From Halogeometricum pallidum JCM 14848 (GTDB lineage: Archaea > Halobacteriota > Halobacteria > Halobacteriales > Haloferacaceae), in NCBI RefSeq assembly GCF_000337095.1, contig NZ_AOIV01000036.1, forward strand, positions 73,615-113,194: a stretch of DNA of 39,580 bases. Direction: 5' to 3'. This document shows, piece by piece, positions 1 through 39,580 of this stretch. The position numbers and the translations under genes were made by a program. The notes below the pieces were generated by a model, which made no database searches, was not told the origin of the DNA, and saw only the letters and a list, made by a program, of their open reading frames with translations. How positions within the stretch are numbered: position 1 is the stretch's first letter; every line of letters begins with the position of its first letter.

Positions 1-741
1 GCTTGGTGGACGCTCAAAGCCTAGCTGACCGTGGTCCCACGATTTCTGATAGTCGACTCCATAGAGTGCGACAGCATCACCGATCACGGCGGGACGGGAG
101 CGAAGATGGGTAGCTAATCCTGCATCACAGAACTGTTCGAGACACACGCGCCCCTTCTTCCGCGCATGGTTGCCGTAGATGAAGTAGAACGGAATCTCGT
201 CGTTCGCCAACTCAGTGAGACCATCATGGCATGCTTCTTCGATCGAACTCGGAATCCCGTTCCTGGTATCGTTATGGAAGACGTCGCCAGTGTGAACAAC
301 GGCATCGACACGATGCTCGATCGCGAGATCAATCGCAGCGTTGAATCCAGCGACGGTGTCGATCTTCCAGGAATTGTTTTTGTGACCGCCTGTTTGCTTC
401 CCCAGATGCGTATCAGTCAGGTAGAGAAGCTTCGCACGGCGGTCGGTCGGGCGAACGCCCTTGTGTTCAATCTCGAGTTTGCCCGTCCCATGCAGCTCTC
501 GGCCAGCTGGCCATACCTCCCCGTATGCAGAGTGAAGTCGATACCAATGCCCTTCCTGCCACGGGTAGTCCCGCCCATTCGGGCTTTTCGCCCATACTGT
601 GAATGAAAATGAAGTCCCGTCAACGTCCTCGACAGTCATTTCGAAGGCGCGTCGAGAACCTGAACCCGGTCTGCACGTCACAACCTTGACTGTAATATCG
701 AGATGCTGCTTTTTTCGAATATCAGCATACGTATTCTCCAT
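1..741 (-). CDS. Mre11/SbcD-like metallophosphoesterase, C-terminus cut by window edge
   Basis: Reading the minus strand from the ATG at 741 gives 247 uninterrupted codons running off the left edge, so the C-terminus is missing. About 95 N-terminal residues form a beta-rich region ending in LEIEHKGVRPTD. A calcineurin-type phosphoesterase core follows, with metal-site motifs DTHLGK (about residue 110), HTGDVFHND (about 148) and FIYGNHAR (about 183). These are the Asp-His, Gly-Asp and Gly-Asn-His signatures of the Mre11/SbcD/YfcE class of Mn-dependent nucleases and phosphodiesterases. Family knowledge suggests a DNA nuclease or phosphoesterase; the substrate cannot be read from the sequence. 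It is divergent from the ADP-ribosylglycohydrolase gene at 808, and the 66-bp gap must hold both promoters. Confidence 0.8.
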   Translation of the reverse strand, partial: MENTYADIRKKQHLDITVKVVTCRPGSGSRRAFEMTVEDVDGTSFSFTVWAKSPNGRDYPWQEGHWYRLHSAYGEVWPAGRELHGTGKLEIEHKGVRPTDRRAKLLYLTDTHLGKQTGGHKNNSWKIDTVAGFNAAIDLAIEHRVDAVVHTGDVFHNDTRNGIPSSIEEACHDGLTELANDEIPFYFIYGNHARKKGRVCLEQFCDAGLATHLRSRPAVIGDAVALYGVDYQKSWDHGQLGFERPPS

Positions 742-775
742 AGCGATTGCTGATACCACTGCTGTCACTGATTAA

Positions 776-807
776 TAGTTTTATCACCGACTCTCAAAGA
801 GGGGGAT
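776..807 (+). promoter_or_regulatory. TATA-like box ahead of the ADP-ribosylglycohydrolase gene
   Basis: The TAGTTTTATC stretch is centred about 27 bp before the ATG at 808. This matches a haloarchaeal TATA box driving a leaderless or nearly leaderless transcript. No Shine-Dalgarno spacing is needed in that arrangement, although a GAGGGGG run sits just before the ATG. Confidence 0.5.
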
Positions 808-1746
808 ATGTCGTCAACAGACTCTGAGGCTGGCGTTCTTCTAGGACTTGCTTGTGGCGACGCCCTCGGACGTCCCATCGAATTCCGTTCCTCACACCAG
901 ATCTCGCAGACGCACGGAACGGTTACAGAGATGCTGGGCCACGGGACGCACAATCAGCCTGCAGGGACCATTACTGACGATACCGAAATGGCGCTCTGTA
1001 TTGCCCGAAGCCTTGTCGAGCATCACACGTTCAGGCCGGACGATATCGCTGAGCGCTTTGTTGCCTGGTACGACAGTGGTCCATTCGACATTGGCCTGAT
1101 GACCAGCGATGCCCTCCAGAACATCAAACACGGAGCCTCCTGGCGTGATGCTGGCCAGCAGGTGTGGGAGTCCCGCGCCGAAGGGAGCAATGCTGGGAAC
1201 GGGAGCGTAATGCGCTGTGCGCCATATTCGATTGCGTTTCGGGACGCGTGGAGTGACCTCGCACGTGTGAGTACGACGTCTTCAGCGATCACGCACGCGG
1301 ATCCGCGCTGCAAGTATGGCTGTATCGTGCTCAATCTCACTTTGGCAGGGTTACTTACCCAGCGACCAACCCCTCTCAGAGACGCTCTCGACCATATCGA
1401 AGCCGATGCCCCCGAGGAACTCCTCACAGCGTTACGCTCGGTTCCGGACGGTATCAATCCCGACACGCTCAGTGCAAGCGGTTACGTGGTCGATACGCTG
1501 CAAACATCGCTGTATCACGGGCTTACAGCGGACACGGCGGAGGATGCCATCGTCTCTGCTGTAAATATGGGAGATGACACCGACACCGTCGGTGCAGTTA
1601 CGGGTGCTGTCGCAGGGGCTCGGTTCGGGGCAGATGCACTCCCTGATCGATGGACCGGCGAGTTGGAGTGTGCCGATGAAACCGCGCGCCTCGAGTCGGT
1701 ACTTATGAATGCAGAATTCACCGTCGACGAGAGTTCCGTTAGCTAG
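808..1746 (+). CDS. ADP-ribosylglycohydrolase (DraG/ARH family)
   Basis: This 312-residue protein has the usual length and motif order of ADP-ribosylglycohydrolases, which remove ADP-ribose from modified macromolecules using a dinuclear Mg centre. The N-terminus has GDALG (17-21). The first metal motif is ITDDTEM (55-61), the central NAGNGSVMRCAP (128-139) is typical, and the second metal motif is MGDDTDTVGAVTGA (254-267). All metal-binding aspartates appear intact, so activity is likely. The start follows a TATA-like sequence. It could reverse a protein, RNA or DNA ADP-ribosylation, or process a free ADP-ribose adduct; no ADP-ribosyltransferase is visible in the window. It is transcribed alone and converges on the SWIM-protein gene. 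Confidence 0.9.
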   Translation: MSSTDSEAGVLLGLACGDALGRPIEFRSSHQISQTHGTVTEMLGHGTHNQPAGTITDDTEMALCIARSLVEHHTFRPDDIAERFVAWYDSGPFDIGLMTSDALQNIKHGASWRDAGQQVWESRAEGSNAGNGSVMRCAPYSIAFRDAWSDLARVSTTSSAITHADPRCKYGCIVLNLTLAGLLTQRPTPLRDALDHIEADAPEELLTALRSVPDGINPDTLSASGYVVDTLQTSLYHGLTADTAEDAIVSAVNMGDDTDTVGAVTGAVAGARFGADALPDRWTGELECADETARLESVLMNAEFTVDESSVS

Positions 1747-1817
1747 CTTCCCGGGGCTTCAGTCCATCCTATTGTTAATATTAAGAATAAGGTTAAGTAT
1801 TGCTGGCTGCTGACAGC

Positions 1818-2684
1818 CTAGAGTATCGAATTTAGCTGCTGTCCCGATTCTGTGCGAGGGAGGCGTCCGTCTGGTCGGGGAACGTGCCCTGCTTCGATTT
1901 CGATATCGACGCGGCGCATATGCTTACAGCCCCCTTCAGGTTCGCGTCGCTGCCAGTCGAGACAAGTGCATGTCTCAGCGGCGACATCGACATCGTAGAA
2001 GTTCCCGGACTCTGAATGAACCTCATACACGCCGCCCTTCTTCAAGAGTGAGACGTCCATCTCTTCGTCGCAGGCTCGCCGCGTTCGCGGTGCAAGTTCA
2101 TCGGCTGACGGTTCTGCCGAGACCGTATCTGTCTCTGGTTGGATGGCGCTCTGGCGGTCTCTGTTTGCCACCCATCCACCGTCCGAGGCGAGAGCAGAGT
2201 CGTCAGGTTCAACGAGGCGAGCAAGGTGCTCCTCGATCGGGTGATTGTAGTGAAGGAGAAAGTGTGCTTCGCGTCGCCCTCGGTGATCGTAGGAGCCACA
2301 CGCTGCAGCTGCCCCCTCCCAGACGCGCCACGCGCCGAGCGCCGTCATCACCTCCAACGCCCGTCGCGGCAACTCGTCCTGATCTGACTGCTCGTAGAAG
2401 ATGCGAAACCGAGTACAGTGCTCTTGCGGTTCGATGTCGGTCCACCACTCAACCTCGTCTCTCCAGTGATTGAACATCGCCGCATCGTTCCCGTACCCGA
2501 CCGTGATCCCTGGAACGCGTGGTTCGCCCGTATGGGTGTCTTCAGCCTCGTTCTCCAGCAGCCGGAGTACCGCGAATCGTAGGTGTTCGTGGAGTGGCTG
2601 TTCGGTTCCGTAGCCGACTTGCGGATGGCTCTCAATCGTTTGGCGGGTTTCATCGAGAACCGTTGTAAGGTACTGTTCAGTCAT
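1818..2684 (-). CDS. SWIM zinc-finger protein
   Basis: This 288-residue acidic protein ends with a SWIM-type zinc finger: CTCLDWQ (Cys-x-Cys) followed by GGCKHMRR (Cys-x-His), at about residues 237-256. SWIM fingers bind zinc and typically mediate DNA or protein contacts. The N-terminal 200 residues belong to no family I can name; they contain WRDEVEWWTD and a region around YNHPIEEHLARLVEP. The gene closes the minus-strand accessory run. A GC hairpin element sits 36-58 bp before the ATG, and the ArdC-like gene ends about 110 bp upstream. The role is unknown; DNA-associated regulation is a guess. Confidence 0.75.
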   Translation of the reverse strand: MTEQYLTTVLDETRQTIESHPQVGYGTEQPLHEHLRFAVLRLLENEAEDTHTGEPRVPGITVGYGNDAAMFNHWRDEVEWWTDIEPQEHCTRFRIFYEQSDQDELPRRALEVMTALGAWRVWEGAAAACGSYDHRGRREAHFLLHYNHPIEEHLARLVEPDDSALASDGGWVANRDRQSAIQPETDTVSAEPSADELAPRTRRACDEEMDVSLLKKGGVYEVHSESGNFYDVDVAAETCTCLDWQRREPEGGCKHMRRVDIEIEAGHVPRPDGRLPRTESGQQLNSIL

Positions 2685-2719
2685 GGATTCGTTCTATCCC
2701 GGTCGACGCACGATCACGC

Positions 2720-2751
2720 GCGCCGCCACCCTTCCGCGGCGCAATAGAAAC
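2720..2751 (-). promoter_or_regulatory. T-tract/GC-hairpin element H1
   Basis: On the minus strand GTTTCTATT precedes a perfect 7-bp stem GCGCCGC/GCGGCGC with a 9-nt loop GGAAGGGTG. It stands 36 bp before the SWIM-protein start. Confidence 0.7.
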
Positions 2752-2794
2752 TCACGGCGATGTGGAGAGCTGTTCATCGACGAGCTACACTGAC

Positions 2795-3721
2795 CTACCC
2801 GTCGATCACGCCGATGATCTCCTCTGCGGTGCTGCTAATCCGTCCGAACCGGTCTTGGATCGACTCTGGCTCATCATCCTGCCACGCGGCGAGATAAAAA
2901 GCTGAACCGCTTGTATCAAGGCCGCAATACCGACCAACGATGTACGCGACGGCTTCCGCTTCGACTTCGCGCTTCGACCGTTCGTCCTCGTCGTCGACGT
3001 CGAAGTGGAGCAGCGCGTGGGCGTACTCGTGAATCAGCGTGACCGAGAGATCTGCTTGGTTCGATCGGGCTCTCGCTTCGACGACTGGCTGGAAATCGTG
3101 TAGGCTCCGATACTTACAGACCCCTTTCGCGTCGCCATGCTCCCAGTCGTCGGCATCGACGATGCGAACCGTCACACCGAGTTCATCAGCTGCATCTTTG
3201 AGCGCTGGCACCAGATCGTTGGCATCGCCCGTCGCCGCCGTCTCCAGTTCGGGAAGTGGTTCTCCTTCCGTCTGGGATACGTCGAAGACCGGTGCTGGTT
3301 TGAACCCGACGAGGCCTTTCGACCAGTCATCAGGCGGCGTCTCGTCGTACTCACAACCGATGTTTTCGTGGTAGCTGGGCGAATTCTCACACTCGGGACA
3401 TCGCTTGGTGATGATTGGTGCCCAGATCCAGATGGCCTGTTCGCCTTCCTGGACGTGCCGATCGAAGTCGTTCCGCCATGTGTTGTAGCCTGCGACCTTC
3501 GTTGCCTCGGGATACTGGAGCTTGATGAGGAGCGTGTTTCGGTGCGAATAGTCGTGAAACCGACTCTGGACTTCCAGCCACTCTTGGAACTCCTCACTTG
3601 CTTGTGCATCGTCGACGTGGTCGACGAGGTCGTCGATCCACGCTTCGATGGTACTGTGCATCTCGTCGTGCCGGGTGTCGGTCTCCTCGAACGAGACCGA
3701 CGAATCACTACTCGTAGCCAT
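2795..3721 (-). CDS. ArdC-like protein with IrrE/ImmA-type metallopeptidase motif
   Basis: This 308-residue protein has an N-terminal region (about 20-150) like the ArdC anti-restriction ssDNA-binding domain: NTLLIKLQYPEATKVAGYNTW is followed by GEQAIWIWAPI, then a Cys-rich insert CPECEN. The C-terminal half has the zinc protease signature HEYAHALLH (231-239), with a downstream REVEAEAVAY helix (251-260) supplying the third ligand. ArdC-type proteins are carried by conjugative plasmids and protect incoming DNA from host restriction; IrrE/ImmA-type peptidases cleave repressors. Its presence beside a conjugation module in the same window fits an establishment or anti-defence role, which is inference. 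A hairpin element lies 44-71 bp upstream of its ATG. Confidence 0.8.
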   Translation of the reverse strand: MATSSDSSVSFEETDTRHDEMHSTIEAWIDDLVDHVDDAQASEEFQEWLEVQSRFHDYSHRNTLLIKLQYPEATKVAGYNTWRNDFDRHVQEGEQAIWIWAPIITKRCPECENSPSYHENIGCEYDETPPDDWSKGLVGFKPAPVFDVSQTEGEPLPELETAATGDANDLVPALKDAADELGVTVRIVDADDWEHGDAKGVCKYRSLHDFQPVVEARARSNQADLSVTLIHEYAHALLHFDVDDEDERSKREVEAEAVAYIVGRYCGLDTSGSAFYLAAWQDDEPESIQDRFGRISSTAEEIIGVIDG

Positions 3722-3764
3722 GATTTTCAGGACTCGAATTACCGCAACTGCATCGATTCAGAAC

Positions 3765-3792
3765 GCGCCGCACCCTTCAGGGCGCAAAAAAA
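3765..3792 (-). promoter_or_regulatory. T-tract/GC-hairpin element H2
   Basis: Minus strand: a run of seven T, stem GCGCC/GGCGC, loop CTGAAGGGTGC. It begins 14 bp after the stop of the gene at 3806 and ends 43 bp before the ArdC-like start. Confidence 0.75.
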
Positions 3793-3805
3793 CTCCCTTT
3801 GAGAG

Positions 3806-4162
3806 TTACCGGAGTTCGTGTGGTTCGTCCGCGAAACCGACTGCAACGAGGTATTTGAGATACTCGTCGAACATCTCTACGTCGCTCGGCGTGTCTGTCG
3901 CGAGGTGCCGTGCCCACTCGATGGCCCACCGGAACGCGGGATCGGACCCACCTTTGCCGTGGATGTACCACCACCGAGCTGCTTTGAGAACGACGAGTGG
4001 GTTCGTCGGCGGCTGTTCACTCGCCAATCCACGAGTGATGGATTCGATCTCCGCAGGGACCTCACCTGGCTCGATTTCCCCTGACTGTGTGTTCGAAATA
4101 TCGATTGGAATCTCATCGACCGAGACGTCGTTCGCATGCTGTCGCTGACTCACTTGATTCAC
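3806..4162 (-). CDS. Conserved-looking haloarchaeal orphan protein (118 aa)
   Basis: The product is 118 residues long with a GTG start at 4162; no in-frame ATG precedes the conserved-looking part. The N-terminal 50 residues are polar and acidic. The second half is helical and tryptophan-rich (LVVLKAARWWYIHGKGG, FRWAIEWARHLA, FDEYLKYLVAVGF). No catalytic or metal motif is visible and I do not recognise the family. It is flanked by hairpin elements on both sides, like its neighbours. The acidic composition and lack of a competing frame support a real gene. Confidence 0.65.
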   Translation of the reverse strand: MNQVSQRQHANDVSVDEIPIDISNTQSGEIEPGEVPAEIESITRGLASEQPPTNPLVVLKAARWWYIHGKGGSDPAFRWAIEWARHLATDTPSDVEMFDEYLKYLVAVGFADEPHELR

Positions 4163-4184
4163 CTCTGGACGAAGACCCTCGATG

Positions 4185-4214
4185 GAGCCTTCGCCCTCTC
4201 AGGGGCTCGAAAAA
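4185..4214 (-). promoter_or_regulatory. T-tract/GC-hairpin element H3
   Basis: Minus strand: GTTTTTC, stem GAGCC/GGCTC, 14-nt loop CCTGAGAGGGCGAA. It is 22 bp before the GTG start at 4162 and 12 bp after the preceding stop. Confidence 0.7.
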
Positions 4215-4225
4215 CAATCTCCGAA

Positions 4226-5227
4226 TCATGCCGGTGGGAAGTAGACGCTCTGATCACCGGCAATCTCCTCGAGATTGTTCCGATGGCGATGCGAGAAGTA
4301 GCAGTCGTAGCTGCAGTATCCACAGACATCTCCCGTATCATACTCAGCAACAAAGGGACCACGAGGGGTTCGCCAGACATTCGCCCCGCATCCAGTACAG
4401 GAAGCACCGTCGAGCTCACTCGGTGATGGCCCCTCGTACTCTACATCCAGACCGGCATCTTGCGGTGTCGAATCTGGCCAGACGCCGTGTCCCTGCCAGA
4501 ACTCTCGGAGTCGACCAAGGCTGTGACGAACGGTCTTCCGAACCGTGACGTGGTCAGCGTCCCGGCCGCTGTCGTCCCATCCGGCAGCTGTCCAGAACTC
4601 TCCGAACTGCGCGCCACGATGGAGTCCGTTCCAGTCAACACCGACGATATCTGCGGGTGGGTCATTCGTGAGCGTCGGTCGGGTCAACTGCTGAATGACG
4701 TCAAGCTGTTTCGGCGGGCTCCCACCGAGGATGTGGACGCGTCGGCCACGCCAGTCGGTCGGCTCGGAGAACTCGTGGGCTAACCGATCAGCGTAGCCCC
4801 GGGAGTAGCCGAGCACGATGTCGTCTGGAATCATCTCGATTACCTCCCTGCACTTGGGCACGATGACGAGCTCTGCGTCGGGGTAGCTCGCTTGGATTTC
4901 GCGAGTGGCAGCGACGTATTCATCGACATCGTCGGGTTCGTATGCGTCCCCAATGACGCCGACTCGCGGCTCGTGTTCGAAAAACCGGTCAACGTATCGA
5001 GTCAGGTCGGGATTTCGAAAATCGTTATCGAGCATCCCGACGGGAATCTCTAATCCCTGAAATTGGGATTGCTGATAACTACAGTCTTCACGATACCCGG
5101 GCAGGAAGCCGAGTTTGAAGGCGTCTAGAGCGAACGGAGCCCGATGGAGGAACGCCACGTAGTCAGTTTGCTTTGCAGCGTCAATCTCACGTGCGGTGCT
5201 ACTGCTGGAACTGATATCGAGCGACAT
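4226..5227 (-). CDS. DUF6610-like protein, possible TGT-like barrel
   Basis: The open frame reaches 5281, but the ATG at 5227 (MSLDIS) is preferred because a hairpin element occupies 5259-5288. That start gives 333 residues. The body alternates strands and helices like a TIM barrel: RVGVIGDA, ELVIVPKC, DIVLGYSRGYADRLAHEF, RRVHILGGSPPKQLD, DIVGVDWNGLHRGAQFGEFW. A C-terminal Cys cluster (CTGCG, CGYCSYDC) likely binds zinc. I associate this with the family annotated DUF6610. The GGSP loop and the D-x-N-x-x-x-R-G segment recall tRNA-guanine/DNA deazaguanine transglycosylases. That would mean base exchange in DNA or RNA, but this is a fold-level guess. The inverted repeat at 5305-5346 sits directly upstream. 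Confidence 0.6.
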   Translation of the reverse strand: MSLDISSSSSTAREIDAAKQTDYVAFLHRAPFALDAFKLGFLPGYREDCSYQQSQFQGLEIPVGMLDNDFRNPDLTRYVDRFFEHEPRVGVIGDAYEPDDVDEYVAATREIQASYPDAELVIVPKCREVIEMIPDDIVLGYSRGYADRLAHEFSEPTDWRGRRVHILGGSPPKQLDVIQQLTRPTLTNDPPADIVGVDWNGLHRGAQFGEFWTAAGWDDSGRDADHVTVRKTVRHSLGRLREFWQGHGVWPDSTPQDAGLDVEYEGPSPSELDGASCTGCGANVWRTPRGPFVAEYDTGDVCGYCSYDCYFSHRHRNNLEEIAGDQSVYFPPA

Positions 5228-5241
5228 GAGTAGGCCCCAGA

Positions 5242-5259
5242 ACGGCCACTTCTGGCCGT
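5242..5259 (-). repeat. Leader hairpin before the DUF6610-like gene
   Basis: A perfect inverted repeat ACGGCCA-CTTC-TGGCCGT lies 15-32 bp before the start codon, between it and element H4. It could form a 7-bp tetraloop hairpin in the mRNA leader. Function is unknown. Confidence 0.5.
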
Positions 5260-5288
5260 CCCGCACCTTTTCAGGGAACAATAAAACC
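5259..5288 (-). promoter_or_regulatory. T-tract/GC-hairpin element H4
   Basis: Minus strand: GGTTTTATTGT, stem TCCC/GGGA, loop TGAAAAGGTGC. This weak-stem member of the family lies between the long inverted repeat and the DUF6610-like gene. Confidence 0.6.
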
Positions 5289-5304
5289 GGGCTATTGGAC
5301 GCTG

Positions 5305-5346
5305 TTAACCAACAGAAACAGCATAGGAGAGGTTCCTGTTGGTTAA
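5305..5346. promoter_or_regulatory. Long inverted repeat A, putative operator
   Basis: Arms TTAACCAACAG and CTGTTGGTTAA (11 bp, perfect) are separated by 20 bp. The same 9-bp core arms and similar spacing recur at 12251-12290 and 30459-30499. It lies about 17 bp upstream of the T-tract of element H4, where an activator or repressor of the DUF6610-like gene could bind. Confidence 0.7.
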
Positions 5347-5385
5347 TAACCTGAACGAAGTCGGAGCTGGACTGCCATCCACCGA

Positions 5386-5919
5386 TTACTCGTCAGGGGA
5401 GTGTCGTCGGCGTACCTGCTCCGGATTCGGCACCCAGGGATGTGCATCCCAGCAGTGAAGTGCGTGATCTCGTGCCGTTTCGAATCGGGCTTCACATGAT
5501 CCACACTCGTAGGTCGTCTCGGGCCAGCGTTCCGTGACGAACATCGCTGTCACCGTCGACTGGACTGGGTCTGGTGCATCCGACCGCCGAACATAGTCGT
5601 AGCCGATGACCGTCCGCCGATGAAGTGCTGACTGCGCAAATCGCTTCGGCTTGTTGTCCGGAAGATACACCCAGCGAACGAACGCATCTTCTGAATTCTT
5701 CGCTGACGGCTGGATGATGAACCACCGCCCGTGGTCATCACGGAAGAGAGACCGCTCTGTGCCTCGGTTCTGGAGATACAGCGGGTCGCCTTGACCAGGA
5801 ATCAGTCGAAGACCAACGGATGGGGAAATCGGGCTGAGAAGCCGCTCTTCTAGCGTGAGCAAGCTGGATTCCTCGGTCGCACTTGTCGCGAAGCGATCGA
5901 GGGTTGCCTTCTGAGTCAT
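5386..5919 (-). CDS. C2H2-type zinc-finger orphan protein
   Basis: Start chosen at the ATG at 5919 (MTQKATL) because it overlaps the upstream gene's stop as ATGA; the track-level GTG/ATG choice at 5928 would overlap further. The 177-residue product has a beta-rich middle (YLQNRGTERSLFRDDHGRWFIIQPSA) and, near the C-terminus, a classical finger CGSCEARF followed by DHALHCWDAH (about residues 142-161). The family is not recognised. It is translationally coupled to the Mom/GNAT-like gene, so the two products probably act together. It ends 40 bp before inverted repeat A and is the last gene of its operon. Confidence 0.7.
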   Translation of the reverse strand: MTQKATLDRFATSATEESSLLTLEERLLSPISPSVGLRLIPGQGDPLYLQNRGTERSLFRDDHGRWFIIQPSAKNSEDAFVRWVYLPDNKPKRFAQSALHRRTVIGYDYVRRSDAPDPVQSTVTAMFVTERWPETTYECGSCEARFETARDHALHCWDAHPWVPNPEQVRRRHSPDE

Positions 5920-6581
5920 GCTGACCACTGCTCAACTGTCGTTTGTGTGCTATCGTGACTACTGGATACCTCACACACGAATCGCCATTTCGACGTCTCA
6001 CGAATCGGCTTGTCCGGTCGATTCCCTGCTTGGCCTGTCCCCGTCTTTCCCGTACAGTGCCAGCCCTTGGCTCGGAGTGCTTTCACCATTGATCCAGAGT
6101 AATCCGCTCGAACGAACGTCAGGAGGAGTCGAATCCCGCGTCGACGTGCTTCACGTCGAATGAACTGATCCATCGACCGTGCAAGCGCTGCCGATGCGAG
6201 GTTTGGGAAGTCGACGCCGATACAGATGCGAGCTGCCTCGACGATCTCGTCGCCTTCGTACCGGGTTTCATCGTGATTCAATGACCGGATGAGCGGGTGT
6301 CGCCATGTAATCGCGCCCACGAGATGTCCTTGGTAGCTCAGACCGTGATGAACCAGGTTGGTGAGTGGGACGCTGTCCATGTAGGAGTGATGGGCCTCGT
6401 AGATTGCGCCGGCGACGTGCTGGGGAATCGCTTCGATTTGGACTCGCTCGGCGAATCGTAGTCCAAGCGGCGCCGTGACCGGTTCGCCGTCGTGATGGAT
6501 CGGACAGTCACACCCGCCCGATGCCCGTGTGAACTGAAACCCAGTCCGGCCAGTCGCATCACCGTGGTGGACGCTGGTCAT
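5916..6581 (-). CDS. Mom/GNAT-like protein
   Basis: This 221-residue protein has an acetyltransferase-like (GNAT) layout. It contains AIYEAHHSYMDSVPL (59-73), a strand GHLVGAITWRHP (85-96), EIVEAARICIGVDFPN (112-127), then LLLTFVRADYSGSMVKALRAKGW (152-174). The TFVRADYSGSMVKALRAKGW pattern recalls the phage Mom family, which makes N6-methylcarbamoyl-adenine in DNA, and related phage proteins of unknown role. An ordinary N-acyltransferase is the alternative. A Cys-His cluster CDCPIHHDGE lies at 24-33. It overlaps its neighbours on both sides by ATGA, so it is co-translated with a 52-aa protein and a zinc-finger protein. Confidence 0.6.
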   Translation of the reverse strand: MTSVHHGDATGRTGFQFTRASGGCDCPIHHDGEPVTAPLGLRFAERVQIEAIPQHVAGAIYEAHHSYMDSVPLTNLVHHGLSYQGHLVGAITWRHPLIRSLNHDETRYEGDEIVEAARICIGVDFPNLASAALARSMDQFIRREARRRGIRLLLTFVRADYSGSMVKALRAKGWHCTGKTGTGQAGNRPDKPIRETSKWRFVCEVSSSHDSTQTTVEQWSA

Positions 6582-6736
6582 GAATCGTCGCGCCCCGCCG
6601 AGACGTCTGTGTTCTCGGTTCTCTCACGTTCCTGCTGGTCGTTGTACCGCTCAAGTTCGTGGCCGATACGCTCCAGTGCCTCAACGGTGCGTTCGATGAG
6701 CTGGTAGGTGGCCCGGGAGAAGCGAAGGATCTCCAT
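6578..6736 (-). CDS. Small coiled-coil-like protein (52 aa)
   Basis: Minus-strand translation from the ATG at 6736 gives MEILRFSRATYQLIERTVEALERIGHELERYN and an acidic tail. A heptad-like pattern suggests a short amphipathic helix. It overlaps the upstream DUF6166 gene's stop by one base (TGATG) and the downstream Mom-like start by ATGA. This tight coupling is the best evidence that it is real. Function unknown; it may be a small partner subunit. Confidence 0.65.
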   Translation of the reverse strand: MEILRFSRATYQLIERTVEALERIGHELERYNDQQERERTENTDVSAGRDDS

Positions 6737-7422
6737 CACGCATTCTCCTCCGGCTCGACGAGGTCGTTGCTCTCGGCAACGAGTTCCCGCACGGCGGGAG
6801 CAGGATCCTCCTCAATCGGAACGGTACGTATGTCGAGTGGGGCGGGATACGCACGGTCGCCCTGCGCACAGAGCAGGAGCAGCCACTCCTCGGTCCCTTC
6901 ACCGAGGACGACGTAGTGGTCGATGTCTCGTCGCTGGAAGACTGTCCGTTCTGACCGATTCACGGCACTCCAGTTTACTGGAAGTGACGGGGTTGGCGTT
7001 CCACCATCCGGCGTGAGTGCTTCGTGCCCGGTGACGCTCGCGAGTGCGGCCTCGATATCGTCGCCGGTGAGATGCCAGCAATTGGCTGGTCCACTGCACT
7101 CCAGTTGGCTCACCACGTCATCGCGAAACTGGATGTAGTGCTGGGAGGCAACGGCTTCGTCGTCGGTGTAATCGAGGAGGAGTCCACAGGCGAGCTGTGC
7201 CGAACCGCTGCCAGTGTCGCCCCACTCGAATCCCGGCCTACTCTGTCGTATGAGATCGAGGCTTCGATCGGGGGCGAGTCGCTCGTGTTCGGTGAGGTTG
7301 AGTACGACCGGTCTGTCGTCGACGTGCATCCCCACATACTCGACGTGGTCTCTGTTCGTCTGGCAAGGGTCGCTCGCAGTCTGTACGTCTGTTCTGGGAT
7401 CGTCGGTAGAATCCGTCTTCAT
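6736..7422 (-). CDS. DUF6166-like protein with C-terminal extension
   Basis: The open frame extends to 7584, but the ATG at 7422 (MKTDSTDD) is chosen because a hairpin element fills 7447-7473. The 228-residue product carries the DUF6166-like core YVGMHVDDRPVVLNL ... RPGFEWGDTGSGSAQLACGLL and DDVVSQLECS ... CWHLTGDDIEAAL. About 100 further residues follow, with strands YVVLGEGTEEWLLLLCAQGD. A shorter paralogue of the core is encoded at 8057-8461. The biochemical role of DUF6166 is unknown to me. It heads a four-gene overlapping unit (this gene, 52-aa protein, Mom-like, zinc finger). Confidence 0.75.
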   Translation of the reverse strand: MKTDSTDDPRTDVQTASDPCQTNRDHVEYVGMHVDDRPVVLNLTEHERLAPDRSLDLIRQSRPGFEWGDTGSGSAQLACGLLLDYTDDEAVASQHYIQFRDDVVSQLECSGPANCWHLTGDDIEAALASVTGHEALTPDGGTPTPSLPVNWSAVNRSERTVFQRRDIDHYVVLGEGTEEWLLLLCAQGDRAYPAPLDIRTVPIEEDPAPAVRELVAESNDLVEPEENA

Positions 7423-7446
7423 GTGTCGAACGCGGGAGGTCGAACA

Positions 7447-7474
7447 CCCCGCACCCCTACCGGGGATGAAAAAC
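7447..7474 (-). promoter_or_regulatory. T-tract/GC-hairpin element H5
   Basis: Minus strand: GTTTTTCAT, stem CCCC/GGGG, loop GGTAGGGGTGC. Located 25 bp before the DUF6166 start at 7422 and 20 bp after the preceding stop. Confidence 0.75.
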
Positions 7475-7493
7475 AGCCTCCACGAGCAGTGAT

Positions 7494-7712
7494 TTAGTCT
7501 TGTGAGCGGATTTCGTCGGCCTGCTGCTTGAGCTGGCGAAGAATCCGAACACGCTGTTGATTTGCGTTCTCGTAGGCGACGCACGCTCGCAGCGTCTCCA
7601 TATCGTGGATCGTCACGATCCCCGCGTTGATGAGGCGCGAGTTTGGCGGTTCGAGTCGCTGTGCTGGCGACAGTCCATCCGAATTTCGTTCTTGCTCTTC
7701 TGAGTTGCTCAC
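7494..7712 (-). CDS. Small helical orphan protein (72 aa)
   Basis: The product starts at a GTG (7712); no ATG is available between the hairpin and the conserved-looking part. A polar N-terminus is followed by LINAGIVTIHDMETLRACVAYENANQQRVRILRQL in two parts and a basic/acidic helix. It resembles a small helical DNA- or protein-binding subunit, but the family is not recognised. It is bracketed by hairpin elements H5 and H6, consistent with being a separately controlled gene. Confidence 0.6.
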   Translation of the reverse strand: MSNSEEQERNSDGLSPAQRLEPPNSRLINAGIVTIHDMETLRACVAYENANQQRVRILRQLKQQADEIRSQD

Positions 7713-7720
7713 TGATGATC

Positions 7721-7746
7721 GCCTCCGCTCTTACAGAGGCGAAATA
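7721..7746 (-). promoter_or_regulatory. T-tract/GC-hairpin element H6
   Basis: Minus strand: TCTATTTC, stem GCCTC/GAGGC, loop TGTAAGAGCG. It is only 9 bp before the GTG start at 7712. Confidence 0.65.
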
Positions 7747-7761
7747 GACCGCACCTGCTCG

Positions 7762-8039
7762 CTACTCGTCGTCTTCCCCCGGTTGGATCTGGCGGGCGTC
7801 TTCGGCGAGGTCGTGGATGTACCCCCGAAGCGTCTCCATGTCCTCGCGGGCCTCTTCGAGCGTTTTCGCTTTCACTTTGGCAGTGATCTTTCCTGATCGC
7901 GAGTCCCAGTACCGCGAGTCAGCTTCACGGTGAGGGAGACCCCGACATCGCTTCGCTCGACGTACTCAGTTGGTGCCTTTCGCTCGCTGTTCTCGGTCGA
8001 TTCTGCGTTCGTACGGGACTGCTGGGTGGGTTCTGGCAT
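7762..8039 (-). pseudogene. DUF7389-like small gene broken by a one-base frameshift
   Basis: From the ATG at 8039 the frame reads MPEPTQQSR ... TEYVERSDVGVSLTVKLTRG then TGTRDQE, and stops soon after (SLPK*). The adjacent frame continues the expected protein as KITAKVKAKTLEEAREDM ... RGYIHDLAEDARQIQPGEDDE to a TAG at 7762. The two halves together match a common haloarchaeal small-protein pattern I know as DUF7389 (VSLTVKLKRGTGTRDQ ... AKVKAKTLEEL). The break lies near 7886-7894 (CAGGAAAGATC on the minus strand) and looks like one missing base. No classic slippery heptamer is present, so mutation or sequencing error is likelier than programmed frameshifting. Confidence 0.7.
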
Positions 8040-8056
8040 GGATTGCTCTCTGACTG

Positions 8057-8461
8057 TTAGCTGACGGACGGTGCCAATGGCTCGTCGACTGTCTCACGAA
8101 GGGCCGAATCTATCTCGTGTCCTGTGAGTCGCCAGCGCTGTTTGGGACCACTACACTCCAACCGGCTCACTACTTCGTCCTTGAACGCCATGTACTCCGC
8201 CAGTGCGACGTCCTCGTCGTCGGTGTAATCGAGCAGGAGGGCGAGCGCCAGCTGCGCTGGGCCACTGCCGGCGTATCCCCATTCGAAGCCCGAGGGACTG
8301 TGGTCCGCCAACTTGAGACTCCGATCTGGGGTCAGCGGTTCGCGGCCAGGATACTTTTCGACGACTGCGCGGCCTCGCTGTCGGTAGCCGACGTAGATAA
8401 CGTCGGTCTCATTCGAGGCGCGTGACTCTTCGATCGCCTGTGGTTCACTAATTCCACTCAT
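8057..8461 (-). CDS. DUF6166-like protein, short paralogue
   Basis: Start set at the ATG at 8461 (MSGISEP), since the hairpin element lies at 8492-8517. The 134-residue product is the minimal form of the core seen at 6736-7422: VIYVGYRQRGRAVVEKYPGR, SPSGFEWGYAGSGPAQLALALL, then MAFKDEVVSRLECSG and RWRLTGHEIDSALRE. The FEWGYxGSGPAQLAL signature is the part I associate with DUF6166, which also occurs in bacteria and phages; function unknown. The broken DUF7389-like gene follows 17 bp after its stop and was probably co-transcribed. Confidence 0.75.
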   Translation of the reverse strand: MSGISEPQAIEESRASNETDVIYVGYRQRGRAVVEKYPGREPLTPDRSLKLADHSPSGFEWGYAGSGPAQLALALLLDYTDDEDVALAEYMAFKDEVVSRLECSGPKQRWRLTGHEIDSALRETVDEPLAPSVS

Positions 8462-8491
8462 AGTTCTGTTCGCGGGGTGCTCGTTCGAACA

Positions 8492-8517
8492 CCCCCGCAC
8501 CCCTCAGGGGGTGAAAA
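8492..8517 (-). promoter_or_regulatory. T-tract/GC-hairpin element H7
   Basis: Minus strand: GTTTTTCA, stem CCCCC/GGGGG, loop TGAGGGGTGC. It stands 31 bp before the DUF6166 start at 8461. Confidence 0.75.
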
Positions 8518-8539
8518 ACTACCCAACGAACACCTCTCC

Positions 8540-8935
8540 TTACGCCAAGTGAGACACCTCAGCAGGTTCTTCGATGTCGTCGAACTCACCTCGCTCGACC
8601 GGCTCCCAGTCCTCGCTGGGTTCCGGACTCCACCAATCGACCTCGTAGGAACCCGGTGCGCCGAAAATTTTCACCCGCGCCGACCCATCAGGCAGGTCGC
8701 GGCGCAGTTTCTCGTCGACGTGGAGATTCCAGGTCGTATCGGTATCGAAGCAGGCGAGGACGGCCTCTTCGTAGCCACGATCCTCTTGCGATTCTTGGAG
8801 TTCCACTTGTGTGTTACAGTGCTTGCAGAACACGCCCTCGAAAGGGATGTGACTGAACACCTCGTGCCCGCAGACGGGACACCAGAGGAACTCGAACAGT
8901 GCTTCGCTGTGGCGGTCGATAACGTCCAGACTCAT
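8540..8935 (-). CDS. Zinc-ribbon haloarchaeal orphan protein (131 aa)
   Basis: Start set at the ATG at 8935 (MSLDVIDRH), downstream of hairpin H8; the longer open frame reads through the hairpin. An N-terminal zinc ribbon is clear: WCPVCGHEVF then GVFCKHCNTQ (about residues 18-44). A compact alpha/beta region follows (AVLACFDTDTTWNLHVDEKL, ARVKIFGAPGSYEVDWWSPEP). It looks like a conserved accessory-plasmid protein whose family I cannot name. The ribbon suggests nucleic-acid or protein binding. Confidence 0.7.
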   Translation of the reverse strand: MSLDVIDRHSEALFEFLWCPVCGHEVFSHIPFEGVFCKHCNTQVELQESQEDRGYEEAVLACFDTDTTWNLHVDEKLRRDLPDGSARVKIFGAPGSYEVDWWSPEPSEDWEPVERGEFDDIEEPAEVSHLA

Positions 8936-8959
8936 TTGTGGATCTGGCCCGTGTGACTC

Positions 8960-8986
8960 GGGCCACCCCTTCCTGCCCCAGAAAAA
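8960..8986 (-). promoter_or_regulatory. T-tract/GC-hairpin element H8
   Basis: Minus strand: GTTTTTC, then stem GGGC/GCCC enclosing AGGAAGGGGTG. A second overlapping stem, TGGCCCG/CGGGCCA (8946-8965), could compete with it. Located 25 bp before the start at 8935. Confidence 0.6.
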
Positions 8987-9011
8987 CATCCTCGTTGGAC
9001 GTTCAGTGACC

Positions 9012-9377
9012 TCAGCGTTCAGCGCCGTAGACGACCTTCGAGCGAGCTTCGTAGCCACAGTCGGGACAGTCGAACCAGCGTTGTACCTTCGCACCGTCAG
9101 CTGCCTTCTCACCGACGAGAACGTCGTCGTTCGGGCACTCAGGGCAGCTCAACTCAGGGAGTGGTCTGTCTCGAAGAGCGTCTCGAAGGACTGTCGCCTG
9201 CTTCGTCTCGAAGCCACGTGACCAGACCGGGTATCCGTCGACGAGGATTGCGCCACGCCACTTGTAGCGGTAGGAGTCGGGTGCACGATGGAGAACGGCT
9301 CGGGCTTCAGTCTCGGTGTTTCGATACGCGAGCGACGGGGTGCGACGTTTTCGTGTCCAGTTGGTGGTTCGGGGCAT
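9012..9377 (-). CDS. Zinc-ribbon orphan protein (121 aa)
   Basis: The product has a basic N-terminus (RTTNWTRKRRTPSLAYRN), a short beta region (YKWRGAILVDGYPVWSRG) and a C-terminal zinc ribbon: LSCPECPNDD then FDCPDCGYEA (about residues 77-107). It starts 3 bp after the stop of the gene at 9381-9872, so the two are surely co-transcribed and probably coupled. Unlike its neighbours it has no hairpin of its own, which supports the idea that the hairpins mark transcription-unit heads. Function not recognised. Confidence 0.7.
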   Translation of the reverse strand: MPRTTNWTRKRRTPSLAYRNTETEARAVLHRAPDSYRYKWRGAILVDGYPVWSRGFETKQATVLRDALRDRPLPELSCPECPNDDVLVGEKAADGAKVQRWFDCPDCGYEARSKVVYGAER

Positions 9378-9380
9378 CGG

Positions 9381-9872
9381 TTAGAAATGGACGTCGGCGG
9401 GCACGATCCAGAGATCCTCACTCGCTTCGAGGAGTCGATCCAGTTGCTCGCGATGCCGGATGCCGGTGGCGTGCTGGTCGTACAGGAACACCGACGGCCC
9501 GTCGTACGCGCCGACCTGGTGGAACGCGTGCCGAGCGAGGTCCTCATCGCGCATGATTTCCTCGTCGGAGAGTTCGTCGATGGCTTCTTTCACCCGTTTG
9601 AGATTGCGCTCGAATTCTTCTTTCGTCGCTTCCCACCCTCGGTCGAGCAGGTCTTGGCCGTCGTCTGAGTCAACTGGTGCCGTGGTTGGGAGCTCGCCCC
9701 ACCGCGCTTTGCCCGCGACCGTCGTGTCCTCCTCGTCGAACGTCACATAGTAGTCGAATACGGCGGAGGAGTGCGGGTCCGCACCCACCAGTCGGTCGAA
9801 CACCGTCTTCCCGGTGGCCAATGCGTCGTCATGTGTCGATGCCTCTACCAGGGTGTAAATGACCATGTGCAT
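9381..9872 (-). CDS. Haloarchaeal orphan protein, paralogue of the 12312-13196 product
   Basis: Start set at the ATG at 9872 (MHMVIYTLVEA), just downstream of hairpin H9; an ATG two codons later is equally possible. The 163-residue product shares a pattern with the gene at 12312-13196. Both have an LVEAST..HALA..G segment, a short acidic YDF/YYVTFDEED strand, and VFLYDQHATGIRHREQLDRLLE ending in DLWIVPA, compared with FLYDEEGHGVRDGDRLTDLLES/DVWLVPA. The repeated architecture argues for a family duplicated within this element. Function unknown. Confidence 0.7.
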   Translation of the reverse strand: MHMVIYTLVEASTHDDALATGKTVFDRLVGADPHSSAVFDYYVTFDEEDTTVAGKARWGELPTTAPVDSDDGQDLLDRGWEATKEEFERNLKRVKEAIDELSDEEIMRDEDLARHAFHQVGAYDGPSVFLYDQHATGIRHREQLDRLLEASEDLWIVPADVHF

Positions 9873-9924
9873 CTCAAATCCCTTGCTGCGCCGACGTTCC
9901 GGGCGTTTTCTCGTGCTCCGCCCT

Positions 9925-9954
9925 GCGCCGGCACCCATCGCCGGCGCTCAAAAA
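9925..9954 (-). promoter_or_regulatory. T-tract/GC-hairpin element H9
   Basis: Minus strand: CGTTTTTGA, perfect 7-bp stem GCGCCGG/CCGGCGC, loop CGATGGGTG. It is 53 bp before the start at 9872. Confidence 0.75.
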
Positions 9955-9974
9955 CGAACTCGATTCTCCCTATT

Positions 9975-10397
9975 TCAGGAATCCTCCACCCGCTCGACGG
10001 TGATTGTCAGATCCCCCGATTCGTAGTCGGCCTCGAAGTCGACGGTAAACGCGTCTGAGTCGTACGCAGCGTGGTAGGCTCGATGGAGCTTGAGCGACCC
10101 CGTCGCTTTGAAGTGGAAGAACGCAGCCGACGTGTAGGGCTTGCTCGCGGTCTCAACCTGCGCCTCGACCGACGCAGGGAGCGCGATCTGGGGCGTGTCG
10201 GTGTCGATGCCTGCTGCGAACGCCTTCGCCTCCTCAACGGTCGCTTGCGAATGCGCTGGTGTCTCGCCAGTCAGCACATTCACTGGCGTCTCTGTGTCGT
10301 CGGTGTACAGGACGTCTTCGAAGGTCTGTGTCCCGAGAACCGCGTCGGGGTCCAACTCGCAGTCGTGGAACGGATCGTCGGCTAGTTCCTCAGTCAT
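9975..10397 (-). CDS. Haloarchaeal orphan protein (140 aa)
   Basis: Start set at the ATG at 10397 (MTEELADDPF), downstream of hairpin H10. The product is acidic. It has a disordered-looking middle around ATVEEAKAFAAGIDT and a C-terminal half rich in strands (SAAFFHFKATGSLKLHRAYH, FTVDFEADYESGDLTITVERV). No Cys cluster or catalytic motif is visible and no family is recognised. It sits between hairpin elements H9 and H10 as its own small unit. Confidence 0.65.
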   Translation of the reverse strand: MTEELADDPFHDCELDPDAVLGTQTFEDVLYTDDTETPVNVLTGETPAHSQATVEEAKAFAAGIDTDTPQIALPASVEAQVETASKPYTSAAFFHFKATGSLKLHRAYHAAYDSDAFTVDFEADYESGDLTITVERVEDS

Positions 10398-10412
10398 GGA
10401 ATCACGAGCCCA

Positions 10413-10443
10413 CGAGGGCTCAATCCTTCCAGCCCTCGAAAAA
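10413..10443 (-). promoter_or_regulatory. T-tract/GC-hairpin element H10
   Basis: Minus strand: GTTTTT, perfect 8-bp stem CGAGGGCT/AGCCCTCG, loop GGAAGGATTG. The T-tract begins 4 bp after the upstream gene's stop. Confidence 0.75.
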
Positions 10444-10446
10444 CAG

Positions 10447-10827
10447 CTACCGCTCAATCGCCTCGAGGGACCTGAGGTCGGCGTAGAAGACCCTGCCGTC
10501 GCGAACGACATACCGCTTCGCCAGGACCGGGAAGCGACATTTCGTGAACCCAGCTGTCTGGATGTCGAGTTCCTCATCTGGCTCGAGATAGTCGGCGAGC
10601 GTCAGGAGGAACTCGTGGGTCACGATGCCGCCGTCGTAGTCCGGAAGCCCGTCGTCCAAGGTTTCGTAGACCTCGAAATCATCGTAGCCCCAAATGGTGA
10701 ACTCGCCTTCTTCAGTGACCTCCCAATTGAGCGTCCCGAAGCAGTGGCTCTCACAGAGCTCGCGGACTGCCTGTGGATCCGATACGATTGCGCCGGTTGA
10801 CGTCGTCGCAGCTTGGAGTGTTGCCAT
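10447..10827 (-). CDS. Haloarchaeal orphan protein (126 aa)
   Basis: The product starts at the ATG at 10827. It reads as a compact alpha/beta protein: DPQAVRELCESHCFGTLNW, EFTIWGYDDFEVYETLDDGL, then VTHEFLLTLADYLEPDEELDIQ and a basic strand KCRFPVLAKRYVVRDGRVFYADL. No family is recognised. A hairpin element lies upstream and another downstream. The acidic composition is typical of genuine haloarchaeal proteins. Confidence 0.65.
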   Translation of the reverse strand: MATLQAATTSTGAIVSDPQAVRELCESHCFGTLNWEVTEEGEFTIWGYDDFEVYETLDDGLPDYDGGIVTHEFLLTLADYLEPDEELDIQTAGFTKCRFPVLAKRYVVRDGRVFYADLRSLEAIER

Positions 10828-10853
10828 TGGTTGTACTCAAGGGCGTTTTCTTG

Positions 10854-10881
10854 CCCTCACACCCCTTTGGGGGATGACAAA
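10854..10881 (-). promoter_or_regulatory. T-tract/GC-hairpin element H11 (weak stem)
   Basis: Minus strand: GGTTTGTCAT followed by CCCCC and loop AAAGGGGTGT, then GAGGGC. The loop and T-tract match the family but the stem pairs imperfectly. It is 27 bp before the start at 10827. Confidence 0.5.
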
Positions 10882-10929
10882 CCCGGCGTTGAGAGAAGTG
10901 GGATCGCTGTTTCGCGGCTGTGGATCTCC

Positions 10930-11118
10930 TCAGGAGTCGACGGTGGCGTCAGTTTCTTCCAAAGCACCGGGCCGGGTGAGCAGTCCCACCTGTTCCAGAA
11001 GCGTCGTCGCTTCAACGATTCGTTGTCGGTCGGGGTCATCCAGTTGCTCGATATCGATGCTGTTGAGGTTACTCAGGGCCCGATGCAGTCGATATCCAGG
11101 CGTGTCTCGTGGGTCCAT
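10930..11118 (-). CDS. Small orphan protein (62 aa) separated from its upstream region by an IS
   Basis: Start set at the ATG at 11118 (MDPRDTPGYRLHRALSNLN), just after hairpin H12. The 62-residue product looks fully helical (IDIEQLDDPDRQRIVEATTLL) with an acidic tail. No family is recognised. The ISH4-like element inserted 80 bp upstream separates the gene and its hairpin from inverted repeat B. Its expression may therefore now depend on promoters reading out of the element. Confidence 0.6.
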   Translation of the reverse strand: MDPRDTPGYRLHRALSNLNSIDIEQLDDPDRQRIVEATTLLEQVGLLTRPGALEETDATVDS

Positions 11119-11123
11119 AATGC

Positions 11124-11152
11124 GCGCCTCGCCTACTCCTGGCGCAGAAAAA
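11124..11152 (-). promoter_or_regulatory. T-tract/GC-hairpin element H12
   Basis: Minus strand: GTTTTTCT, stem GCGCC/GGCGC, loop AGGAGTAGGCGA. The stem ends 5 bp before the ATG at 11118. Confidence 0.65.
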
Positions 11153-11197
11153 CAATGCAAGTACGCCGACGTCTCCCGCCGAAGCCTGCATCAGTCT

Positions 11198-12243
11198 CGC
11201 TCTTATGTAGAGCTGCGGAAAGCCCCGAGAACGAGGCAGTCGATGGCGGTTTCGAGGGATTCGCCGGCAAGGTTCAACGAGCGAATGAGGCCGAAGGTGT
11301 GAGCGGCCTGTTCCAAGCCTTGCTTGGACAGGCCGCGAAACTTCCGTAGCCACGGTGTCACCAGCGAGAACAGACACTCGGCCTGGTTGATGTGGACGCC
11401 GTCTGGCGAAACGTACCGCTCCTTGTGCACGACCGTCCGATGCTCGAACTCCATCTCTCGATACGCTTGGAGACCGTCAGTCCAGACCTCTCCTAACTCC
11501 GTAGAGAGGTCTGCAGCTTCCAGAATCACTGGTTCAAGATCGCCGCTGTAATCGATTCCAGGTTGGCCGCGAATCACCCGCAGCGAGTCGCGGCACGCCG
11601 CGACGAGCGTCAGCTGGTCGCCGTAGCGTCCTCGCCACCGCGACCGCCCCGATCGAGACGATCCGCCGCGAGGACGACTGTCTCGCGGCGGATCTTGGCC
11701 TTTGTACCCTGAACACACCTCCCCGGACTCGTCGACCTGTGTCGGTCCGTCGATCGTCTGATCGAGAAGCTTCCAGACGATGGGGAAGCCGCGATTCATC
11801 GCGGCTTCCACCTCACGAATCGCGTAATAGACCGTTCTATACGCCCGTCCGAGCAGCGGCGCGATCTGATTGATGCTGAGCAGCGTATCCGCGTAGAGCG
11901 TGAACGCGAGAAGCACCTCACCTGTGGCGAGGTGTTTCTCGTGAAATGGCGTTCCGTACGTATAGACCGGCTTGAAATTGCAATCACGGCACCAGATGCG
12001 GTCGAGAGTCGACCACGTTTGAACCGAGTTGTGCCCGCAGCGTGGACAGGACGTGTGCTCCCAGAAGTCCTTGAGTCGCCGCTCGATGCGTGCATCGAGC
12101 GGCTCAGTGTCGATCTCGACGACGCCCAGCTCGATCAGCTCGCGAAACATCCCGCCGAACGCCGGCTGAGCAGAAGCCATACTGCTAGATTATCGCCGGC
12201 TTAGTGTAACTACACGGGCTTTCCGCAGCTCTACATAAGAGCG
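11198..12243 (-). mobile_element. ISH4-like IS1595-family insertion sequence
   Basis: The element is 1,046 bp long. Its terminal inverted repeats (11198-11225 and 12216-12243) match over 28 bp, reading CGCTCTTATG then TAGAGCTGCGGAAAGCCC from outside in. It is flanked by a perfect 8-bp target duplication ATCAGTCT (11190-11197 and 12244-12251). One transposase gene fills it. Intact ends, duplication and reading frame indicate a recent and possibly still active insertion. Confidence 0.92.
11203..12180 (-). CDS. IS1595/ISH4-type transposase
   Basis: This 325-residue transposase starts with a zinc ribbon (SCPRCGHNSVQTW, IWCRDCNFKP) at about 43-70, as in the ISXO2-like IS1595 superfamily. A helix-turn-helix-like LLSINQIAPLLGRAYRTVYYAI precedes an RNase-H-like catalytic core. 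Candidate acidic residues lie in TQVDESGEV, EVWTDGLQAY and the NQAECLFS helix. An Arg/Gly/Ser-rich insert (SRPRGGSSRSGRSRWRGRYG) separates the first two, typical of halophilic members. It is encoded entirely within the terminal repeats; its stop lies inside the left repeat. Confidence 0.88.
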   Translation of the reverse strand: MASAQPAFGGMFRELIELGVVEIDTEPLDARIERRLKDFWEHTSCPRCGHNSVQTWSTLDRIWCRDCNFKPVYTYGTPFHEKHLATGEVLLAFTLYADTLLSINQIAPLLGRAYRTVYYAIREVEAAMNRGFPIVWKLLDQTIDGPTQVDESGEVCSGYKGQDPPRDSRPRGGSSRSGRSRWRGRYGDQLTLVAACRDSLRVIRGQPGIDYSGDLEPVILEAADLSTELGEVWTDGLQAYREMEFEHRTVVHKERYVSPDGVHINQAECLFSLVTPWLRKFRGLSKQGLEQAAHTFGLIRSLNLAGESLETAIDCLVLGAFRSST

Positions 12244-12250
12244 ATCAGTC

Positions 12251-12290
12251 TTAACCAACGCCCTTCGTATAGGCATCCTTTGTTGGTTAA
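12251..12290. promoter_or_regulatory. Long inverted repeat B, putative operator split from its gene by the IS
   Basis: Arms TTAACCAAC and GTTGGTTAA, extended to 10 bp by flanking C/G, are separated by 22 bp. Removing the IS and one target copy would place it about 80 bp before the ATG at 11118. That is the same geometry as copies A and C. The target duplication ends on the first base of the repeat. Confidence 0.7.
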
Positions 12291-12311
12291 GGACGTATTC
12301 AACCGATTCTC

Positions 12312-13196
12312 CTATTCAGGATCTGGCCCGTGACGAGGTGACTGACACCCCTGACACTCCCACATCGGCTGTCCAGTCCAGTTCTCAGCTGGGACAGACT
12401 CGAACTCCTGAAACTGATGCTCAGTCGTTCGACCGCACTTGCGACAGTCAAGCCGCGTTTTCGAGGGAACGTTGGGTTGACCATTCCCGGACTGCGCCTC
12501 GTCGACGGAACGCTGGAGTGCAATCGCTGGCACCAACCAGACGTCGTTCTCGGCGCTCTCAAGTAGGTCGGTAAGTCGATCTCCGTCGCGAACGCCGTGA
12601 CCCTCCTCGTCGTAGAGGAACGTCGTGTGCGCTTCTCTACGTGGCGCCTCGGTCATCTCAGCCCAGCTAGACCGTTCACGAGCTGCCTCAAGTAGCCGGT
12701 CACCACGCTCAGAGGTAGCCCGTACGGCATCAGGAAGGGAGGGCCACTCATCGGTCAGCAGCGCAGCAGGCTCGTCGTCGAAATCGTAGATCAGCTGGCA
12801 GTCGTCGACGGCTGGATCCCTGTCGGGCGTTGCGAGGAAGGTCGCTGCCGCAGCGCCCTTTGCGAGGGCATGATAGACGGTCGATGCCTCGACGAGCAGC
12901 TGGACGACGTGAAGCAGTGTCCACTCGGAGTCTGCGGGCTGCTGGTTGTCGGTGAACGCTCCGAGATGATTCGTGAGGCAGAACCGGCACTTCGTCTGGC
13001 CAGCCGGGATCGACGCGCCACACGAAGCACACTCGCTCGCTGTTGGGCCTGCGTCATCTGGATAGCCCACGAGTGTCTCCCCGGGTCGGCCGCTGGATGA
13101 CTCGCGACGACCGTTGCTGGTGAGTTCACCGTCGGGGATCTGTGTCGCCTCGCCACGCGGTCGGAGTTCCTCGAGGTCAGCGTAACGATCGGTCAT
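12312..13196 (-). CDS. Zinc-ribbon orphan protein, longer paralogue of the 9381-9872 product
   Basis: Start set at the ATG at 13196 (MTDRYADLEELRP), 38 bp after a TTTAAAAG box. The 294-residue product has an internal ribbon (SECASCGASIPAG, KCRFCLTNH) at about 72-95. A middle region resembles the product of 9381-9872 (LLVEASTVYHALAKG ... TFLYDEEGHGVRDGDRLTDLLE ... DVWLVPAIAL). A C-terminal ribbon follows (DCRKCGRTTE, WECQGCQSPR). It probably arose by fusing the paralogous core with zinc ribbons. Function unknown. Confidence 0.7.
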   Translation of the reverse strand: MTDRYADLEELRPRGEATQIPDGELTSNGRRESSSGRPGETLVGYPDDAGPTASECASCGASIPAGQTKCRFCLTNHLGAFTDNQQPADSEWTLLHVVQLLVEASTVYHALAKGAAAATFLATPDRDPAVDDCQLIYDFDDEPAALLTDEWPSLPDAVRATSERGDRLLEAARERSSWAEMTEAPRREAHTTFLYDEEGHGVRDGDRLTDLLESAENDVWLVPAIALQRSVDEAQSGNGQPNVPSKTRLDCRKCGRTTEHQFQEFESVPAENWTGQPMWECQGCQSPRHGPDPE

Positions 13197-13224
13197 GGGG
13201 ATGTCTACCAGCACGTTCCTTCGT

Positions 13225-13240
13225 CTTCACTTTTAAACAT
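13225..13240 (-). promoter_or_regulatory. TATA-like box for the 12312-13196 gene
   Basis: Minus strand reads GATGTTTAAAAGTG, with TTTAAAAG about 36 bp before the ATG at 13196. This is a good haloarchaeal TATA candidate. This promoter lacks the T-tract/GC hairpin seen at neighbouring genes. Confidence 0.5.
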
Positions 13241-13275
13241 CAGCCCCACACCTGAGACAGATTGACCATTCCGAG

Positions 13276-14211
13276 TCAGACGCCACAGAGAACCAGTTCG
13301 CCCAGTGCGTCTTGGTGCGACCGGATGGTCGGAGGAGTGACGTTCGCAGCCTCTGCAACCTCCGACTGCGTCAGCCACCGGCCTTCTTCACGTCCTGCTT
13401 TGTAGAGACAGGCTGCTGCGAAGCCCGGTGGTCGGACACCCGTTGTCGCACTCGTTGATTCAGCTTGTTCGGCCAACCTTCGAGCTCGGTGTCGAATGGA
13501 GTCAGGAACATCAAGTTCCGACGCTAGGCGAGGAACAAATTCGCTCGGCCGAACTGGCTGTGTCGGGAGTCCGAGATCGGTGTTCAACGTTTTGTATGCG
13601 CTCTTGACTCTCGACTGCTCGACCCGTGCCGCGTCGACGATGTCGTCGAGTGTTCGTGACAGGCCGCTACAGCGACACGCCCCGTAGACGCTGGCTGTCG
13701 CGATCGCTTCGATCGACCGGCCTCGAAGGAGGTCTTCATTCTGAGCGCTCCGGAAGAGCTGACAGGCTTGGTCACGAATCGAATCTGAGAGCTCGAGAAC
13801 GCTCGCAATTCTTCGAACTTCACCCAGGCCGTGTGCGAGGTTTCGCTCGGCTTTCGACTGGAACCGCCCACGGGTCTGTTCACGTCGCATTCGGGCTAGC
13901 TGCTGACGCTTTCGTCCGGAGAGCTCGTTTCCGTTCGCATCTTTCCTGCGACCGATCTCGGTCGAAAGCCCTCGGTCATGGCGGGCGGCAGTTAGTGGAG
14001 CACCCGTTCGCTTTCGTCGATCCTGATCGTGAGTTCTCCATTCAGGACCGCGGTCGATTCGTTGTTCGTCAATAACGAGTCCACAGTCCTCACAGATGGT
14101 TTCGACCGAGTTGGTAGTGACCCGGCCACTGCACTCAGGACATTGGTTTGCGTTCGATTCCGTTTGGACGTCCTCGTCGAAGCTCGTTTCATAGATATCT
14201 CTCATCGCCAT
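13276..14211 (-). CDS. tfb: Transcription initiation factor TFB
   Basis: This 311-residue TFIIB homologue recruits RNA polymerase to TBP-bound promoters. The N-terminal zinc ribbon is CPECSGRVTTNS ... ICEDCGLVIDE (about 24-48). The B-reader/linker contains GPEWRTHDQDRRKRTGAPLT ahead of HDRGLSTEIG. Two cyclin-fold repeats follow (about 120-300), the first with RDQACQLFRSAQ ... RGRSIEAIATASVYGACRCS, the second ending in ROP-like GRWLTQSEVAEAANVTPPTIRSH. Haloarchaea carry several TFBs with different promoter preferences. A plasmid-borne copy preceded by the same hairpin element as the accessory genes could favour their promoters; this is inference. Confidence 0.93.
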   Translation of the reverse strand: MAMRDIYETSFDEDVQTESNANQCPECSGRVTTNSVETICEDCGLVIDEQRIDRGPEWRTHDQDRRKRTGAPLTAARHDRGLSTEIGRRKDANGNELSGRKRQQLARMRREQTRGRFQSKAERNLAHGLGEVRRIASVLELSDSIRDQACQLFRSAQNEDLLRGRSIEAIATASVYGACRCSGLSRTLDDIVDAARVEQSRVKSAYKTLNTDLGLPTQPVRPSEFVPRLASELDVPDSIRHRARRLAEQAESTSATTGVRPPGFAAACLYKAGREEGRWLTQSEVAEAANVTPPTIRSHQDALGELVLCGV

Positions 14212-14251
14212 GTTTTCTCACCGGTTTTTGGAGATTCGCCGGTACGGCGAA

Positions 14252-14279
14252 CCCCTCACCCATCGAAGGGGACAATAAA
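14252..14279 (-). promoter_or_regulatory. T-tract/GC-hairpin element H13 (before TFB)
   Basis: Minus strand: CGTTTATTGT, stem CCCC/GGGG, loop TTCGATGGGTGA. It is 41 bp before the TFB start. Confidence 0.65.
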
Positions 14280-14410
14280 CGTTCGAGGACTGGCGACGAT
14301 TGGTCTTGAGCCAGCGCTACGTCGTAATACGCGAATCCCCCGCACGTTTTGGATATAGAACTGGACGGTAGAGGCCCGAATTGAAGAGGTCGCCACGCAT
14401 ATTGTCTCTC

Positions 14411-14848
14411 ATGTACCAACAGATTCTGATTCCAACTGACGGAAGCGCGGGAGCGACGAAAGCAATCCATGAGGGCGTCCGATTAGCTGACCTCACGGGA
14501 GCAACTGTTCACGGACTCTACGTTGTCGATACGCGGGATTACAACACGCTTCCCGAGTCGAAATGGCTCACGCTGGCAGACGAGCTCGAGGCTGCCGGTG
14601 AAACAGCGCTCGAAGCCATCCAGGCAGAGGCCGAAGCTGTCGGTGTGCCGAGTGAGACGGCCATTAGAAAGGGCATACCGCACGAAGAGATTCTACGGTA
14701 CGTAGGCGACCACGACATCGACCTGATTGTTATGGGAACCCACGGGCGAACTGGATTCAATCGGTTCCTCATTGGGAGTGTAACCGAGAAAATCATCCGT
14801 CAGACTCCCATCCCCGTTCATATCGTTCGAATCAACGAAGACGACTGA
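14411..14848 (+). CDS. Universal stress protein (UspA family)
   Basis: Start set at the ATG at 14411 (MYQQILIPTDGS), the canonical UspA N-terminus; the frame opens 30 bp earlier. The 145-residue product is a single UspA domain. The ATP-binding loop GTHGRTGFNRFLIGSVTEKI, of the G-x2-G-x9-G-S type, lies at about 113-132, and the C-terminal strand is IPVHIVRI. Intact Gly residues suggest nucleotide binding. It is convergent with the crcB pair and adjacent to the fluoride block. A stress role alongside it is plausible but not demonstrated by the sequence. Confidence 0.92.
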   Translation: MYQQILIPTDGSAGATKAIHEGVRLADLTGATVHGLYVVDTRDYNTLPESKWLTLADELEAAGETALEAIQAEAEAVGVPSETAIRKGIPHEEILRYVGDHDIDLIVMGTHGRTGFNRFLIGSVTEKIIRQTPIPVHIVRINEDD

Positions 14849-14854
14849 CTCTCC

Positions 14855-15217
14855 TCAGCCGAGTAGTTGAACGAGTCCCCACGCCAACCCAATCGCGAGC
14901 CCTGCGCCAAGCAGATTGCCTCCAGCGTTGCCGATCGCACGGCCACGTTCCCCCGTCTCCCAGAGCCGGACCGTCTCGAAAGAGAACGACGAGAAGGTCG
15001 TAAACGACCCACAGACACCGGTCCCGAACAGCAATAGAAGCGTCGTGTCCGCACCGAGGAATGTGATGAGGCCGAGTGCAAAGCTTCCGAGGACGTTCAC
15101 GGCGAACGTCCCCGTCGGGTACTCTTCGACATCGACGAGCTGGCTTACGTAGTGACGAAGCAGCGCACCGATCGCACCTCCGGTGCCGACAACATGTGCA
15201 GGGTCGAATTCAATCAT
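14855..15217 (-). CDS. crcB: CrcB/FluC fluoride channel subunit, second gene of pair
   Basis: Start set at the ATG at 15217 (MIEFDPAHVV), overlapping the upstream crcB stop by 8 bp. The 120-residue, four-helix membrane protein shows the Fluc signature: GTGGAIGALLRHYVS, TGTFAVNVLGSFALGLI (conserved Asn) and GVCGSFTTFSSFSFE (aromatic pore region). Fluc channels export fluoride as dual-topology dimers. Species with two adjacent genes, as here, usually build heterodimers. Translation is coupled to the first gene, so both are controlled by the riboswitch at 15624-15678. Confidence 0.93.
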   Translation of the reverse strand: MIEFDPAHVVGTGGAIGALLRHYVSQLVDVEEYPTGTFAVNVLGSFALGLITFLGADTTLLLLFGTGVCGSFTTFSSFSFETVRLWETGERGRAIGNAGGNLLGAGLAIGLAWGLVQLLG

Positions 15218-15608
15218 TCGACCACCGCCGATCGACGGACTGCGCAAGGTACCGTCCGAGCAGTACACCCGTAAATCCGAGTGTATAGTTGGCAGCGATA
15301 TTCGCGACCAACCAGAGGGGTGGTGCTTGACTCGATTGCAGTGCAAACGTACTGTATGTGGTGAACGACGAGAGAAACCCGGTCGATACGACAGCACGAG
15401 TTTCTTGGGCCAAGACGCCCGAGTAGAGCGTTTCGTACAGAACAAATCCCAACGCGAAACTTCCGAGCGCGTTGACGGTGAGCGTACCGAACATCCCCGG
15501 CAAGAGGAACCCGGTGAAATAGCGGAGGTTCGACCCGGCAAAGCCGCCGATTGCAATGAGTGCCAATGATTCGACGCGAACGAGTGGGTGTGCGGTTTTC
15601 TCTGCCAT
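15210..15608 (-). CDS. crcB: CrcB/FluC fluoride channel subunit, first gene of pair
   Basis: Start set at the ATG at 15608 (MAEKTAHPLVRV); the frame opens at 15635, but that region belongs to the riboswitch expression platform. The 132-residue product has GGFAGSNLRYFTG, TLTVNALGSFALGFVL and STGFLSSFTTYSTFA, matching Fluc helices 1-3. Four transmembrane segments are evident. The start codon's A lies in a helix that could sequester it (see the riboswitch). It forms an overlapping pair with the gene at 14855. Confidence 0.93.
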   Translation of the reverse strand: MAEKTAHPLVRVESLALIAIGGFAGSNLRYFTGFLLPGMFGTLTVNALGSFALGFVLYETLYSGVLAQETRAVVSTGFLSSFTTYSTFALQSSQAPPLWLVANIAANYTLGFTGVLLGRYLAQSVDRRWSND

Positions 15609-15623
15609 GACTCTGTCCTCATA

Positions 15624-15678
15624 GACAGGAGTCATCAGCCGACGGATTCGGCGGTTGGATTAGGCGGACTCCATCGCC
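15624..15678 (-). promoter_or_regulatory. Fluoride riboswitch 1 (crcB motif) before the crcB pair
   Basis: The minus strand carries the crcB-motif consensus: GGCGATGGAGTCCGCC, AACCGCC, then GCTGATGACTCCTGTC. P1 pairs GGAGTC (15667-15672) with GACTCC (15628-15633). The same 3' strand can instead pair with nucleotides 15608-15617, forming TGACT(C)CTGTC/GACAG-AGTCA and covering the A of the start codon. Fluoride binding would favour P1 and free the start, giving translational ON control. The platform is a reading of the sequence; the aptamer match is strong. Confidence 0.93.
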
Positions 15679-15679
15679 T

Positions 15680-15695
15680 GTTCTACCAGTAGAAC
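15680..15695. repeat. 16-bp palindrome just upstream of riboswitch 1
   Basis: GTTCTAC-CA-GTAGAAC is a perfect inverted repeat one base outside the aptamer. It may be an operator near the transcription start or a leader hairpin. A CATAAG box (about 15710-15716) on the minus strand could be the TATA element. Confidence 0.45.
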
Positions 15696-15788
15696 CTTCT
15701 GCTCGTCACTTATGCCCTCTGGAATCGAGAACTGTCTATTACTATTGAATACGCTTCAATTATGCTCTTCTACAGGCCACGACCGCTA

Positions 15789-16007
15789 TTAGCTGTCTCT
15801 TCGGAGAATGTACGCAAGGATTCCGAGCAGGACTGAATATGGGGGTGCGGTCTCGATTGCGATGCGGAGGGTCTCTCCAGTCACGTAAGAAAAGACAACC
15901 CATCCAATAAACCAACAAATTGAGAATATGACCGCCCATCGCAGCGCCGAGGCTCTACCAGACGATTCAGGCGTGTGGTTCGTACGTGATGTATCCTGTT
16001 GTCCCAT
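15789..16007 (-). CDS. Small membrane protein under fluoride-riboswitch control
   Basis: Start set at the ATG at 16007 (MGQQDTSRTNH), which has GGAGG 9-13 bp upstream; the longer open frame runs through the riboswitch. The 72-residue product has a polar N-terminus of about 23 residues. Two probable transmembrane helices follow: RWAVIFSICWFIGWVVFSYV and YSVLLGILAYIL, separated by TGETLRIAIETAPP. It is not a CrcB or CLC-F protein and I recognise no family. Its own fluoride riboswitch directly upstream implies a role in fluoride stress, such as a channel accessory or small transporter. Confidence 0.8.
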   Translation of the reverse strand: MGQQDTSRTNHTPESSGRASALRWAVIFSICWFIGWVVFSYVTGETLRIAIETAPPYSVLLGILAYILRRDS

Positions 16008-16038
16008 CGTGGCGACCTCCACCTTGAGGTGAGTGGAA

Positions 16039-16095
16039 ACAGGAGTCATCAGCTGGCGGGTCCAGCGGTTGGGGTAAGGCGGACTCCATCGCCAC
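16039..16095 (-). promoter_or_regulatory. Fluoride riboswitch 2 before the small membrane protein
   Basis: Minus strand: GTGGCGATGGAGTCCGCC, CAACCGCTGG, then AGCTGATGACTCCTGTT, a second crcB-motif aptamer with P1 arms at 16082-16087 and 16042-16047. The first seven bases GTGGCGA (16089-16095) are exactly complementary to TCGCCAC (16009-16015), which lies between the GGAGG ribosome site and the ATG at 16007. This suggests alternative pairing that controls translation. Confidence 0.9.
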
Positions 16096-16118
16096 GAGTA
16101 TCCCGGAATTTGCGCCCC

Positions 16119-16133
16119 AATACTATAAGAACA
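16119..16133 (-). promoter_or_regulatory. TATA-like box upstream of riboswitch 2
   Basis: The minus strand reads CTTATAGTATTG about 25-35 bp before the aptamer's 5' end, the correct distance for transcription to begin just ahead of the riboswitch. Confidence 0.5.
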
Positions 16134-16279
16134 GGGGCAATCAGACCCCACAACAGAATTGTCTTTCTTCCAATCTAAGGTATTGCTGTTAGTAGTGTTG
16201 TGTTGAGAGGACGATTGGTCGCGGTTATAGGAGTTTACACAGTGAGTCGAGAGTACTATGTTCGGACATCAGGATGGTC

Positions 16280-17215
16280 TCAGGGACCTGTCGAGTTGAA
16301 TGCCTCTTCTAGGAACGGGACGACTTGCTTCTTTCGCGACATCACCCCCGGGAGGAACGATTCTTGGTCCGTGAACGTCGTGTCTAACCCTTCTTCGATG
16401 GGATCGATCTCTGGACCAGCGACAAGTGCAGTCGAATCTTCTTCAAGCAGGTCCGTAACGAGGAGCAAAAACACTGCGTAGTCGCGTTCTGTAGCGACAT
16501 CGTCCATGGCCTCAAGGACGGTCTCTTGTTGACCCAATACGACCGACGGCTCTACCGTTTCGATCTGTCCAATACCGACTTGATGTGCGTCGAAGTCGAA
16601 CTCTTTGAAATCGCTGAGTACCATCTCTCGTGGACTCTTCTCCCCGATTTTGCTCTTCTGTGAGAGGAGATCCTTTCCGTATGTTTCATAGTCCACACCA
16701 GCAATATCGGCAAGTCGCCCGGCTACAGTTCGATCTCGGTCAGTCGTCGTTGGAGACCGGAGCACAACTGTATCACTGAGAATTCCGCTCAGCAACAAGC
16801 CCGCGGTCTGCGTGGTGATCGTCTCGTTCGCGTCGTCAAACAACTGTGTAAGAATCGTCGCAGTCGACCCGACAGGCTCGTTTCGGAACAGAATAGGCTC
16901 GCTTGTTTCGATGTCGCCGATACGATGGTGATCGATAATCTCGACAATCTCTGCGTGCTCCGTCCCGGTTACCGTTTGGCTGTACTCATTGTGATCGACG
17001 AGAATCAATTGTTCGTCTGCGGCATCGTCGAGAAGTAATGGTACTTCGGCATCCCAGCGGTCCAAGACGAACTGTGTTTCTGGGTTTAGGGCTCCTGCTC
17101 GTGCAGGAACTACGTCTTCACTTTTGTTCTTCCTCAATCGTGCGTATGCTAACGCTGAGCAAATCGTGTCGGTATCAGGTTGTTGATGGCCGACTACGTA
17201 GATCGGTTCAGACAT
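16280..17215 (-). CDS. ppaC: Family II (Mn/Co-dependent) inorganic pyrophosphatase
   Basis: This 311-residue DHH-family protein hydrolyses pyrophosphate. N-terminal metal ligands are GHQQPDTDT (H10, D14, D16), then VDHN (D74) and the DHH motif IIDHHRIGD (D95-H97). The C-terminal DHHA2 domain carries the active-site SRKKQVVP (about 292-299). Length and motif order are standard for PpaC. Family II pyrophosphatases are strongly inhibited by fluoride, and their genes are known partners of fluoride riboswitches in bacteria. No aptamer is visible before this copy. Its position beside two riboswitch-controlled genes suggests replacement of a fluoride-poisoned enzyme. Confidence 0.93.
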   Translation of the reverse strand: MSEPIYVVGHQQPDTDTICSALAYARLRKNKSEDVVPARAGALNPETQFVLDRWDAEVPLLLDDAADEQLILVDHNEYSQTVTGTEHAEIVEIIDHHRIGDIETSEPILFRNEPVGSTATILTQLFDDANETITTQTAGLLLSGILSDTVVLRSPTTTDRDRTVAGRLADIAGVDYETYGKDLLSQKSKIGEKSPREMVLSDFKEFDFDAHQVGIGQIETVEPSVVLGQQETVLEAMDDVATERDYAVFLLLVTDLLEEDSTALVAGPEIDPIEEGLDTTFTDQESFLPGVMSRKKQVVPFLEEAFNSTGP

Positions 17216-17432
17216 AGTGGTACAAATGAAGTCTCGATTTAAGACTACTGTCCTTCATGAATGGGTCGTAAACGGAGAGCTAACCGCAAATTTGCCTCTC
17301 AGCGATTCGTTCTTGTTGCCGGTGTCAAAGGTCGTGGCTGCGCGCGCAGCGAAGCGAGCACGGAGCGGAGGGTGGGGAGGTGGGGTTGGGTTGGTCCCGG
17401 CACACAGCAAAAAAGAAGAACGCGACGACCGC

Positions 17433-18332
17433 CTACGCTTCCCACCACCGACCGCGCTCAGGGAAATGGACGATGCTCCACCCGGTGAGGGCCACGGAGA
17501 CGCGCCCGTTGTACCAGTTCTTCGCCGCTCCGTGAATCCGAACGCGCTCGCCCTCCTCGATCCAAGGTTGATTCGATTTCTCCCAGACAGTCACCTTCGT
17601 TCGCCCGCTCTCGTCCTCGATGAGGCCAACTTGCTGAATGGCTGGTGAGTCACTATCCCACAGGACCGTCACAGTACCTTCGATGCTCACCTCTTTGCGA
17701 TTGACGTCCTCGAGCTTCCCGATGGGGACCACCTGTCCCGGCGCCGTCTCTAGTTCCTCGAACACACCGACGACCGCGCTCATCAGGTCTTTCCCACCGA
17801 CGACGGCCTCACCCAGCCGCCGGCCAATCGCCGCTCGCGACCAGCCATCCAGCTTCTCCGCCAGCCGCATCGACTGCTTGTTCACCGCGGCCAACTGCTC
17901 CTGCGTGAGTTCTGCACGGGGATCACCTCGTTCCGGGTCAGCCATCGGATTCACGCTCGCCGCCCGCTTCTGGAACTTAGCACGCCGCTCAGCGCTCCGC
18001 TTCGCCGCAATGTCTCGCGTTCGCTTCTCCCGACCTTCCTGCGTCCCCAGCTCTGCTTGGGCACTGATTCGCTCCAGCTCAGCCTCTCGCGCACGAATGC
18101 GCTCTTCCTGTTCGAGAGTCGCACCGTAAATCCGCTCTTCGCTGGTGTCGACCATCCCGTCCGGGTGGTTCGCATCGACCTTTGCCTGTACCTCCATCTG
18201 CACCGTTGCCTGGAACTCCGGCGTCTCATCGACGACCTCGAAGCCATCCTCGTCGACCGCTCCGTCCTCGTGTTTCTCGAATGCCTGTTCATCGACCGAA
18301 ACTACATCAGTGGTAACGTTCTTACTTGACAT
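17433..18332 (-). CDS. rpa: Replication protein A-like single-stranded DNA-binding protein
   Basis: Start set at the ATG at 18332 (MSSKNVTTDVVSVDEQ); an ATG four codons earlier is possible, and the long upstream frame is non-coding GC-rich DNA. The 299-residue product has an acidic N-terminus and a charged helical linker (EQEERIRAREAELERISAQ). A C-terminal OB fold (about 205-299) reads VSIEGTVTVLWDSDSPAIQ, RTKVTVWEKSNQP, GERVRIHGAAKNWYNGRVSVAL. This matches haloarchaeal plasmid RPA-like proteins that coat ssDNA in replication or transfer. It would fit with the primase and conjugation genes in the window, though it is not in their operon. Confidence 0.85.
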   Translation of the reverse strand: MSSKNVTTDVVSVDEQAFEKHEDGAVDEDGFEVVDETPEFQATVQMEVQAKVDANHPDGMVDTSEERIYGATLEQEERIRAREAELERISAQAELGTQEGREKRTRDIAAKRSAERRAKFQKRAASVNPMADPERGDPRAELTQEQLAAVNKQSMRLAEKLDGWSRAAIGRRLGEAVVGGKDLMSAVVGVFEELETAPGQVVPIGKLEDVNRKEVSIEGTVTVLWDSDSPAIQQVGLIEDESGRTKVTVWEKSNQPWIEEGERVRIHGAAKNWYNGRVSVALTGWSIVHFPERGRWWEA

Positions 18333-18372
18333 TGGTCTCACCATAGACCTGAAGGCGCTCACGCGCCCGACA

Positions 18373-18400
18373 CCGCGATGTTGCACCATCGCGGTTTTCC
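18373..18400 (+). terminator. Hairpin followed by T-run on the plus strand
   Basis: CCGCGATG-TTGCAC-CATCGCGG is followed by TTTTCC on the plus strand. It resembles a stem-loop terminator on that strand but lies in the leader of the minus-strand RPA gene. A leader structure for RPA is the alternative. Confidence 0.35.
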
Positions 18401-18426
18401 GACGACAACGACCGACAGGACCATCT

Positions 18427-18481
18427 GCGCGCTCTCGCTCGCGCCTTCGCGAGCGCCCTGTGGGCGCGAGCGAGAGCGCGC
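18427..18481. repeat. 19-bp perfect inverted repeat with 17-nt loop
   Basis: The arms (18427-18445 and 18463-18481) are exactly complementary and read GCGCGCTCTCGCTCGCGCC. The all-GC stem could form a very stable hairpin or cruciform. It sits in non-coding DNA about 100 bp upstream of RPA. Confidence 0.75.
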
Positions 18482-18750
18482 CATAGGGAGGCCACCCAAC
18501 CAGCACCGCGCGCCGACCCGCCCGGAGCGAGCGTCCAGCTTTAAGCCGTTTCTCGTGTCCGGCCCGGACTGCGGGTTCGTGTCCAGGGCGACGGTCGTGA
18601 GCACGGCGAGTCGTGGTGTGACTCGCCGCGCGGAACGGCCCAAAGCACTGGAACGCGAAAGCCCGCGAGGGGCGCAACCGAAAACGCGCTTAATGCTGGC
18701 GTCGAGACCAGATTCACTTTAGCCCGGAACGCCGAGCTTGCTCGGCGCAG

Positions 18751-18829
18751 CCCGGAATGGTCGGTCGCGAGTGACGCGGAGGGTGGAATGCGGCGAGCGG
18801 TGCGTGCCATAGAGAACCACACCAGCCAA
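18751..18829. repeat. Non-coding direct repeat, copy 1
   Basis: Begins CCCGGAATGGTCGGTCGCGA and is about 80% identical to 25487-25564 over about 75 bp. About 80 bp further on, a second shared block GCAAGCACCG-AGG-ACGA (near 18908) also recurs in copy 2 (near 25689). Confidence 0.7.
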
Positions 18830-19043
18830 CCGATGGGGATCACGAGCCTAGCAACAGACACCGGGCGGGACTGAAAGGGGCCGGACGCTCGACGTGCCGA
18901 CGACGACGCAAGCACCGCAGGAACGAGGCGCACAGCGAGTCACGGCCGGCGAGCGTTCGGGGGCTTTCGAGGCGACCGCACCAAACGCTAGCAGCTGTTT
19001 GTCCCTCCAGAAGATGTTTGACATAGTGTTGTCCACTGTTCAT

Positions 19044-20336
19044 ATGATCTCGCTGACGCGTCGACAACTCCTCCGACAGACGGTGGCTGGCGGAAGTGTG
19101 CTGGCTCTTGCCGGATGTACCGCTCCGAACGTCCCCGGCCTCTCAGGTAGGGAGTCGGTGCCGAAGCCGTTCACGAACGATGCATACACCGCGAGCTACA
19201 CAACGGCAGGTCACTGGCTTCTGGAGGGGCACGATGGCGGCCGAACCGGCCACGCAGCCTCCACAGTCCCACACGGCGACGTCGACGTCGCTTGGCTTCG
19301 GCGTCCAGGGAACGACCCACATGGTGCCACGGCCCCGGTCGTCGGCCCAGAGCGTGTCTACATCGCTTATGTTGAATCACCGGATCACGCCGAGCATTCG
19401 GACGTCTACCTTGCAGGGTTCGACGCCGAATCCGGCGACCAGCAACTGGATGTACAACTTGAACCGGGCCGCGCCGTCGGGCTCGCACTCGCGGGTGACA
19501 CACTCGTGGCAGTTACGCGTGGCCCGGACTACGAGCAGGCGACGCTGACAGCTCTCGCCCGCTCCGATGGATCGATTCAGTGGACCGAGACGCTTCCGGA
19601 CGTAACTGGTTCGCCAGCAGTCGTCGACGGAACGTGTTACTTGGCGACGCGAGACGAGGACAACGCGGTGTACGCCTACACGTTGGATGGCACCCAACAG
19701 TGGCGTACCCCAATCGACGGGGAGTGCTACACGGCGACCTGTGCGGACCGCGACGGTGTCTACGTTGGATTAACCGACGGCCGTATTGCAGCGCTCGATG
19801 CGACGACCGGTGAGCCACGCTGGAGCGAACAGATCGCCACGCCTGAGGAGTGCTGTCCGGATATTCAGGGCACACCGACAGTCGCCGACGGCCGTCTGTA
19901 CGTCCCGGGCATCGCCGAGGAACTCGTCGCCGCCGATACCGCTGATGGAACTGTGCTCTGGCGGACGACCGTCGTCGACGAGGACTACGGGAACGCGATC
20001 CCCTCACCAGCAGTCACAGCGGACACCGCGTACGTGAATACGTATCACGGAGGGCTCGTTGCAATCGATATCTCTGATGGATCGATTCGCTGGCGGTCGG
20101 CCGAAAATGGCGATAACCAGCCGCCTGCTGTCGGTGTTAGTGGCGTGGTCGTTCCGCGGAGTGACTCCGTCGTTGCCTACAATACTAGCGATAGCCCTGC
20201 GTGGACGATCGAGATCACGGTCCCGGACATCGGGATGGCGGGCTACATCATGGATACTGAAGTCGCACTGGCACATGGAATGTGCTATGTCGGAATCGCT
20301 GATGGTCGGATCTACGCGATCGGTGCCCGAGAGTAA
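19044..20336 (+). CDS. PQQ-type beta-propeller Tat lipoprotein
   Basis: Start set at the ATG at 19044 because it begins a twin-arginine lipoprotein signal: SLTRRQLLRQTVAGGSVLALAGC, with the lipobox LAGC. The mature protein of about 400 residues consists of repeated PQQ/WD-like blades: YLAGFDAESGDQQLDVQ, LTALARSDGSIQWTETLP, VYAYTLDGTQQWRTPI, IAALDATTGEPRWSEQI, LVAADTADGTVLWRTTV, VAIDISDGSIRWRSA, ending IYAIGARE. It is exported folded and anchored outside the cell. BamB-like scaffolding or PQQ enzymes are the nearest families; no catalytic residues can be assigned. It is a paralogue of the gene at 24113. Confidence 0.9.
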   Translation: MISLTRRQLLRQTVAGGSVLALAGCTAPNVPGLSGRESVPKPFTNDAYTASYTTAGHWLLEGHDGGRTGHAASTVPHGDVDVAWLRRPGNDPHGATAPVVGPERVYIAYVESPDHAEHSDVYLAGFDAESGDQQLDVQLEPGRAVGLALAGDTLVAVTRGPDYEQATLTALARSDGSIQWTETLPDVTGSPAVVDGTCYLATRDEDNAVYAYTLDGTQQWRTPIDGECYTATCADRDGVYVGLTDGRIAALDATTGEPRWSEQIATPEECCPDIQGTPTVADGRLYVPGIAEELVAADTADGTVLWRTTVVDEDYGNAIPSPAVTADTAYVNTYHGGLVAIDISDGSIRWRSAENGDNQPPAVGVSGVVVPRSDSVVAYNTSDSPAWTIEITVPDIGMAGYIMDTEVALAHGMCYVGIADGRIYAIGARE

Positions 20337-20360
20337 GATGAATCTCTTTTCTCGGAACCT

Positions 20361-20391
20361 GGCTCTGTTGAAACCTGAGGCTCTGTTGAAA
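20361..20391 (+). repeat. Two tandem IS6-type end remnants
   Basis: GGCTCTGTTGAAA occurs at 20361-20373 and again at 20379-20391 in the same orientation. It matches the 13-bp ends of the element at 27628-29733. No transposase or opposite end is nearby, so these are solo ends left by past insertions. A diverged third copy (GGCCCTGTCGAAATTCTGTC) lies at about 21070-21112. Confidence 0.7.
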
Positions 20392-20509
20392 TCCTATTAC
20401 TCAGACGCCATTCACGCTGAAACATCCGGTATATTGACCGTGCGAATCACTCAAACGGCTCTTTGACTGAACCAGAGATATTTCCCGGTACACCAGTTAT
20501 CTATGGGAC

Positions 20510-21046
20510 ATGAACCGCCGTAACTTCCTCATCGCAGGGGGCGGGACTGTCGTAGCGTTAGCGGGCGGGACAGCGGTCGCAGGTGCAACGAGGGCAGATA
20601 TTCTCGCTGATACGGAACTGACTCGGGGGAAGGGAGAAGCCGTCAAAATAGAGAAAACGATTACCCCTGAGTCAGTAGAGTATCTTGAATCAACGAACGA
20701 GGTCAGAGAAAACGGCCACACTCAACCATTCAATAACTGGGCACGGAGAGAGTGTGCGGAAATCGGAGCAGGCGAAGTTGTACCAGTTGTCGATGACCGA
20801 CTCGAAACGGCAGTAGAAGGCGTTGGGTCAGGAGTACGGTATCTGATTTTCGGCCCCGTCATTACTGTTGACCATACAGTTACCCGAGATCGAGACGGCT
20901 CGATAGTAAGCGAACCTAACGTAACACTCGAACAGCTGATTTCGGTGGCACCTCGTACAATGACTGTCACAGTCACCCTCGATGGTCACACCTTCACGAA
21001 GGAGTTTCCTGTCGGTGTAGGGCATAGTGAGGTATCGTACCTCTGA
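20510..21046 (+). CDS. Tat-exported orphan protein (178 aa)
   Basis: The ATG at 20510 opens a twin-arginine signal peptide, MNRRNFLIAGGGTVVALAGG, with AVAGA as probable cleavage region; no lipobox Cys is present. The mature part of about 145 residues has strand-rich C-terminal sequence (VRYLIFGPVITVDHTVTRD, MTVTVTLDGHTFTKEFPVGV). No family is recognised. It is flanked on both sides by diverged IS6-type end remnants (about 20361-20391 and 21070-21112), so it may have arrived by IS-mediated transfer. AT content is higher than in neighbouring genes. A GATATTT box about 30 bp upstream may be its TATA element. Confidence 0.75.
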   Translation: MNRRNFLIAGGGTVVALAGGTAVAGATRADILADTELTRGKGEAVKIEKTITPESVEYLESTNEVRENGHTQPFNNWARRECAEIGAGEVVPVVDDRLETAVEGVGSGVRYLIFGPVITVDHTVTRDRDGSIVSEPNVTLEQLISVAPRTMTVTVTLDGHTFTKEFPVGVGHSEVSYL

Positions 21047-21194
21047 CTACCAGGTGCCGGGTATTCCTGGCCCTGTCGAAATTCTGTCGGTCAGACGCTA
21101 TCGGTCGTGAAATAGCCGCATAGTAGATCTGCCATTTCCTGCGTTTGGGAGCGCTATCGGACAGGACAGCGCGTCGTTCCCGACGAGGCCAGTA

Positions 21195-21614
21195 TCACGC
21201 GCTTGCGGCTCGTTGCTTACGACGAAATTCCAGTCTCCCTGTGAAACCCGCAAGCGCGACGACGCCGACCCAGAGGAGGATATACAGAGCAAATGGTGTC
21301 GGCACAGCAGATGGTGGACGAACTGGCCCCGCCAGCCACGAGCCAAGTCCTGAGAGGAGCAGGAATACAGCGACGATGATGGCGGGTGAGATGACCTTCT
21401 CACCAACGTAAAACAGGACTGGAACGAATCCAAGGAGGAACATTCCAAGGACGATATACGCTCCATTGAGTGGTTTGGTCATAAGCAGTTCCCACAGGTT
21501 ATCGAACCAACGATTCCAGAGCAAAACAGCTACGCCTGCGTGGACCAGTCCACCAATCAAGCCGCCGATAATCGAGGTCCTTGTTACGATCGACTGCGTT
21601 GAGGTACGTGACAT
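21195..21614 (-). CDS. Four-helix membrane protein
   Basis: The 139-residue product starts at the ATG at 21614. Four hydrophobic segments are evident: IIGGLIGGLVHAGVAVLLW, AYIVLGMFLLGFVPVLFYVG, VISPAIIVAVFLLLSGLGSW and FALYILLWVGVVALAGFTG, with a basic C-terminus (RLEFRRKQR). It resembles uncharacterised haloarchaeal membrane proteins; no function can be assigned. It lies 76 bp downstream of the membrane-linked regulator, in the same orientation, and may share its transcript. Confidence 0.75.
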   Translation of the reverse strand: MSRTSTQSIVTRTSIIGGLIGGLVHAGVAVLLWNRWFDNLWELLMTKPLNGAYIVLGMFLLGFVPVLFYVGEKVISPAIIVAVFLLLSGLGSWLAGPVRPPSAVPTPFALYILLWVGVVALAGFTGRLEFRRKQRAASA

Positions 21615-21690
21615 ACTCGTCAGTTGACTACCAGGGCTCTTAGTACGATGTTTGGGCCAAAATTAATTTTGACAGACGGGGTGTGACTGT

Positions 21691-22281
21691 CTATCTGTTC
21701 CGTGCCCACCACAGGACGACCAGTCCAAGGACGAACAATCCCCCAAGGAGGAACTCCAGACCCGGGAATGAGAGGAGTTCCAGTATCGTCGGCGCATCAC
21801 CTGCTCCACCCGGCTGTCCAAATGCCTGAAAGACGAACAGGAAGGCAGAGACGAGAAACAGAAGTCCCGTCGCGCCGACGAGTCGCTTCAGTAAGTCGCG
21901 GAGTCCCGTTTTACGCTCTGTGGTGCCGACGAAGACGACGACGGGGTCATCTGCGGGTGCATACACGTTCATCTCTTTGCCCTTCTCGGAGTACCGGGTA
22001 TCAGCAACACGCACTACGCCTGCCTCTTCGAGATTGTCGAGATGGTAGGAGACGTTCTGCAGGGACAGGTCGAGCCGGTCGGCAAGTTCAGATGGAGGTG
22101 CCGGATCGTCGTAAATTGCGGACAGGATACGGCGGGCCGTTTCCGACGAGAGGGCCTCAAACACGGTTGCCGTCTCATCGTCATCCACACCGAGAACCCG
22201 TATCTCGCCCTCTTGATCGGCAGTCACGTCGTCAGTGGAGGGCAATAGAGACATACTCTCCTGTCCATCTCGTATTGTCAT
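21691..22281 (-). CDS. ArsR-type winged-helix regulator with two C-terminal membrane helices
   Basis: This 196-residue protein joins an HTH domain (about 38-100) to two hydrophobic segments. The HTH reads FEALSSETARRILSAIYDDP, PPSELADRLDLSLQNVSYHLDNLEEAGVV. The hydrophobic segments are GATGLLFLVSAFLFVFQAFG and FLLGGLFVLGLVVLWWARNR. Membrane-tethered HTH proteins of this layout are frequent in haloarchaea; the ligand and regulon are unknown. The start may be the internal ATG at 22254 (MSLLPST). The adjacent membrane-protein gene downstream is a likely target or partner. Confidence 0.8.
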   Translation of the reverse strand: MTIRDGQESMSLLPSTDDVTADQEGEIRVLGVDDDETATVFEALSSETARRILSAIYDDPAPPSELADRLDLSLQNVSYHLDNLEEAGVVRVADTRYSEKGKEMNVYAPADDPVVVFVGTTERKTGLRDLLKRLVGATGLLFLVSAFLFVFQAFGQPGGAGDAPTILELLSFPGLEFLLGGLFVLGLVVLWWARNR

Positions 22282-22379
22282 AAGTCCAGTGTATCTGCGC
22301 GATTTCAGCCTTCTCTAGTGTGACCTTGTTCAGGAGATAGAGCAGAACTTGGAGTACGTCCGAGTATTGCGAGCGCCCA

Positions 22380-22465
22380 GCGGATCGACATCCACTCCGG
22401 AACCCCGGAGCGTCCGCTCGCTGGTGTCACGACGACACCACGGCGGCACCTTGCGGGTCTGTGCG
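22380..22465 (-). other. Possible TnpB 3' guide-RNA/right-end region
   Basis: Just downstream of the TnpB stop the minus strand carries compact hairpins: GGTGTCGTCGTGACACC and GAGCGGACGCTCCGG-GGTTCCGGAG. In IS200/IS605-type loci the omega (reRNA) scaffold overlaps the 3' end of tnpB and ends at the element's right end. Position and structure fit that; the exact boundary cannot be set. Confidence 0.4.
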
Positions 22466-23707
22466 CTATTCGTTGGAAGCCACTGCGGCCCCCTCAACGG
22501 GGTACCACTGGTGGTCGTCCCACTGGAACCGCACGGGCCGCGCCGTCGGCCTGACCTCGGTGTTCGTCGCCTGTTCGAGCAGCGTCCGCGACGCGGCAAG
22601 GTCGGCGTGCCCCTCGAAGCCACACGGACACCTCAGTGTCTCGCGATGCCGGCGCGTCCGCTCGCGTTCGCCACACTCCGGACACGTCTGGGAGGTCCAC
22701 GCCTCGGAGAGTGAGGCCACCTTGATCCCGTACTCTTCACAGACGTTCGCGAGCTGGTCGAGACACTGCCGATGCGCCCAGAAGGTGCGCGCTTTGAGGT
22801 TTGCCTCGACCGACCAGTACTCACCAAGGACGCCGGTGAGGTCGCCGTGATAGATGGTTTCGACATCGTCGTCGTGGAGTCGCTCGACCAGACCACGAAG
22901 GAGCGCGTTCACGGCGTGATCGCGCCGGCTGGACCGCTTCCGATAGAGCCGCTGGATCCGCTTACTGGTCTGCTGTCCATCCGGTAGCTTCGCTTTGGCG
23001 TCGGCGATGCGCTCGGTCGTCTCACGGAACTGCCGGAACGGCTCCTGGCCGCTGTACCAGTATTGGTCGCCGGCCGTCGTCGTACACGCCACGAGGACGT
23101 TCGCGCCAATATCGAGCGCGGCGGCGTCCGTCCTCGTCGGCGTCGTTTGTTCAGCCTCGGGGACCGTCACCGGTTGGTGGGCCCGATACGTCTCGTCGGC
23201 GTCGTCGTAGGTGAGGTGGAGGCGGCCCTGCTCACCCTGCCAGTGGGGTTCACCGCGGACCGCAACCCGGAGCCGTTCGAACCGACCGAAGCCGTACTCG
23301 TCTTTGAGTTGACTGCCGATGGGAATCTCCAAGCGAGAGCGCTCGCCCCAGCAGATCGTGTAGGCATCGTTGCGGATGTAGGTCCGCAGATCGCGCCCGT
23401 CGGCTTGGTTGCCCCAGTAGCCAGGCGGACTGACCTCCTGGTCGGTTTCTTCACCCGTCTCGAAGAACGACCGCCAGGCGTCGTCGTTGACGCGGGTGAT
23501 CTGCTGGGTCGTCGCCGACCCCAACACGTCGACGTACTCGTCGTAGTAGCCGTCACAGTCCCAGACACTCTCGCCGGCGAAGAACTGTTGCCGACGCTCG
23601 TAGGTGAGCTGATTCCAGAGGCTCGCTGACGCATCGAGGAGGCGTCGGAGGATGGTGTCGGCTTGATCCGATTGGGGAACGACCTCGAAGGTGTTGGTCC
23701 GCCTCAT
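22466..23707 (-). CDS. tnpB: TnpB-family RNA-guided nuclease homologue (IS1341-type), RuvC Glu apparently missing
   Basis: Start set at the ATG at 23707 ([10 protein letters not shown]), overlapping the 58-aa gene's stop as ATGA. The 413-residue product has the TnpB layout: helical N-terminus, Ruv[13 protein letters not shown] (D199), arginine-rich bridge [20 protein letters not shown], zinc finger [10 protein letters not shown] ... LRCPCGFEG (C342, C345, C360, C362) and Ruv[12 protein letters not shown] (D369). At the RuvC-II position, where active TnpBs have an h-h-E-D-L motif, this one has IYHGDL, so Gly288 replaces the Glu. No TnpA is present. It is either an inactive remnant, a haloarchaeal variant using another acid, or a repurposed nuclease-dead homologue. 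Confidence 0.87.
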
Positions 23708-23880
23708 CGGTCGGACGCACCCCACATTCGCGGCACGTAGCCAAGCTGTTCGATGTCGTCCGCGTAGTCCCGAAGAAGCCCGATCAGGACGATTTCCGGA
23801 ACACCGTTCTCGGCCTGTTCGACTAGCCACTCCTCCAGGTCGACTTCGGCCTCTTCGATCTCGTTCAGTTCGACCGCCAT
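23704..23880 (-). CDS. Small acidic protein (58 aa) coupled to TnpB
   Basis: Minus-strand translation from the ATG at 23880 gives [38 protein letters not shown] and [20 protein letters not shown]. Its stop overlaps the TnpB start (ATGA), so the two are translationally coupled. The strongly acidic, helical sequence resembles the small proteins found next to haloarchaeal IS1341-type TnpB genes. Function unknown; possible partner or inhibitor of TnpB. Confidence 0.75.
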
Positions 23881-23883
23881 CGG

Positions 23884-23934
23884 TCATCGCGCCTCCGTCT
23901 GTCGGTAGACCAGTCGCTGTGTGTGGTGTTGCAT
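23884..23934 (-). CDS. Very short ORF (16 aa) at the head of the TnpB operon
   Basis: ATG at 23934 reads [16 protein letters not shown] and stops 3 bp before the 58-aa gene. It lies between hairpin H14 and the 58-aa gene. It may be a leader peptide or a chance ORF; position is the only support. Confidence 0.3.
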
Positions 23935-23969
23935 CTCGAATTACCTGTGCTGTGCAGGCACGACCGAAC

Positions 23970-24000
23970 GCGCCTGCACCCTTTGCAGGCGCTCAAAAAC
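23970..24000 (-). promoter_or_regulatory. T-tract/GC-hairpin element H14 (before the TnpB operon)
   Basis: Minus strand: GGTTTTTGA, perfect 8-bp stem GCGCCTGC/GCAGGCGC, loop AAAGGGT. It is the same element as in the 2.7-14.3 kb region, here heading the 16-aa ORF, 58-aa protein and TnpB unit. Confidence 0.8.
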
Positions 24001-24112
24001 CACATCAGCGAGGAGTACACCACCCACGAGGCACGTCGCCTCTCTGGATGAGGGACAAACAGGCGTTTGAGCGACCACAAGACCATTAGCTGTACTGAAC
24101 AACAGAACAGAT

Positions 24113-25444
24113 ATGCGCCGTCGTACGGTCCTCGCCACGACAGGTGGACTCCTCACGGGCGGCCTGGCTGGCTGTCTGGCTAGTTCGGGCAGTGGAACCG
24201 ATAATCAGGGGGACCAAACGCCGTCGACTGACGACTCCATCCCCGCAGGGACATGGCCCCAGATTGGCTACGACGCCCGGAACACACGGCACACACCGGA
24301 AGCGCGTGGTCCCCGTGACGAAGCGACGATTGCGTGGGAACAGCTTGGCGACAGGGCGGTGTATCCGCCAGTCGTCGACGACGCTCTCTATCTGACTGAG
24401 GCATGGACTGATGGAACAGCGTTCGCGCTGGCGTCGGATGACGGGACAGAGCAATGGTCGAACAGTGACCTCCCTCCGATGCGCTGGGCCCCGGCGCTTC
24501 ACGAGAACCGGCTGCTCGTCATCACCCGCACGGAGGAGAACGTGGTTCGGCTCCACGCGCTGGATCGCACGACTGGTGAGCAGGAGTGGGTCCTGAAGGA
24601 CGGAATCACCGCATCAAGCGGCGAACGGCCGCCGATCAGCCCGACGGTCAGAGGTGATTCAGTCTATATCGGGTCAAATAGAGGGATTATCGCGTGCGAT
24701 GCAACGACAGGAGACATCGAGTGGACGGCCACACTCGGTCCACACGTCGTCGAGACGGAGGATGGGCCAACGTGGCGCACTGACTGGGCGAAACCAGCCG
24801 TGACCGCTGATCGCGCGTTCACGTTCGATATGAACGAGAGCTACCGAGCGACACGGGAGGTGTATGCGGTGAACACGCAGTCCGGTGACCGAGAGTGGAC
24901 TGCCAAACTGAATGTTGGTGATGACTGGGGGCTCAAAGGACACGTTGTCGCTGGCTCGAATCGTGTCTTCGTCTCCGCGTTGAAGCCGCATGTGTCCGCT
25001 GGGTTGGATGACTCACCGTGGTCGGGGGCAGAACGGCTGTTCGCCCTTGAGACCACTTCGGGTGAGATTGCATGGGACTGGACACTCCCGAAGAAGACGC
25101 TCAGCCCGCCCGCATACGCAGATGGGACGCTGTACGTGGGCGAGTGGTATCCCGATGCCGACACTGGACGGCTGCACGCACTCGACGCGAGTGACGGGAG
25201 CAACAGCTGGACGTACGAGACCGAACAGGGAGCTGTCCTCTCGCCGACTGTCGCAGGGGATACGGTGTACATCAGTCAGGGTGAGGAGCTTGCAGCCGTC
25301 GCACGGACGGACGGGACACGTCGATGGCGACTGGACATTGGAGAGCGGAGTGGTCCACCGGTTGTCGTTGGGGAAACGGGGTACATCCAGACGAACCCGG
25401 GGCATAATTACGAGAGCCGATTGCTCGCGGTTCGTGAGCCGTAA
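24113..25444 (+). CDS. PQQ-type beta-propeller Tat lipoprotein
   Basis: The ATG at 24113 begins a twin-arginine lipoprotein signal, MRRRTVLATTGGLLTGGLAGC, ending in the lipobox LAGC, followed by a Ser/Gly/Asp-rich linker. The 443-residue product then has repeated PQQ/WD-type blades: FALASDDGTEQWSNSD, LHALDRTTGEQEWVL, IACDATTGDIEWTAT, VYAVNTQSGDREWTA, LFALETTSGEIAWDWTLP, LHALDASDGSNSWTYET, LAAVARTDGTRRWRLDIG. It is a paralogue of the protein at 19044 with the same export route. An extracellular scaffold or binding role is likely; no enzyme activity can be assigned. It is divergent from the TnpB operon. Confidence 0.9.
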   Translation: MRRRTVLATTGGLLTGGLAGCLASSGSGTDNQGDQTPSTDDSIPAGTWPQIGYDARNTRHTPEARGPRDEATIAWEQLGDRAVYPPVVDDALYLTEAWTDGTAFALASDDGTEQWSNSDLPPMRWAPALHENRLLVITRTEENVVRLHALDRTTGEQEWVLKDGITASSGERPPISPTVRGDSVYIGSNRGIIACDATTGDIEWTATLGPHVVETEDGPTWRTDWAKPAVTADRAFTFDMNESYRATREVYAVNTQSGDREWTAKLNVGDDWGLKGHVVAGSNRVFVSALKPHVSAGLDDSPWSGAERLFALETTSGEIAWDWTLPKKTLSPPAYADGTLYVGEWYPDADTGRLHALDASDGSNSWTYETEQGAVLSPTVAGDTVYISQGEELAAVARTDGTRRWRLDIGERSGPPVVVGETGYIQTNPGHNYESRLLAVREP

Positions 25445-25486
25445 TTTTGGCGAGTAAACTCGGCCGGTGCGGAGAGCGCCCGCATG

Positions 25487-25564
25487 CCCGGAATGGTCGG
25501 TCGCGAGCGACGCGGAGGGCGGCAGCGGCGAGCGGGGCGGGCCGTAGAGAAACACCGTTCAACC
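25487..25564. repeat. Non-coding direct repeat, copy 2
   Basis: Begins CCCGGAATGGTCGGTCGCGA like the copy at 18751-18829 and stays similar through GAGAAACACCGTTCAACC. Both copies adjoin a PQQ-lipoprotein gene: copy 1 upstream of one, copy 2 downstream of the other. Confidence 0.7.
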
Positions 25565-25792
25565 ACTCTCGACGCTCAGTGACACAGCCGACCTCCTGGC
25601 GGACTCAGAAAGGGCGAGGCCGTCTCGGTCACCGGGAGACGCAGTCTCCCGAGCACACGGCGCAAAGCGCCGTGAACGTCCCCCGGCCCCGCAAGCACCG
25701 AAGGCACGAAAAGCGCAGTGGTGGTCGCGGGATGCCGAGCGGCCGAGGGCTTTCATCTGTTATGCCCACGTCGTCGACAGAGTCAGGTCCGT

Positions 25793-25843
25793 GTTGCAAA
25801 ATACCGAAGTGATTTATATATTGGTTCGTTAGTATGCAACAGC
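25793..25843 (+). promoter_or_regulatory. Promoter with flanking inverted repeat for the HTH/NTase operon
   Basis: A strong TATA box GATTTATATATTGG (25811-25824) lies about 25-30 bp before the ATG at 25844. It is bracketed by inverted GTTGCA (25793-25798) and TGCAAC (25835-25840). An operator around the TATA box upstream of an HTH gene suggests autorepression. Confidence 0.6.
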
Positions 25844-26767
25844 ATGCTCACAGAAGGTGAGATTCGCGCCCTTACAGCCCTCCACGGTGAGCAGACGGTC
25901 TCTGAACTCGCAACGAATCTCGATCAGAGTCTTAGCTACACGTCAGAACTTGTCGAGCGGCTCGAAACGGCTGGCCTTGTCGAGACACGTCGACAGGGGA
26001 AAACAAAGCGGATTCGACTGTCGGACGCAAAGGCACTTGAGTTACTCACGGACCTCACCCAGCAGTATTCGCACATCGACTGGCCGGAGCTGTTGTCAGG
26101 GGCAGCCCTCCGTGTGTGCTACTACCTCGACACCCCACGGACCGCGACCGAACTCGCACGCCGCGCCGACGTCCACCGAAGTACCGTCCACCGTGCGCTT
26201 GCCCCGCTTCAGCATCGCGGAATCGTCTACCAAACTGACGACGGCGCGTACGCACTGAATGACGGCTTCGAACAGCTGAGTGCATTCGCTCGTGAGCTTG
26301 CCCATCACGTCCACCGGCAGACTGTCGAAGAACAGACCGACACCTACACGATTCTGTGGGAGTCTCTCGACGAGTTCCTTGTGCAGACGCCGACTGAAGT
26401 CATCGACGAACACTTCACTCCGACAGGCCCAGACCAGTTCCAGCGATACAGCCTCCCGCTGTTGGCACGTGACCGTCGGTACTACCTCTACTCGACGGCG
26501 ACGAGTGAGCCCTCCCCGGAGATGCTGTGCTGCCACATGCTCGTGATCGATTCGGGCGCACGAACGCAGTCATACTGTCTGCTCCTGCTCAGTCACGTCG
26601 ACATCAACCACGACGAACTCCGAGCCCAAGCCACTAAGTACGGCGTCGACGACGTCGTCGACGAGCTCTGCACGTATCTCGACACCAGCGGTGCCCAGCG
26701 GCCGTCGCGACTCCCCAAGTGGGAGGACTTCCAGGAACTGGCTGATGAGTACGAGGTGACGCTATGA
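25844..26767 (+). CDS. Two-HTH MarR/ArsR-like regulator paired with a nucleotidyltransferase
   Basis: Start set at the ATG at 25844 (MLTEGEIRALTALHG), just downstream of a TATA box. The 307-residue product has two winged-helix regions: TVSELATNLDQSLSYTSELVERLETAGLV (about 16-44) and TATELARRADVHRSTVHRALAPLQHRGIV (about 98-126). A C-terminal domain follows (YTILWESLDEFLVQTPTEVI ... RYYLYSTA). It overlaps the nucleotidyltransferase gene by ATGA. By analogy with AbiEi/AbiEii and MNT/HEPN-type pairs it is the likely antitoxin and autoregulator. That role is inferred from organisation, not shown. Confidence 0.75.
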   Translation: MLTEGEIRALTALHGEQTVSELATNLDQSLSYTSELVERLETAGLVETRRQGKTKRIRLSDAKALELLTDLTQQYSHIDWPELLSGAALRVCYYLDTPRTATELARRADVHRSTVHRALAPLQHRGIVYQTDDGAYALNDGFEQLSAFARELAHHVHRQTVEEQTDTYTILWESLDEFLVQTPTEVIDEHFTPTGPDQFQRYSLPLLARDRRYYLYSTATSEPSPEMLCCHMLVIDSGARTQSYCLLLLSHVDINHDELRAQATKYGVDDVVDELCTYLDTSGAQRPSRLPKWEDFQELADEYEVTL

Positions 26768-27576
26768 GGGCGCGATTTGACAGCGCATACATCCGGTCGG
26801 AACTCGAGCGCATCGGCCAGCAGCTGGACAACTCACTCACCGTCTTCTTGATTGGCGGTGGGTCGATGGCGTTTCGCGGACTCAAAGAGACGACCAAAGA
26901 CATCGACCTCATCGTCTCCTCCGGCGACGATCTGAGCCAGTTACAGGCGGTGCTCCTCGAGCTGGAATACGATATCGTCCGGGAACCGGACGAAGAGTAC
27001 GAAGAACTTGGTGCCCAGCGAATCCTCGAGAACGATGATGGGTGTCGAATCGACGTTTTCAACCAACAGGTGATCGGCAAGCTGATTCTGTCTCCAGGTA
27101 TTCGTGAGCGGAGTGAACGCTATCTTGACCCGGGAAATCTCGTAGTCGAACTCGTGAGTCCAGAAGATATCTTTCTGTTCAAAGCGGTCGCCGGTCGGGT
27201 GGACGACATCGAGGATATGTTCTCGTTGATGCAGATCGGTCTCGAGTTCGACGTCGTCGAAGCGGAACTCGAGACGCAGGTCGAACTCTTGGAGCAAGAA
27301 CTGTTCGTGACGTACGTCAACGAAGCGTTGACTGACCTCACCGAACAATACAACGTGACGACGCCGTTGCACGGCCCCGTGGCGGAGATCACCGAACGCG
27401 TCTACGAGGAACTGGAGGTGCTGCACGCGCTTGACGAACCGAAATCGATGGCTGACCTGCAACAGGAGCTCGACTGGTCTGCAGCAGACGTACAGGAGAT
27501 TGTGAGGCGGCTGGAAGAGAAAGACGCCGTCGCGGTGACCGATGGGCGCGTAGAACGTCGCTCAATGACGATCTGA
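26764..27576 (+). CDS. DUF6036-like minimal nucleotidyltransferase (candidate toxin)
   Basis: This 270-residue protein carries the nucleotidyltransferase signature FLIGGGSMAFRG ... KETTKDIDLIV (G31-D47 region), with catalytic D-x-D in KDIDLI and a later third acidic strand CRIDVFNQQV (about 98-107). The middle is helical, and the C-terminus is an HTH-like domain (SMADLQQELDWSAADVQEIVRRLEEKDAV). Family knowledge links such proteins, next to HTH genes, to AbiE-type toxin-antitoxin and abortive-infection systems that modify tRNA or proteins. The ATGA overlap with the regulator supports a two-gene system. Catalytic residues look intact. Confidence 0.8.
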   Translation: MRARFDSAYIRSELERIGQQLDNSLTVFLIGGGSMAFRGLKETTKDIDLIVSSGDDLSQLQAVLLELEYDIVREPDEEYEELGAQRILENDDGCRIDVFNQQVIGKLILSPGIRERSERYLDPGNLVVELVSPEDIFLFKAVAGRVDDIEDMFSLMQIGLEFDVVEAELETQVELLEQELFVTYVNEALTDLTEQYNVTTPLHGPVAEITERVYEELEVLHALDEPKSMADLQQELDWSAADVQEIVRRLEEKDAVAVTDGRVERRSMTI

Positions 27577-27619
27577 CCACGGAGGGGAGGGAGTGAGGCC
27601 GTGACTACGCTGTGAGCAA

Positions 27620-27627
27620 GTCTACAC
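27620..27627. repeat. Left 8-bp target duplication of the IS6-type element
   Basis: GTCTACAC directly precedes the left end at 27628 and is repeated exactly at 29734-29741. Confidence 0.9.
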
Positions 27628-27771
27628 GGCTCTGTTGAAACCTTCTGACCTTAGCAGAAAGTGGCTGACACATAAAGAGCGTGAGTTCAGCACCGTGATC
27701 GTGTTCTATTCAGGTGAATCTCTCTAAATAATCCGGTAGGATTTCGTTTCCCTTGTACCATCTACAGAAAC

Positions 27772-28449
27772 TCAATCGCTGCCAGCAGCGCTTACACTGT
27801 CAGGCTCCGAAATACGGAGTACCCCCGATACACCGAGTACATCCTCGATGATTTCATACACAATATCGATGTGCTCTCTGTTGGTAAGATCCGAATCTAC
27901 AGCAACGAGAGTAGAGACAGAGTGCTGGCGAGATATCTCGACGGCATCGACGAGTATCTCGCAGTCATGGCCAATGTCGAGGTCCCTCCGGAACCGACGT
28001 AACAATTGGTCGTTGCTCTGCTGGGGGAAACACCGGTCAATCAATTCATCTGGTAACTGAACCTGGTACAGCTCAATATCCTGGAGGCAGCGACGCAGGG
28101 TAGACAACTGCTCTCGTTTATCCATATTGTACCAACTCATCTGGATATCATTCCGGAATTGACTCCGGTCGTTCGGACTGACGTGGATATCCCGGTCACG
28201 CGGCTCGTAGTCGAAAATCTCGTTGTCAGTATCGCGGAGGTAGGCAATCACGTCATCGTAGAGGTTGTACCGGCGTTCACAGAGCGCATCGAACTCGCCG
28301 TTGGCCTTTCCACCGATCACGGTATAGAACGACTCACCATCAATGAGCCGCTGACAGCCGCGATCCTCCTCGAGGTCGCCCGGAAGTTGTGAATAGACGT
28401 AATTCACCATCACCGATGTATCCAGGTTGAGTCGAGAGGCTTCGCTCAT
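27772..28449 (-). CDS. PIN-domain-like protein, cargo of the IS6-type element
   Basis: The 225-residue product starts at the ATG at 28449, overlapping the upstream gene's stop by ATGA. PIN-type features are visible. An N-terminal strand with an acidic residue, RLNLDTSVMVNYVYSQL (Asp10), is followed by a central acidic region and then DIGHDCEILVDAVEISRQ (about 156-173) and STLVAVDSDLTNREHI (about 178-193). The D-x-D after a hydrophobic strand is the usual third metal site. PIN proteins are Mg-dependent ribonucleases, often toxins. The assignment is by pattern and moderate. The partner gene upstream is the likely antitoxin or accessory. Confidence 0.6.
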   Translation of the reverse strand: MSEASRLNLDTSVMVNYVYSQLPGDLEEDRGCQRLIDGESFYTVIGGKANGEFDALCERRYNLYDDVIAYLRDTDNEIFDYEPRDRDIHVSPNDRSQFRNDIQMSWYNMDKREQLSTLRRCLQDIELYQVQLPDELIDRCFPQQSNDQLLRRFRRDLDIGHDCEILVDAVEISRQHSVSTLVAVDSDLTNREHIDIVYEIIEDVLGVSGVLRISEPDSVSAAGSD

Positions 28450-29468
28450 TCAGTCCCCTCCAGAACCTCTCGCGCCATGTCGTGCAGATGTTCCATCTGC
28501 TCTTCGTCAACTCGCTGGGAGTGATGGCCAGCGCGCGGATACAAATCCGCACCACCACATCGCTCACTCAGCCGATTCCGTCGCGACAGTAGGTTTTCGT
28601 GGAAACTCGTAAACCGGTCTGCATGCTCTGCGACCAAGTGGTGTCGGTTCGGGCCCTCTGCGGTTTGCGTAGAAATATACAATGCCGGGTACCGCCAGAC
28701 ATCATAGTAAAAGTACGGCGCGAGATCCTGTAACACAGTTTCTTGCTCGCTCGATATCGACTCGAGGGTCGTGAGTTGCGCAAACACCTGCTCAATCACA
28801 TCTGTTCCTCGAGTGACTAAGTCCACTATCTCGGACAGCTTGTCGATTTCCGCAAGCTCGAGATGGAGGTCAGAGATGAGCAGTCGGAACTCTCGTTCGT
28901 CCGATTCAGACAGCAATCCCTCTTGTGAGCCTCCGCCGAAATCCGACAGCGAATGGTTCGTTGTTTCCTGTTCGATTGTCTCATCAAGGGTTTCGAGGTG
29001 CTCCCGAATGTCCGTCGATGTGAGATACAGATCGGTGTACTCGTCGGGAGCGCATTCCTGGTAGAAGTCGCGGAGGAAGTCGAATTTCCCGGTATACCAA
29101 ACTTTCCGCAGGTCGTAATCGTCGAAGAAAACCTCGGATGCGAAGTAGTCCCGATACTGTTGCACTTCCTCGGTTTCACCGTGATCGCGTCGAACTCCAC
29201 CCGTGTTGGTGGTCATCCGTCCCGGGGCATTGTCGGGTTCGCCGGCAACCTTCGTGTAGGCGCCAGCAAGGTACCAGCTATAGGTGACCGGGAGGTCGAA
29301 CTCCTTAATCGCGAAGTAGCACAGCTTCTCTTGCTCCGTTCGCGTAATGTTTCGACCAGGATCGTCGAACACGTCCTCTACTGCGAGCTCAATACCGCGT
29401 AGAAGCGCGTCTGCATAGGGTTCCTCCTCACGATAGGGGTTGTTCGTGCCTGGTGTGGGAGGAGTCAT
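28446..29468 (-). CDS. Partner protein of the PIN-like gene, cargo of the IS6-type element
   Basis: This 340-residue protein starts at the ATG at 29468. Its N-terminal third (about 45-75) reads RTEQEKLCYFAIKEFDLPVT and YSWYLAGAYTKVAGEP. This recalls the KLLYFA-type segment of DUF4065/Panacea antitoxin domains, although the match is loose. The rest is helical and acidic (FDFLRDFYQECAPDEYTDLY, LHLELAEIDKLSEIVDLV, then SFHENLLSRRNRLSERC), possibly coiled-coil. I cannot name the family. It is coupled to the PIN-like gene by a 4-bp overlap, and both are confined between the transposon ends. That suggests a two-component toxin-antitoxin or defence cassette. Confidence 0.6.
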   Translation of the reverse strand: MTPPTPGTNNPYREEEPYADALLRGIELAVEDVFDDPGRNITRTEQEKLCYFAIKEFDLPVTYSWYLAGAYTKVAGEPDNAPGRMTTNTGGVRRDHGETEEVQQYRDYFASEVFFDDYDLRKVWYTGKFDFLRDFYQECAPDEYTDLYLTSTDIREHLETLDETIEQETTNHSLSDFGGGSQEGLLSESDEREFRLLISDLHLELAEIDKLSEIVDLVTRGTDVIEQVFAQLTTLESISSEQETVLQDLAPYFYYDVWRYPALYISTQTAEGPNRHHLVAEHADRFTSFHENLLSRRNRLSERCGGADLYPRAGHHSQRVDEEQMEHLHDMAREVLEGTE

Positions 29469-29720
29469 GATTAGGATATTCCCGCTATGGTGCCGATAGG
29501 TTTTGTGATACTGCTTCGGCAGTTTGACACCTGCCGGTGAGTGCTGTTCTTACTATCGTATTCAACAGGGATGGTCAAAGATTGTGGCCTCGGACTGAAA
29601 GTGAAGTTCGACAGGTATCTTTTGTCTCTACCGATTTGGCCAGCCACAATCACGATCTTCGTTGTTGACCGATTCGCGCCCTGATTCAGAATGGCCCAAC
29701 AAATTATCCGCGACTGAGTA
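29469..29720. other. Non-coding right arm of the IS6-type element
   Basis: About 250 bp upstream of the cargo operon with no gene. It is more AT-rich than the surroundings and should contain the cargo promoter. An inverted pair GATTGTGGC/GCCACAATC (about 29581 and 29644) is visible. Confidence 0.5.
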
Positions 29721-29733
29721 TTTCAACAGAGCC

Positions 29734-29741
29734 GTCTACAC
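29734..29741. repeat. Right 8-bp target duplication of the IS6-type element
   Basis: GTCTACAC immediately follows the right end and matches 27620-27627. Confidence 0.9.
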
Positions 29742-29767
29742 CACTTTCCGACCCCCACGACTTTGTA

Positions 29768-30097
29768 TCAAGACTCACTAGCGAGATGGTCGTCTAGGTC
29801 CCGTGTCCAGTACGTTGCGGGGCCACCGGGACTACATCTCGCACACAGTTGTAGTGGGCCTTCCAGGTGACCGAGTTCGACACGGAACCGTGTGAGGGCT
29901 ACAAGCGCATCGACGACGAGACCACAGCTATCGCAGGCGTAATGGTCACGCTCGTCGGGATCGGGATTCGACTGGATCGCGCAGTCGACGCAGATCGGGT
30001 GTATGACTCGTTCGTCTTTTCCCCAGGTATGTACCTCCCCCACGTCTATACCGGGAACCGCATCGCAGAAGGCACAGCCAGCAAGTGTCTGTTGCAT
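29768..30097 (-). CDS. Zinc-ribbon orphan protein (109 aa)
   Basis: Start set at the ATG at 30097 (MQQTLAGCAFC), sharing one base with the upstream stop (TGATG). The product has three Cys pairs: GCAFCDAVPG, HPICVDCAIQ and YACDSCGLVV, plus LCARCSPGG, consistent with two zinc ribbons. No family is recognised. It is the last gene of a small unit headed by hairpin H15 and inverted repeat C. The IS6-type element landed 27 bp after its stop, leaving the gene intact. Confidence 0.7.
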   Translation of the reverse strand: MQQTLAGCAFCDAVPGIDVGEVHTWGKDERVIHPICVDCAIQSNPDPDERDHYACDSCGLVVDALVALTRFRVELGHLEGPLQLCARCSPGGPATYWTRDLDDHLASES

Positions 30098-30387
30098 CAC
30101 TCTCCTCCCTCGTCGGTGTCGCGAGCGGCGGTCCAGCCTCGATGGAAGACCGCGAGTTGGAGTATCGAGTCGAATGCTTCGTCGCTTGGCTCGTGGACGA
30201 GGACCCGTTCGTCGGGGATGGGAGTGACGACGTCGTCGTCGACGAGGTCATTGACCAGAGAATGGGCTCTCCTCTCGTCAATATCCGCTACCGAGACGCG
30301 GGCGGCATCTTGATCCTGTGCGACGAGTTCCGCTTCAAACTGTTCGTGGTCGGTTGATGCATCGTCGAGTGCGTCTGTACCGGGCAT
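30097..30387 (-). CDS. Acidic orphan protein (96 aa)
   Basis: Start set at the ATG at 30387 (MPGTDALDDAS); an ATG three codons earlier also exists. The product is acidic and helical: FEAELVAQDQDAARVSVADI, DERRAHSLVNDLVDDDVVTP, then VLVHEPSDEAFDSILQLAVF. The middle resembles a small HTH (VSVADIDERRAHSLVNDLVDDDVV), which may bind DNA, but this is weak. It is preceded by hairpin H15 and inverted repeat C, and is coupled to the zinc-ribbon gene downstream. Confidence 0.65.
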   Translation of the reverse strand: MPGTDALDDASTDHEQFEAELVAQDQDAARVSVADIDERRAHSLVNDLVDDDVVTPIPDERVLVHEPSDEAFDSILQLAVFHRGWTAARDTDEGGE

Positions 30388-30411
30388 GGGAATCACGTCG
30401 GCGCGTATTGA

Positions 30412-30440
30412 CGCGCCTCGGCCTCACAGGCGCGGACAAA
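30412..30440 (-). promoter_or_regulatory. T-tract/GC-hairpin element H15
   Basis: Minus strand: GTTTGTC, perfect 7-bp stem CGCGCCT/AGGCGCG, loop GTGAGGCCG. It is 25 bp before the ATG at 30387 and 18 bp inside inverted repeat C. Confidence 0.7.
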
Positions 30441-30458
30441 CTACTCGCTGTCACGCTA

Positions 30459-30499
30459 TTAACCAACACTGCGGAAGACTGCGGTTCTGCGTTGGTTAA
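30459..30499. promoter_or_regulatory. Long inverted repeat C, putative operator
   Basis: TTAACCAAC and GTTGGTTAA separated by 23 bp, 72 bp before the ATG at 30387. Same arms and nearly the same spacing and placement as copies A and B. Confidence 0.7.
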
Positions 30500-30510
30500 C
30501 TCGTGGGGGC

Positions 30511-30933
30511 TCAGAACTGATGAATGGGCTTCACGCGGAACGTATCTGCGTCAGTGCTCGGCGTCTCACTGGTTCGATTCAACGACGACCGCGAGAGTCG
30601 GTTGACCAACTCCTCACGAACCGCTTCACGGCTGACTGTCGTTTCGTGCCAGCCGAGACGCTCGTCGAAATACCGCTTCTGGAATTGCTCGCCGACGTCG
30701 TCGACGGCAATGAACTGTGTCCGCTTCGTGCCCGCTACGCTCGTTGAGACGAACTCGGCTCCGACGTCTTCGTGGGTGAGTTCGACGAGTGCGCACTCGA
30801 CGAATGAGACGATGCCAGTCGGACTTCTGTTGTGCGGGAGCGTCAGTTCGAGATCTGTCCACGGTTCTTCGCTCGGTTGCTCAGCCTGCTCGCTAGAGAG
30901 TCGTGATTGCTGTTGCTCGTATTCGGATGACAT
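30511..30933 (-). CDS. Haloarchaeal orphan protein (140 aa)
   Basis: Start set at the ATG at 30933 (MSSEYEQQQS), downstream of hairpin H16. After a polar, Gln/Glu-rich N-terminus it has a beta-rich core: LELTLPHNRSPTGIVSFVE, CALVELTHEDVGAEFVSTSV, TQFIAVDDVGEQFQKRYFD. The C-terminus is basic with a helix VSREAVREELVNRLS. No family is recognised. It ends 12 bp before inverted repeat C and belongs to the second, separate block of hairpin-headed genes. Confidence 0.65.
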   Translation of the reverse strand: MSSEYEQQQSRLSSEQAEQPSEEPWTDLELTLPHNRSPTGIVSFVECALVELTHEDVGAEFVSTSVAGTKRTQFIAVDDVGEQFQKRYFDERLGWHETTVSREAVREELVNRLSRSSLNRTSETPSTDADTFRVKPIHQF

Positions 30934-30958
30934 GGTTGTTGAGTGGGTGCCTACGACA

Positions 30959-30987
30959 GCCCCCTCGTCCCTCTCGGGGGCGACAAA
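30959..30987 (-). promoter_or_regulatory. T-tract/GC-hairpin element H16
   Basis: Minus strand: GAGTTTGTC, perfect 6-bp stem GCCCCC/GGGGGC, loop GAGAGGGACGA. It is 26 bp before the ATG at 30933. Confidence 0.7.
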
Positions 30988-30999
30988 CTCCATCGCGGA

Positions 31000-31535
31000 T
31001 CACATCGTCAGCCAGTGAGTGAATTCTGATATATTGGCAAGAGGTGCTCGTCGTTTGATGGCCCCTCGGCCGGAGAGAGCCAGCGGCGTTTGCACCGGTG
31101 TACCTAGCCTTCCTTTGGATGATTTGGAAGGTACAGAGTGGATTATGACCAGCCCAGATTGGCTTAAAGAGGTGTCGGGCAGTTCTCAGGCGGTAATAGG
31201 GTCCTCGACGAACCAGAAAATGCGGTGGTTGGGAAGAATTGTGCTTGACGGTGGGGTGAAGCACTCGATTTCGGGAGTATTGGTGCTCTAGTGTGAGCAG
31301 GCTTGGGCAGCATCTAACCAAGGAAATTAATGGCTCGTTTGATGCCTCTGCAGATGATCTCCCCGTCACTCTCGAAATCAGACGATACAGGCTCTGAAAA
31401 GTGCATGACGGGATTTTAGACAGGGTTGCGCACTTCTCTCAGAGAAATATAGATAATATGGTAGGTTTCTACAACTAATTGCCAAACTAAACGCCAGAGA
31501 TACCTCGCCCCGGACGGGAGTACCGATGCTCAAAT
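31000..31535. other. Gene-poor 0.5-kb gap with an AT-rich patch
   Basis: No convincing gene: the open frames on both strands lack the acidic composition of haloarchaeal proteins. The segment 31435-31480 is clearly AT-rich (AGAAATATAGATAATATGG). It could hold a promoter or an unwinding element, but no iterons are visible. An imperfect inverted repeat CCTTCC/GGAAGG lies near 31110-31131. Confidence 0.5.
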
Positions 31536-33047
31536 CTAGAATTCTTCTCCCGTAGACCCTGTTCCATCTAGCTGGTCATACATCTCATCCGGGAAGGGAA
31601 GGCTCCCCCAGATCGAGTACGGGCACTGCTCCTGCCCAATGCAGTACCGCTGCATATCGTCGTTGTCACAGTTCATCGGAAGCGGGGGGTCGCCTCCAAT
31701 GGTGTTCGAGAACTCGTAGCGAATCTGGTAATCGGTGACCTGCTCGTCGTACCAGGGCCATCGCGAGAAGACGTCCTTGAGGTCTGTGACAATCGTCTCG
31801 AGGTCACTATTCTGGTACTGGGGAAGCCACATCACCATCCGGGCGAAGTTGTACAGGTCCTTTCGGACTGGTTTCTTCTCCTGGAGGCGCTCGGCCATAT
31901 TCGCCATACAGGGAAGCTCGAACAGGTCTTCGATTGCCTCGACGTCGAGGGGCTGGACGCCACGCGAAGACTCCTGAATCCGATAGTGGTTCGTATTTCT
32001 GTGCTCTCGAATGGTCAGACTCCGGTGGTCCTGCTGGGATGCGAGAAGGTTCCCGAGACTCCGAGGACTCGAGATGCGATTACACACATCTCGCTTCCAG
32101 CCCGCTTCCGGATCGTACGCCTCTACTGCTTCAAACAGTTCTTTCGCCGAGTGGAACTCTCCCAGTGAGACGACCTCGTCTGGAGCGTCTCGAATCGCAT
32201 CCCGGAGTACACGGATGGTCCGTTCTCCGGGGTTCCAATCTCGCCAGATCCGTTCGTGGTGTCCCGTCTCGATGAAGCGGTCGATACGCTCTGTGATGGC
32301 CGACTCATTCGTCGTTAGCCACGTCAGCTGGTCTTCGGAGAGGTTCTCCTCTTGGACCCGCAGGAGCTTCTTGAACGCACGTCTGGCGTACTCACGATAC
32401 TTCGTGTCGAAATCACCGACGGGCACATAGAGGCAGTTGTTCTCGACGCGAGTGAGCAGTTCCCCGGCTTCTCCGGTCTCAGTATCGGCGTGAACGAGGC
32501 ACTTCCTCGATGCTGCGGCCATCGGGATTTCGAGATACAATCCGTCACCGAACTCGGGTATCTCTTTGATCCCCGTACAAACGCGACCGGGGTGTGGTCC
32601 GTCCTCTCCGGGGTCTTTCGCGTACAGAACCTCTGCGATATCCTGTTGGAGACCCCCATCACCGAATTCTCGAAGAAGAGAGGCGAGATTGTTGACGTAG
32701 AGCTCGCGAATATCGTAGAGGACCTGCACCTTTCGCGGTGGGGCGTGTTCGAACTTCGGGTGTGCCTTGACGCAGATAGCACTCAACGTCGCGAGTACGG
32801 CGAGCGTTCCGGGCTCGTCGACGAAGGGTTCCTCTGCGGCGTTGGCCCTGACGTCTTCTTTGAACGCCGCCGTCCCGAATCGCTCGAGATCATTCAACAA
32901 ATCTTCTGGTTGCTCTTCGCCGTCGACAATGTAGCGGTTGTAGCCCCGCGCGAACAGCTGGTTGACGCGGCTCGTGCCGTATTCGAGCGGGAGCGTTGCA
33001 ACGCGATAGGCGGCACGCTCGTCCTCGACAGGCGTCGACTGAGTCAT
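31536..33047 (-). CDS. PriL-like primase large-subunit homologue
   Basis: This 503-residue protein starts at the ATG at 33047, overlapping the PriS-like stop by ATGA. Its last ~120 residues match the Fe-S domain of archaeal/eukaryotic PriL. They read ELPCMANMAERLQEKKPVRK, LYNFARMVMWLPQYQN, DEQVTDYQIRYEFSN, then PLPMNCDNDDMQRYCIGQEQ and CPYSIWG. The four cysteines (LPC, MNC, RYC, EQC) correspond to the 4Fe-4S ligands. The N-terminal 380 residues are not recognisable. With the adjacent PriS-like protein it probably forms an element-encoded primase that starts DNA synthesis on transferred or replicating plasmid DNA. Confidence 0.75.
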   Translation of the reverse strand: MTQSTPVEDERAAYRVATLPLEYGTSRVNQLFARGYNRYIVDGEEQPEDLLNDLERFGTAAFKEDVRANAAEEPFVDEPGTLAVLATLSAICVKAHPKFEHAPPRKVQVLYDIRELYVNNLASLLREFGDGGLQQDIAEVLYAKDPGEDGPHPGRVCTGIKEIPEFGDGLYLEIPMAAASRKCLVHADTETGEAGELLTRVENNCLYVPVGDFDTKYREYARRAFKKLLRVQEENLSEDQLTWLTTNESAITERIDRFIETGHHERIWRDWNPGERTIRVLRDAIRDAPDEVVSLGEFHSAKELFEAVEAYDPEAGWKRDVCNRISSPRSLGNLLASQQDHRSLTIREHRNTNHYRIQESSRGVQPLDVEAIEDLFELPCMANMAERLQEKKPVRKDLYNFARMVMWLPQYQNSDLETIVTDLKDVFSRWPWYDEQVTDYQIRYEFSNTIGGDPPLPMNCDNDDMQRYCIGQEQCPYSIWGSLPFPDEMYDQLDGTGSTGEEF

Positions 33048-33928
33048 TCCTTGACCACCTCCGGTGTCGCAGACCGGACGTCGAAGGTTGGGCTCTCGAT
33101 GGGCGTGACGATACTACAGACGTCAGCGTGCAACGAGTAGGGGAGCCGGGCGACCCGACGCCGATCGGCGGTGACCACCGGGTCGATAGGAATCTCGTAG
33201 GGGTTTTGCAGAAGGTCGTTCAGCACTTCCCGGCTCTTGGCGTCGTACCGATGGGCTGGATCGCTGTCAAGGAGGTAGACGTGAACGCCCTGACCGCTGT
33301 AGACTACCATCGTCTCCTCAGCGTTGAAGTCGTCCTCGAAAATATCTCGCACCTCAAAGCCGTACTCGATGGCCCGTTCGATATCCTCGAAGGCATACGG
33401 GTAGCCTGCCGGGTCTGCTTCGAGAATACCCGCGGAATCGAGCAGTTCATCGCTGTCTTCCGTCGCATCCTCATCCGAGACCGCTTGTGCTGCTCGCTCT
33501 CGGGCTATCGTTTTCGCGTCGATATCGATGAGGAGCACCCACGGTCGTTCCCAGTGATCGAGGGCGTAGTAGACCGCATCAGGACGTGGGTCTGGTTTGT
33601 CGAGCAGATCAGGATCGGCGAGCGCGAAGTCGCTCCGCCCGAGTGGGTCGTTCCGTGCTGGATGGCGGATGAACTCGAAGACGTCGTCGAAGTCGTGGAA
33701 CGCTGTCGTGGTTCGGTCACCTGAGACGTTCGTCTGCCACGTATCTCGACGGATGAAGTCCTTGTCTGGGCCCCCGTCTTTCCGTACCGGATATGGTTCT
33801 CGAAACGCGAGTGCGTACTGTTTCGGCCCCTTCGCGGTGATGAACGACGGGAGTTCGTCGACGTACGAGGGGAATTCCTCCGTGTAGTACCTGTAGATCT
33901 CCTCGCGGGTTGCGTGGCGCCACGTCAT
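33044..33928 (-). CDS. PriS-like archaeo-eukaryotic primase catalytic subunit
   Basis: The 294-residue product starts at the ATG at 33928, overlapping the TraD-like stop by ATGA. Primase motifs are in order: WVLLIDIDAKT (D135, D137 metal pair), VVYSGQGVHVYLLD (SGxGxH at 211-217) and TADRRRVARLPYSLHADV (D255 and the RLP-SLH element at 261-267). These are the catalytic features of AEP-family primases such as PriS. It lacks the zinc knuckle of chromosomal PriS and diverges elsewhere, so it is an element-specific version. The overlap with the PriL-like gene indicates a heterodimer, embedded in the conjugation operon. Confidence 0.83.
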   Translation of the reverse strand: MTWRHATREEIYRYYTEEFPSYVDELPSFITAKGPKQYALAFREPYPVRKDGGPDKDFIRRDTWQTNVSGDRTTTAFHDFDDVFEFIRHPARNDPLGRSDFALADPDLLDKPDPRPDAVYYALDHWERPWVLLIDIDAKTIARERAAQAVSDEDATEDSDELLDSAGILEADPAGYPYAFEDIERAIEYGFEVRDIFEDDFNAEETMVVYSGQGVHVYLLDSDPAHRYDAKSREVLNDLLQNPYEIPIDPVVTADRRRVARLPYSLHADVCSIVTPIESPTFDVRSATPEVVKE

Positions 33929-36900
33929 GTGTTGAACTCCTGATCGAGTTTGTTGAAGCTCCGAATCGTCGTCAACCCAGCTGCATCGAACGATTCAACG
34001 GCCTCTCGAATGTCCGAGAACGAGCGGGCTGCACGCCCGCTCACGCTGCTTTCTATCCGGTCGGCTTCCGCGAGGCGGTCCAACACCTCGACGGCCGTCT
34101 CGCGTCTGTTGAACGCCCAGACAGCGTTCGCGTCCACCGTGCTCTGCTTGTCGTAGTCGTCGACCGGCGCGTGTTTGTTGTTACTCGCGAGTTCGGCTTC
34201 ACCGACCCACACGAGTTCCCCGTCAGCATCGAGACCGACAACGTCGAACACCGTCTCTTCATCGTACTCGTAGTACGGCTCGACCTGTGCGACGTCGTCG
34301 CGGGAGTCTAACCACAGTTCGAGCAGCTTCACACCGACCTTGTGCGGCGTCTTCTCACCGATGTCCCCCTGACCAGGACCGACCTTGAGCTTCTGCCCGA
34401 GGAGTTCACGCCCTGCCGGGAGGACGGTGTAGTACTTCCGACCGCACGCTCGTCCTTCCTCCAGCAGGTCTTGCTCGACGAGCCGTTGCACATCCAAATC
34501 CTCAAAGTCGCTCTTGAACGAACTCATTGAATCCAAGAGTCTGTGATTTGGTGCGTCACCATTCATCACGTCGAGAATGCGGGTTAGGAATCGGACGTCG
34601 TCGTGCGTGAGTCCGCGCCGCTGGAGTTCGTCATCTGGAACGGTTACACCACCTGCCTGTACTGGTGACGACCCATTCTCCTCGACGACAGTCTCCGCTT
34701 CTTCACTGACTGGTTCTTCCGGCTCAATTGCCCCGGAATCTCCAAATAACGAGGTGGTGTCCGCGTTTTTCTCTTTCTTCTCTTCCTCGGCCGCCGAACC
34801 ACTGGTTGCCTGTCCGATGAAAGACGACTGCGTCGAGTCCGTAGGACTAGTTGAGTCTGCGGATGTCGAACCTTCGTCGTTCGGTCTACTTCCCCAGCCC
34901 TTGTCTTCGGCTGTCTCCGATTCGCTGGTAGTCTCTGCAAGCCCATATCGGGCCTGTGTTCGCTCCGAAAGCCGTGGGAGGGCCACGGTCTCGAAGTGGT
35001 CCTCCTGTTCGACAGAGAGCGGCTCGCCGCTCTCTGGATGCCCAGCTGCTATCGGGAGTGGCTTCACTGAGAACGGGGCCGGCCCCGTCTCCCCGAATGA
35101 CGGACTCGGGAGTTGCGCGATCCACTCCCCGCTGGGGAGCGTGTTGATCCGATTCCGAAGGTCGGTCGGGCTCAAGTCTTCGTGGGCCAGCGACTCTGCG
35201 AGGTCGCGCTCGATGGAGATGTTCCCGATGAGCTTCGTCTTGATGTTGTTGAGGACCTCGTCGTAGGCGCGTTCGCTCCGATTTCGGACCTGTCCGGGGA
35301 ACTGCATCACCAGTCCCATGCTCAGGCCGAACGACCGCCCTTGTGGAAGCAACTGCTCGGAAACGAGTTTCGTTGATGCGACGGGGGCTGCCTCCTCGAT
35401 GATGAGGTTGGTAAGGTTCTCGTAGTCCGTGTTCCCGTCACGTCGACGCACCTGCACTGCGTCCCAGAGGTTACTCAACAGGAGGAGTGTGATCGCTCGC
35501 TGTGCCTCCGGACGGAGGTCTCCCAAGTCGAACAGGATCGTGGCGTCTTCGTCGAGGAACTCGCGGAAGTCGAATCGGTTGTCAACGTACTCTCCGGTAT
35601 CGTCCTGCTCCGGAACGTGGCTGAAGATCCGTCGCAGGTGTGCGTCCTCTCTGAGCTTATCGAGGCGGTTCCCGACGGCGTCCATCGACACCTGGAACCG
35701 GTGGTCGTCCTTCGCGAAGTGCCGTGTGAGCGACTCCTCGACGTTCCTGTTGTCTGCCGAAACCGGCGGGACAGTCCGCTCTCGCTGCATCCGGAGGGCT
35801 GCCGCGAAGAGATCGTCTAGGCCGAAGACGTCGTTCCCGTACTCCTCGTCGAAGAGGGCCTTGATGAGGTAACTGAGAATCTCGTTGGCGACGAACGCCT
35901 GTCCGTACTGCTCGCGGCCCATGATCATCCGCAGGATGTCGTGGAAGTGGTCAACCTTGTCCTGGATGGCGTCCTCGCGGTTTCGCCCGGCTTCGAGCGC
36001 GGGCCGGATATCGAAGAAGGAGAACGCGGGGACAGTCTCCGGGACGCGGAACTGGTAGACGTCGTCTAGCCCGTTGAAGCGGTCGTAGTGACAGCGAAGG
36101 TAGTTGGCACACATGCCGTCGCCTTTCGGATCGACGACCACAACGGGGCCGCCGGTCGTCTCACGGAGGGACAGCGCATCGTTGATGATTGCCTTCGATT
36201 TCCCGCCGCCTGTCGATGCGAACCGGCCGTAGTGCGTCGTCAGGAGTTTGGGCGGAATCCGAATCGGGTCCGGTTGGGGGGCTCCGTTCTCATCGAGCGC
36301 ATACCCAATCGCCATCCCCTCCTGAAACTGCTGAATCAGGTCCGGATTGGGCCACGGAAGCGGGTTCCGGCTTTGCTGTTCAGCGCGGGTTCCGCGTGTT
36401 CCTTCTACTGTGAGTTGCTCGGAGGAAGGAACCAAGACGAAGTTCGCGAGTTCCGTCCCACTGAGGACGAAGTCAGGTCGGGTCTTGCCTCGGCCGGTTG
36501 TAATCTCCCGGTCAAGTAGCCGACGGAGGGCAGTCCGGGCGTTCTTCGCCTTCGTCTTTTCTCGAAAGCCGTCAGCACGGAGTCGTTCTCCCTCAACTTC
36601 GTAATAGGGGCCGTCAACCGGGTCGAACACGGGACGAAGTGAGTTCATCTGGGCCGCGAGTTCGTCGTGAGATTCGTCGTCGGTCGGAACACCGATTGCC
36701 CTGATGTTGGTAGTGTACGACCGCTTGGGATTCTTCGCGTCGATGTACTCGATGCGCTTGGCGACTGACTCGCTGAGCTGTTTCTCGTCGTGATCGCTCC
36801 GCTGGTCTTCGACCTCGAGGAAAGAGCCCACGACCTCCTGGAAGAAGGTGTCCCGGCCGTCGACGAGATCCTCTTTTCTGACCTCTGCGTCGGACTGCCA

Positions 36901-37740
36901 GCTCGCCCGTCGCTGGAACACGACCTGAAACGCCACAGGTGAGGCTGCCTCCATCAGGTGGTCCACTAGTGACGCCAGTGTCGCACCGGGCTGGTCTACA
37001 GCTACTGACCCGTCGTCGCCGTCGCCAGGGGCGAAGGGCGTCAACGACGTCATCCAGTCTTTTTTCCGGGTGGCTGAACCGGACCAGCGCACGCCAACTG
37101 GCGAGACGGCGTCGATGGTGGGCCGAGCGAGAATCGTTCCCTCCGCAGTCTCGGTTGGCTTTTCGAGCGTCGTCAGTGGCTTCTCGTCCGGGATTGCGCT
37201 CGGTGGTGCGAGCTTGAGGGCGGTCTCACCGACCTCGACGAAGTGACAAAGGGATGCATCGACCGTGGCACCTCCATCTGCAAACGGGGAGGCTTCAGTC
37301 GCCGCCGCGTGATTTTGATCACGGTCCTCGCTGTCGAGTTCGTACTGCTCGTCGGGGCTGAATTCGTACTGCAGATGCCCTGCTTCGTAGTGTTCGATGA
37401 ACTCGGCTCGTGTGAATTCGACTGGTTGGATGAGCCGAGCGGCCACGTCGACGTCGACACGCTCGATGTCGAACGTCTCGGGGTAGATCGAACGGAGCCG
37501 TTTTTCCAGTGTATCGCGATGTTCGTCGACGCCGTAGAAGAACTCGACAGGGTCGTCCGCTCCCTCACTCAATGCGAGAAACTCGAACTGGGGCGGTGTC
37601 TTACTGTGGAGCGGGTTCAGCTTCTGCGCGAGTCCCGTCGACTCTGTCGTCGCCAGTTTGTGCAGGCTTTCGAGGACTCGAGGGATTCCCTCGGGTTCAA
37701 GCTCCTCGGATGTCGGCGTGACTCGGAGATATTCACGCAT
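33925..37740 (-). CDS. TraD/HerA-like conjugation ATPase with C-terminal nuclease-like domain
   Basis: Start set at the ATG at 37740 (MREYLRVTPTSEE), overlapping the VirB4-like stop by 8 bp. The 1,271-residue protein has a long N-terminal domain, then a HerA/VirD4-class ATPase: Walker A RFASTGGGKSKAI (506-518), VVVVDPKGDGM (533-543) and Walker B NLTNLIIEEAAP. A low-complexity Ser/Glu-rich linker leads to an HTH-like region (RGLTHDDVRFLTRILDVMNG). The C-terminus, VFDVVGLDADGELVWVGEAE followed by DYDKQS, recalls a PD-(D/E)xK nuclease fold. It probably pumps DNA through the conjugation channel; the tail may bind or cut DNA. It could instead be a HerA-type DNA translocase. Confidence 0.83.
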   Translation of the reverse strand: MREYLRVTPTSEELEPEGIPRVLESLHKLATTESTGLAQKLNPLHSKTPPQFEFLALSEGADDPVEFFYGVDEHRDTLEKRLRSIYPETFDIERVDVDVAARLIQPVEFTRAEFIEHYEAGHLQYEFSPDEQYELDSEDRDQNHAAATEASPFADGGATVDASLCHFVEVGETALKLAPPSAIPDEKPLTTLEKPTETAEGTILARPTIDAVSPVGVRWSGSATRKKDWMTSLTPFAPGDGDDGSVAVDQPGATLASLVDHLMEAASPVAFQVVFQRRASWQSDAEVRKEDLVDGRDTFFQEVVGSFLEVEDQRSDHDEKQLSESVAKRIEYIDAKNPKRSYTTNIRAIGVPTDDESHDELAAQMNSLRPVFDPVDGPYYEVEGERLRADGFREKTKAKNARTALRRLLDREITTGRGKTRPDFVLSGTELANFVLVPSSEQLTVEGTRGTRAEQQSRNPLPWPNPDLIQQFQEGMAIGYALDENGAPQPDPIRIPPKLLTTHYGRFASTGGGKSKAIINDALSLRETTGGPVVVVDPKGDGMCANYLRCHYDRFNGLDDVYQFRVPETVPAFSFFDIRPALEAGRNREDAIQDKVDHFHDILRMIMGREQYGQAFVANEILSYLIKALFDEEYGNDVFGLDDLFAAALRMQRERTVPPVSADNRNVEESLTRHFAKDDHRFQVSMDAVGNRLDKLREDAHLRRIFSHVPEQDDTGEYVDNRFDFREFLDEDATILFDLGDLRPEAQRAITLLLLSNLWDAVQVRRRDGNTDYENLTNLIIEEAAPVASTKLVSEQLLPQGRSFGLSMGLVMQFPGQVRNRSERAYDEVLNNIKTKLIGNISIERDLAESLAHEDLSPTDLRNRINTLPSGEWIAQLPSPSFGETGPAPFSVKPLPIAAGHPESGEPLSVEQEDHFETVALPRLSERTQARYGLAETTSESETAEDKGWGSRPNDEGSTSADSTSPTDSTQSSFIGQATSGSAAEEEKKEKNADTTSLFGDSGAIEPEEPVSEEAETVVEENGSSPVQAGGVTVPDDELQRRGLTHDDVRFLTRILDVMNGDAPNHRLLDSMSSFKSDFEDLDVQRLVEQDLLEEGRACGRKYYTVLPAGRELLGQKLKVGPGQGDIGEKTPHKVGVKLLELWLDSRDDVAQVEPYYEYDEETVFDVVGLDADGELVWVGEAELASNNKHAPVDDYDKQSTVDANAVWAFNRRETAVEVLDRLAEADRIESSVSGRAARSFSDIREAVESFDAAGLTTIRSFNKLDQEFNT

Positions 37741-39580
37741 CGTCCTCCCCCTCCATCGCTCCGCCATCGGGTTTCGCAGAGGCGGGTTCGGCTTCTTTCG
37801 ACTGTCCGTTCGTGGCCTGCTGTTCCAGCTCCTCACGGAACTGCTGTACGTCCGTGTCGACTGCTTCCTCGCCAGCACCGGGGAGTGAGGACCGCACCTG
37901 CTCGGTCGGGTCGAAGTCGATGACTTGCTTCTCCTTGGGCATTGCCTCGACCTTGATGCCGCGCCACTCGCCGTCGACGCCGACGAGCGCCTCGGAGAAA
38001 CCTGCGTCCTCGTTCCCGGGGACTGCGTCCTGCACGTAGCGCATCTGGGCGTAATTCAGGCCGAACTCGTCGGCCCACTGGTCGTCCATCCCGTCTAGGC
38101 GATGGAACTGCTTGACCGCACACTGATCGAGGATGGCTTCGGATTCGGCGTGCTCGAAGAACTCGTCGACGGTCTGCGTGACGAGACGAATCGAGAGGTC
38201 GTGGTGGCGGTGATGGCGGAATACTGTCTCGAGGAACGCCAGACTCGCGGCGTCTTGCATGATGTACCGGGCCTCGTCGATGACGAACACGACCTCCTTG
38301 TCCGTCTCTTTCGCCCGCTCGTACACGAGCGAGATGAGCAACTGCATCGTCAGCGCCGTACTGCTGTCGACGCTGCCCTCCTGTTGTGCAAGGTCGAGGT
38401 AGATGACCTTCTCGTCACGGATGTCGAACTCCGAGGGCTTCCCGAGATTAGCGTGGCGACCCTCTTCCTCGAAGGGGCGGAGCTGGTCGAGAAGCCACGT
38501 TGCGTCTTCGCGGATCTTCCCGGCCTCCTCGTCGGACCGAACCACGAACGACTCGGGGTCGTCGACCATGTCCTCGAAGACGTCCATCATGTCTCGGATG
38601 GTCGGGCTGGGGTTGCTGTGCGTCGAGATATCGTCGGTGATGTCGTTGCGCTTGTAGGCGCGCTTGAGGCCGAGTTCGAGCGTCGTCCGGCGGTCACCGA
38701 GTGAGATACCACGCAGTGCGAAGAAGTTCGTCAGGAAGCTCATTGCGTCGTCGAGCTTCTCGTTGAATGGGCTCGCGTCCTCACCCATCGCACGCTGTAC
38801 GTGGTCGGGTGTCTGGCGGATCTCCAGAGGATTCAGACCGAGCGTCCCACCGACGGTGATACGTTTCGCACCGAGTGCTTCGGAGACGCCCGCCCAGTTG
38901 TTGAGCGGTTCGAGGATGATGCCGATGCGGTCCTTGCTCTGTTCGATCGAGCGAATGAAGTTCTGTTTCGAACCGAACGATTTCCCGGAGCCAGTATCAC
39001 CGACGGTGAACATTGCGTACCCGCTGTCACGGGCGAACGGATCGATGACGACGGGACTCTGGTTGTCCTTGTGGATACCGAACTCGACACCGCCTTCCTC
39101 GAGAATCGTCGCGTTATGCGGTGAGGAGAGGAGTGCACCGATAGCACCACCAAGGGCGATAGACTCGCGGCCAAACTTGTTGTCTCCAATCGGGGCAGCC
39201 GACTGGAGCGCGAGGTCCTGCCGGCAAATCGCGGTCTTCGGCGTTAGGTTCGCCGGGTCGTCGCGGAGCGCGCTCTTGACCTTCTGGATGGAGTCTCGGA
39301 GGTCATCTTTGTTGTCGTCACGAACCGTGATGAACATCCCTTGGTCGAAGACGTTCGCACCGCTCTCGACGGCCTTGTAGGTCGCAGCCGCTTCGTTCGC
39401 TCGCTCTTGGAGGTACGCACTGCGGACGCTCTGTTCGAGGTCGGCATCGACTTGGAGATCGTCAGCGATGTCCTGTAGTTCGTTCCGTGCCCGCTGCTGG
39501 TTCTTGGGTGTGATGTGTGCTGTAAGGTCGAACTCAACGTCGGTCAACTCGAAGAGGTCGCTCAGATAGCCGTCGTTCGG
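37733..39580 (-). CDS. VirB4/TraC-like conjugation ATPase, N-terminus cut by window edge
   Basis: The frame stays open past the TTG at 39547 to the right edge (SDLFELTDVEFDL), so the true start is outside. Over 600 residues are visible. They contain Walker A TVGDTGSGKSFGSKQN (about 182-197, counting from 39547), a region VGGTLGLNPLEI typical of VirB4, Walker B KEVVFVIDEARYIM and ETVFRHHRHHDLSIRLVTQT. The C-terminal tail is acidic and low-complexity. VirB4-class ATPases energise type IV secretion and conjugative pili. It heads the visible part of an overlapping operon with TraD-like, PriS-like and PriL-like genes. Confidence 0.88.
   Translation of the reverse strand, partial: PNDGYLSDLFELTDVEFDLTAHITPKNQQRARNELQDIADDLQVDADLEQSVRSAYLQERANEAAATYKAVESGANVFDQGMFITVRDDNKDDLRDSIQKVKSALRDDPANLTPKTAICRQDLALQSAAPIGDNKFGRESIALGGAIGALLSSPHNATILEEGGVEFGIHKDNQSPVVIDPFARDSGYAMFTVGDTGSGKSFGSKQNFIRSIEQSKDRIGIILEPLNNWAGVSEALGAKRITVGGTLGLNPLEIRQTPDHVQRAMGEDASPFNEKLDDAMSFLTNFFALRGISLGDRRTTLELGLKRAYKRNDITDDISTHSNPSPTIRDMMDVFEDMVDDPESFVVRSDEEAGKIREDATWLLDQLRPFEEEGRHANLGKPSEFDIRDEKVIYLDLAQQEGSVDSSTALTMQLLISLVYERAKETDKEVVFVIDEARYIMQDAASLAFLETVFRHHRHHDLSIRLVTQTVDEFFEHAESEAILDQCAVKQFHRLDGMDDQWADEFGLNYAQMRYVQDAVPGNEDAGFSEALVGVDGEWRGIKVEAMPKEKQVIDFDPTEQVRSSLPGAGEEAVDTDVQQFREELEQQATNGQSKEAEPASAKPDGGAMEGEDDA

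Follow-up and report, generated by a model that had tools for sequence, protein, structure and literature searches.

Fluoride riboswitches of the crcB motif (Rfam RF01734) have been described in archaea as well as in bacteria. The Thermococcus kodakarensis switch lies before a fluoride-export locus (TK0513-TK0514), is presumed to act on translation (PMC8241225, PMC4247193) and, according to a 2021 paper, is the only experimentally determined natural archaeal riboswitch (PMC8241225). In bacteria, the fluoride operon of Enterobacter cloacae FRM places ppaC, uspA and crcB close to a single fluoride switch, which serves six genes, enolase and gpmA included, and the pyrophosphatase is under that switch (PMC5533749). 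A further point of comparison is provided by the haloarchaeal ArsR-ACR3-ArsC clusters, which contain arsenite/arsenate genes and ArsR-type regulators and in which no fluoride aptamer was seen.

The locus described here lies in a window (the whole stretch of DNA that was analysed) of 39,580 nucleotides from Halogeometricum pallidum JCM 14848. Like the RF01734 riboswitches it has full-length covariance matches, the pseudoknot and a place before crcB, but here two aptamers occur at one locus, on separate genes, and the haloarchaeal expression platform is close to the start codon and mostly without a Shine-Dalgarno sequence. The T. kodakarensis switch differs in having one aptamer and a hyperthermophile host. 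Both the aptamers and the crcB pair belong to known families. In the papers searched, which were for the most part open-access, we found no description of a second aptamer placed before a new small gene, or of the haloarchaeal platform that closes the start codon; priority is therefore uncertain. On the minus strand the order is family II pyrophosphatase, aptamer A, a 72-aa ORF, aptamer B, crcB1 and crcB2, with a usp gene converging from the opposite side. The features are as follows.

17243-17236, minus strand: TATA-like site CTTAAATC of the pyrophosphatase gene, 28 nt before its ATG
17215-16280, minus strand: family II pyrophosphatase (NF003877, 377 bits against a cut-off of 283; PF01368 and PF02833, DHH and DHHA2)
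16123-16128, minus strand: weak TATA-like box TTATAG of switch A, displaced by at most one base from the TATA position usual for the class
16102-16033, minus strand: fluoride aptamer A, crcB motif (RF01734, 49.2 bits, E 7.9e-11)
16008-16039, minus strand: switch A leader (Shine-Dalgarno GGAGGT at 16020-16015, UCGCCACG at 16015-16008)
16007-15789, minus strand: 72-aa two-helix membrane protein of an unnamed family (Halobaculum roseum has an ORF in the same place, 83-84% identical)
15707-15714, minus strand: TATA-like box CATAAGTG of switch B, at the position usual for the class (ranked 14th among 800 positions)
15687-15619, minus strand: fluoride aptamer B, crcB motif (RF01734, 54.6 bits, E 1.4e-12)
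15607-15635, minus strand: predicted expression-platform hairpin of switch B, running from the aptamer 3′ strand into the crcB1 start codon as far as its second base
15608-15210, minus strand: crcB1, fluoride channel subunit (PF02537, 3.9e-17)
15217-14855, minus strand: crcB2 (PF02537, 1.3e-24; TIGR00494 above cut-off)
14411-14848, plus strand: usp, universal stress protein gene (PF00582, 1.1e-36), convergent with crcB2

The window contains exactly two RF01734 matches (cmscan; gathering score 34 bits), both on the minus strand, and these are also the sole matches in the whole 4.38 Mb genome. A permissive Rfam scan of the window gave, beyond aptamers A and B, chance matches alone. A sequence-only reading had placed two minus-strand crcB motifs at 15624-15678 and 16039-16095, and both fall within the RF01734 matches. 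The pseudoknot strands GGAGTC/GACTCC pair fully in each aptamer, and both aptamers are predicted to bind fluoride with Mg2+. In alignments with H. roseum the core of aptamer B is 98% identical to its counterpart. The core of aptamer A has five differences; four of them lie in the loop stem, as two pairs in which both bases have changed together. Aptamer A of H. roseum has the same bases there as aptamer B, and gene conversion is therefore an alternative cause of the paired changes.

The same reading correctly recognized a crcB pair. Both genes pass the Pfam CRCB cut-off; for TIGR00494, crcB2 is above the cut-off and crcB1 below. The two genes overlap by 8 bases, and crcB1 (dN/dS 0.10 against H. 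roseum) starts 19 nt past the 3′ strand of aptamer B. The ORF caller had proposed starts at 15635 and 16151, inside or before the aptamers; these are unlikely, the conserved ATGs being at 15608 and 16007. The usp gene, whose convergent placement is also present in H. roseum and Halorubrum sp. BOL3-1, is a neighbour outside riboswitch control.

How might such a switch work? When 53 leaders are compared, a TATA-like signal is strongest 30-34 nt ahead of the aptamer, from which it follows that the mRNA probably starts about ten bases before the aptamer. In 49 leaders the pairing between the leader and the aptamer 3′ strand has a mean of -9.4 kcal/mol, against -5.2 kcal/mol when shuffled, with 24 of the 49 at or below 0.05; collapsed to 23 genera, the mean z is -2.07 +/- 0.28. 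The 3′ strand is favoured over other aptamer windows for this pairing (Wilcoxon 2.4e-7), which also tracks changes in the strand, as with GGCUGAUG and CAUCAGCC in one genome, and GGCUGACGG and CCGUCAGCC in another. The switch B hairpin covers the first two bases of the AUG and is among the stronger such haloarchaeal hairpins, at -15.0 kcal/mol compared with -5.9 +/- 2.3 for shuffled leaders (-14.3 in H. roseum), in a folding model that excludes pseudoknots and tertiary contacts and is uncalibrated for molar KCl. The hairpin signal is absent from several other haloarchaeal leaders, and a Shine-Dalgarno-like four-mer occurs in 9 of 51. From these leader sequences we infer that the haloarchaeal fluoride switch is likely a translational ON switch.

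The comparison rests on a survey of 391 haloarchaeal genomes, with aptamers detected at E 0.001. Fluoride aptamers were found in 66 of these genomes (34 above the Rfam cut-off) and CRCB-family genes in 378. This 17% is comparable with the approximately 15% of Flucs that are under riboswitch control (PMC11139923). A crcB gene lies within 120 nt at 50 of the 56 aptamer sites checked, the other six being the A switch of each two-aptamer block, two sites where no crcB was found and two false matches. Weak, partial hits in G289 and at G201:C3:120799, with crcB absent nearby, were judged false. Good aptamers with no detectable downstream crcB occur at L070 in genome G255 (53.9 bits) and L076 in genome G201 (49.7 bits), where crcB has possibly been broken or replaced. 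The pseudoknot pairs in all 51 haloarchaeal leaders, through the compensatory variants GGAGTC/GACTCC, GGGGCC/GGTCCC, GGCGTC/GACGCC and GGGGCT/GGCTCC. As a side observation, the aptamers of loci L051, L053-L057, L059-L062 and L102-L105 share the GGGGCC/GGTCCC pseudoknot and long loop-stem insertions, and they fall below the Rfam cut-off yet stand before crcB. This group belongs mostly to one GTDB family (f4 of the survey) and is under-scored by the Rfam model.

The two-aptamer block, with the first aptamer before a small ORF, was found among the 391 genomes in the window and in H. roseum (plasmid NZ_CP082287.1) alone. The leader of switch A has a strong Shine-Dalgarno, GGAGGT, seven bases before the ATG. 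Directly before the ATG, UCGCCACG is a perfect complement of the aptamer A 5′ strand CGUGGCGA at 16096-16089, and the predicted duplex, at -18.5 kcal/mol, is the best of all aptamer A windows, with the free fold of the full sequence as further evidence; in H. roseum this helix lacks one of its pairs. Pairing of the switch A leader with the 3′ strand shows no excess (shuffle fraction about 0.4). Switch A differs from switch B in this respect, and its expression platform is uncertain.

The gene behind aptamer A, which had been noted as a membrane gene of no named family, does encode a 72-aa protein for which we found no Pfam or NCBIfam family, and the gene is not known to have been connected with fluoride before. 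Membership of DUF997/YhdT was considered and rejected, as PF06196 gave 12.2 bits against a cut-off of 26.3 and matched one of four members only. AlphaFold2 predicts two helices, residues 13-43 and 47-71, at a moderate pLDDT of 71. A profile built from four sequences recovers clear relatives in genomes G304, G277 (Halocatena marina), G209 and G164, along with a degraded relative in G250. Beyond H. roseum, five of six relatives lie within ACR3/ArsC arsenic clusters (ACR3 identified by TIGR00832, where tested). In G277, G304, G209 and G250 the small gene follows an ArsR-type regulator, ACR3 and an ArsC-like phosphatase (shortened in G277), a place directly after arsC that likens the block to the described arsenic clusters. 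In G164 it is preceded by an aldehyde-dehydrogenase-like ORF, and on a Halococcus dombrowskii plasmid it sits between an arsC-like gene and arsD-arsA. Small two-helix ORFs of this kind, behind ArsC in haloarchaeal arsenic clusters, are seen at L133:5033-7079 and L096:4842-7133. We looked for viral carriage of the small gene and found none. Because nearly all of its relatives neighbour genes for arsenite exporters, the most likely role of the small protein is to help in the efflux of toxic anions.

The block also appears to be younger than its host genome. Its DNA is about 89-92% identical to that of H. roseum, where it sits on a 240-kb plasmid. Between the two genomes dS ranges from 0.17 (usp) through 0.19 (small ORF) and 0.24 (crcB1) to 0.28 (pyrophosphatase), values below the 0.52 of rpoB. 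The genome has four CRCB matches in two pairs, the second pair without an aptamer, and the two other genomes of the genus have two CRCB matches and no fluoride aptamers. The lower dS, the second crcB pair and the plasmid-borne copy in H. roseum indicate that the block was likely gained by horizontal transfer, most simply from one plasmid-like element to another. The gene content of the 146-kb contig (transposase, TFB, HerA-like and ArdC-like genes) suggests that it too is a plasmid. In the same synteny block the TFB gene at 13276-14211 has a dS of 0.70 against H. roseum, making the block a mosaic and suggesting a recombination boundary beside it. An IS1595-like transposase lies at 11203-12180, about 3 kb from the fluoride block. 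The suggestion that the cassette is mobile is plausible, given that the H. roseum copy is plasmid-borne and the block is younger than the host genomes.

The explanation that we favour, and regard as probable, is that of a transferred two-module fluoride-resistance block with translational switches and a small efflux helper. It would tie together the aptamers, gene identities, leader complementarity and younger block age, all of which were established by computation. In each module a promoter-like site would be followed by a fluoride aptamer and then a gene, with module B the standard haloarchaeal one. At low fluoride, the leader before the crcB1 start would pair with the aptamer 3′ strand, that is, the loop stem and pseudoknot strand, and mask the start codon. 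With Mg2+ and fluoride bound, the 3′ strand would be locked in the aptamer and the crcB1 start exposed, so that crcB1 and the overlapping crcB2 could be translated into a fluoride-exporting channel. Module A would couple the same sensor to the small two-helix membrane protein; here a Shine-Dalgarno precedes the start. As a translational switch gates the adjacent reading frame alone, an added gene would need its own aptamer.

Could switch B alone matter, with switch A a leftover copy before a decaying small ORF that has no function in fluoride resistance? The small ORF is under weak purifying selection (dN/dS 0.47 against H. roseum, p = 0.07; 0.39 and 0.69 in the other frames), so that it may be decaying, and the H. 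roseum ORF is a few residues shorter at its C-terminus. The promoter match of switch A is poor (a PWM built from other leaders ranks TTATAG 139 of 800), the usual switch hairpin is absent, and the small gene is missing from the annotation in both plasmid records checked, those of H. roseum and Halococcus dombrowskii. Nevertheless, aptamer A is intact in both lineages, with an unchanged pseudoknot and a loop stem kept through paired changes, the Shine-Dalgarno before the small ORF is also kept in H. roseum, and relatives of the protein are 29-36% identical across haloarchaeal families, with conserved tryptophans. We therefore consider a leftover switch A unlikely. A different objection is that the switches act on transcription, through termination or RNA stability, rather than on access to the start codon. 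In archaea a T-rich tract suffices for termination, and such a tract inside the gene could serve. Predicted terminators also overlap many crcB-motif RNAs (PMC2864571, PMC13273304). Against this, the start codon lies 11-20 nt past the aptamer in nearly all crcB leaders and none of 51 leaders has a T-run of five or more, leaving no room for a terminator, and the leader complementarity abuts the start codon. Action on transcription thus seems distinctly unlikely.

The pyrophosphatase raises a third alternative, that the whole stretch is one fluoride operon like the ppaC-uspA-eno-gpmA-crcB arrangement of E. cloacae, a bacterial precedent (PMC5533749). A family II pyrophosphatase, crcB and usp do lie within 3 kb, and pyrophosphatase is among the genes most often tied to fluoride switches (PMC11139923). 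The sequence-only reading had likewise counted a fluoride-sensitive pyrophosphatase in the cassette; neither part of that claim is supported. Inhibition of family II enzymes needs much more fluoride than that of family I (PMC11857102), and as a family they are comparatively insensitive. The gene has its own TATA-like site and, unlike its FRM counterpart, no aptamer before it, the Rfam scan giving chance matches alone; usp is on the opposite strand. A search for the same gene order recovered the two-switch block in H. roseum and did not recover the pyrophosphatase beside it: there 4.6 kb, including Mg2+-transport genes, separates the gene from the switches, and in other haloarchaeal plasmids it is isolated. 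We found no pyrophosphatase near the other haloarchaeal fluoride switches examined. Family II enzymes occur in 22 of the 391 genomes, and fluoride switches show no significant excess among these (6 of 22 against 60 of 369, p = 0.23). We reject a conserved fluoride cassette that includes the pyrophosphatase, and a single operon is in our view very unlikely. The genome has one family I and two family II pyrophosphatases, and this one could help under fluoride as a resistant backup, although we saw no sign that fluoride controls it. The intervening H. roseum region (NZ_CP082287.1:42176-46541; L069:4177-8560) holds a PAP2 phosphatase, CorA, two magnesium transporter genes and TrkA-C; as fluoride acts with Mg2+, their presence near the block may be no chance.

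A broader proposal combines two ideas: that the 72-aa protein serves toxic-anion efflux in general, as a helper common to the unrelated exporters CrcB and ACR3, and came under fluoride control when it captured an aptamer, and that haloarchaeal switches close a start-codon hairpin largely without a Shine-Dalgarno. We put this forward tentatively, as a doubtful conjecture. The small protein would tie fluoride resistance to arsenic resistance. The haloarchaeal leaders offer a testable model of riboswitch control of translation where the Shine-Dalgarno is mostly absent, in hosts such as Haloferax in which genetics is possible, and the leader could become a fluoride-inducible control element for haloarchaea.

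What the first reader, a model, noticed from the sequence alone, without database searches (positions are those of the whole stretch)
27620..29741. Intact non-autonomous IS6-type transposon carrying a two-gene cassette
13-bp inverted ends GGCTCTGTTGAAA and a perfect 8-bp duplication GTCTACAC bound 2.1 kb with no transposase. Inside are two ATGA-overlapping genes, one PIN-like. Most transposase-less elements are short and empty; one that moves a likely toxin-antitoxin or defence pair as a single unit is unusual. It inserted between the HTH/NTase pair and another accessory operon.
Basis: seen in the sequence. Interest (0 to 1): 0.78.

Follow-up and report, generated by a model that had tools for sequence, protein, structure and literature searches.

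The report
Gene-swapping transposon shell in salt-loving archaea
The spotted 2.1-kb segment is a real mobile element without its own transposase that carries a likely toxin-type gene pair; it belongs to a widespread haloarchaeal family with IS5-type (not IS6) ends, and in this family unrelated genes replace each other between fixed element ends at the same genome site, including this one.

Summary
In detail: 13/13-bp inverted ends, a perfect 8-bp duplication, 2,106 bp, no transposase, and two ATGA-overlapping genes, one PIN-like. The IS6 label is not supported. Haloarchaeal IS6 elements examined end in other sequences. Elements encoding an IS5-family transposase end exactly in GGCTCTGTTGAAATCC with 8-bp duplications and occur in 105 of 170 family genomes, though none was found in this assembly. 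The element is therefore an IS5-type mobile insertion cassette, presumably moved in trans. It is not a singleton. Similar ends (~68 bp, types A and B) match in 74 of 170 genomes and flank unrelated cargo: cystathionine gamma-synthase, ParE-like, nucleotidyltransferase, hydrolase and regulator genes. The PIN pair occurs with complete or partial A ends at several other sites. Most striking, cargo is exchanged in place. At the window's own site, other haloarchaea carry the same orthologous ends with different genes. At two other sites, flanks 93-98% identical run 62-70 bp into both ends and stop, with unrelated interiors; three more sites show this on one side. This resembles IS231-MIC231 modularity and may explain part of the unexplained 'deletion-coupled insertions' of haloarchaea. 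Transposition, swap mechanism and toxin-antitoxin function are inferred, not tested.

The parts
27620..27627 (.). left target-site duplication GTCTACAC
   Evidence: same sequence at the same place in G015, G043 and G080
27628..27640 (+). left terminal inverted repeat GGCTCTGTTGAAA
27628..27695 (+). B-type element end (~68 bp), conserved in elements with unrelated cargo
   Evidence: profile built without the window, E=2.2e-10
27772..28449 (-). cargo gene 2: PIN-domain (VapC-like) putative RNase, 225 aa
28446..29468 (-). cargo gene 1: 340-aa partner, mostly helical, no Pfam/NCBIfam/PADLOC family; putative antitoxin or sensor
29664..29733 (-). A-type element end (~68 bp)
   Evidence: profile E=1.7e-15; A-end matches in 74 of 170 family genomes
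29721..29733 (-). right terminal inverted repeat
29734..29741 (.). right target-site duplication GTCTACAC
   Evidence: also next to A ends in G082 and G102
25718..26767 (+). left flank: HTH protein (HVO_2833_C), not part of the element
26764..27576 (+). left flank: DUF6036 nucleotidyltransferase, not part of the element
29768..30100 (-). right flank: DUF7558 gene, not part of the element
20379..20440 (+). solitary end GGCTCTGTTGAAATCCTATTACTCAGACGCC... resembling the right end of the autonomous IS5 elements (remnant)

Best explanation
The 27628-29733 segment is a mobile insertion cassette: a transposase-less element with IS5-family terminal repeats, presumably moved in trans by an IS5-type transposase like those in related genomes. 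Shown by sequence: intact ends and duplication; IS5-family autonomous elements with the same TIR and the same duplication length; many sister elements with conserved A and B ends and unrelated genes; the same PIN pair with A-type ends at several sites; and unrelated interiors between orthologous ends at the same site in related genomes. Inferred: (1) trans mobilisation; (2) that cargo is swapped by recombination within the conserved ~60-70-bp ends of two elements, leaving the TIRs and duplication of the resident copy; (3) that the cargo here works as a toxin-antitoxin or abortive-defence pair, a PIN ribonuclease held by the 340-aa partner encoded just upstream with overlapping start and stop.
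For: Ends. IS5 partner: TIR GGCTCTGTTGAAATCCTCAG 76 bp before a PF01609 transposase, with perfect 8-bp duplications at ten elements of 1.18-2.34 kb with variable downstream genes; NCBIfam IS5 family 220 bits, cut-off 140; transposase in 105 of 170 genomes, including an intact copy in the same genus (G039, duplication CCGTCGTG). Two transposase-bearing elements have right ends resembling the A/B type (L174; L293), and L293's passenger gene resembles the cargo of the transposase-less L109 (71%). Sister elements of 124 bp-2.8 kb with duplications and diverse cargo, including one in this genome carrying cystathionine gamma-synthase. Same PIN pair elsewhere: Natrarchaeobaculum plasmid with both ends at another site, Haloplanus/Halobacterium noricense plasmids behind a decayed A end, remnants in G089 and G167. 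Cargo exchange: G037/G031 and G031/G023/G036 on both sides, three more sites on the A side; window site in G015, G043, G080, G102 and G082, where B ends are more alike (88%) than B ends of other sites (78%) and diverge about 55-65 bp in. Gene pair conserved as an operon in most homologues.
Against: No matching transposase was found in this assembly (best relative 36%), so current mobility here is unproven. Autonomous and A/B-ended elements share mainly the terminal ~20 bp; A/B-type right ends on transposase-bearing elements were recognised by eye in two cases, and one of those transposases contains a stop codon while the other has an imperfect duplication. Same-site elements could be repeated insertions at a preferred target, though orientation and B-end similarity argue against this. 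At three of the swap sites only the A side was resolved, and at the window site several relatives show one intact end only. The 340-aa partner has no recognised fold, and no toxicity data exist.
Confidence: 0.78

Rival explanations
1. An IS6-family derivative, moved by an IS6 transposase.
For: GGCTCTGTTGAAA resembles the general IS6 end (GG tip, cTGTt, caaa motifs; PMC7986276), and 8 bp is also the IS6 duplication length; IS6 elements exist in this genome.
Against: All resolved haloarchaeal IS6 ends are GGCACTGTCTAG... / GGCACTGCTAGATTG... / GGCGGTGTTTAG-like; IS5-family elements carry the exact end.
Confidence: 0.04
2. Independent insertions at a hot spot rather than cargo exchange: different cargo elements hit the same 8 bp repeatedly.
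For: IS5-type elements can prefer targets; a paralogous site without the element exists (L253).
Against: Same orientation every time, B ends at this site share diagnostic positions (88% against 78% for other sites), G037/G031 share even the same imperfect duplication GATTTTCC/GATTTCCC, and some pairs keep the same cargo (G023/G036).
Confidence: 0.15
3. The cassette genes were fixed in the plasmid backbone and the ends are fortuitous or inserted separately on both sides.
For: The same gene pair is found without intact ends in G076, G089 and G167 and at another place of a similar plasmid backbone.
Against: A perfect duplication directly at the tips, flanks without the element at a paralogous site, profile matches of both ends, and other-site copies that retain A and B ends or their inner parts.
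Confidence: 0.04
4. The cargo is not a toxin-antitoxin pair but a housekeeping or regulatory pair (PIN RNase acting with a partner in RNA processing or plasmid maintenance).
For: The 340-aa partner is unlike known VapB antitoxins and lacks a recognised DNA-binding domain; no PADLOC, Pfam or NCBIfam family.
Against: Patchy distribution (25 of 170 genomes), occurrence on plasmids and mobile elements, overlapping two-gene operon and VapC-like fold.
Confidence: 0.35

Closest known systems
Mobile insertion cassettes (MIC231 with IS231, Bacillus cereus; mic elements with qnrD/qnrS2)
   Same: Terminal inverted repeats of an IS, target duplication, passenger gene instead of transposase, described as mobilised in trans and modular (PMC3913671; PMC2266710; title of De Palmenaer 2004)
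   Different: IS5-family instead of IS4-family ends, archaeal hosts, conserved ~68-bp A/B ends, a wide cargo range, and in-place cargo replacement visible at several sites
IS5 family insertion sequences (transposase-bearing elements in the same genomes)
   Same: Same TIR GGCTCTGTTGAAATCC and 8-bp duplication
   Different: The window element has no transposase; inner ends differ from most autonomous copies
Haloarchaeal MITEs (e.g. in Haloquadratum walsbyi, PMC3119063)
   Same: Transposase-less, share only terminal repeats with the element that supplies the transposase
   Different: Described as short and almost all non-coding; here 2.1 kb with two genes
Deletion-coupled insertions in Haloquadratum walsbyi (PMC3119063)
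   Same: Unrelated sequences at identical positions in otherwise syntenic genomes
   Different: There no conserved boundary sequence was reported; here the boundaries are recognisable element ends
VapBC toxin-antitoxin systems
   Same: PIN-domain protein in a two-gene overlapping operon; VapC structures are the best fold matches
   Different: 340-aa helical partner without a recognised VapB-type domain

Membership tests
Mobile insertion cassette (MIC) | terminal inverted repeats matching those of a transposase-bearing IS | tested here: met
   IS5-family elements with the same TIR
Mobile insertion cassette (MIC) | passenger gene(s) and no transposase between the repeats | tested here: met
Mobile insertion cassette (MIC) | target-site duplication | tested here: met
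   perfect 8 bp
Mobile insertion cassette (MIC) | transposition in trans by the IS transposase | not testable with these tools
   needs an assay; no such transposase found in this assembly
IS6 family | ends shared with IS6 elements of the host group | tested here: not met
   IS6 ends GGCACTGTCTAG..., GGCACTGCTAGATTG..., GGCGGTGTTTAG-like
IS6 family | IS6 (DDE_Tnp_IS240) transposase in elements with these ends | tested here: not met
   transposases found between these ends are PF01609/IS5
IS5 family | IS5 transposase in elements with the same ends and duplication length | tested here: met
   NCBIfam NF033579 220.5 bits, cut-off 140; ends
IS5 family | own transposase gene (autonomous member) | tested here: not met
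   no transposase in 27628-29733
IS5 family, ISH1 group | group assignment by ISfinder criteria | not tested
   ISfinder not available; the 8-bp duplication fits from memory only
MITE | short, non-coding element | tested here: not met
   2,106 bp with two genes; short non-coding relatives of 124-125 bp exist
VapBC toxin-antitoxin | PIN-domain ribonuclease toxin | tested here: inconclusive
   acidic residues conserved, VapC best fold match with probability 1.00 but E 0.04, Pfam PIN only in some relatives at weak E-values
VapBC toxin-antitoxin | VapB-type antitoxin partner | tested here: inconclusive
   340-aa helical partner, no VapB or other known family at sequence level, no clear fold match
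VapBC toxin-antitoxin | toxicity neutralised by the partner | not testable with these tools
   needs expression experiments

The most novel reading that the evidence does not exclude
The inner part of each end is a dedicated recombination site: in the sister element of this genome, positions 38-66 form the palindrome GTGCTGAATA-N9-TATTCAGCAC, and the swap boundaries fall at about 55-71 bp. The family would then be a two-tier system, with IS5 ends for transposition and an inner site for targeted cassette exchange: an archaeal cassette-exchange system unrelated to integrons.
Probability: 0.12. Interest if true: 0.85.

Novelty: new variant of a known kind. Interest (0 to 1): 0.6.

Why it matters
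Haloarchaea are known for carrying unrelated sequences at identical genome positions, and the mechanism of such 'deletion-coupled insertions' was reported as not understood (PMC3119063). A family of transposon shells with constant ends and interchangeable contents gives one concrete, testable route for part of it, and a way by which toxin-like, regulatory and metabolic genes circulate among plasmids and chromosomes without carrying a transposase. It also gives natural boundaries for finding new cargo, including uncharacterised PIN-domain gene pairs.

Tried and rejected
IS6 origin: rejected on end sequences. Family searches (Pfam, PADLOC, NCBIfam) for the 340-aa partner gave nothing usable; Foldseek and VIA-align gave only generic helical-bundle matches (7yk3 DarTG at Z 5.7 is not above the noise level). 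The HMG_box_5 hit of the PIN protein is below its cut-off and was ignored. An A-ended locus with an IS5 transposase inside (L192) looked like an autonomous A/B element but has no second end on its contig. No copy in phage records. Literature searches for the end sequence and for haloarchaeal cargo elements found no prior description, but only open-access papers are held.

Full report
Observation. The window holds GTCTACAC-GGCTCTGTTGAAA at 27620-27640 and TTTCAACAGAGCC-GTCTACAC at 29721-29741, 2,106 bp from tip to tip, with no transposase ORF between them. The repeat is far above chance (9 copies against 0 for the reversed control in the whole genome). Two genes on the minus strand overlap by ATGA. 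Left neighbours are an HTH protein and a DUF6036 nucleotidyltransferase; the right neighbour is DUF7558.

Which transposon family. The genome's IS6-type elements end in GGCACTGTCTAGATAA, and the other resolved haloarchaeal IS6 elements end in GGCACTGTCTAG, GGCACTGCTAGATTG or GGCGGTGTTTAG-type repeats. In contrast, a search for loci with these ends led to a 935-bp element with TIR TGCTCTGTTGAATCCG and an IS5-type transposase, and from there to a group whose left end is GGCTCTGTTGAAATCCTCAG, 76 bp before the transposase match, with perfect 8-bp duplications in ten elements. NCBIfam calls the transposase IS5 family well over its cut-off. It occurs in 105 of 170 genomes of the family, including an intact element in the same genus, but not in this assembly, where multi-copy elements may have been lost in a 45-contig draft. 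In the window itself a solitary end at 20379 resembles the right end of these elements. IS6 is therefore rejected and IS5 preferred.

The element is one of a large family. The right end of the window element (type A, ~68 bp) finds matches in 74 of 170 genomes. Resolved transposase-less elements with duplications range from 124 bp to 2.8 kb. Their cargo includes a cystathionine gamma-synthase with a monooxygenase-like gene (in this same genome, C6:17249-19290), a ParE-like toxin, a nucleotidyltransferase next to a small helical protein, HTH/FilR1 regulators, a cupin, alpha/beta hydrolases, a metallo-beta-lactamase-fold hydrolase and membrane proteins (the alpha/beta hydrolase and membrane labels are by eye). 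Profiles built from these sister elements, without the window, recognise the window's right end as A (E=1.7e-15) and left end as B (E=2.2e-10). Transposase-bearing elements also carry variable passenger genes next to the transposase; two of them have A/B-like right ends (L174, L293), and the passenger of L293 resembles the cargo of the transposase-less L109. This links the two kinds.

Mobility of this cargo. Close relatives of the gene pair (80-94%) exist in other genomes. On a Halobacterium sp. DL1 plasmid the complete element sits at the same site (93.6%). On Haloplanus sp. GX21 and H. noricense plasmids the pair lies at a different place of a similar backbone behind a complete but decayed A end. 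On the Natrarchaeobaculum plasmid pAArc1-01 an A end and a B end both flank it at another site, the B end being split by another transposon. G089 and G167 keep inner parts of the ends. So the unit has occupied several sites.

Cargo exchange. Two sites can be compared on both sides. G037 and G031 share flanks at 94% over 4.1 kb and 97% over 1.9 kb; identity continues 62 bp into A and 65 bp into B, and the interiors (770- and 969-bp elements) are unrelated, while even the imperfect duplication GATTTTCC/GATTTCCC is the same. G031 and G023/G036 share the ACTGAAAT insertion with 70 and 64 bp of the ends, but carry 1,541- and 467-bp elements. Three further sites show the same stop at 59-71 bp on the A side, one more at 111 bp, and two pairs with retained cargo serve as controls. 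At the window's own site, a query made of the joined flanks finds a paralogous place without the element in G043 and, in G015, G043 (second copy), G080 and G102, flank homology that stops at the duplication followed by a B end in the same orientation; G082 and G102 show the A end and the duplication on the other side. The contents differ: a SAM methyltransferase in G043 and G039, an HTH fragment in G080, other genes in G015, G082 and G102 (10.6 kb between the ends in the last). B ends at this site average 88% identity to each other and 78% to B ends elsewhere. G015 and G043 are identical across the last 60 bp of flank and the first ~56 bp of B, then unrelated. The simplest reading is one old insertion whose contents were replaced several times.

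How it probably works. Shown: structure, relatives, and replacement patterns. Inferred: an IS5-type transposase supplied in trans moves anything between two such tips; because all copies share ~60-70 bp of end sequence, two copies in one cell can recombine through both ends and exchange contents without a new insertion. In the sister element of this genome the inner part of the B end contains a palindrome (GTGCTGAATA-N9-TATTCAGCAC, element positions 38-66); whether it is a protein-binding or recombination site is open.

The gene pair. The 225-aa protein has the four acidic positions of PIN nucleases, a confident model and VapC toxins as best fold matches, but with a weak E-value. The 340-aa partner is a helical family without recognised relatives, with conserved K48, W65 and G69. 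Most homologues are followed directly by the PIN gene. A toxin-antitoxin or defence role is the most likely reading (about 0.6) but untested.

Comparison with known systems. The closest known kind is the mobile insertion cassette, first described with IS231 in Bacillus cereus and called modular. The present elements meet its structural criteria with IS5 ends in archaea; trans mobilisation was not testable. Haloarchaeal MITEs have been reported as almost all short and non-coding. The unexplained deletion-coupled insertions in Haloquadratum look alike at the level of outcome; whether they have such ends was not checked here. I rate this a new variant of a known kind. No earlier description was found, but the library holds open-access papers only.

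Noticed in passing
window 20361-20391: Two GGCTCTGTTGAAA copies 18 bp apart in the same orientation; the second resembles the right end of the autonomous IS5 elements. No partner end with up to 2 mismatches within the window: remnant or nested insertion.
   Followed up: partly
L047 1250-3291 (G000 contig C6): Second intact element of the same family in this genome, 2,042 bp, duplication GTTCGTTC/GTTCGCTC, carrying a cystathionine gamma-synthase and a monooxygenase-like gene: metabolic cargo.
   Followed up: partly
L049 3368-3492 (G000 contig C23): 125-bp non-coding element with the same ends and a perfect 8-bp duplication AAGGAGAG: a MITE of the same family.
   Followed up: no
L199 (G037), 2,821-bp element: Element whose cargo is an HTH-nucleotidyltransferase and a small helical protein, reminiscent of MNT/HEPN toxin-antitoxin pairs; L180 carries a ParE-like toxin. 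Toxin-type genes recur as cargo.
   Followed up: no
L141, L158, L163, L169, L171, L175, L178, L179: Transposase-bearing IS5 elements each carry a different small gene, often a predicted membrane protein by eye, between the transposase and the right end.
   Followed up: no
window 22466-23887 (-): 473-aa ORF whose C-terminus looks like a TnpB/OrfB zinc finger ([13 protein letters not shown]...CPCG); not searched.
   Followed up: no
window 31536-37878: Primase-associated protein (NF038197, E 5e-256), primase-like and large HerA-like ATPase genes, also next to relatives of the cassette on several haloarchaeal plasmids: a shared plasmid-type backbone.
   Followed up: partly
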